From Brachyhypopomus gauderio (taxonomy: Eukaryota; Chordata; Actinopteri; Gymnotiformes; Hypopomidae), in the NCBI RefSeq assembly GCF_052324685.1, contig NC_135223.1:3778668-3842667 (forward strand): DNA of 64,000 nucleotides, written 5' to 3'. A program made the position numbers and the translations under genes. Shown one piece after another: positions 1 through 64,000 of this stretch; the stretch's first letter is position 1, and each line of letters begins with the position of its first letter. Below the pieces are notes generated by a model that saw only the letters and a list, made by a program, of their open reading frames with translations, was not told the DNA's origin and searched no databases.

Positions 1-987
1 GGTTTGAAGCAATTTTAAGCATTTTCTTTAACGAAGAACTCATTTCAGTTTGACTATATTCTGATGTACTGCTGTGCTTTGGGGCAATTATATGACCGTT
101 ACAATGTAAAGCAGCTTAATTGAATGGCTTTTGCAACTTGAAGCCATTTTTTTTTGGCATTTCTTTAACAGTGTTTACTTGACCAGGCGTTATCATATCA
201 GGGTACCATCTATTGATTATTATTATGCATAATTGTTTTCATTGTACAGTAAGCATAATGAATGCTGGGTTTAAGAAATGGTTACTTAATAGTAATAGAT
301 TTTCTTATTTACATTTTCTTAATTTTTTTTACTATGGTACATGTGTTTTTTTTATTGTACATATCAGGATTCTGGTGGATTCAGGTCAGATGATGCATAA
401 TTTCCTTTTGTGTGATGTCTAAAATGTCTCAGATGACACAGTGAATGGAAAAGGTGAGTCTCGTCAACAGCTTGTGAACAGCCAGGACCTGTCAGGCCAA
501 TATGCCAGTTGGCTTCTGGGATCTGTAGTCATTAAGGACATAGCATACCTAAGCTGTCATACCTAAGCTATCAAACATTAACAGATTTTTTATTAGTTTT
601 TGTTTGTTTGATTTGCTAAAAATAACAAAAGCTCATTACTGGGTTGAATAAGCAAGTTCCTTCAATAGTGATATTCATCTTAGATTAAAAATTTTAAAAA
701 GTACAATAAATTTACAGTTTATTTTTTAATTCCCTCACTATTTACAAGACAATTAGATTTTATGTATTTATGTATGTATAGTGTATGTATGTATTGTCAC
801 TATATGTATGTATAGTAACAATATTGGGGGGATCATAATTTTTATTAGTTTTTGTAAGCTCTGTTCAATCAAACATGCCACTTTAGAGGTCTACTAAAAT
901 ACCAATAACATTCCATTGCCAAAGAAGTTCAAAAACTGCCATGTGGTTGATCCATTTTCACAGAAACACATAATTAAACAGTGTTAT
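1..987. other. AT-rich non-coding DNA, no gene recognised
   Basis: This stretch is AT-rich with homopolymer runs and a TATG-type simple repeat near 765-815. Short open frames are present, but none has recognisable protein features or convincing paired splice sites. It may be intron of the ASIC gene whose last exon lies at 7387-7491, but nothing here proves that. Confidence 0.5.
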
Positions 988-1388
988 ATTATTATTAGGG
1001 GTGGGACGCGATTAAAAAAATTAATCGAATTAATCGGAAGCTTTGTAATTAATTAATCGAAATTAATCGCATTTTAATCGCATTTCAGTATTTAACATGA
1101 GAAATATTAATTTAAGTTTGAATGATGAATGAATCAATGAACATAATCATAAACTTCAACATCTTGTTTATTTTTCCACCAGTCTACTACGAAGACCAAT
1201 ATATGTGTAGTGTGCAGAAAACAGTTCAGAACATTGGAAATTCTGACCAAAAATGTTGTTTAATTTAGGGAGTTTTGCTCAGGATATTGGAAGAATTGAA
1301 GTAAATCAGAAGATGTTTTTTCATACCATTTTAGATGGTAGACTTTCTTTAATTTCCCAGGCCTCTGCCATAGGCATCTTCATAGTGC

Positions 1389-1574
1389 CTAGAAGTGGTC
1401 TTCTGCATGCTCAAAGCAAATGACTGGATCTTCATCATCTATAGATTCATCATCTATAATATGAGCTGTCACACCAAGATCATTCTTGTTGCTAACAGAG
1501 GTCCAGTGATCCCCAGTCAGAGCCACATTTGTGGCACTCTTCACAATAACCTGTTTTAATTCTTTCCTCATCAT
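1389..1574 (-). pseudogene. hAT transposase core fragment
   Basis: A 61-residue open frame carries the motif LTGDHWTSVSNKND followed by LGVTAHIIDDES, the pattern at the start of the RNase H-like core of ZBED/hAT transposases. The frame is only a small part of a transposase of about 600 residues and sits inside the hAT element at 988-2670. Up- and downstream coding sequence is lost or out of frame. No function is expected. Confidence 0.65.
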
Positions 1575-1609
1575 ACAGCTGCTGGATTTTCTTCGACATT
1601 GTCTTTCTG

Positions 1610-1715
1610 GGGTGAGTTTCCCAAAACGTTCTTAGTGCCAAGTACTTCGTCACCTCGTTCTTACGTACGAGGTTAAGAAGTACTTGGCGCTAAGAACGTT
1701 TTGGGAAACTCACCC
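1610..1715. mobile_element. 106-bp foldback (near-perfect palindrome) element, CTG-flanked
   Basis: Two arms of about 48 bp, beginning GGGTGAGTTTCCCAAAACG and its complement, form a near-perfect hairpin with a loop of a few bases. CTG lies directly on both sides (1607-1609 and 1716-1718). A shorter relative with the same arms and the same flanking CTG occurs at 57533-57579. It is inserted within the hAT element. The superfamily is unknown to me; CTG may be a 3-bp target duplication or part of the ends. Confidence 0.7.
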
Positions 1716-2011
1716 CTGGACGGTAGTTCGTAACTTGCATCAGTTGACGCAATTCGCAGCGCTTCTTGTAAGCATTTATCTTCGACCACAGAGAGCGGAC
1801 AACACAAATAATGTGACGCATCATGTATAAACGCGTGCGGAGTCGCGCGCTACGGCCATTCGCGAAAGTTTAATCCAGTCTTAATGGTCCAATGAAGGTC
1901 ATTTAAAAACCAGGACGTTTCCTCACAGGATGTGAATTACGGACGTTTGGTCACCCTATCGTACTAGGAATACATTTAGCAGCTAAGTTATCATTACTGA
2001 CCTGCGCGTTA

Positions 2012-2309
2012 AGCTGGGCGTACACTGTGCGATTTTTGGCCCATTTTCAGCCGATTTTTCACTTGTTTCGGCTCAATCGCGTGTCGTGCATCGTATAGTT
2101 TACACAGGTAAACGAGGAGCGATTCACAACTCCCGATCAGAAATCGCAGCGTCGCAAGAACATCAAACATGTTTGAAATTCAAATCGCTCCTCGTGAGAG
2201 TATCGCACTGTTGAAGCAGCTCCACGAGCCGACTCTCCCTGCGATTTAGTCGTACAGTTTGAGCTGGAGCTGAGTACACGATTTAAAATATCGCAGTGTA
2301 CGCCCAGCT
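2012..2309. mobile_element. 298-bp MITE with TTA target duplication (PIF/Harbinger-like)
   Basis: The ends are inverted repeats starting AGCTGGGCGTACACTG on the left and its complement on the right. TTA is duplicated at 2009-2011 and 2310-2312, a 3-bp TWA-type duplication typical of PIF/Harbinger elements. No open frame of its own is seen. It is inserted in the BED-finger region of the surrounding hAT transposase remnant, just after the residues LNAKHVAAK, so it is younger than that element. Assignment to PIF/Harbinger rests only on the target site. Confidence 0.7.
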
Positions 2310-2312
2310 TTA

Positions 2313-2551
2313 GCCGCAACATGTTTTGCGTTGAGGTGGTAACGAAGGGTGGAAGTGCTCCTGTGATAAGCGAACTCCTTCCTACATAAAGTGTAAATAA
2401 CTCTATTTTTGTTTGTACTTCCATCTGAAAGTTTCTTATATTTAAATTTCCCATCCACCAGCGTAGCCTCTTCAGTCATCTCCATCATGATCATCTTATT
2501 GTGTGTCCATAATCTGTATGCCCGGAACTCGCGCACTGAGAAACATTCCAC
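2313..2551 (-). pseudogene. BED-type zinc finger fragment of hAT transposase
   Basis: The frame reads a BED finger: a Cys, then RKEFAYHRSTSTLRYH and LNAKH, giving the C and the H-x4-H part of the C2H2-type BED pattern. The first metal-binding cysteine is replaced by tyrosine (VIYTLC where CxxC is expected), which one G-to-A change on the coding strand would explain. The frame then runs into the 298-bp MITE. This is a relic, not a host gene. Confidence 0.65.
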
Positions 2552-2769
2552 GGTGCAAAAGTGTCTCGTCCGTTAAATGCGTTAAAATGCGTTAATTTTT
2601 TTAGTGCGTTAATTTTCCTGTAATTAATTAATCGAAATTAACGCGTTAAAGTCCCACCACTAATTATTATATTCTTTTAATTAGCAAAATAGTGCTATTA
2701 GCGCTTGTAGTAACACAGAACACTCACACAAGAACTGACAAAGACGTAGATTAACTCACATACTTAAAT

Positions 2770-3711
2770 CAGGGTTCATACACTTTTTTGATAATTAATT
2801 TCCATGACTTTTCCATGACTTTCAGACAAATTTCAATGACTATACATTCTCTAAACATATGTGTAGACATGAAAAATAAGAAAAAATTCAGGCCAAAATT
2901 CCACAGTATATCATAAATTAATGAAAAGCCACGTGGTTTAATTGAAAAAAATAAACATTTACCGTATTTTCAATATCAATATAAGTCGCAACTACAAAGC
3001 TGGTGAGTCCCCGCTTAACAACGGGTCTGGTTAACGACGGACCAGAGTTACCACCAACTTTTCTTAATTTCGCGCGGAGGTGCAGTGGCAGCACTGTTGA
3101 GTGTTGTGGAGTGTAGTGGAGTGTTGTGTACGATAAACTGAGGCAGCGCGATCGCTCTCTCATGCTGTATGCACAAGAACGTTGTTAGTTTTTTCTATAC
3201 TGTATTAGGGATTAAAGTGTATCTAAATCTAGTCACGCTTAACAACGAAAACTGCTTTACGACGGACATTTCAGTCTCTAACCCCATCGTTAACAATTGG
3301 TTAACCACACTGTGCACATTTTGCACGCGTCCTTGTCTTTCACAAGCCACAGCTTGTATTTGTCCAACTGAAGCAGCCATTGTTTAATCGGCATTTACCA
3401 GCATTACGCTGATTTACATGTCATCAAAGTACAATCTACAGCTCCGCTTGGAGTCCGACGCTAACGCAGTGAACTAATGTGTGAAGTTACGTTAGTGGTC
3501 CGCACAATGAAAAAAAAAATGGCTATATTATATATATTTATTTTTTCTTCTGGTTATCGGAACGACATACATTTATTGTGTCAAAAAAATTTCCATGACT
3601 TTTCCAAAACATTTGAGTATTTTTAGTTTTTCCAAAACTTTTCCAGGCCTGGAAATTGCTATTTTCAAATTCCATAACTTTTCCAGGTTTTTCATGACCG
3701 TATGAACCCTG
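2770..3711. mobile_element. 942-bp non-autonomous DNA element with CAGGGTTCATAC ends
   Basis: The ends CAGGGTTCATAC (2770) and GTATGAACCCTG (ending 3711) are perfect 12-bp inverted repeats. Sub-terminal sequence rich in TTCCATGACTTTTCC is repeated near both ends. TTAAAT flanks both sides (2764-2769 and 3712-3717), so the target duplication looks like 6 bp. Short frames inside resemble nothing I know; a block with CGCTTAACAACG-type repeats (about 3010-3300) may be a further nested element. The superfamily is not settled; hAT-like ends with a 6-bp rather than 8-bp duplication are atypical. Confidence 0.7.
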
Positions 3712-3719
3712 TTAAATAC

Positions 3720-4609
3720 ACAGACACAACCAAGACATGATGTTGATGAGACAAGGAACAGGTGCTATGAATAACACAGATACATACTGGAACACACAGA
3801 AGGACATATATGGACATAGAAGGGCGCAACAACGAACAGACGCACATGCCCGAAGGGAGGAGTCAGGGACTGCACTGTGACATCATGACGTAGTCTCCAA
3901 AATTCTATGTAATTCAATATACTGTACCATTAAAAAGTGATGGTGGCGTTACTGCGCCAGTGCCTTAGCAGACCTTCTGTTAGTCTAAACTTACAATGTA
4001 TTAAATACTCATTAATGTGTTTGCATTAAATGTATTTGCTATAGCCTAGGCAAGCGTCTGATCCTGCTGATAGAGGAGAGCTGAATGGTTACTGTGTGCG
4101 CAGCACTGTCAAATATTGGCCTGGAATAACTCATTATTTACCATCATTCATCACCTATAAAGACATTTTCTCTGAGATGACAGCTGCTCTCTAATCACCT
4201 GCATACAACTTCACCTGCATACAACATACATCTAAATATAAAAATCTCTGAATAATGGATTGTTTGAAATACACTTACTGCTGGTACATAAAAAAAAAAT
4301 ATTACTGTGCATTAAATTTCACAAAAGTCAATCTTGTTTTGGAACAGATCAATTATCATTATCTACCCCACATTGTATAATTTTGAGTTGTCCAGGACTA
4401 GGCTCAGTTCGGTTTCACTTCTGCAAACTCAGAACATGAAGTTCTTGTACTGGTTTTGACCTGATGGGGAGAGAATCCCACCCTGGCACGAGTGGGTGCT
4501 ATGTTTCTGTCACTTGAGTTTTGACATTACCTCAGGCTGAGCTGAGACCGAACCGAGCCCACACCAGGTTTGCTCATCTTCATCTTTCTCATCATCGTAT
4601 GTGTTCCAG
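3720..4609. other. non-coding stretch, no gene recognised
   Basis: No recognisable coding sequence, RNA gene or complete repeat is seen. An exon-like segment with plausible splice sites (4610-4662) follows and is considered under the ASIC tail exons. Confidence 0.4.
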
Positions 4610-4871
4610 GAGTACTCCGAGAATCAAACCAGCCCTGGTGTCACATCTAACCATGTTCCCAGGTAGCAGCACCATTGGCAAACCTGCAATTACACTTCAT
4701 TCTCTTAATCTGTCCCAACACATACTCATTAGCATCTCATTCTTTCATCTTCCTTTTGATTCTTCTTCAGTATATTGTTTTTTTTTTCTTTCTGAAACCA
4801 TAAATGAGTACAGGTAATCTGTCATTTTCTAACATTCTAAGAAACGTTTTTCGAATCCTGTAGCTTTCAAG

Positions 4872-5275
4872 ACGATGATGATGATTTGAACAAGTTCAGG
4901 TAAAATGAATAACTATTAAAAATGGATTAGTTTCTCCCCTTTTTTCAGCAGTCTGTGTCACTGTCTTGGTCCTCTTTCCCAAAAACTACAGCTTATGGAT
5001 GTTTGTGCTAAATAGATTTCTTAAGCAAACATGAAGGAAATAACCTAACAATGATGCCATGTGATGAAATTTTTTGAAACATGCACTAAATGTTACATTT
5101 CAAAACTGCACAATGATCTGCAAATTCAGTTTTATTGACCAAAATTACTACATATCATGGCATCGGAGCTTTTGGGAAATAGACATGTTTGTGACTACAA
5201 CTTTTCCTTTCTTCTTTTTTGAATTTTTTTATTAGATATGAATATGCAGACAAACCCTCCAACATCGAGCATGTG
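4872..5275 (+). other. two possible small exons of the ASIC cytoplasmic tail (tentative)
   Basis: Two short segments, 4872-4899 and 5236-5275, each have an AG before and GT after, and the second has a good pyrimidine tract. Spliced together they stay open as DDDDLNKFR then YEYADKPSNIEHV and end in phase 0, the phase needed to enter the exon at 7387 in the ASIC1-like frame. The second segment holds ADK and an acidic/basic stretch at about the place where ASIC1 has SSADKG before its final conserved tail, which is weak support. A further candidate, 4610-4662, also joins in phase. With so few residues this is inference; they could be chance. Confidence 0.3.
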
Positions 5276-5379
5276 GTGAGGAGACTAACTTGAATTTCTG
5301 TTGTCACAAAGTGTAGAAAAAGATTCAGAGCTTCTTTTAGCGAAATGTATTACCAAAGTAATCCTGATTCCCACACAGC

Positions 5380-5510
5380 AAAATACCCACGGTTAAATTA
5401 ACACCTACAGTGTTTACGTAAATACAGTTGGACACAAATTAATATGGTAAGAGGTCATTAAATACCACGGGTGTTAATTCAGCACTGGAAATTTTACTGT
5501 ATTTCTTTGA
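5380..5510. repeat. possible small MITE with AACAC-rich motifs
   Basis: The block begins CACACAGCAAAATACCCA and contains GTGTTAATTCAGCAC and a TTTTACTGT-type end, resembling a widespread teleost MITE whose ends read as AGCAAAAT. The inverted ends here are too diverged to define exact borders or a target duplication. Confidence 0.3.
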
Positions 5511-7386
5511 TTTGATGAATGAATAGCATTATTAAATTTGCCAATTGTACTTGTGTGTCAAGTGCCAAGGAGTAAGGTGAAATATCTTCAACTGAAAGGA
5601 TCTAAAGCTTTTGTAAACTACGTGTTCACTTGGTGCTTATATGTGTCCACTGGAACTTCACTTGTGCAAATTGGCATCTAGTGTCAACACGCAACATTCA
5701 CAATAGTGGCAAATGAGAAGTTCAGCACATCTACACTGGGGTCACATCTTTCTCACCCTAATGCTTTCACAGCTGAAAACAACAAAGTGTTTCCAACAAT
5801 TTACCTAGAGGCCATGGTGTTTATTTAGTGGTTTCAGTCATTTTACGCTTGAAAGGTCAGAGTTTTAAATTAACATTTTCTAGTGGTGACTGAATTGAGC
5901 TTAAAACACTGAAAGCATAATTACTTACTATGGGTGGACTCAAGGCGCTACTGATGTGTCTCAACTGTAAATGAATATCTATAACCCTTAAAGAAGGTAA
6001 AAAGGTTTTAGTGCTGAAACAGGTTGCTCTAAACTGCAATAACCTATTTGTGTTGGTAAAATACTGAACGGTAATTGTGCTGATTCTTAACTGATGGTCC
6101 TCCAGCATCGTTATATAATACCAGAAGACATGTTTAGTCATGGAATGCCAGTAGTCTTACCTGTTAAACGCAGTACTGGATATCTCATTTGGGTTTACCT
6201 ATGCCAGATGGGTAGCAGTATTTCTTGTATAACAGCTTATTAGATGTTTATTAGATATGAGTATCTGAATCTCATTTCTTCTGATTGTGACAAAAAAAAT
6301 CATTTAAAACTAACTGCAGTCTGCCAGTTTAGCTCAAACATACTGCATTAATGCAAGAAATGATCAGTATGTAAACCCATTTCCAACTCCAAGACCAACT
6401 TGCTGTTCTTACATATTGAATCATGAATCCCTGAATATATGCTGCCTCTTTTGCACCTTAGGTATGGATTGAGTTATTAGTGGGGAATCTTGGGAGTGGG
6501 ATCCATTCTATGCATCTAAATCTGAGCCTGCAAGGCTGCAAAGGGTGGGAATGTCTCCTCTGCACAAGAGGGATCTTATTAAGCAAAGTAATCTTTTGGG
6601 ATCACAGAATCTGCGTGAACTAGGTACTGAAAGAGATTGCCATCCTGAGCCTTGGCAGAGAACGTTGCACTTGCGAATCATGCCCTGTAAACAAACACCC
6701 CACATGTGTCAGAGTGGAAGCAGCAAGCTCCCTATTGGTCCACCCAAGGCATTGGGATGAAGCCAGCATCGAATAGCATCACTAGATGCATTCCTTTGTG
6801 ATGCCATTGCAGGTCTACATAAAATGAGTTTGGACCCAGAAAAAAAGAAATTGTGTTTTTAAAGATGTTTCAATTGAGATGCTTATGTTGGGCCAGATAT
6901 CTACAGTGTGTTGTGATCAGGCTGGCTGTGTATTCTATGAAGGTGTAGTTGATTGGACCGTACTAAAGTCTTAAGTCCAGGACTAAGAAAGAATGTCTTC
7001 TCCCCCCTTCCCTTTCATGCATACTCAACTCCATTCATCACATCTCTTGTACTTGTCTGTCTCCCTCTGATATATAAATATTCATATGGGGCTGGTGGGG
7101 GGGGATCCCAAACTTTATCTGTCATAACATGCATGACCACATGATATTTGTGCAATCTCTGAACCATGCTTTGCCTGTGGACGTTTTCCTTTGTGTGTGT
7201 TTTGTGGTATCTCTGTCAACTCCCTTCACGTCCCCCTGTGAATCTGGTCCAATCCCATTCCCACATCTCTGTGAACTCGCATCCCTCGCACCGCTCATTT
7301 AAATGCGCCTCCTTCCGGCAATGTCATCGACTCATTGCACAACATCTGAACTCCTCTCCCCTCCCCCCCACTCCCTTCTCCTCCAG
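5511..7386. other. non-coding stretch before the ASIC terminal exon
   Basis: No exon could be named. A frame at about 6484-6760 stays open (87 codons, including WDPFYASKSEP) but has no recognisable family and its opposite strand is also open. The immediate upstream sequence of the 7387 exon is a strong C/T tract ending in CTCCAG. Confidence 0.4.
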
Positions 7387-7491
7387 AGCACATGCGACAC
7401 ACTCCGGAGTCACTCGGACAGCCTCAGATTCGCGCCGAACATGCTACCTCGTCACCCGGCTTTAGGCAACTTTGAGGAGTTCGCCTGTTGA
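7387..7491 (+). CDS. acid-sensing ion channel, terminal exon encoding the cytoplasmic C-terminus (partial gene)
   Basis: This is the last coding exon of an ASIC (proton-gated, DEG/ENaC sodium channel). After the strong acceptor CCTTCTCCTCCAG, frame 0 reads STCDTLRSHSDS, then NMLPRHPALGNFEEFAC and a stop. That matches the conserved ASIC1-type tail, from memory CESLRGH...NILPHHPARGTFEDFTC. Frame 1 of the same DNA reads GVTRTASDSRRTCYLVTRL then stops at 7463-7465, closely matching the mammalian ASIC3 tail ending in TCYLVTQL, a PDZ ligand. The channel core (two membrane segments, extracellular domain) is not found in the window and probably lies upstream. By position beside atg9b, abcb8 and cdk5 it corresponds to mammalian ASIC3. 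Which frame is used depends on the upstream exon; the tentative exons at 4872-5275 would select frame 0. Confidence 0.75.
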   Translation, partial: STCDTLRSHSDSLRFAPNMLPRHPALGNFEEFAC

Positions 7492-8968
7492 TGACGCAGG
7501 TGTTGGGCCACGACGAAGATAGTTAGGGTTTGACAGCAACTGTGATGTAAACTCATGTACTCCAACCCACCTGTAAGTTCACACCACTATACATAAAGAA
7601 TAACTGAAATCACTGTTAGTAGATCAATGCCTGAATACAAACGCAGACATCACCATAAGTACAAATAGATTAAAATTCTAAAGACAATTATCAGGTTTTA
7701 TTAGCATAACTCAGTATCATCTTAAAGCCTACTGTTTCATGTTAAAATATTAGTACAATTATCAAAGAGATTTAGAGGGACAGTGTTTTTGTGAAACAGA
7801 TATGAACACCTTGGATTTTATTTGAAGGCTGTCACTGAAAATAAACTAAAGTGTCACACCATCGCACAAAATCCCAGACTGGGTAAACTGGCAGCAAGTT
7901 TAACCTTTGGCCAACAAGTTTTTATGAGTATATGGTATGATGGAAAAGACTCTCACAGTGTTGAAAAGAATGAGGCTGAAATTATTGAAGATGTTTGTCT
8001 GTTTAAATGTATATAAGTGCAATAATATGCATAATGTTTTAGTTAAACAGATGTATTACCCTCCAGTCTGAACTATTAATTGTCAAGAGAAAAGAAATGA
8101 AAAAGAAAACGAGTGAAATTAGAATCTGGTTCAACTCTCTCTCTTAACAGTATTCTACTTTTCATATGCATTGTATTTCTGTTTGTCTCTTTAATTTTAT
8201 TGCCAATATATTTGGGCATTGTCAAACACGTACGACATTTAAAGTTTGTCATACAGACATTTGTGTGAGTAGATTCAGGTTTTAGAGCATCTTCATGTGA
8301 CTATAGTTAGTTCAGTTCAGTTATGGCCCAATTAAGAAACTCCCACATATTAAGCTGCTCAAACCAAACCTGTGAATAAATTTCACTGCTTGTTATAATC
8401 CACGCTTAAGCGAGCTCAGTTCTGTTCAATAATCACCTGTCCCACAGTCTGCTGTCTGCGAGTGAGGGCAGTGCCGATTTACATTTGTGAGGTTTAAAAG
8501 TGACAGGATGTGGACAGTGTTTGATATTCTTGAAGCTCCCATGATGTTCATGTTAAACCACACCAAGCATATATCAAACTTTTCCATTTGTGGTGAAATC
8601 CACATTTACCACAGGAGTCTTCCTCTCTACCCTGCATGCTCATGTCTACACACACAAAAAGCCTGTTTGGTTTGATTGCTTGGTCCGTGCTCAGACCACA
8701 GCAGAGTGAGGGACAGCATCACCAAATGTTCTCAATTTCGCTTCTGCATTGAGCTATACTGTATAATTGTTTTGTTTTATATCAACTATAATGTGATTTC
8801 TAGCACATATATACACATTTTAAAACAGTCAGTGGTGAAGTGTAAATTAACCTATATAATAAACAATATATTTAACCATCTCTTAAAGAAGTGTTTGTCC
8901 CAGTGTCTGTCACTACAGGTAGCAAGTGAAAATACAAAAAGCTCCTCGTGTTGATTTTCCCTTATCAG
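7492..8968. other. ASIC 3' flank, no gene recognised
   Basis: AT-rich sequence between the ASIC stop codon and the retrotransposon LTR; it probably includes the ASIC 3' untranslated region. Small open frames are not supported by any motif. Confidence 0.4.
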
Positions 8969-9743
8969 TGTTACGACCCGGCCTAGGCTACCGGATCGTA
9001 ACAGGTAAAGACGGAGAAATATTTATGATGAAGGAAAATGTGTATTTGTGGCGGGACAATAGGCTTCAGGAGTTGATATGGCTAAAAAAAAATAACAACT
9101 TGGAAACACAACAGAATGGCTAACTTCCTATTTGACAGAAAGAATAAAGAAAATATACAAAAACCTACCCTAACTCCCTAACCTTAAACAGAGGACAAAA
9201 CGGAACAAAAATAGCCTCAACTCCCTACGTCCCAACCACTGAGAAAACCCAAGAAGTGAATATACAGGCTATGTACAGTGTGCTATATACAATAGGCGAC
9301 CAGACTTATATTGAGGGGGGAAACCGTAATCGTAGTCAATGGAGAAGCGTAGATCATAGCCGACACAGAATCCAAAAATACATCAACAAACACTTCCACA
9401 CATACACTCAGAACACCACGAACAAACTGTCTTAACCATACAAAAATCTCAAAATGCGAACCACTCTTAATCTTTCCTTCCTGCCACCCTCCTTGTCTTC
9501 ATTCCCGGGCCGGTTTAAGTAGGGTTGATGACAGCAGGGGCAGCCAACGGGATTGTCGCAAGGTAGTGGTGTGACGCCAGACAGCCAACGAACGTCGACA
9601 CCGTTGCAGCGGAGCGCGATTGGACGCGTTGCCTGGGGAAACAACTCACACACACAACGTGCGGCGCTCACACATAGCGTGCGCTGTGACAGCCCTAGTG
9701 AACTATATAGAAACACTTCTACATCGACCCCAGGGCCGTAACA
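8969..9743 (-). repeat. 3' LTR of the Gmr1-like element (775 bp)
   Basis: On the minus strand the LTR begins TGTTACGGCCCTGGGG at 9743 and ends CCGGGTCGTAACA at 8969, giving the usual TG...CA ends. A purine-rich tract (complement of CCCCCACCCAT, 9744-9754) lies directly upstream, as expected for plus-strand priming. The far end carries a 35-bp imperfect palindrome (8969-9003). Because the 5' LTR is lost, the 5-bp target duplication cannot be confirmed. Confidence 0.75.
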
Positions 9744-9763
9744 CCCCCACCCATAAGAGTGAA

Positions 9764-11308
9764 CTAGGGGGTCCCAGCACGAGACAAACAATCCGCCACA
9801 ACATTTTCACTGCCTCTTTTGTGTTTGATGTCCAAATTAAAATTTTGGCAGATTAAAGACCACCGCATCAGTCGTTGATTGGTGTTGGACATCCTGTACA
9901 GAAACACAAGAGGATTATGGTCGGTGTACACAGTGATTGGAAGGGCGCTAGAGCCGATGTATACTTCGAAATGTTGAATGGCGAGTAGTAGTGCGAGGGC
10001 TTCCTTCTCTATTGTACTGTAGTGACACTGATGGCGATTGAACTTGGCTGAAAAATATGCAATGGGGTGATCGACACACAAAGCATCCTCCTGTAACAAC
10101 ACAGCCCCACAACCAGTCTCACTGGCATCAACCTCTAATTTGAAGGTCTTTGTGAAGTCTGGGGCGGAAAGGACAGGAGACGAACACAACAACCGTTTTA
10201 CGGCCTCAAACGCCGACTGACAGGTGGGGGGCCACTCAAATGTGGTGGACTTACGTAATAGGTTTGTAAGGGGTAGCACAACATCCGAGAAGTTTCTGCA
10301 GAAACTTCTGTAGTACCCCGTCATACCGAGGAAACGCCTAATCTCCCTCTTGCTTTGTGGAACAGGGAATTCAACAATAGCTTGAACCTTTGCTTCTACT
10401 GGACGAACCACACCACGGCCTACTCGTTTCCCCAAATAGGTCACTGTGGCATGACCAAACTCACACTTAGCGAGGTTTATGGTCAAACTCGCCTCCTGGA
10501 ATGTGAGAAATACCTTCTCAAGAGTATGCATGTGTTCCTCCCATGTGTCGGTATATACAATGACATCATCTAAGTAAGCGTCACATCCCTCAATATTCGT
10601 TAACACACTGTTCATAAGTCGTTGAAATGTCGCCGGGGCGTTTTTCAACCCAAAAGGCATAACAGTGTACTGCAGAAATGTACCAGGAATAGCAAATGCC
10701 GAAACCTCTGAGGCCCTTTTGGTTAACGGAACTTGCCAATAGCCCTTGAGCAAGTCGAGTTTTGTAACGAACTGTGCATTACCTATTCGATCCACGCAGT
10801 CATCTATACGGGGGAGTGGGAATGAATCAGTGGTTGTTACAGAGTTGACCTTTCTATAGTCTGTACAGAACCGAAAAGTGCCATCGGGTTTAGGCACCAG
10901 CAAGCAGGGTGAACACCATGGACTGGAACTAGGTACAGCAAATCCATTTTTCAACAGGTACTCAACCTCCTGTTTCATAATAGCGTGTTTAGTTGGGTTC
11001 ACTCGGTAAGCGTTCTGTCTCACCGGTGTGTTAGTCCCGACTTGTATGTCGTGCTCAATGACTGAAGTTCGTGAAGGTATGTCAGCGAACACAGAGAGGT
11101 ATTTATGTATCAGACTTACGACAACGTTTTGTGCTGACTCAGGAAGATGCTGTAACATAGAGGGGAGTTCTTTTAAGGATTCTGAATTGGACAGACGAGC
11201 AGAAGGAAGACCGGTACCACGAATAACTAACTCATCCACCTCAGGAGTGTATTCAGAGGAAACAGGGGTAACCAACAAAGAAGGCAACGTCATCCTCGGC
11301 AACGTCAC
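9764..11308 (-). pseudogene. retrotransposon reverse transcriptase-RNase H region
   Basis: A 514-residue frame contains the Ty3/gypsy reverse transcriptase blocks in order: LVPKPDGTFRFCTDYR, LDLLKGYWQVPLT, PFGLKNAPATFQRLM and the catalytic YLDD (as AYLDDVIVYT). It is followed by the thumb/connection and RNase H (VDASETGCGAVLL, EKEALAL, VYTDHNPLVFL, then VVADCLSR). The active-site residues appear intact. It overlaps the integrase frame by 56 bp in another frame, so either a frameshift mutation has split one pol polyprotein or the element shifts frame. The start codon given is simply the first Met. Confidence 0.85.
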
Positions 11309-13001
11309 GTGCTACGTACGGCTTAAGCATATGACAAACGCGGGTCTTTTTCCTGCGGTTTGGCGTGTTTATCACATAGTCTGTGTCACTTAGACGGGAC
11401 TCAATAACAAATGGTCCTACAAATCTCGCTTGTAGGGCAGAACCGGACAGTGGTAATAGAGCAAACACCTTGTCTCCCACGTTAAAACAGCGCGGTACGG
11501 CACGTACATCAAAACGAGCCTTCATTCGGCCCTGAGTTTTATTAAGCGCCTGATGTGCTAGAGCACATAGTGTTCTTAGACGTTCACGAAACTCACTAAC
11601 ATAATCAAGAACATTAGTAGGAGCGGATGGAGAGGGATCAGGGGTTAACATTTCCTCCTGCAAAACCTTCAGCGGACCTCTCAAGGTGTGTCCAAACACC
11701 AATTCAGCTGTGCTAAAACCAAGCGACTCCTGCGGAGTGGTCCGAACAGCGAATAAAAGAAGTGGTAAGCCTGTATCCCAATCTTGTCTGTGGGATAGGC
11801 AATACGTCCTTAACATGGATTTAAGGGTCTGGTGAAACCTTTCTAGGGCACCCTGTGACTCTGGGTGATAAGCACTAGATACCTGATGACGAATTCCCAT
11901 TTGTTTCATGGCCTTTTGGAAATATCTGGACATAAAATTTGTTCCTTGATCGGACTGTACATGTTTAGGGAGACCAAAAGTGGTGAAGAATTTAATCAAC
12001 GCGTTCACTATCGCGGGAGCCTTAAGGGAACGAAGGGGAACAGCCTCAGTATAACGGGTGGCAACACACATAATGGTCAACATATAAACATATCCTGACT
12101 TCGTTTTGGGGAGTGGACCCACGCAGTCAATGAGAACGCGCTCGAAGGGTTCTCCACACACCGGAATAGGTTTTAAAGGGGCAGGCGGAACCACCTGATT
12201 CGGTTTACCAGCCACTTGACACACATGACATGAGCGACAAAACTGATTTACATCCCGTTTCATCATGGGCCAAAAGAAATGTCGCAACAAACGTAGATAC
12301 GTTTTTCTAACACCTAGGTGTCCAGATAAAACATGGTCATGAGCAAGACTCAAAACGTGGGACCGATATGGTTGCGGTACGACCACCTGATGTACAGTTC
12401 TCCACTCCTGATCCGTGCTTGCATCAGGAGGAGTCCATTTACGCATCAGAACACCGTTCTCGAGGTAGTAGGCTACTGAACGCGTACTGAAATTCCCATC
12501 AGTTGATACGCTTGCTATACAAGTGGATAAAGTGTTGTCTTTCTGCTGTGCCTCAATGAGTTTGTCTCGGCCAAGAGTCGATGTAAATGAGTCGAACGGA
12601 CACGGTTCGGTTTCATTCGAATCCGTGGTCTGTGTAGGTGTATCACTGCACATAAACGAATCGGATAGTCCATCGACTTCCGCGTATTTTCGTGCCTGGG
12701 CTCTGGTGAGCACGCACGTCTTAAAAACAGAAGGAAATTCCGTTAACAAACTGTCTGAAACACTCTCCTCTGGCTCTGACACGACTTCAGGGGCGGACCA
12801 ACCCTTACTACCCGCCAAATCGTTACCGAGAATAAACGTTATTCCATTCACCGGTAATTTCTCCCTCACAGCAACCCTAACCATACCGGTAACTAACTCC
12901 GAGCGCAAATATATATTGTGCAAAGGAACTCTCAACACACGCAAGTCAATACCTTGCACCAAAACATCCGAGTCACACGTTAACAACAAACACGTATGCA
13001 T
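11253..13001 (-). pseudogene. retrotransposon protease end and integrase
   Basis: The 582-residue frame opens with the tail of a retropepsin-like region (GITFILGNDLAGSK) and continues through a linker into an integrase. The zinc-binding HHCC domain is visible (HDHVLSGHLG then CRSCHVC). The core has the DDE residues in VLIDCVGP, SDQGTNF and PESQGALERF. A C-terminal GPF/Y-type motif follows (ARFVGPFVIESRL). The protease active site and gag are missing because the element is truncated near 13001. Lying 5' of reverse transcriptase, it shows the Gmr1-type order. Confidence 0.85.
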
Positions 13002-13010
13002 TCAGTGGCT

Positions 13011-15967
13011 AGTTACAGTATTTACATCTGTTTTTAATACAGGACACTTTCACTGCCCTAAGATTTAGGTAAGTTCTTTTTAGTAAAATCAATGCATTTC
13101 TCCACAACACTCATTGACAGTAAATATGGTGTCTACATTGAATGTCACTCACAAATTATGTTGTCCAGTTTGTGTTTCATAATAGTTTCATGAGAATTTT
13201 ACTATTGGTCGTTTTAGCCCTAAAATACAAAGAGCTATATGACAAAGAATCTTCAGCATGCAATGAAGTATCAGAATTGTTCACCGAAATAAAACCCCCA
13301 CCTTTTTGGGTATGGTTTATTTTTAAATAGTTGCTTTAATCAGACAAAACAGTCAGAAAAATAAAAAAAAAGATAAATATTAATACCAACCAAACAAAAT
13401 ATATAGCACCTTGCACAGTCGTTTATCAGACTGCTTACAGTGGACATGAGGATAACGGAGATTAAATAAATCAGTTCCTTTTCACAAAAGTCAGTTATCA
13501 CTCTGAAACTGGGGCAGATAATCAGTTTTCCTGCCCATGAGTGCCATGACACAACATTAAACTCAGAACAGTTTTAAGAGGCCAAACGTGAATAGTTTTT
13601 GTCAGATAAATCATACCCTCTGACTTCCAACTGCAGTAAAAATGTGATGACATACTATACCTGCCAAAATAAATACTGTACATAAACTGGTTGAGTTTTC
13701 CAACACCCATTGGGAGGTATTTCAACTTACGAAAACTATTGATGTGTCTGCACTGTAAAATCCCCCAAAACAAAACGGGAAAAAATAAAGGCCTATAATC
13801 ACTGCCTACACGTCAGAGGCACAAATGTGGCTGTTCAATCTCTCCAGAGAGCATCAGCAGGGCTTGCATGGGATTCCCACACAGCCACGGGAGACGCTCC
13901 GTCTCCTACGGGCCACGGGCATGCGGATCAGGCCCTTAGACCGAGGCCCTCTGCTGGGCACGGCAGGTCTGCAAAGCAGTGCGTGCTCGGAGAGAGAACA
14001 CGAGTGGAGAAACGGACACAGCCTTCTGGCTTGATCAAGGTATGCCCGTCATATTTAACGGAGCCATATTTATCTGAAGACGACGAGAGAGCAGATTAAT
14101 AAAATCTATTAATTTTACTTGTCTAATTGACAGTGCCTCAAGTTTGAGGGAGAGCTAGGGATTACCTAATTAATCAGTTAACTAATTAGCTGTCAAATGA
14201 AAATGTAAGTTTTTTTTCTCTCTATAGGTTTCACAGAATGCTATAACCATCTGTCTGTCATGCCTCTGCAATAACAACACGACAGAACTGTCTTTCTAAA
14301 AGCAACGACGGTCTCTTCTGGTCCCTCTACCAGCCCATGGGAGCTAATTTTTATGCTGTGTCATTCTTCAGAGGCAGGCGCGCACACACACATACACACA
14401 CACACACACACAAAAAAAACAGGCATCTTTTTTAAAACACTAAAACATGCAGAAAATGTCTGGGGTGGAGAGGGACATTCAAATTTTCCTTTAAAAGTAA
14501 GAAACCATCTTTTTAGGACCAACTACATGTTGCATGAGCACTACAGGGATATTTAGCTAATGAGAAATCACCAGTAAAACATCAGTGGATACAACTGTCC
14601 CCACTGTCATGTTGGTTCAGAAGGTATTCCTAGTTTTACAGTACACTGGATCTAACCACACAGACATGTCGCATGGTGGTCTACCGTAACACTGTCACAT
14701 CTCCATTACGAGGACCTCTACTGGTGGCAGATGAGTTCACTAGTGGTTCAATTACATGCTCTTGTTATTTCTGTTTTCCTTAATATTTACGCTACCTCTG
14801 TTTTAATAGTTGTTAAATGTTTTAATTATCCCATAGCAAATGTTCTAGTTTCACAATGTATTAAATTTGGACAGTAAAATGTTGAGATAGGTTGAGAGTT
14901 ACATTAACCAGAACTTGGTTCGAGAAACACCAAATGATGAATCGTGTCCAGAACTTGTAAATGTCAGCACCTCTGTAAAGTAAAATTGTAGAATTAAAGT
15001 AAAATTACATTTGCTCTGATGCTTGAAACAGAGACATGGCATCTTACACTTCACGAGATCTGTGAATACGTTCAGTGTTCTTGTTCATCTCAAACAGGCT
15101 GAGGAACTCAGTGCCTTTGATGAGTCACAGATGCAAAATGATACGGATTGAAGACACAAGCAGCATTTCCATTACAGGCACTGATAAACATACCAGGTGA
15201 TGTCAGGTAGGGGTTTTCTGTTCCTGTCTTTCTTTTTTTTTTTACATTGAGGAGAAATGTTCACAAAACAAAATATTTACTGTCAGGGCATCACACACAA
15301 TGAAGTAATACAAGCAATATACTAGTGTTTTGATCAGTGATTTATACCCAAAGGGCGGCGCTCCACGCGCACGCCTGATTTGACATTCGCCATCAAGCTG
15401 ACATTTCTAGCATCACTGAAGCCCTTGAATGCGAAACACAGCTAAGGGCTCGAAACAAACACCCGCACAAATCAAGCTAGAAGGCAGTCCTCCGGACAAA
15501 ACGTACTTGTGATTAAACGAGGCGAGGGGCGAGGCAGGAGACGTACCGCGCGGCCTGGACCGGCGCGGCCCCCCCGGGGCTGGAAGACACGGCGAAGGTT
15601 CGGACCCCAGGGCCGCCCCGTGCGTTTGATCAAAAAGCCTCCGACTAGACTAAGGTCACCACGTTCTTCCTAAAAACGAATGCAAAGACTGCAAATAGAG
15701 AAACAGGGAGAGGAAAGGCAGGGCATGGGTTAACACAGCAGTGCCGAGCTGATGATAAATCAGTACAAAATCAGTACGTTAAGACTTTGAGCACCAGTAC
15801 TGTGTTTAGGATTCACATATGGTTTGGTGAAATGATGCACGGAGTCCTCTGAAGAGTGGATGAATGAGAATGAGGGACAGACACACGGACAGACAGCGAG
15901 ATGGCGTCTGGTATGTTTGCCTCAGAGACGTTTGGTGGGGAACACACCCTAGGAACTGTAAGGCACT
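13011..15967. other. atg9b 3' flank; no gene; possible conserved non-coding blocks
   Basis: No coding gene is supported. A GC-rich segment at 13825-14040 ends in a donor-like CAAGGTATGC but has no partner. At 14095-14205 several TAATTA/TAAT cores lie among CTGTCA/TGACAG motifs, resembling a homeodomain/TALE-type enhancer. A CA repeat lies at 14381-14412. A second GC-rich block is at 15350-15640. The atg9b 3' untranslated region must start just left of 15968, but I could not choose its poly(A) signal. Confidence 0.4.
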
Positions 15968-18900
15968 TCAGCTGCTCCCCCTGCTGGTCTGACTCTGGTC
16001 CAGCACGGAGCTGTTGTTGATTTCCTCTTCCTCCTCCTCCTCCTCCTCTGTCCACCCTCCCAGCCGGAGAGGGCTAGGCACGGCCAGGCTGGCTGTGTGG
16101 ATCGTCTGCGTCGGAGGTCCCGGCGCTGGACAGGAAGTGAGGATTCATTATTCTCCATCCCATCTTTGCTCATTACCGTTCTAGGAGTATTCGACAGCTA
16201 CGGTTGATTTCTCAGGCCAAAGATGCAGTACACCAAGATCGTGGTCACTATGGGCTCTGGTCACTTCAAATTAAAAGTCCTCAAAGCCTTATTCATGATC
16301 AATGTGTTTTTAAAGTGTGTTCAGTTGAAATACAAGATATACCTGCACTGGCAGCCAAGTCCCTCATGGGCACAGGAGGCTGTAAGAGGCCTGGTCCACG
16401 CTGAGACTGGAACTTCTGCTGGTGGACCTACAAAACACATGAGTCACGCCCACAACATCCATATATCAGAACAGTAATAGAGCCAATGGAGTTGGTAAAA
16501 CGGATGCAATGATATTAACGACCAACACTGCTACTACAGATATTTAGGTGCTTTCTTGACATGTGTCCATAAAAGGGAGGTTATGCATTTCATACAACAT
16601 TAAGAGGAGCAAAACTGGGCCACAATGGGGTTAAACAAACTACAATTTATCAATGGACCCTTACAATGCTCTTCGGCTTCCTGTGCAGTCTGCAGTACAC
16701 CATAACGGCTTTCTAACGAGACTCTTACCTCGTGCATGTATATGGCATGCAGGCTCATCTCTGCAGAGGCAAACTCAGACAGCAGGGCTGAGCTGGACTG
16801 GCCCAACAGCCTGGAGTCGCTGGCAGACATGCTAATTTAAAACAGAGATGGATGAGCCAATTAGCTGCAGTTTCACCCTGATAAGGGCCAATCAGCGATG
16901 CTGCTTAATTTCCATAACTTTTCCCCCTAATGACAGAGAATTACTGTTTCATTGTACAAATGAAAATCAATTCTTCAGTTCGAAGCTAATTATTTAGTTA
17001 TTAGCATTGCAGTTTTAATTCCTATTTAATTAGCCAATTACTCAAATGACACAGAGCTATTGCCTTAATTTGGCTTAAAATAAACAACCCTGGTAGGCTA
17101 GCTGTCTGCAGAGAGACAGAACATCTAATCCAACCATTGTTGCCTGCGTGATTACTTTTAATAACTGCACACACTGTTGTCAGGGTGATAGGCGGGGGGG
17201 GTCACCTGTTGGCGACGGCGTGGTCGCCGCGGTGGGTGACGCCGTCATGATGGTGGGAGTGCAGGAGGTGGTGGGAGTGGGCGTGGCCAGCATGGGGCTG
17301 CTGGGAGGAGGAAATGCCACGGCGACCACGGCCGGCCACACCTGTCAGCACTGGGTGAGCCAGCACACTAGCCAGGAGACTGTCGGGCTGCAGTGGGGTC
17401 ACAACGACACACAGGTGTTGTAATCAGACACCGAATCAGACAGAGGCCAGTGGTAATCAGACACAGAATCAGACAGAGGGCAGTGTAGTCAGACACAGAA
17501 TCAGACCTACGGCAGTGGTAATCAGACAAAGAATCAGACAGAGGGCAGTGTAGTCAGACACAGAATCAGACATAGGGAAGTGGTAATCAGACACAGAATC
17601 AGACAGAGGGCAGTGTAGTCAGACACAGAATCAGACATAGGCCAGCGGTAATCAGAAACAGAAATAAACACAGGGAGAAACCAGACGGAAATAATGCAGG
17701 GAGAGATTAGATGGAGCTGAAGGGATTCAAGTCCCAGCCTGTTGTAGGCTGAACGTGTGACTCACAGCCCATGAAATTACCAACCAAGCTACAAGCAGTC
17801 TCTCTGGAAGAAAATATCCAGAAACATGTTCTCATATTGTGATGTAGATTGAACAGAAAAGGTTTTCTATAGCTTACATGGGGGGGGAATCATTTTTATT
17901 AAGGTTTACACAAGTGATTCTCCACGTTTGGGTCGCGGACGGCTTGTAAAAAAAATTAATATGCTACTCTTCTAATTTAGTACTCATCTTTTATCTTGAA
18001 AAAAGACAGAGGCACATGTCAGGGCTCCAAACTGTGACTAAAATGGTTGCAATCCCGACCATAAATATTAATTTGCGAGTAATATAATTATTTCACTCGC
18101 CAGTGGCGACAGGTACAACAGCATTATTATTTTATTGGTGAGGATTTTTTTTGGAAAAATATCCACCATTTTCTTTTGAGTTTGTATTGTAAAAGTTAAA
18201 CGATATGCTGTACACTCCTTTATAACTGTACATAGTTAATTTTAATGGAATCAAAAGTCACTCGTATGCATACTAGGAAACTTGGTAAAGTTCGTTTCAC
18301 GTTCGCATATTCGGAATTCTTTCTTCAATACCTTTAATTTACAAGTGCCAAAATATGCGTCTAATTCCAAATATGCAAACATGACACCAACTTAACCCCA
18401 GTTACAAGGAAGAGAAAGACATCAGGCATGTTGAACAACAGAGATCTTAAATAACAGCTGACCTGATGTGAATGTTGCAATGCTTATTAGTTTGTATATT
18501 ATTATGACACCTAGATAAAGTTATTGACGCCTGATTTTTTTCCTTTTAGGACCTGCTGGCTCCTTGAGTAATTTTTTTTGTCTGGGGTTATGACATTTGT
18601 ACTGTATAAAGCTGAGAACATTTGGGTCCCGGGCTGAGACCAGTTGAGAACCCCTGGTTTACACCACCCAATGTAACAGAAACCAAAAAAACTTTGAGAA
18701 CCTCAGTCTATAAGGACATTCCACACAGAAATGGAGATTTGTGGCAAAGCTGTAAATACTAATTAACCTCTAGGATCAGTTAGCACCATCGGATCAACCA
18801 TCAGCAAGCCCGGCACACACCGCCCAACACACACACGGACGTGGGACTCACCGCGGTGGTGGCGGACTCATTGGAGAACAGGGAGGTGCAGAGTGGCGCC

Positions 18901-21900
18901 TCGGAGAGGAGGAGCTGGGCAGAGGGGAGGAGCTGGGTGGAGGGCGTGTCCTGCTGCACCTTCTCCCGCACATGGCTGATGAAGACGGAGCTGTCCTGTG
19001 GAGGCTGCCAGCGCGGGTTCTTCAGGGTGAAGTGCATGAGCGACAGCTCCGTCTTGCCGTTCTCCGCCTGCTGGTAGACGGAGGCCTCCGTCTGGCCCTC
19101 CGACATCCACTGGGCAGGAGACAAGACACGTCAAACTGTGATCGACCTGGAGAAGCTACAACTGCACGTATCACACATTGGTACTTTACAAGTTAGGACT
19201 TAAAGACTTGAGGTCTAGCACTGGCTTCAGAACTTCTGAATCACTCTCAAATCACCCACTCTTCTCTCTCTCTCTCTCTCTCTCTCTCACTCACTCACAC
19301 ACACACACACTAAATCAAAAGGCCATATACTACAGCCATGCAGACCTGTGGGTTGCCATGACGGCGGACGTCCATCTGAGCGAAGGAGCAGATGTCGCCG
19401 ACGCCCACCACCTCCACGGTGAAGTTGCGGAAGAAGTCGATGATCTCCAGGGACTTGTTCCGCAGGAGGAAGATGAGGATGAAGGGCGTGACGATGGGGC
19501 TCAGCAGCTCCTCCAGTATGAACACCTGCAGGAACCCAGCACCAAAACCCCTGACTCGCATCTTCACAGGAAATCACCAAATGACTAATGACCGTGCGGC
19601 GAAGATGACCGACATTAAACCAAAACCGACAAACAAAAACAACAACTATTCCTAAATACAACCAAACATCCCAAACTTCCAGTGATTCTGGTGGTGGTGG
19701 TGGTGATGATGATGATGATGATGATGATGAGTAACGGGCTCTCACCGCTTTGTACTGGAAGAGCTGGGCCATCTCGTCTCGCGTCTCACTCTTGTGAGCG
19801 CTGCCCTTCCAGTGGTCCGGCATGTAGTGGATGTGGGCCAGGACACACTGTAACAGCTGCTCCGGGCACCACACCATATGCTCGTCCGGGATAAAGGACC
19901 TGAGAGAAACCACACACCATGTAATACACATCCAAGGCCATCGCACTGCTGCTGAGACCACATCAACAGTGTAATAACCCTTTTATTCACTACTAATCAT
20001 AATTATCATAATTATTATTATTATTATTATTACAGAACTCTCTACCGTGTTTTTAAAGTTAAGAAAATACCTAGTCTGAGTCTAGTCTAGTTGTTACAGA
20101 AAATGTGGCCTTAGCATTCTGCCAAAACTGCTAAACCATGTGCACATCAGGTTCAAGAGAAACCTCACCCAGACCAGCATCTACTGGAAGTTTTTGACTT
20201 TTGAAATGGCACAACTACTGGGTTTAGTTCACGTGCATGTGTGCCTTAACCCACATGATGCAAGAACACAGCAACCGCACGTAGTAAAAATAAGAAAAGG
20301 CGATCTTCTGGCGTTAACTCTAAACTCATCTAGGGTAGTGACAGTGAAAATGGATTTTCAATTGCTTGTTTCCGTTGGCAAAGATTTTACATTGCTGCTA
20401 AAATGTCATTTGCATAAACTGTAAACTCTCTAAAGCGATTCTGGGTAAAACATTGCGACTGCTATCATTTTTTCTGCAGGACCAATTATAAACAAATCGA
20501 TGGCTTTAATTAAGAAAATCAGCCGATGACCTATTTCTGAGACGCTGAAGCTCACAGAGAGCTGAAAGCCCCTCCCCCTCGTGCAGGACCCGCCGGCGAC
20601 GGTGATGACTCACCTGGTGATGGTGATGACCACGCCCAGCACGGTGATGGCAGTGAGTATGTGCTGCACGGTCAGCACGTCCTCGTCGTAGACGGTGAGC
20701 GCGATCAGCACGGCGAGCACGGAGCCGGAGAAGAACGCCACGTTCCTCGCCAGCACGGCCAGCAGCGGCGACACGAAGGCGTTCATGTACCGGGCGGCGG
20801 GCTTGTACCCGCGGCCCATCCTGCCTTGCAGCTCGTGGTCCAGCTCGTTGAAGTGACGCAGGTAGAGGCGTCCGTAGAGGGACCATCGCCGCGCCCCCAG
20901 GCTGCCCGGCTCGCGCTTGATCACCTCGGCGTAGCTGAAGAACGCGTACAGCACCTGCCAGACCAGCACGAAGGGGCAGAGCAGTAGATTGGCCACGCCC
21001 ACCAGCAGGATGACGCGGCTGAGCTGGCGAGACAGCTCCAGGCGGTTCCCCGCCCGCTTGTACTTGGGATGCAGGTTCCACTTGTTCTGGAAGAGCGAGC
21101 CAGGCCCCCAGAAGAGGATGAGCTCGAAGTTGTACTTCAGGCCCTGGGTGAGGAAGACCACGTCGCCGAGGAAGGGCAGACGCAGGCGCACGGGCAGCAG
21201 GGACTTGTTGATCATGGCCACGGTGTAGTTCTTGAAGCGCAGGATGCGGTGGTAGATGTCCAGCTCGGTCAGCTCCTTCTTGTGGATACAGATCTGCTGC
21301 TCGCGCTGCAGGCTGATCAGCCGGCCCTGCACCTCCTGCCAGCTGAAGTTGCACAGCTCGTCCTGTCGGGGAACGGTTCACAAAGGCACGGCGGTGACTC
21401 GCGGCTCTCGCTCGCGCTCCGGGCGTTCGTTCGGTTCGCGGGCGTTTCGCAATCGAACCGCGCGCGACGGTTATGCGGGTGTTCCGCCGAGACGTTTCTC
21501 TGAGCGTTTCTACTGCGTGGCTCGTCCGTTTGGTTCGTTCACACAAGCAAGTCGGCGAAAGCAGCATGCTTCACTTACCATCCTGATCTTCAGGGCTTTT
21601 GTGTAAAACTGACGGATCTCCCAGTAGCTCAGGACATTGCAGATCACCTTCCCCAGACGATAGATCCAGAAGATGGCCGCCATTATGAGAAGGAAAATGA
21701 TCCAGCTGTTGCCTTGGATCCTGACCAGAAAAGGCGGATTGTGATTGGTTGACCTCATCGTGTTGGGAAATGTTTACCAATCTACTCTGCACTTCACTCA
21801 GTGACCTGATGGACACCGCCAGCTTCAGGGGACCAGGAGTTTATGAGATCCCTAGATCCTCAATGCCCATGTTACAGACACCACCAATACTGACATAATA

Positions 21901-22131
21901 CTGACCACACAAGCACCAACCTCCTCCGATGTGTAAGGAGTGCCTGTGTGTTAGTGGGGGACCTGATCACTTTTATATCCTGGCAACAAGAATTCCACTG
22001 AAAGCCCACATTACAAATCTTTGCTCTGTAAACTTCGGGGATGTAAAGAAAGTGTGTTTTCATCTGCTGACTCTGTCTTCCTTTAATACTCAGTAGGCAG
22101 AACATCAAGAACCTCGGTGGCACAAACTGTT

Positions 22132-22185
<54 letters not shown>

Positions 22186-24003
22186 TTTCCTCTGGACCAG
22201 TCGGGCCACGACCACATCAACACAAAACAAACATTGCTGCTGGAAGCCACTTTAGCCAGCAGGCCAAAAGTGAGGATGGCTGGTGCAGAGAATAGATGAA
22301 TATTAAGTAAACAGCAGGACAATAAATAAACAAGCAAAGCAGATCTTCCCAGAATCGGTTATGAACTGTCCTTTCCATCTCAGTGACACAGAAATAGCAA
22401 GCTCTGAGAAAGCAACTTCTGCCTGCCGGTGTTGCAACCAAGGGGTCTGTTTACGGTGTAAGTATGTGCAGATCATACCAGGCCTGCCAAGGACAGAGCT
22501 GGATGAAACACTGTGTAACGATGAGTGCCAAAGAAACTGGCTCTCGGCTCTCGACAGGATCCCACAACTAAAGCAAATTGATCCATGAAAAAAAAGGATC
22601 TTGCTTGGTCCCTTCAGTAAAAAAGACTTTTAATTACCAACAATAAAGCCTGAACTCTCAAAACCAGACCACAGGAAATACATCAAAACAACATACCACT
22701 CTAGTGTCATTTAACCAAATAAGCCAAACACAGAACCTTTTCTCTCATTTCTCTTGTACTCATCCTGCTGTCAATCATCACTCTCTATTTTGCCCACTCA
22801 CTCCATCTGATCTCTTCCAAACATGGCTTATTACTCAGTTATTAATCTTAGTTTATTACACGCTAACAAATGTGAATTGTTCAGCAGCTCGATATAAATG
22901 AATTTCAGCCGTAGGGCTTTAAGAGGTTCAGTTAACTGTGTCATATAGGAAAGGTAAAACGCTAGATACCCAAGCCATGCTCACTGAGATCCTCACACGT
23001 GAACGTTGGTCTGCTGTCCATCACATACCTCTCCATGCACTGCTGGCTGGGTAGGATGGCATCAGGCAGTGTGACCTTACTCCTGTCCAGCGGGTTGAGA
23101 CTCTGGCCAGTGTGGTTGACAGCACGGTTGGCAAACAGCACATCGTACTCCACACAATTGAACAGAAAGGTTGTAAATGTGACCACAAACAGGAACTGCC
23201 TGGATGGGGAGGGAGTCCAAACAAAGCAAACAATTTGCGTTCATATATTTACACATTTGCTTCTCAAATCAAACGCGGCAGGCTTTTATCTGGGTTACAC
23301 TTGCATGCAACACAAAAACAACATGTACTTACACGAGTTCAAAGAACTCTGATAACATCATGCACGCAAAGCCATTCTTCTGATGGAAATGATAAATGTG
23401 AGCATATTTATTAAGGAATCAGACCGATTCATTTAGTACAATCACTGCTGCTGTGACAAGAGTTTAGACTTAATGCCAATGTTACTTAGACATGAACACT
23501 TTCAGATTACACCTGTTCTCTTTATAAATTACAGTACAGTACAGAATCAATACTTTTTGTGGATTAAATGTGTGTCACAGGACTGCAACTAAATATCACA
23601 GAACACACTCCACTTTCTGGAGATCAAATGTTTCTGATCTCCAAAATGGCTTAAATACAAACTCATGCTAATCAAAAAACTAGTAAAACATCAAAGACAT
23701 TCAGTGAGAAAGGATATTCTAGTGAAGAAATTGTCAAGGTTCTTGATATGATGCCAGGAATCTAAAAATCGAAGGAAGAAAAGTTCAATCAGATGCCATA
23801 ATATGTGCATTAAATGTTGCGTATAGACTCCTCTCGGATGCAATCGAGTGCTTTTATTGGTTTTAGGGAAACAAATGACGCGATGTGGCAGTACCTCGCA
23901 GCCCCTCTGGAACGTGAATCAGCAAGTCCTCCTCTCCCGGAGGTGAATCCTCCTCGTAGTCATCTATTCTCTGGTACTCCTGGTAGGCTTCAAAATCAGC
24001 CAT
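15968..24003 (-). CDS. atg9b: autophagy-related protein 9B (Atg9 lipid scramblase)
   Basis: Atg9 is the multispanning scramblase of Golgi/endosome vesicles that seeds autophagosomes. Thirteen coding exons join in phase to 799 aa: 23895-24003, 23718-23761, 23333-23397, 23029-23199, 21579-21720, 20614-21362, 19746-19899, 19346-19525, 18852-19109, 17206-17387, 16729-16831, 16343-16427, 15968-16125. The start MADFEAYQEYQRIDDYEED is acidic and conserved. The core includes WHHIKNLDNFF, ELTELDIYHRILRF, KYNFELILFWGPGS, YGRLYLRHFNELDHEL and FFRNFTVEVVGVGD. Membrane helices lie in exons 4, 5, 6 and 8. The tail has a His-rich stretch (exon 10), SAEMSLHAIYMHE and a run of nine glutamates after PLRLGGW. 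Intron 2 (23398-23717) is a U12-type AT-AC intron; all others are GT-AG. The b paralogue is assigned from the abcb8/cdk5 neighbours. It is divergent to abcb8. Confidence 0.93.
17420..17660. repeat. minisatellite, about 32-33 bp units (AATCAGACACAGAATCAGACA)
   Basis: About seven and a half imperfect units alternate two variants, one ending CAGTGGTAATCAG and one ending CAGTGTAGTCAG, so the array is organised as about 65-bp dimers. It lies in atg9b intron 9, just upstream of the exon 10 acceptor on the minus strand. Confidence 0.85.
17903..18663. mobile_element. degraded hAT-type MITE in atg9b intron 9
   Basis: The right end reads GTTGAGAACCCCT, the complement of the common hAT end AGGGGTTCTCAAC. 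The left end is a diverged version (CAAGTGATTCTCC). Both sides carry GGTTTACA (17903-17910 and 18656-18663), a perfect 8-bp direct repeat; the border is uncertain by one base. There is no coding capacity. A block starting AGGGCTCCAAACTG inside suggests a further nested repeat. Confidence 0.65.
19263..19311. repeat. (CT)n/(CA)n microsatellite in atg9b intron 8
   Basis: A run of CT dinucleotides is followed by CACT and CA repeats inside the short intron between atg9b exons 8 and 9. Confidence 0.9.
19689..19732. repeat. (TGG)n(TGA)n trinucleotide repeat in atg9b intron 7
   Basis: Five to six GGT/TGG units run into about nine GAT/TGA units within the intron between exons 7 and 8. Confidence 0.9.
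22134..22182. repeat. (CA)n microsatellite in atg9b intron 4
   Basis: About 24 uninterrupted CA units; it accounts for the poly-TH and poly-VC frames seen here on both strands. Confidence 0.95.
23398..23717 (-). other. U12-type AT-AC intron of atg9b
   Basis: On the minus strand the intron begins ATATCCTTT directly after the codon AGA (23718) and ends CTCAC before ATTTATCATTTCC (23397). TTCCTTAAT, matching the U12 branch-site consensus, lies at 23418-23410, about 12 bases from the AC end. Splicing there joins NLDNFFTR to IYHFHQKNGF, the sequence expected of Atg9, with no codon split. No GT-AG alternative restores this reading. Confidence 0.9.
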
Positions 24004-25611
24004 TGTGCTTTATATTCATCCTCTACACAGCTCACGACAGGTCCTTATGGGAAACACGGTAAATGAACCGTAGTTACAGTGGAAGGGAGAATAATCTCAC
24101 GTTCACGTCTACCCAGACAGACAACATGCGTGCAGGCACATCTCGTTCCTCGGGGTAACTGGTAGATAGCCAAACCAAAAACATCACCATTGAAATATGA
24201 ACTCCAATCCTCAGTTATTTGTGTAACGTGGCTGTGTGATCTTCTATCAGTTGGTTAACATTTCATAAGATAAATGACCACTGGAAGTCTAACACTCACC
24301 GGGATAACGAACTATTTCCTACAACAGACCGCTGAGAAATGAGAAGAGCAGTTGATTCACCCTAAGATGTGACTTTACCATGACAGGACAAGACAGTGTG
24401 TGTTCAGCTGTAATAATATAGCTAGTCAGGCTAGTCAGCTATCTAAAATTAGACGCACTCTCACCAGAAATAGTTTATATATTAATTTAATATTGTAACT
24501 TTTGCAATCAATGGCCGTTTAACCTGCCAAAACCATCACACAGGGGTCTACGCTAGCGTGGGGCGCTAGCTGGCTACTAGCCACGTTAGCATACCAGCCG
24601 ACTACCCTAGCAGCGCTAGCTGTCCGTCAAGCTGCCCCTTAGACCACAGATTATTCACGTACATCAACGTTTATTGGGGTCTGTTACAAAAATAAAACTA
24701 TTTTGACCAGCTGGTTGACGGACAGTTGTGCCGAGTTCAGCAGACGCCGAAGCGCTTACCATCCGACCACGAACGGCTCTCGTGCGCTCCTCAACAAAAA
24801 CACGAATGTCAACAAAACACCCCTGACGTCACTTCGTTTTCTGCCTACGCAATTTCCCGTGTGCGCACGTGAGGCGGGCGCGTGAGCGGTGTCGTCGCCG
24901 CGCGCGCGCGCGCTGCTGGGCTTCACGCGAACTCGTGTCGCGCGCCTGAACTTTTTCACGTCTAATGTCTCCTGTGTGCCCATTACAGTCTGTTCAACGC
25001 CAAGGATTTTGACCACCGTTTAATACTGAATGCTGTTTTTGCTCGCGGATCGTCCCTTTTGTGTGCCTTCGTTGTAAACATATTTTGTATCATTTATGAT
25101 TCAATTTGTATAATTAATGATTAAAATTATTCTATTCAGTGTCACTTACTTAGGGAAGTGGCCATTGGTTCGCCCATAAATACCTGGGCCTAAATTTCTG
25201 TAAATATGCTTTTCAACAGACAATATTAAAAGCACTATGCAAATAAAATCAGATTTAATTGAATTGCACATTGCAGTGTTTTCAATGTGGTAAATCAAAT
25301 AGCATGATAATAGCACGCTTCCAATTTATTGCAATATTAAATGTTGTCCATATCGTCCATCGGTTGATTAAGCATACACATCTTTACGCCTTTTAAGCAT
25401 TTGCATTTTTACGAGAGGATTATGAAATACTCTCACACCTTTCTTTGGACATGACAGCTTTAACGCTGAGCCTTAAAATAAGACTGACTGGTGCATTCTG
25501 GGATTGTTTATAAATGGCGGCGCACAGTAAAATCTTTGTACTGTCTCCATTCTGAAAGTGTTAGGACTCAGACAGAATATATATTTGTTGTAATCACGAC
25601 GGACACACATA
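24004..25611. promoter_or_regulatory. divergent atg9b/abcb8 intergenic promoter region
   Basis: The two start codons point away from each other across 1.6 kb. A CpG-rich patch at about 24865-24945 includes an alternating run of about 18 CG bases (CGCGCGCGCGCG, near 24898-24915), a candidate promoter core and Z-DNA-prone tract. No coding exon is seen; 5' untranslated exons of both genes probably lie here. Confidence 0.5.
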
Positions 25612-27849
25612 ATGTTTCTGTTGGTGCGCTGCAGTGGCCTGGCACACGGCTCGGGTGGACTGCTGCGTTCTGGCTGTACTAATATAAGGACCCTCCCTCT
25701 CCACTACAGCCGGTATGTCCTCCTCTTACCTGTACACACTGATCCTGAAATCACACCCGTTACAGGAGGTTTCAGTAAGTTAGAGAAAACACTTTGGCAG
25801 TCATGTGTCAAGGCATTTGAACTTTTAACGTGATGTTAAGTAGCTATGCAAGCTGCCTAGCTGGAAACAAGTCTAAAGGTATAAAGCAGTCTCTAGGGTG
25901 GCTCTGATACATCTCAACTTCTCCTGCCTGATTAACTAACTAATAATAATAATAATAATAATCTTTATTTGTATAGCACCTTTCATACATACATGCAACT
26001 CAAAGTGCTTTACAGTATAAATAAAAAGAAACATTAAAAGGAGATAGGACAAAAAGAAAATGTTAAAAGAAATTAAAGATAAAAATATTAAAATAACATA
26101 AAAAGTAAAAAAGTAAAGTAAATAAGATGATAATATAAAAAGGAAACAAACACAATGAAATAAAGTGACAAATTATAAAATAATAGACAACATAATGTAA
26201 TAAGGTAAATAAGATTGAGAGTTTCTTAACTAAAAACAGATCTAAACAGGAATGTTTTTAGACTGTTCTTGAAACCATTCAGGGATGAAATGCCTCTGAA
26301 CTAGTGTTGTATGGCCAGAATTGTTACCTGTCGCCCTCTAGCACTGATAAATGACCATGTGTTGTCTTACATGATCCTTATTGTCTTGTAGATATGGCCA
26401 CACACCACAATGGCCCAACGTCCAGTTTTCAGCCAAGCACCCGAGGATTAGTTCATTTAAACGGATGTGGGCTCAAACTCAGAAAGTGCTCAAATCATTC
26501 ACGCGATGGAGCCCCAGATCCCCCAAACTCGGATTAACGTTTGTGGTGGGACCGGCGGCGTTGACGGTCACTGCGAGACTGTTCGGCACCGCAGCGCACT
26601 GCCACGCCGATGTGAACAACAACCTTCCCGCGGAGGTCGACGCTAAGGAGAAGGTTCCGGAGTTCAGCTGGGCTGTCCTCTGGGAGTTCGTTCGGCCGCA
26701 ACTGTTAGCCCTCATTGGGGCCATTATTGTAAGTATAACACAGAGTATCTAGCTGTTGCATGAGAACCTGTGCTCCCTGTCCTGGGATCTCTGGTTTCTG
26801 AGGACCAGTGTCCATCTTACAGGGAAATGTAATGGTTTAGATTAACTGTACTCAGTAGGGGTTACGGTAGAATTAGGGGACGAGGGTGTGGTTCATAATG
26901 CAAATATTATGTACAATACATGTAAGGCAATACTGTGTTAAGGTGGAATTTAAATTTACAACATCAAGACCTATGTTATTCCTTTTAGTTGCTGATAAAA
27001 CCTTCCAATAATTCATTGAAGCCTTCTTAAATACTCTACTTGTTAATCAGAAAAGCATTCTGCATGCCAGAACATTTTCAAAAATAAAAGGTAAATGCAT
27101 TTTACCGTTACAGATGGTGTGCAATAGCCTATTTTTTGATTCATGTACTGTGTTTGAAATCATTTATACATATTATGGCATGAAAATAGGGATAAAGGAA
27201 AACTAGAGTATTCACCATGTGTGTGACATTTGTCTGGCTGCTTATAGCTTGCATTTGGGGCAGCGGCTTTGAATATCCAGATTCCTCTAATGCTGGGTGA
27301 CCTGGTCAATGTTGTCGCCCAACACCTAAGAGAGCATGCTGGGAATTACATGAGGGACATTCAAGCTCCTGCACTGAAGCTCCTGGGCCTGTATGGTCTA
27401 CAGGTGAGATCAGACGTGATCAGGCTCCTCGGGACGTTCAGGACACAGATCAGAATCAAGTGTGATTAAAGATCATTTAAATCTGATCAAAAGGCAAATT
27501 TCAGCAGACGAGCATTGCAAAATAGTCAAGACATCAAATGGTGGCCCGTGTACTGATGTACTGTGTTTCTTAGGGTCTGCTGACCACTGGCTACATCGTC
27601 CTCCTGTCCAGAGTAGGGGAGAGAGTAGCTGCTAGCATGAGGAAGACTCTCTTCATGTCACTGATAAGGTTTTTCCTGCTGATCATCAGATTAATTCTTA
27701 ATAAATGTGCCATTGATTATTTTATTATTGTTTTGAAAAGCCGAACACCACTAGTGATGTGGAAGGTGAAGGAATCAGTGTTTTCCGTCTTAAACGGAAG
27801 ACCCAAGTTTGAGGAAAAAACAGATGACCAGAACGAAGACGATTTGGGA

Positions 27850-27906
<57 letters not shown>

Positions 27907-30900
27907 ATGTTCTTATTCTTGCAGACAAGATGTTGCGTTCTTTGATGCCAACAAGACGGGCCAACTTGTTAACCGCCTCACGGCTGACATTCAGGAGTTT
28001 AAATCCTCCTTCAAGTTGGTCGTCTCTCAGGTAAGTAATGGCTTCTCAGCTCGACCCCTTGCCCTCTTGGAGATAAGTTCTCCTTTTACCATTGAACCAT
28101 TTGAGACAATGATGTAGATATTACGCACCAAATAAATGGCTGATATTTATTAGAACCTGCTGGCGTTCAGATGTGAAGGGGTTAACGTCCTCTGCTGTTC
28201 CTGGTGTCTGTGCTGTCGGCAGGGCTTACGAAGCATTACTCAGACTGTGGGCTGCCTTGCCTCGCTGTACATCATCTCACCAAAGCTGACGGGCCTGATG
28301 GTGGTCGTGCTGCCGTGTCTTGTAGGCGCCGGTGCCCTCATTGGCTCTTTCCTCCGCACGCTCTCCAGGAAAGCTCAGGAACAGGTAAACACAGGCCCAC
28401 GACAACACAGCGGGGCTTGTGGGATATGTTGGGGGTGCCATAGCATCATATGTTTGAAACTTTTAATGCGAAAGTAGATAAGGCAAAGTTTCCGACGCTT
28501 CAGTGACTACCAGACACTTCTGCTTGGAGTAGTTTCTAGCTTCAAGTGCGTAGTGTGCAATGTTATTTGTAAATGAGATTCCTGTTATGACTCGTAGGTT
28601 GCGAAAGCTACCGGAGTGGCAGACGAGGCTCTTGGCAATGTGCGAACAGTGAGGGCCTTTGCCATGGAGGACCGAGAACTGGAGTGAGTTTTCCATTTTC
28701 CATTCCATTCAGTTCTGTTCCATCTTGGTTCATGTTACATGTTCTGCAGTAACAGCAGTGACTACCTGTAACAGAAGATTAAATGTCTAGCTTCCAATGA
28801 CAGTTAGTTCCAGAGTGTATGATCCACTCTACATTCTAGGGCTTGCCGCTAGTGTTACTAGCTCTTTGGTTTACTTAAGCACCAACCTCAGTGTTGCAGA
28901 GCCAAAAACATGTTTGCTATTTTAAGCAATTTGTGAACTTAGACTTTGAAGTACGTAGTCAGTAATTGTGCTGCACAAGGTTATCATTGTCAAGAAGCTA
29001 CTACTTGCTATTACCAGTTCTCAACATGTCAAATGTGGGTGTTGTCAGTGATCTGAAAGAAAGTGGTTGCCTGTGTCTGCTACAGGATGTACGCTAGAGA
29101 GGTGGAGAAGTCCGCTAGCATGAATGAAGCTTTAGGCACAGGCATTGCAGTGTTCCAAGGCCTGTCAAACATTGTATTAAACTGTGAGTGTGTACAGTAC
29201 CTTTTAGAATAACATCCTAATATTACTGAAGAATGTTATTTTATTGAAGATTGTTTGAGTTTTCAATTTTCTTTTTCCATCAGGCATAGTCCTAGGCACT
29301 ATTTTTGCTGGAGGGTCTTTGATGGCTAGCAATGACATGTCTCCGGGTGACCTAATGTCATTTTTGGTTGCTTCTCAGACAGTTCAGAGGTAGGCCTCTG
29401 ACTACCACACCATCTAACTGCTGCTTCAGTATTCATTACTAATGGCCATAAAATGCATTATGTATAATGCTTGAAATTGTCGATTGAAGTGAATTAACAG
29501 ATTAGATTTTTCTACTGATGAAAGTCAAACTTGTTTGGTTTTGGGGATCACATTTTTTTCTTGGGGTAGGCTGCTATTATTATTTTGAACGTCTTTGTCT
29601 TGTCTCATTCTCTCTAGATCTTTGGCCAGCATCTCCATTCTGTTTGGGCAGGTAATTGATGAATTCTAAACTGACCACATTGCTTTTCTATTAATCTTTA
29701 TTACATTTATTAATCTATCTACTAATTGTGATCTGTCCTTTGCCTAAGATGGTACGGGGCATGAGTGCAGGAGCCCGTGTTTTTGAGTACCTCACTTTGG
29801 AACCAACCATTCCTCTGACAGGCGGGGGGAGTATCCCTCACAACTCTCTGACTGGAAGAGTGGACTTCCTGAACATCTACTTCAGGTAACCTGATCCCCC
29901 AGCTTTGTCTGTAGCAGGCATAATGCTGCAAAATCTTTGTGGAAACCTTTCAGTTCTGTTTCTGTTGTGTGTTGTAGCTACCCCACAAGACCTGGAAGTG
30001 AGATCCTCAGGAATTTCAACCTAACACTTCCTCCTTGTAAAACTGTGGCGATAGTTGGAGAATCTGGAGGAGGTAGCGCGATTACCCCCTTTAGTTAATT
30101 AAAGTTCAACCAAACGCAACGTTCTTCATTGTGCTTTTTACCATTCAGTGTCAACCACGGGAAGATGAGGCTGGGTTCCTCTCCAGGTTTCTTCCTCATA
30201 ACTTCAAGGATCTTTTCTTGCCTTTGCCATCTTGGTTTGCCCATTAGGGACCTGGACCCGGATTCTCCATATATCTGATTACTGTAATGTTGCTTGGTGA
30301 CTAAATGTGTTGTAAAGACTCCTATACACATACAGTTGAAAATGAGTTATATATATTGCGCTATATATATATATATTTAACTCAGAGTGCAGGCAGAAAC
30401 CTAATCGTCACAACACAGAATATCTTTTGTATAAACAGTTTTAACACTATTCTTTATACTCAATGTGACATTTCCTTCTTTGACCCGTTGCACGTAATGA
30501 TGCCACAACTATGGTGTGTTTGACTGATCGAGTGGTTGTGTTCATTATGCTGGATTTGTTTTCTGTCCGTGTTCGTCTCAGGTAAGTCCACTGCCGCTGC
30601 GTTACTGGAGCGTTTCTATGATCCAGACAGCGGCATGATAATGCTGGATGGCCTGGACATCAGGACGCTCGACCCGTCCTGGCTCAGGGGACACGTCATC
30701 GGATTCATTAGTCAGGCACGTCTCTTTACTATTTTACGAGAAAAAAATAATCAGTAAATGCAATTGTATGTCTACGTGCTGTGACAGCTGATGACTTCCT
30801 GCTGTATTTGGAAATGGGCGATCACATTTGTTCACCTCCAGAAACCTCTTTCAGCCTGGCACAGCGACCCCGATAGACATCACAATATCTGGCATCGGCT

Positions 30901-33007
30901 CTCCGTGCCTTTCACCGTCGGTATGCTTTGAGAAGCCAGTCATTGCCGGTGTTGATTGCAGGAGCCTGTGCTGTTCGGCGCCTCGGTGATGGAGAACATT
31001 CGCTTCGGAAAGCCTGGTGCCACAGACGCTGAGGTGATGTCGGCAGCCAAGCAGGCTAACGCTCACGGCTTCATCGCAGGCTTCCCCGACGGCTACGACA
31101 CCGTAGTGGGTGAGTCCTGAACACCTGAGTACCTCAAAGAACATTATTAGAATATGCTAATTAAGGTTGGGAACCAGTGTACAGAGACTGGGTTGGGCCC
31201 TGTGTGAAGCTCTAGTGGTGGTTTGGTATAGGGCATTTTACATCTTATCCTGTGTACATTTCATATATACACATGTCCAACTGGTGCAGGTGAGCGGGGA
31301 GTGACTCTGTCAGGGGGCCAGAAGCAGAGAATCGCCATCGCCCGTGCACTCATCAAGAACCCCAGGGTCCTGATCCTGGACGAGGCCACAAGTGCGCTGG
31401 ACGCCGAATCGGAGCGTGTGGTCCAGGAGGCGCTGGACAGGGCCACCACTGGGCGCACCGTCCTCGTCATTGCCCACCGCCTCAGCACCATCCAGGGGGC
31501 GGACGTCATCTGCGTCATGAGTAACGGCAGGGTGGTGGAGGTGAGGAGATGAGCCACACGTCTGCAGACGTTCTGATTCTGCGAGCCTGGTGGGCTCTGA
31601 CCCTGAAGATCTGCTTGCTTTGAGCTAACTGATTTAACACATGGGCTGAGCACTAGTCCCTTCCCTTTAATGAGGTCTGGCAGAGAAGGTTAAACACCAC
31701 ACTGATGTGCTGCTGCCCTACAGGAACCATGTGTGATTGCCCTCATTTCATACTTAAATTATGAGATAGTCAAGATTCTAGTCTAGGACAATTTTTATTT
31801 CGCTATTTACTCTTGATGTAAGTTATATGGCTAACAAATGTGAAATTTTGTGTACAGTTTGTGAATTCTCTTGTGTTTTTGGAATATAACTGTAGGTAGC
31901 TATGGAGTTAGTATTCATTGTAGAGAAATGTTCACAGTGTTTGAGGAGGCAGAAGACTGGAAGTTCAGCTATGTATTTACACTCTCCAGCCACTTTATTA
32001 GCTACACCTTGCTAGTACCGGGTTGAACCCCCTTTTGCCTTCAGAACTGCCTTGATCCTTCGTGGCATAGATTCAACAAGATACTGCAAACATTCCTCAG
32101 AGAGTCTGGTCCATATTGACATGATAACATCACACAGTTGCTGCAGATTTGTCAGCTGCACATCCATGATGTGAATCTCCAATTCCACCACATCCCAAAG
32201 GTGCTCTATTGGATTGAGATCTGGTGACTGTGGAGGCCATTGTCGTGTTCAAGAAACCAGTCTGAGATGATTCATGCTTTATGACATGGTGCATTATCCT
32301 GCTGGAAGTAGCCATCAGAAGATGGGTACACTGTGGTCAAAAAAGGATGGATCGAACCAGTCTAGCCATTCTCCTCTGACTTCTGGCATCAACAAGGCAT
32401 TTGTGCCCACAGAACTGCCGCTCAATGGATATTTCCTCTTTTTTGGACCATTCTCTGTAAACCCTAGAGATGGTTGTGCGTGAAAATCCCAGTAGATCAG
32501 CAGTTTCTGAAATACTCAGACCAGCCCGTCTGGCACCAACAACCATGCCACATTCAAAGTCACTTAAATCACCTTTCTTCCCCATTCTGATGCTCAGTTT
32601 GAACTGCAGCAGATCGTCTTGGCCATGTCTACATGCCTAAATGCACTGAGTTGCTGCCATGTGATTGGCTCATTTGACATTTGCGTTAATGAGCAGTTGA
32701 ATAGGTGTACCTAATAAAGTGACCGGTAGGTGTATTTGAATGTTGTGATGTAAAATTGTGCTGTTGTAAAAGACTATACAAATAGGGCAGAAGATTATTA
32801 CAAGATTATTACAAGAGTTTTATTACAAGAGTTGTAAAAGGCACTTGAAGCGCTCCTTTGGTGTTATTTCTTCATGATATTTCAGAACATTTTTAAATAT
32901 TTGTTTATATTTTCCTTTGAAAGGCTGGAACTCACCTGGAGTTACTGAGTAAAGGAGGCCTGTATGCTGAACTAATAAGAAGGCAAAGATCCAATGGACA
33001 AAAATGA
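25612..33007 (+). CDS. abcb8: mitochondrial ABC half-transporter ABCB8
   Basis: ABCB8 is an inner-membrane half-transporter linked to mitochondrial K(ATP) activity and iron handling. Sixteen exons join to 709 aa: 25612-25712, 26392-26728, 27248-27403, 27574-27668, 27925-28030, 28223-28384, 28598-28683, 29086-29183, 29284-29389, 29618-29651, 29749-29885, 29978-30072, 30582-30715, 30962-31109, 31290-31540, 32924-33007. The basic N-terminus suits mitochondrial import, and the transmembrane domain spans exons 2-10. In the ATPase domain: Walker A GESGGGKST (about 499-507, split between exons 12 and 13), Q-loop ISQ, signature LSGGQ (605-609), Walker [10 protein letters not shown] (625-633), H-loop His about 661. 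Intron 13 has a GC donor (CAG|GCACGT). Intron 15 holds a Tc1-like element. A poly(A) signal AATAAA is at 33300-33305. Confidence 0.95.
25939..26120 (+). repeat. interspersed repeat with TTTATTTGTATAGCACCTTTCA motif, abcb8 intron 1
   Basis: A TAA trinucleotide run is followed by CTTTATTTGTATAGCACC and CTCAAAGTGCTTTACAG, a motif seen repeatedly in fish genomes as the end of an interspersed retroelement, then an A-rich tail. The exact family is not certain to me. Confidence 0.5.
27855..27903. repeat. (GT)n microsatellite in abcb8 intron 4
   Basis: About 23 GT units, 22 bases before the acceptor of exon 5. Confidence 0.95.
31980..32732 (-). mobile_element. Tc1/mariner-like element, internally deleted (753 bp), abcb8 intron 15
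   Basis: Inverted ends CACTCTCCAGCCACTTTATTAG and the complement of CACCTACCGGTCACTTTATTAG are flanked by TA (31978-31979 and 32733-32734), the Tc1 target. On the minus strand, 32337-32585 encodes the transposase N-terminus starting [20 protein letters not shown] with a helix-turn-helix ([20 protein letters not shown]). The catalytic DDE part is gone, so this is a non-autonomous deletion copy. Confidence 0.85.
32337..32585 (-). pseudogene. Tc1-like transposase N-terminal DNA-binding fragment
   Basis: An 82-residue frame from the natural start Met covers the paired-like helix-turn-helix and the following basic segment ([10 protein letters not shown]), then ends at the internal deletion. It is complete as a DNA-binding domain, but there is no evidence that it is expressed. 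Confidence 0.75.
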
Positions 33008-34141
33008 CTCCAAGTGCAGCTCGGACAACTGCAGTGCGGTCCAGAGCACCATTACACTGGTCCAGTTCAGTTTACTGCATGTAAATGAGCTACATTACAA
33101 AATTACATGTGATTTAACAGGGACATTTAATAGGGTGCTTCACAATGTTTTGTTAAATTTTACTTCAAATAGATTGTGATAAGGAGATATGAATTATAGA
33201 TTAAGCATTGTGAATGTACATTGTTTTTTTCTAACAACTATAAATATTTATGTATATCAATGTATAATAATTAATAGTTGTTCAAATGGGCATTTCATGA
33301 ATAAAAGGAAACAGGAACTGAGACCTTTATCTGATATAACTTTTATTTAGTTAATATAATAGTTAATTTTAGTTAACACATTTAGTTAATATAAAAGTTC
33401 ATATTATGACTGAGTTAGCAGTGTGCAACCCTCAAAGTTGAAATTAAACCAATATCACTGCTACTTGATGTTAAAAATTGTTAAGTAGTGCACATTGATT
33501 TTGTGATTTTAAATATTTTTTCCAATGTTTGTAAAGTTTGTTCATGTCCTACTGTCATTGTGTGAAAAATAAATTACCACACACCTCAGTAAATGAACAG
33601 CACTAGGAAATAGTTCAAGAAATTACTAAAGTTTCATTAACTGAAAATGTCATGACGCCATGTAATAACACATACAAAAAACTATGGCTGCATTTAAATA
33701 AGCATACTGGACAGCATAAGACAGTAGTTCTTTTAGGTATAACTATAAATACTACTGGTTATATTTTTAATCACATAAATTATTTGCCCAGCCATTATTA
33801 GTTGATTGAAAAACAACTTCCTTCTTTTTCTTTTGTAGGTAAAAAAAAATATGAGATTTATCAGATCTCATTTTGCTTGTAAATTGTGGTTTTACTCTGG
33901 TTTTACTACATTATTCGCACACGTCCGCAAAACACCAGTAGAGGACTTTTATTTTGAACTGTCGTAACACCGCGGCCATGTTGGAGCAGCTGTCTTCTTG
34001 CAACGCCCCTTTTGTTGTTGACTAGCCAGCAATATTGGACGCTGTGCGATCAAATCCCCTTAGCCAGCCGTCAGTATCTTGAAAAACGTCGTGGGACCAG
34101 CCAGCCAGCTAGCTACTCATAGCTAGTTTTACTGGTAAAAC
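33008..34141. other. abcb8 3' untranslated region and cdk5 upstream region
   Basis: Contains the abcb8 3' UTR with AATAAA at 33300-33305 and, from about 33900, the more GC-rich cdk5 5' region. In mammals ASIC3 sits between these two genes; here there is only 1.1 kb and no ASIC exon. Confidence 0.6.
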
Positions 34142-40125
<5,984 letters not shown>

Positions 40126-42978
40126 GGTCCTAATCCTCAGAACCTCCGTGGTCAGAATGGACCAGTGCAGTCGTACCTCAAAATCACATCCCCTCCAAGC
40201 TCTTCTAGTTTGCTTCTTCCCTCTCTACAAGACCTTCATCCGAACGTCACAGAAGAGCACATCAGCAGAGCTGTCTTCAAGCTTACAGATTATGTCCACT
40301 TAGAGTTGGTTGAATCGCCAAATGTTCTTGTTTACAAATGTGCAGAAGGCAAGATCACACGTAGGAGTAATTGACAGGTTGCTGACCCGCTTGTGAAATG
40401 GTTACGAACAGACGGTTTATAAGCAGAATAGAATGACCACACATCCTACCTTTCTCTTCAGAGTTGTAGTCATTTAGATCCATGTTCTTGCCCCATTTTT
40501 GAAGAGGCCATAGGTGTAAAGTACGAAGAACCTTTAGGTGTAAAGAATTTTAAGTCATATTTAGTCTACCATTTCTCTAACCTTATTTTGGAATTGTTTC
40601 TTCTCGTAAATTCAGTGTACATGCCATGTTGCAAACTGATATTCAGTAGAGTTACAAAGTAGGTTGTTGTCACTTCAGCCCCTTGTAAGGTCTGAGGAGA
40701 GAAGAGGACCACACATTCAGAGCCTACATTATAACAGTGGGTTGCACACATACCTAGAACGTGTGCAGCTTTATACGTTATAAAATGCTACACGCACTAA
40801 GACTGAAATCATTCCCATGTGCACCCATTGTAATCTAAAAAGGCTGGGTGTGTGCACACAGCATGAACCTGATTAAATATCTCGTCTCTCAATACTTCAA
40901 GAATCAGACTTGCAGAGCCATATTTCCACTATTGATACTTGGAATCAGACAGACTAGAACAATGTGTTCAGAACAAGAGATTAGCGCTCCACAATGTCCT
41001 AATTGTGGTTTTATATTCACAGGGCGGCACTATCAAAAAAGATTCTCAATCAAAGTTAAAATATGCACATGTGTAAGGCCTGGTCATTTAAAGGTGTAGA
41101 AATGCACTCCGAAAGCTAGGCAGGTATTTCTACAATCATGACCTTTGACAAGACCAGGTCTTGGAAAGACACTTTTCAAGCAACTTTAGAATGAAGCTGG
41201 TTCAGAGAAAATATCATGGATTGTCATGTAAAGGTCACTTCCTGATGTTGCTTTGTTAATTATTTTTGAACGTATTTCCTACCCCCCCACACATTTCTTT
41301 TTTGGTAGTGCAGGTAAATGTACAACAAATATATAGTTTTAATTTCTTTTCTTCCCAAAATGCATGACTTCAGTTTTCATTGTGACAGTTTATCATGAAT
41401 ACTAGACATGCTACATAGAACTTTCAGGCGTTCCACAGACATTGTCATATGTTGGAAAAGTTTTGTTTCTTTTGGAGGGGGGTGGGGTTGCTTCTTGTAC
41501 TTTGGAGAATGTTCTCCATTCTTTCCAATATATTTTGATTTGCAATGAGAATTAGAATGCATGTATTTATTGTATATGAATGTATGTTGAGAAGTAGTCA
41601 TTTTTTTTATTAAATCAGGATTTCCATGGACAGTGAAAGTTACTGGCTCATTAAAAATATCAGTATCAACAGGAATATGGATCTAATTCCACTACAGATG
41701 TACCGATTATTATTTAAGCAAACCATACGTGTTATTGGCAGCTTGCAGACATGGATTTCATGCCACAGGAAGTTTCACAACCATTTTCAAAAATCAAACT
41801 CCCATCATTACCGAAGCTTATTAGCACAATCCCGGTTTTTCAGCTCGGTAGTACAGCATAACAGGATAACATTTGATTTTGTTATATATCTAGCACTCTG
41901 CGTGTGCTCTGTGTGGTTTATGTTGGAAAAATATATTTCACATCAATTAAATACATTTCATCAGACGAGGAGGACTGTGTTATTTGTCATCCTGGGAAAC
42001 ATCACAAACCTTCCGATGTCACCAGCAGCCTGTTCAAGTTTCTAATACTCTGGGTAGCACTTGAGTCATCAGTGAGTGCTGGACTTCAGCCTGGTTCCAC
42101 TGCTTCTCTACAGCCTTTCTCAGTTCTAGAACCTGTGTGTTCCTGTTCTATGACAGCCATTGGAGCATACATTGTTCAAATAGGCCTGTTCATGAGCGGG
42201 GAGCCTCACCAGTCTTGGAGTCGTTGGCATTATGTGGCAGTGGTTTGCATTGGACCTTGAGGGATGCCAGTGTCAGGTGACATGAAGAAGAACCCGGTCT
42301 GCTCTTCACCGGTACCCAGCAGAGTTAAGTGCTTAGAACTCGTTTTTCATTGCCCTCATATGGCTTGAACTACAGTTTTGCTGACATCACTCAACTCATC
42401 CTGCCTGAGATAATATCTCAAATCATGATGTGGAATGAACAAACAGCAAATGAAGCTGAACCCTACAAGTGCTGTGGTATGTAAATTAATGTAAATAATA
42501 ATGATTTTGCTGTAATTGCCTGCATATTATCTGACTGTTGCCAAAGTAACATCAATGCTTCATAGATATTTCAATGATTCATGGAATTAACCATGGAGAT
42601 GTGCACTGTAACCAGCACAGTACTTTTGAGGTTGATCATTGAGTCACCATTACACTAGCATTAATACTGTATCTCTCATGTAAGACGTTAAAGATGTTGT
42701 GAAATTGTTTCCTGTCTCTGCATTGCAACTTTCTGTACATATTTCTCTACCTGTCTCCACCCTCAGAGATAATTGGTTATATCTGAGAGATAAATGCAGA
42801 CATTGTGCAGCACTGTGTACTATGAACATTTAGCTTCCAACTTAATAACTTCGAGGTCAAGACTTCAAAAAGAAAGGTAAATAGATTTTTCTTCTAAAAT
42901 TCGGTAAAATCAATCAACAGTAGATTTTCAGTCAGATTTTCAATAGTATAACTGTTCTTCTTTGGTCACCTTTAGAAA
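40126..42978. other. cdk5 3' untranslated region and agr2 upstream region
   Basis: No coding gene is supported; the open frames here are short and lack motifs. Part is the cdk5 3' UTR. An AG at 42974-42975 just before the agr2 start codon suggests an upstream non-coding agr2 exon, not located. Confidence 0.45.
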
Positions 42979-44597
42979 ATGATTAAAGGATCATTATCAG
43001 TGTTTATCGTGCTGGTAGCCTTGACTTGCTCCACAGCGAAGCCGGATGAGAAGCCCATGAAGAAGGAGAAGATGAAACCGCAGACACTCTCCCGAGGCGA
43101 GACTCTTTCTACATCTCTACGATACGACATGACTGCCAGTTCACTGTTAGCTTCTTCTTGAACCACTTTTAATGTATTCTCATTTAGTCCTGAATGGCTT
43201 CAACAACAAAGACTGATGTAAGTCTTAATGAACCTTTTGTTTTGTTTTGTGTTGGTTTTCTCGTGTTCCTTCCCAGGTTGGGGTGATCAGCTGATCTGGG
43301 CACAGACATATGAGGAAGCACTCTTCTGGGCACGCTCAAGGTGGGGAATATTCACTTGCTAAGTACACTGTACATATCAATCACAATAATATTTTTTTTA
43401 ATCCTTTTTTTAAAACAAAAGTGTGGTGCAATTATTGACACTTCTAGAAAGTCTTAGAGAAAGGTACATTCCTCAATACCTAGATAAATTTTACAATTTC
43501 AAGTTGATTTGTTGCTAAGATGTCTATGTCTGATGTCCTCTCTTAGTGGTATTATGGGAGGTGACACACAGACTAAAGTTATTTAGTCATTCATCCACAT
43601 TGGATAACCAGAACAGCAAACATTATGAAATCAAACATTATGAGAGGTTTTCAGAAAATGTGAAAGGTTCACAGATTTAAAAAAGTTCTCATATTTCAAA
43701 GCAAATATTTGTATTGAATGAGCATATTTGTTCTTTTTTGTTAATCAGTATATTAAACTACTTCCACAGGAACAAACCTCTCATGATCATTTTCCACCTG
43801 AGTGACTGCCCTCACAGCCAGGGTAAGGTCTGGACTTTGACCAATTATTTGAAATTCATTCATATTAACACTTGCACCATTTCACTTTTACAAGATGAGA
43901 TGGTTGTGGTCAAACTGTTGCTAAGCAAAACTCTTTTCTGTTACATCATCAGCTCTGAAGAAGGCTTTTGCTAGTGATGAAACGATCCAGAACTTAGCCG
44001 ACAAGGACTTCATTCTCTTAAACCTAGTGGTATGTTTAGGTTATTAATTTTTTATATTTTGTTTATGCTGAAATACATTGTTATGAATTTATGTTTATAA
44101 CTGGTCCTTTTGTTACAGTTTGAGACCACAGACCAGCACCTGTCACCTGATGGGCAGTATGTTCCCAGAATCCTCTTTGTTGGTGAGTGCACTATATTAA
44201 TTAGAGAGAGCTGCAATATCTGGTTCTGCATGAATCAAGGTGGACTATGATTCTGCTAAGCATGAAAATTTTCTTCTGTGATTGACTAAATACAAAATAA
44301 AAGTTTGCTTTTTCCTCAGATCCCTCCATGACTGTTAGGGCTGACATTGTTGGACGCTACTCCAACCGCATGTATGCCTATGAACCAAGTGATATGAAAC
44401 TCTGTAAGTTTTCTGCAAAACTCTGCAAATTTACGCACATGATTTCAGTTGTAATTAAATGCTAAGTGACAACAGTACACTACGGAAGTTCTTATAACAT
44501 ACTTAAACACTATTTTTGAGCAATAACATTTTTATTTATATTAACAGTGCTGAGCAACATGCAGAAAGCCAAGATGTTCGTGAAAGCGGAGTTGTGA
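42979..44597 (+). CDS. agr2: anterior gradient protein 2 (ER thioredoxin-like)
   Basis: Agr2 is a secretory-pathway protein disulfide isomerase relative needed for mucin folding in goblet-type cells. Seven exons join to 169 aa: 42979-43096, 43277-43340, 43770-43822, 43953-44029, 44119-44182, 44320-44403, 44548-44597. A signal peptide covers about residues 1-20. A basic Lys-rich segment precedes [13 protein letters not shown]. The thioredoxin-fold active site is CPHS (74-77), with one cysteine as in mammalian AGR2. Conserved [17 protein letters not shown] and [12 protein letters not shown] follow. The C-terminus KAEL is a KDEL-type ER retrieval signal. Intron 1 has a GC donor (CCCGAG|GCGAGA) and AG acceptor. 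AATAAA lies at 44771-44776. An agr1-type paralogue is possible but less likely. Confidence 0.92.
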
Positions 44598-44770
44598 CAT
44601 CTAGCGCATGATGACAGTGGATATTCATCACAGAGTTTCTACTTGATATTGTGTTCAGTGTACAAATATGCAGTAGTCTATAAATCTTTGAACTCATTTG
44701 AATATGTACATTTGAATATGTATATGTAACAATTCTGTTATTGTCAATATCAGATTTTCACCTGAATATA

Positions 44771-44776
44771 AATAAA
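44771..44776 (+). terminator. poly(A) signal of agr2
   Basis: AATAAA 174 bases after the agr2 stop codon, the first canonical signal downstream. Confidence 0.6.
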
Positions 44777-44986
44777 CAGACATGTAAAGTCACTTATTTT
44801 AAGCAGTCAAATGATATCGTGAGTGCCTGAAGGTAGATCCTGGGAGATTTGAGAGAGTTGTGTGATGGTTTTGTTGTGTCCAGGAACGTGTCATTGTTGC
44901 TCCAGAATGCTGCCTGTGCTTTAGGGTCAGATTTAGTAGCAATTAACGTCTTTGTAGTAACAGTAAAATATGTCATTATAGACTGA

Positions 44987-44987
44987 T

Positions 44988-45057
<70 letters not shown>
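44987..45057. repeat. (GATT)n tetranucleotide microsatellite
   Basis: About 17 uninterrupted GATT units between agr2 and naglu. Confidence 0.95.
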
Positions 45058-45428
45058 CAATTTAAAAAACGCCTTGTGCATATCTACATTCCACCCCATC
45101 CCCCCAAAAAACCTAAAGTAATATTCCAGGTTTGGAAATTTGCAGGAATTCATATCAATATAAAAAATTGGACGACTTTTTAATTTGTGTATGTGGTGCT
45201 GCATTGGCTAAAATCACGACGGGTTCTCTGGTGTAAACAAATGACGAGTCCGGCTCCGGCGGATTTGAGCTGTTCTATTGGATGAGGCGCCGTCGTCGTC
45301 CACTCGGCGCACATTTGATTGGACGATGGACTCGACGCTGTTTCTGGTCCCTCCCCAAAGGGAAGCGACACTGGACACTGGACTTCTCCGTCCATGGGAC
45401 CGACGCTGCTGAAGTTTCTGGAGTAACG

Positions 45429-48400
45429 ATGAGGTACACATGGCCCAGTTTTCTCTGTCTCGCTGTGTTAATATTCGTTACTCGTTCTGCAAACGGCGAG
45501 TTTCAGACTTTGGCGCATTTGCGACCTAAAGCGAGCGACGAAACGCAAGCCAAAGCGGTGTCGGGTCTGCTCGCCCGGCTCCTGGGGAACTGGTCCCGAG
45601 ACTTCGTCGTGTCGGTCAACAGAACCCTGTCCAAGGACGGCTTGGACGTCTGTGAACTTCGGTCTACAGAAAACCACCAAGTCGTGGCCGTCGGAAGCAC
45701 AGGCGTGGCTCTGGCGGCTGGAATTAATCACTACCTGAAGTATTACTGCAGGTGTCATGTGTCGTGGTGGGGAGATCAGCTCCGTGTGCCCCGACCTTTG
45801 CCTCACATCACAGGTGTTCTCCGCATCAACACCCAGCACAGGTGAGCAGACGGGTGAGGTCACGCAGGTGAGGTCAGACAGGTGAACAGGCAGGTGAGGT
45901 CAGGTTGTGTTTGATCATTTGGCCATTGTTCATGAAACCTTTTTATACTCGTTAGACACACATGAGCAGAACACACACACACACACACTCACACTAAATT
46001 TGTACAATTCAATCAAGACGTGACCTACTGGTACACTCAATTGGCTCTGGCCAAATACTGCATTGGAGTCTTGTTTTCCATTTGTAATTGTCATTTCCTC
46101 AACAACACTCTTTTGGTCGTGCTTTATGTGGCTGTGTTCCCCTGGATCTTGTGTGTGTAGGTTCAGGTACTACCAGAATGTGTGCACACAGAGCTACTCC
46201 ACGGTGTGGTGGGACTGGCCCAGATGGCAGCGGGAGATAGACTGGATGGCACTGAGTGGCATCAATCTGCCCCTGGCATTCAATGGACAAGAGGCGTTGT
46301 GGCAGCAGGTGGGACATCTGAGAAATGAACCGGAGTGAACGCAGCCTTACAGTGAATGAACTCTCTAGGCCTGTAGTTTCATGTGATATATGATGACTTC
46401 ATACGATATGATGTCATATCATAACATGTCTGTCTCTGTCTCTTTCGTTTGTTTTATGTGAAGGTGTATTTGTCCCTGGGTCTCAGTAAGAAGGAGGTGG
46501 ATGAGTTTTTCACAGGTCCTGCATTTTTGGCGTGGAATCGGATGGGAAACCTGTTTGAGTGGGCCGGACCACTTCCTGAGTCCTGGCACATTAAACAGCT
46601 CTCTCTGCAAGTATGAGTTTTCCAAAACCCTGCCTAACAGATGCTCACTGAGTTGTTAGTTTTGCAGGAACACACATTAAAGACGTATCGTGACAAATTT
46701 GTCTAACATGGTTAGCTGAAACTTTGAGTTTTAGGCCAAAACCTTATCGACTTTATACCCTCCAGAGTAAAATCTTGGATCGCATGAGAGCGTTTGGAAT
46801 GATCCCTGTCCTGCCCGCGTTCTCTGGGATTGTGCCCCATGGAATCACCCGGTAATCTGAACATACTCTCCCTCCCTCATTAATAACTAATACAGAACTG
46901 GTTAATCTAAGATTTTCACGACGTTCACTTTGATCAAAACCACATAATGGCCATAAAATATGGGTTTTGTCAGTAATCAGTACCATGTATATATTGTGTG
47001 TGTGTGTGTGTGTTTGTATACATTGTGCAGTATCAGCATTATTGCAATATTCTTCGTCCATATCATACAGCCTTAAATCTAATTGTTTAGAAATGTTCAC
47101 GAGGTAAATCCTGTCATATTCTATCCAGTCTGTTTCCCCAAGCGAACGTGACCAAGCTGGGCCCTTGGAGTCATTTCAACTGCAGCTATTCCTGCGCTAC
47201 CGTCCTGGACCCACGTGACCCGCTCTTCAGGCGAATCGGCGCTCTCTTCCTGTCCCTGGTGGTTAAAGAGTTTGGTACAGACCACATCTACAACACGGAC
47301 ACCTTCAATGAGATGAGCCCCTCCTCCTCAGAGCCCACATACCTGGCGTCGGTCAGTCGTGCCATATTCGCCACTATGACCTCAGGTGACCTCGAATCGC
47401 CCAAGTTTTTATAACACAGCGCTCTTCCAGTTCAAACCTTGACCACAGTCTGTTTCCCAGTAGAAGTATTAAAGAAACTGCTAATCCCACATCCTACTGG
47501 AGCCTTACAGACCCCGCCCCGCCCCGCCCTGCCCCGCCTCTCTCACTCTCTAACTCCTCTTTTCATTCTGCATTTCCCTGGCAGTCGACACCGAAGCGGT
47601 CTGGCTGATGCAGGGCTGGCTCTTCTTCAGCGACCCGGACTTCTGGAAGCCCCCTCAGGTTCGAGCCCTGCTGCACGGCGTCCCGCTGGGCCGGATGATC
47701 GTGCTGGACCTGTTTGCCGAGTCCGCCCCCGTGTTCCCCCTCACCCGCTCCTTCTACGGGCAGCCGTTCATCTGGTGCATGCTGCACAACTTCGGCGGGA
47801 ACTTCGGCCTGTTCGGGGCGGTGGAGAGGATCAACTCCGGCCCCTTCGAGGCGCTCCGATTCCCCAACTCCACGCTCGTCGGGCTGGGCGTGGCCCCCGA
47901 GGGCATCGGCCAAAACCCCGTGGTCTACGACCTCATGACCGAGATGGCCTGGCGGCGGGGGCCCGTCGACCTTGCCGAGTGGGCGTCGCAGTACGCCGCC
48001 CGTCGCTACGGCAGCCAGGAGGCAAGCCTTTCCGTCGCCTGGCAACTGCTGTTCCGTAGCGTGTACAACTGCACCATCCCTGGATACAAGAGCCACAACC
48101 ACAGTCCGCTGGTGCGCCGGCCGTCACTGAAGATGCAAACCGATGTCTGGTACGACCCGGCGGACATCTACGAGGCGTGGAGGCTGCTGTTCAGTGTGGC
48201 GTCTACCATGGTTTCTGTGGAAACCTTTCAGCACGATCTGGTGGATGTGACCAGGCAGGCGATTGAGCTCCTCACTACAGAATACTACAAAGAAATACGA
48301 GATGCGTTCAAGGTAGAACTCGAGCTTTCTCTCTTCCTGATGCTTAGACACGTTTGTTATGACATAACAGGTTAGTATTAGGGAGTAGGGTTTCTACTTG

Positions 48401-49019
48401 TGGTATATAATGAGGTACTAGTTTAAGTAGTTTTAGGGTATTGTAGCTAAACAACTGTCCTTTTGTGAGTTTGTTGTCTGTGTGCATGTGTAACTCCAGC
48501 ATGTGCCTTTATTCCCTTTACCGGAACACACAGGCTCAGAATCTGCCGGATCTCCTGCAGGCGGGAGGCGTGCTCGTGTACGGCCTGCTCCCCGACCTGG
48601 ACCGGGTCCTCTCCAGCGACGCCCACTTTCTTCTGGGGGCGTGGCTAGAGCAGGCGCGCTCGCTGGCGGCGGGCGAGCGGGAAGCGCAGCTGTACGAGGT
48701 GAACGCTCGGAACCAGATCACGCTCTGGGGCCCGGACGGCGAGATCCTGGACTACGCCAACAAGCAGTGGGCGGGGCTAGTGCAGGACTACTACCTGCAG
48801 CGCTGGGACCTGTTCGTGTCCACGCTGGTCGGGTGCGTGGAGCACGGACGGCCCTTCAGTCAGGACGCTTTCAACCAGGCCGCGCTCCAGGTGGAGAAAG
48901 ACTTCGTCTACAACCGCAGGAAGTACCCGGCCCAGCCGAGCGGGGACACCTACGCCATCGTCCGCCGGATCTTCCTCCGGTACTACCCAAACGCCAAGAA
49001 AAGAATGATGACGAGATGA
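45429..49019 (+). CDS. naglu: alpha-N-acetylglucosaminidase (lysosomal, GH89)
   Basis: Naglu removes terminal alpha-N-acetylglucosamine from heparan sulfate in lysosomes; loss in humans causes Sanfilippo syndrome B. Seven exons join to 754 aa (human 743): 45429-45841, 46161-46308, 46464-46610, 46766-46851, 47129-47385, 47585-48312, 48534-49019. A signal peptide (about 1-23, ending RSANG) is followed by the N-terminal GH89 domain, the barrel and the helical C-terminal domain. Diagnostic motifs: [43 protein letters not shown] and [15 protein letters not shown] (the two blocks thought to carry the catalytic glutamates), [12 protein letters not shown] and [16 protein letters not shown]. Asn-X-Ser/Thr sites such as NWS and NRT fit a glycosylated lysosomal enzyme. 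AATAAA lies at 49068-49073. coasy follows in the same orientation. Confidence 0.96.
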
Positions 49020-49067
49020 AGCAAGCCGTGCTGCGAGCTCTTTCGTCAGTCCTCGAGGGAATTGGAA

Positions 49068-49073
49068 AATAAA
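49068..49073 (+). terminator. poly(A) signal of naglu
   Basis: AATAAA 49 bases past the naglu stop, implying a very short 3' untranslated region. Confidence 0.7.
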
Positions 49074-50525
49074 GATGATGAGATTAACTTGGTGTTGTAA
49101 GCACTGTGCTACCACATGAGCTACAAAAGCTTAAGTGTTTGATCCACTGTAGGAGTTATTCTCCTGTCTTTGGTATCTAAATCTGATGGAATTGCAAACT
49201 AGAAACTTTTTTTTCCTGTTTACAGTATTTCAGAAGATTTGGTTTAACAAAAAGAAAACAAACAAACAAACAAAAAATGATCCTATGGGTCATAGAATTT
49301 CTGGATTATCACTGAATTTTAAAATTCATCTTCATGCAGCATTTACTGCATTCTGCAGTGAAGTGTAATAGAAACAGGACCAAAAGTGCATAAAAGTTTG
49401 GAAGAAATACATTCCAAATGACTGTCTTGTCTTTGTAAACCCTTTCATAATGATGCTAGCTGGATTGTCACGAACTTGTCAAAATATCAATAGAAATTGT
49501 TGAAATGCTATTTTTGTATCTCATTGAATAAAAGTGTTTTTTCATATCGCTAAAGAAAATTACTGTTATAGATGAGGTAAGTTTTTAATACTGTAAAACC
49601 AGACTGAAATCACAGTTTCTATCACACATTCTACATGGAATGGGCCATTGAATAAAAATGCTATAACTGATACCCCTGCACTTTACCTTTGCCTTAAGCC
49701 AATTTAAGTCAATATTTTAAAAGTGTAGCTGTAAATGTATTAACTTGGTTTAAATCACTTTAATAACTTTAGTACAAACTATTAAAGTTTTATATTTAAA
49801 TAATGGATGGGGGAGTGTACAATAGAATACAATTTAGCAGAAAGTATTAAAATTGTGAAGAAAAAAAAGCATTTCTTCATTTAAGAACTTTTCCTTATCT
49901 ATAGTGATTTGTGGTGTATTTGTGGTTTCTCAATGTTAATTGTGGATATGTTTTTGTCCAAATAATGATTTTTGTTTTTTTTTTTTAATGATTTTCAACA
50001 GATTTGTGGCGATTGTGTTTTTTGTTTATCTGACTTAGAGTTAGACCAGACTATGGTACAGAATATCTGAACGTAAATAAGCATATTTGGGGAAAATTAC
50101 CTATTTGTCTTATAAAATAATTACTGGTTGGGACTTTTATTCTGACATAACACGATTCTCTCTTGTGGCCAATCACAATGCTCAGATTTGTCGAGGCGTG
50201 CTTCGAGGAAACATACCTAACTAACTACAGTTTGTGATGATGAAACCCATCAGATCGGACATATCTGGATCATTCTTGCAGTAGGGAGGCGACGCGAGGA
50301 TCCGGACGTACAAGCGGTTCTGGTAGGTACCGCTACTGTAAGCCAGGGTAACGGCTGCAGCATAGACAGCTAACTAGTTAGCTAGGTTATGGTGGGCTGC
50401 TTCCCTAAAGTAACTAACCACAGCTTTGGTGGCTCCAGCTATACATGTTCACCAAATCACAGGTTACAAACTTAACGGTCTCTCCGTTTCCCTCTCCAGC
50501 TCTCTGGTGGTTCCGCCGTTCCACG
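49074..50525 (+). promoter_or_regulatory. naglu-coasy intergenic region with probable coasy 5' untranslated exon
   Basis: AT-rich until about 50150. A GC-richer segment at about 50280-50322 ends in CTG|GTAGGT and may be a non-coding first exon; CCTCTCCAG at 50491-50499 would be the acceptor just before the coasy start codon. Confidence 0.4.
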
Positions 50526-51314
50526 ATGTCGATGTTCAGCACCGGCATCCTGGTCCTCACGGCCCCGCTGCACACGCTCCCGTTCCGCATCGCGCCCGTC
50601 CTGAGCTCCGCGGCGCAGGTGGTGGAGCGCACGCTCTACGTGCACCTGCATCCCGGCCTCAACCTGGGCACGGGCGCGCATGCGCGACCCGTCTTCATCC
50701 CTCCGGTGGTCGACCTGCCCGGCCTCATCTCGCGCCTCTACAGCAACGCGGCCGACGTCTGCGGGCACCTGGACGTCAGGGTGCTGCTGACCAACTTCCG
50801 TGCCCAGTCGGTAGTGCCTCAGGCTGGGTTGGATGCCCTTTCGAACCCCTTCCCCTCCCCACAGACCCTGTCCCACTCCCCAGAGGTGGTGCTGACCGAC
50901 TTCCCCCTCCAGGACCCTGGGCAGTCCTCGCTGGTGACCCAGTGCCTGCAGAGGTATGCGGGCCACTGCTATGTCTGCATGCCTGACCTCTCCTCTGTGA
51001 TCCTGCACCCAACACTGGAGGTGGTGAAGAGCGAAGAAGAAGAACACAAAGGAGGAGAAGACCCAAAGCCCATAGAGACGTACGGAGACGTGGTGGTCGG
51101 CGGCACCTTCGATCGGCTGCATGGGGCCCATAAGACCCTGCTGAATATTTGCTGTCTGCTGGCCAACAGGCGCTTTGTGATTGGGGTCTCTGACCAGGAA
51201 CTTCTTAAGAGTAAGCTGAGACAGAACAGGAAGAGGACTTTTATTTCCAATCATCAAATCTCTTTTGCTTTTCCTTGTCGTTTTTTGTGGGTGTATTGTA
51301 CTCTACTTCATTTC

Positions 51315-51364
<50 letters not shown>

Positions 51365-53655
51365 GTCTCTGTCTCTCTGTAGATAAGGTTTTAAGAGAAC
51401 TGATTGAGCCATATACGCGCCGTGTGCAGAGGCTCCGGGAGTTTCTGAGTGATGTCAAGCCATCTCTACAATACGACATGGTCCCTCTGTCTGACCCGTT
51501 TGGCCCATCGATCACAGACACCCACCTGCAGTGCATCGTGGTCAGCGAAGAGACCAGGAGAGGCGGAGAGGCCGTCAACAGGAAGCGAGTAGAAAATGTG
51601 AGGTTTTGATTGGCTGCTTAACAGGAAGTATGTGTGTTCAGGAAGAATCGCCTGCAGTTAATATGTAAAATAGACGGGGTTTGTTGTCATGAATATCTGG
51701 TCAGGATATGCAGAACTTTTGGAATAAGTTGGTGAGAAGCTCAGAGTTCAGATTTCTTCTGTTTCGCAATGTGAGTCTTTGTCCAAGATTGATATTGGAG
51801 TGGGTGTGTTTTTAGTTAGTCAGTAACTTCAGGGTAAAATTTGAGATTTTTCACAGTTAAAATTGCACCTTGGTGACACATTAGAGCTATTTTAGTGTTT
51901 TTTCTTTTCCAACTGCCTTCTTCAACTGTTACATGTGACTTCAGAGCAGACAGTACTTCGTTCAGTATTTATTTATGTTCTAAACTGAGTATTGAAGGGA
52001 AATGTTTAACATGATGCTGTTTCTGATGTTGTACCAATGGTAAAGTTGATTTATTTCTTATGTCAGTAATTCAGAGTGCATGGAGTTGTGATCACCTCCC
52101 ACCACAGTGTGGCGCCACTGCTTCTGAGCGCTCATGATTGTTGACTGGCCTTCATGTTGCACAGGGCCTGTCGGAGCTGGTGCTGTTCGAGATCCCCCTG
52201 ATCAAAGACGCACATCACACAGACATAGAAGAAGAGAAGATTAGCTCCTCCAGCCTTCGCGCACGTCTGCTGGGCACCCTGCTGGCCCCGCCCCCGGTAC
52301 CGTTCATCTAACGTAGATGTAGGCCGTGTGGTAGAACTTAAGGGGAGGCGCGGGAACCGTTGCTTTATTGAACATGTTGTCACGTCACAAACCTCTGAGC
52401 AGTAATGTCCCCTGACGTACTGTCTCCTGTCTCAACAGGCCCGACCTGCTCTCCCTCGGGTCCCGTACGTGATCGGACTGGCGGGGGGCAGCGGGAGTGG
52501 GAAAAGTGCCATTGCGCGGAGGCTAGAAGGACTCGGAGCCGTGTGGATCAACGCAGACCAGCTCGGACACGGGGCCTACCTACCAGGCTCCGCCCCCTAC
52601 CAGAAGATACTGCAGGAGTTTGGTCCAGGTGAGCACAAAAGGCTGGGGGACATGTCGGTCAGAAACAAAACCGAAGAAATTATAAGAGCGAGTGAACAAT
52701 ATAAATTAGATGATGATGATGATGATTTGACGTCAAGGCGTAAATGGTTCTTCTTGGGAAACATCAAATTTTCAGGGTTTCGGCGAGGTGAGTCCTCACA
52801 GGGAAATCTGTGGCTGACTTGAAGATACAAGTTAGATACCTCATACAGTTAGACGGGTCTCCCTCATTCCTCATACAGTTAGACGGGTCTCCGTCATTCC
52901 TCATAGAGTTAGACGGGTCTCCCTCATTCTCTTTGCTGGTATGTCTCTGTTCCATAGCTGAAGTATAGGCTTCGAGCATGAGACCTTCTGTAGAGGCTGT
53001 ATGAACTCACGCTGTTTGAAGCCTTTCTGGTGGTAGGGTTGGGGGTGGTGGTGGTGATGGGTGGTGGTAGGTGTGGTGGTAGGGTTGGGGGTGGTGGTGG
53101 TGATGGGTGGTGGTAGGTGTGGTGGTGGTGGTGGTGGTGGGTGGTCGTGATGGTATGGGTGGTGGTGTGGGTGGTGGTAGGGTTGGGGGTGGTGGTGGTG
53201 GTAGGTGTTGTGGTGGTGGTGGTGGTGGTGGTAGGTGTTGTGGTGGTGGTGATGGGTGGTGGTGGTGGTGTGGGTGGTGGTAGGTGTGGTGGTGATGGTG
53301 GGTGGTGGTGGTGGTGGTCAGATCTTCTCTTTTTCACACAACAGCTGCTCATCTGTGTGTCTTCTCTGTTAGATGTTTTGAATGAGGATAAAACCATAGA
53401 CAGACGTGCCTTGGGCAGGATGGTGTTTGGGAACAAGGTAAGATGCAAAACACCGCTTGTTTTTAATAATGTCTAAAATAAGGGCCTGTGTGTATACAGA
53501 CACACACACACACACATATAGAGATATTTATAATTGTAGTTAAGTACACTAAGTTTCTAGAGCTGCTAATTCAGTAGCACTTTGCTTGCACAGCTGATGG
53601 ATCTCTCCTGTTACTCTGGAAACATTGTGTACTTCACTATAATTTATAATATCCA

Positions 53656-53688
<33 letters not shown>

Positions 53689-54468
53689 TCAGGAACGGTT
53701 AAAAGCGCTGACTGATATAGTTTGGCCTGAGATATCCCTCCGGGTGAAGGAAAGAGTACAGCAGGCAAAGCAAGAAGGCGAGTTTCACTCCCTCACTCTC
53801 TGTTTAAAGTCACACTCCTCTGAGGTTTGAGCCCGTTTTTGACAACACCCTCCTCCTCCGTCCAGGTGCTGGTGTTTGTGTGGTCGATGCGGCGGTGCTG
53901 TTGGAGGCTGGCTGGACGGATATGGTGCATGAGGTTTGGGTCACCATTATCCCCGAGGAGGAGGTAGTGTAGCCGTTTGCCCCTCACCCCTCAAAGTCTG
54001 GAACACTTGTGTATACGTCCTATATGTTAAACCAGAGTGTCTGTTTCCCTGTCTCAGGCGGTGAGCCGTATCGTGGCGCGTGATGGCGTCAGTAAGGAGG
54101 ACGCATGGAAGCGACTGCAGAGTCAGTGGTCTAACACTAAACTGGTGGAGCAGGCCAACGTTGTTCTTTGTACACTGTGGGACCCAGACATTACCCAGAG
54201 ACAGGTAGACTCCACCCTCGAAAATCCCTCACACTTCCTGGGTGGCGGTAGTGAAACCAAAATTTACTGTTAGCATTGTGTTCTCAGCATGCTAGCAAGT
54301 AACTGCCTGAAATGGTTTTCAAGTGCTGGAAATTGCCTGAAATAACTTGTACACGATGTAATTGTGTCATGTGTTTGTATTGCGGGTGTTGGGCAGGTGG
54401 TGAAGGCCTGGAATCTTCTACAGGAGCGCATCCAGCAGAAGAAAGAGGACACCGGGTTGCCCTCCTGA
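50526..54468 (+). CDS. coasy: bifunctional coenzyme A synthase (PPAT and dephospho-CoA kinase)
   Basis: Coasy performs the last two steps of CoA synthesis on mitochondria. Nine exons join to 562 aa (human 564): 50526-51210, 51383-51597, 52165-52296, 52439-52628, 53373-53437, 53693-53777, 53866-53963, 54058-54204, 54397-54468. The start is the Met of [15 protein letters not shown], matching the vertebrate N-terminus; earlier in-frame Mets lie in probable 5' UTR. The phosphopantetheine adenylyltransferase domain has [11 protein letters not shown] (192-202) and [10 protein letters not shown]. The kinase domain has P-loop GGSGSGKS (360-367), then [12 protein letters not shown] and [12 protein letters not shown]. 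Intron 6 uses a GC donor (CAAGAAG|GCGAGT). Introns 1, 4 and 5 hold simple repeats. It is convergent with the downstream kinase gene. Confidence 0.96.
51318..51380. repeat. (CT)n microsatellite forming the coasy intron 1 pyrimidine tract
   Basis: About 60 bases of CT repeat run directly into the acceptor CTCTCTGTAG of exon 2 (51383). Confidence 0.9.
52840..52929. repeat. 30-bp tandem repeat, 3 copies, coasy intron 4
   Basis: Three near-identical 30-bp units (CTCATACAGTTAGACGGGTC...) with single substitutions. Confidence 0.9.
53030..53320. repeat. GGT/GGGT-rich minisatellite, coasy intron 4
   Basis: About 290 bases composed almost only of GGT, GGGT and GGTGAT units on the transcribed-sense strand, ending 50 bases before the exon 5 acceptor. 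The many G-runs could form G-quadruplexes in the pre-mRNA. Confidence 0.9.
53653..53690. repeat. (GT)n repeat at the coasy exon 6 acceptor
   Basis: The GT run ends GTGTTCAG at the acceptor of exon 6 (53693), replacing a conventional pyrimidine tract. Confidence 0.9.
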
Positions 54469-55894
54469 AACGGCAGTTTTAGACCGCTACAAACAGGCAC
54501 ACACTTTGGCTTGACAGAGCGCATCACAGCCTCCCGAGAGATACTTGAACAGCCCTTATTCTAGGAGAAACCTAAACCCCCAAACATTAAGGTGTTGACA
54601 CAAGTGGATCTTGAACACGAGTCTGTAGGTGCAACAGGACTGGACTGCACCGTCACTACACCTAGCACTACACTGGAGTTTAAACCTGTGATGTTTCTAC
54701 AGGCAGACGCTGGTTCCTAGCACACTGGTTGGGAATGACCACAGTAGCAGAACTGATCTGGCTCTGATGTTTCCAGCAGACCACGTGACCAGTGGTTGAT
54801 TCGCAGTTCCTGATGTGGTTTGTAGGAGCCACTGTATGGTTAACACCGTGGTCTTTGACATTTGTGCCAATTTAGTGTAGTCTGGTTTTAGTATTGGTCA
54901 CGATTGGTTTGTTGCTTTCCTCCACTCATCTTTTTGGATTTGTATGTTTGAGAGTCCATCCAGTCGATCGTACACGATCTTTTAAAATGAGTTTTTGCTT
55001 TGGTTGTCTTCATTCCATCGTTCACATCATTATGGAGACTTAACACTCCAGTCTTGATCCCCAGTGTCCGTCAGATCTTTGTGAACGAGAAATTTGCAGA
55101 ACTCTACAATTACAGAAAAAGCATCCTGGGGCACCATAGACCATGTAACCTGTTACTTTTCATCTTTACTCTTGATTATGAAAATCAAAAAAATCAAAGT
55201 TGTATCTTGGGTTGGTTATAGGTTTTTAATAGATATATAATGTTAAAATTATAAAATGTATTTAACATGATGTGGATTTAAGACAATCTATGTGGTGTCT
55301 CCTGAATCTGAGAAAATTGGTATAGGATTAAAATACCTAAAACACTAAACCGTAACACTAAACTTAACCTAATGGGGAAGGAACTTTCCAATGACCTGAA
55401 ACACATGTAAAGCCAAATGTATTCCATTTATTTAATAAAAATCTTACATTAAAATCCTGAGTTCAAATAAAATTACAGAAATGCTACCACGAGTGGTATG
55501 TGGTAAATACAATCTAAAAATACACTTAAAAAGTTAAAGTTTAAATCGTAAATGCTATGACCGTGCACATTCTGAAAGCTAGTACCAACCATACAGGAAC
55601 AGGCTGACCAGCAGGGGGTGCTGACGCTTACTAGGTGACCTCTAGAATCTACCAGTAAAGAAAAGTGGTGGGGAAGTGGGCTAACCTGGTGACACGTATA
55701 ATAATAACCAAAAGTACAGGTGTGTTTGGTGTTCTGGGTGTATTCAGTGAGGAATTAAGTGCTTTGTGAGTCTGTGAGGTAACACCATGATTGCTGACTT
55801 TGTACTTGAACCCTACAAATGTGCCTATGCATAAACCTAAAACGTCCAATCGAACAACCACCCCTCAGTTTGCATTGCTGGAGTGTTTCCCTCT
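54469..55894. other. shared 3' region of convergent coasy and MLCK genes
   Basis: Holds both 3' untranslated regions. TTTATTTAATAAA at 55427-55439 provides AATAAA on the plus strand (55434-55439) and on the minus strand (55432-55427). No other feature is seen. Confidence 0.55.
55427..55439. terminator. back-to-back poly(A) signals for coasy (+) and MLCK (-)
   Basis: A 13-base dyad TTTATTTAATAAA reads AATAAA in both directions and lies between the two converging stop codons (54468 and 55895). Confidence 0.5.
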
Positions 55895-63331
<7,437 letters not shown>

Positions 63332-64000
63332 GTTGGCTGGTTTTCTGCAGAACTAGGGTTAAAAAGAATCAGATGTTCACTTCACTTGATGTGGACCACG
63401 TCGTGCGCTTCACTCCTGCGTTTCTTCATCGTTTTAGTTCCATTTTTGCTGGAGAGACTTCTGACCTGAACTGCTCAGTTGCTGCTGGTGCTCGAGGTTG
63501 AGTTCGTTGAGCGCTCATTGTTGTAATAATTCCCCCCCCCCCCCCCCAACATATACACAGGAAACTGTGTGCTTACAGGTCTGAACATGACAGAGACAGA
63601 GAGAGGGAGGGAGAGAGGGAGGTAGAGAATGAGAGACAGACAGACGGACAGACAGATAGAGACAAAGTGTGTATAGGGGGTGAGTGAAAGGGAGATGAAC
63701 AAAAGGAGATATGACACGCAGTGGTGTTTCTACACCTGAGCTTTGGTCACATACCTTGAAAAACAAGAACCATTTGGCATCTAATGCAATAAAATGTTAA
63801 CAGCACAAAAACAGCAAAACCAGGAAACACAACATCCATTATTTTAGTCATTTGAACATAGACAATTTTACACATATCTACAAATATTTTATGACTTCTT
63901 TTACCAGAAATCCAAATATACCCTCTGCTCTCATCAAACAGGAAGCAGTGTCGAGTGTCACAGGCATAGAAGACACAGAAGACGTAGAAGAATGCTGAAG
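63332..64000. other. MLCK upstream region; C-run and GA-rich tract, no exon recognised
   Basis: Contains a 16-base C run at about 63532-63547 and a GAGA/GACA-rich tract at about 63592-63665. The sequence just before the start codon (TTCTGCAG, minus strand) could be a splice acceptor, so an upstream exon may exist outside or here. Confidence 0.4.

Follow-up and report, generated by a model that had tools for sequence, protein, structure and literature searches.

The last exon of a probable ASIC3 gene in Brachyhypopomus gauderio may encode two channel tails in overlapping frames

The terminal exon and its two readings

The window is the whole stretch of DNA analyzed here, 64,000 nucleotides of the Brachyhypopomus gauderio genome (C13:3778668-3842667 in an assembly of 796 Mb and 840 contigs). 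Its first part holds the terminal exon of an ASIC gene (Table 1), and the rest of the exons of that gene lie just outside, from C13:3766730 to 3778465. Downstream of the ASIC gene and ATG9 are NAGLU exons and an exon for a dephospho-CoA kinase (CoaE) domain, at 45237-49019 and 52406-52819, and the CoaE domain exon perhaps belongs to CoA synthase. Positions 9764-13001 of the minus strand carry open frames of an LTR retrotransposon whose integrase frame precedes that for reverse transcriptase/RNase H. This order is opposite to the one usual in Ty3/Gypsy elements and is known from Gmr1-like elements.

Table 1. Features of the ASIC locus and its neighborhood, in positions of the window
Feature	Position	Strand	Remarks
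ASIC terminal exon	7387..7491	+	acceptor CAG at 7384-7386; phase-0 join to penultimate exon C13:3778397-3778465 (outside the window)
Frame 1, ASIC3-type tail VTRTASDSRRTCYLVTRL-stop	7409..7465	+	same protein in tandem copy, C13:3673015-3673086
Frame-0-only end, GNFEEFAC and stop	7466..7491	+	3' of the frame-1 stop
AG-free zone before the acceptor	6992..7384	+	AG at 6990, next at 7385
Weak candidate 53-base cassette exon that would switch the terminal exon to frame 1	4610..4662	+	acceptor 3.3 bits, donor 0.5 bits; in both copies open and of a consistent phase
ATG9 exons	~19370-21785		

The terminal exon can be read in two frames. Frame 0, from 7387, gives STCDTLRSHSDSLRFAPNMLPRHPALGNFEEFAC and ends at a TGA (7489-7491), and frame 1, from 7388, gives AHATHSGVTRTASDSRRTCYLVTRL and ends at a TAG (7463-7465). 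The codons for NMLPRHPAL in frame 0 (AAC ATG CTA CCT CGT CAC CCG GCT TTA) and those for TCYLVTRL and a stop in frame 1 (ACA TGC TAC CTC GTC ACC CGG CTT TAG) are overlapping bases. When frame 0 was compared to the PDB, the matches at an E of ≤10 were to four distinct sequences, all of them ASIC1 (E of 5.4e-6 to 1.5e-5, query residues 2 to 33), and 16 of 32 residues were identical to ASIC1. Frame 0 is thus an ASIC1-type tail, and the exon is homologous to that which encodes the ASIC1 C terminus (…NILPHHPARGTFEDFTC). Frame 1 had no PDB match at an E of ≤10. It did, however, match the tail of human ASIC3 at 13 of 18 residues, with the alignment running to the final residue (E of 6e-6 in a tblastn search of the window). 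Rodent ASIC3 presumably ends in VTRL, as does the fish reading, and the -T-R-L end would make the frame-1 tail a class I PDZ ligand. TCYLVTQL is given as the distal C terminus of ASIC3 in passages of one paper (PMC8555555). The first-pass annotation had assigned the two tails in this way and had pointed out that the same bases spell both, and each of these observations holds.

A search of the genome with the frame-1 tail returned three scored matches at an E of ≤10, namely, the terminal exon, its tandem copy, and a site at C8:27018305 that was dismissed as chance (E of 1.56). A scan of the viral_contigs set with the DNA pattern of the overlap gave one stretch (L047), a chance match within an unrelated open frame. 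Judged by its letters, the exon contains two overlapping open frames, each with recognizable homology, as a dual-coding exon would.

The gene and its tandem copy

Several features were used to judge which ASIC gene the exon belongs to, and together they make an ASIC3 orthologue probable. The penultimate exon, VFKDKVLKYTRKDRSRRSTSDNL, aligns VFKDKVL..STSDNL to VFRDKVL..SSTNL of human ASIC3 (46% identity over 28 residues, E of 0.001), and its two scored genome matches at an E of ≤10 were the two C13 copies only. One of the first exons (L002, at C13:3747162) shares 49% identity with human ASIC3, compared to 43% for ASIC1b, 39% for ASIC1a, and 38% for both ASIC2 and ASIC4, and at its other end the gene carries, in frame 1, the ASIC3-type C terminus TCYLVT[R/Q]L. 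Moreover, ATG9B presumably adjoins ASIC3 in human, and the ATG9 of the window is the more ATG9B-like of the two ATG9 loci in the genome (280 versus 256 bits against ATG9B and 416 versus 487 bits against ATG9A), yet ATG9A scores higher for both. Finally, the genome has a separate ASIC1 on C1, with first exons of the 1a and 1b types and an ASIC1-type tail of its own. The body of the channel is less clear. Body exons are nearer human ASIC1 (116/143) than ASIC3 (95/143), an excess that we attribute to rapid change in human ASIC3, which has the longest branch of the tree. In that tree of the channel body (146 columns), human ASIC3 is the nearest to the locus with a support of 31, which does not settle ASIC3 orthology.

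Two very similar ASIC4-type loci, at C222 and C4:10790000-10868000, have first exons that score equally, which possibly reflects an unmerged haplotype contig. For zebrafish, passages of a 2021 review name relatives of asic1, asic2, and asic4 and also cite ASIC3 immunostaining of hair cells (PMC8388743).

The ASIC3-like locus is tandemly duplicated across C13:3549599-3786158, and a second copy of the terminal exon, in which both tails match, lies about 113 kb upstream at C13:3673015. The first-pass annotation is therefore corrected on two points, the probable identity of the gene as ASIC3 and the presence of this second exon. The first exons of the two copies are complementary, alongside exons common to both: a 1a-type first exon (L001) is in the upstream copy, the ASIC3-type first exon (L002) is in the downstream copy, and a third type is open upstream (L005) and interrupted by an in-frame stop downstream (L009). 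It looks as if alternative first exons have been split between the copies.

Constraint in the overlap and routes into frame 1

Four bases of the overlap distinguish the two copies of the terminal exon. Each of these differences is silent in frame 1 but replaces a residue in frame 0 (R-G, A-T, R-S, and A-T; 4 of 34 residues). The probability that a random change is silent in frame 1 is ~0.30, and 4/4 silent changes have a P of about 0.008 to 0.010 under no constraint; if the frames were equally constrained, a 4/4 outcome on the frame-1 side, counting only changes that are silent in one frame and not in the other, would have a P of about 0.1, in what is a small test. Frame 1 looks constrained because every substitution in the overlap is silent there, and it is the better supported frame of the two today. 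Constraint on frame 0 at present is unproven since 4 of its 34 residues differ, and its support is long-range conservation only, including that of residues outside the overlap. The first-pass annotation had counted constraint in a single frame across fishes against itself, and on this point the outcome is mixed, with the substitutions between the two copies sparing frame 1 and replacing residues in frame 0. The overlap is not slow overall, but its changes are silent in frame 1: the copies differ at 5/397 bases before the exon, 4/79 in the overlap, 0/26 after it (7466..7491, a stretch too short to inform), and 7/204 and 35/600 farther downstream. In the body exons common to both copies (6 exons counted), 4.3% of silent sites and 2.6% of replacing sites differ.

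Whether one frame could arise as a by-product of the other was addressed by recoding. With the frame-0 protein held fixed and its codons resampled in 20,000 trials, frame-1 readings scored as high as the observed one against the 18-residue ASIC3 tail once under local codon usage (based on 697 codons) and twice under uniform usage, and the analytic probability of obtaining TCYLVT[R/Q]L and a stop from the frame-0 codons was 1.48e-6 and 1.45e-4, respectively. With frame 1 held fixed instead (codon counts from NAGLU only), frame 0 matched human or chicken ASIC1 equally well in 37/50,000 recodings under local usage and 6/50,000 under uniform usage. An equally good match to the genome's own ASIC1 was found in 2,094/50,000 and 188/50,000 recodings, and this comparison is therefore weak when taken alone. 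GNFEEFAC, however, is not a by-product of frame 1, as these eight frame-0 residues fall 3' of the frame-1 stop.

How frame 1 could be reached was sought in the splice sites. Ending in phase 0, the penultimate exon feeds frame 0 at 7387 through a donor of 2.6 bits, the only well-formed junction found, and frame 1 requires an upstream exon that ends in phase 2. Alternative GT donors of the penultimate exon were all poor, with phase-2 sites at -3.7 bits (a site that the other copy lacks) and -4.3 bits and a phase-1 site at -1.9 bits. Strict scans for cassette exons found none. A lenient scan of the window copy gave six candidates that lead to frame 1 through the acceptor at 7387, and three of these, which overlap one another within 4536-4813, could be exons in the tandem copy as well; it gave two more to frame 1 through an acceptor at 7389 (4536-4662 and 6608-6623) and one to frame 0 (1283-1300). 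These candidates are weak and none is convincing. The 53-base candidate in Table 1 is the most exon-like of the three, and its one difference between the copies would replace a residue.

The intron around these candidates is unevenly preserved. An island at 4345-4990, which contains weak cassette candidates, is 97% identical between the gene copies (731/752 bases with margins), and much of the rest of the intron is 44 to 70% identical. The island has no Rfam match, and no Rfam family reached the gathering score in positions 1-9000 of the window.

Three other routes were considered and set aside. If the exon were extended upstream in frame 1, into the polypyrimidine tract (HRLIAQHLNSSPLPPTP, a tblastn match to ASIC3), no AG would be available for an acceptor, and 2 extra bases in the tandem copy break the frame. 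The tandem acceptors at 7385-7388 (AG AG) would take a phase-0 exon to frames 0 and 2, not 1. Finally, the strong acceptor-like sites at 4771 and 4949 yielded no recognizable tail in any of three phases.

The acceptor itself is unusual. The AG-to-AG distance before it, 395 bases, is the longest in the window (the next is 147), and in the tandem copy it is 397; both copies thus have an AG exclusion zone of at least 100 bases, compared to an AG-free stretch of about 90 before the terminal exon of ASIC1 on C1. In simulated 64-kb sequences (first-order, n = 200), the longest AG-free run was ≤198, and base composition predicts 11 AGs in the zone. By the passages of one study, a distant branch point can lie behind a zone of this kind, and exons with zones of at least 100 bases are more often alternatively spliced (PMC1431707). 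The same passages lay about half of the zones of at least 100 to chance and one zone of 369 to a repeat, a chance share that concerns zones of at least 100 and not zones of the length seen here. The AG zones of PTB exon 11 (381) and nPTB (438) in that study are akin in length to ours; its distant-branch-point exons, however, are cassette exons, whereas the fish exon is terminal and is recognized here from its AG-free sequence alone. The zone may be a sign of a distant branch point, and its length hints at regulated splicing. We infer that alternative splicing is the route into frame 1.

Origin of the ASIC3 tail

Frame 0 appears to be the ancestral tail. It is also present in the genome's own ASIC1 on C1, its EE/D-F-x-C ending is common to fish ASIC1, and we take ASIC2 to end in EEIAC and ASIC4 in EDFAC, both with a tail of the frame-0 type; it is on this shared ending that its ancestry is argued. 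Among ASIC terminal exons, comparison was made to that of C1, with the loci on C2, C72, and C222 and at C4:10.8 Mb set aside; at C4:34.8 Mb, the penultimate exon was found and a terminal exon was not found within 5 kb. If ASIC1 exons in general gave an ASIC3-like frame 1, the first-pass reading would fail, but the single C1 exon gives TFYLTIQGRG in frame +1 and has neither an ASIC3 tail nor a stop at the corresponding place. Mammalian ASIC3, by contrast, has the same tail as the fish frame 1, an equal stop position, and a similar penultimate exon, and it differs from the fish gene in that the fish bases additionally spell the ancestral ASIC1-type tail through to GNFEEFAC. An origin of the ASIC3 tail by overprinting in the +1 frame of an ancestral ASIC exon is well supported. 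Because the frame-1 tail is common to fish and mammals, overprinting would be older than their split. The first-pass annotation had proposed a frameshift across an ASIC1-type exon with both readings preserved, and these parts stand, helped by the frame-0 tail in ASIC1 on C1; its suggestion of alternative splicing fared less well, as the scans turned up neither a strong donor nor a strong cassette exon that would change the phase.

Other explanations are less probable. Frame 1 might be the working tail in the fish and frame 0 the decaying relic of an ancestral exon, and indeed the substitutions between the copies replace residues in frame 0 and in no case in frame 1. ASIC3 split from ASIC1 over 400 million years ago, however, and long after that split frame 0 is still open to GNFEEFAC and its stop and still fed by an identified penultimate exon. 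We consider a relic unlikely, even though the recorded mammalian tail in passages on ASIC3 is that of frame 1 (PMC8555555). A far smaller chance is left to the converse, that frame 0 alone is used and that the ASIC3 likeness of frame 1 is chance or a by-product of conserved ASIC1 codons. The C1 ASIC1 exon does give a partial T-YL- in frame +1, because the codons CTA CCT are common to both exons, but the recoding probabilities are low, the substitutions spare frame 1, and the locus carries other ASIC3 features.

Alternatively, both frames could be used with frame 1 reached by +1 ribosomal frameshifting rather than by splicing. The failure to find a convincing phase-changing exon or donor speaks for such a shift, but inspection by eye recognized no known +1 shift motif, and the human ASIC3 tails are described, in passages of one paper, as splice variants (PMC7801124). 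Frameshifting is very improbable, if marginally less so than chance likeness.

We favor instead a dual-coding last exon in fish ASIC3, with the ASIC3 tail overprinted on the ancestral one and the choice made by phase-changing splicing, and we give this reading a probability of roughly two in three. Frame 0 would supply the ancestral ASIC tail ending in EEFAC, a PDZ ligand of the PICK1 type, and frame +1 would supply the ASIC3 tail ending in TCYLVTRL, a ligand of the type bound by PSD-95, Lin-7B, NHERF, and CIPP. Overprinting would have occurred before ray-finned fish and mammals separated, and frame 1 would then have been kept as the main tail in mammals. Both frames would be translated, with the choice between them made through splicing that alters the phase of the upstream exon. 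Perhaps the ASIC3 PDZ-binding tail was born by overprinting, fishes still encode two competing PDZ ligands (PICK1 type and PSD-95/Lin-7 type) chosen by regulated splicing, both tandem copies with their complementary first exons keep the overlap, and the new frame became fixed in mammals as the main tail; on this fuller account we are evenly divided.

Overlapping frames with both products identifiable are, to our knowledge, unusual in vertebrate genes. Dual-coding exons that arise through non-triplet alternative splicing are nonetheless a known kind, as described in parts of one study in which, as in the fish ASIC exon, one nucleotide stretch gives two proteins (PMC13247117). The fish exon differs from those exons in that both of its products can be recognized as the C termini of paralogous channels, and the overprinted one became the tail on record for mammals; the word ASIC is absent from the main text of that study. 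No overlap of an ASIC1-type and an ASIC3 tail was seen among the literature matches listed, a search that left most subscription journals out of scope and in which not every query was aimed at the overlap. The tail of human ASIC3 isoform b probably reads DSLRLPPHLLPCHTAL, the counterpart of frame 0. For human ASIC3, three splice variants with different C-terminal domains are described, and rat ASIC3 reportedly lacks such variants (PMC7801124, PMC9612379); human variants a and b differ in their last 30 residues (PMC5893604). Parts of one paper report that PICK1 binds the tails of ASIC1 and ASIC2 and not that of ASIC3 and that PSD-95, Lin-7B, NHERF, and CIPP are partners of the ASIC3 tail, with PSD-95 also said to act via the ASIC2a tail (PMC8555555). 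The two frames could select scaffold partners because PICK1 and the PSD-95/Lin-7B/NHERF/CIPP group bind different ASIC tails.

If the dual-coding reading is true, the source of the distinctive tail of ASIC3 would be explained and an ASIC3 gene would be placed in a fish. It would also give a reading of the human C-terminal variants, the roles of which are described, in passages of one paper, as still to be determined (PMC7801124). It would further predict that splicing switches a pain channel between one set of scaffold partners and another.
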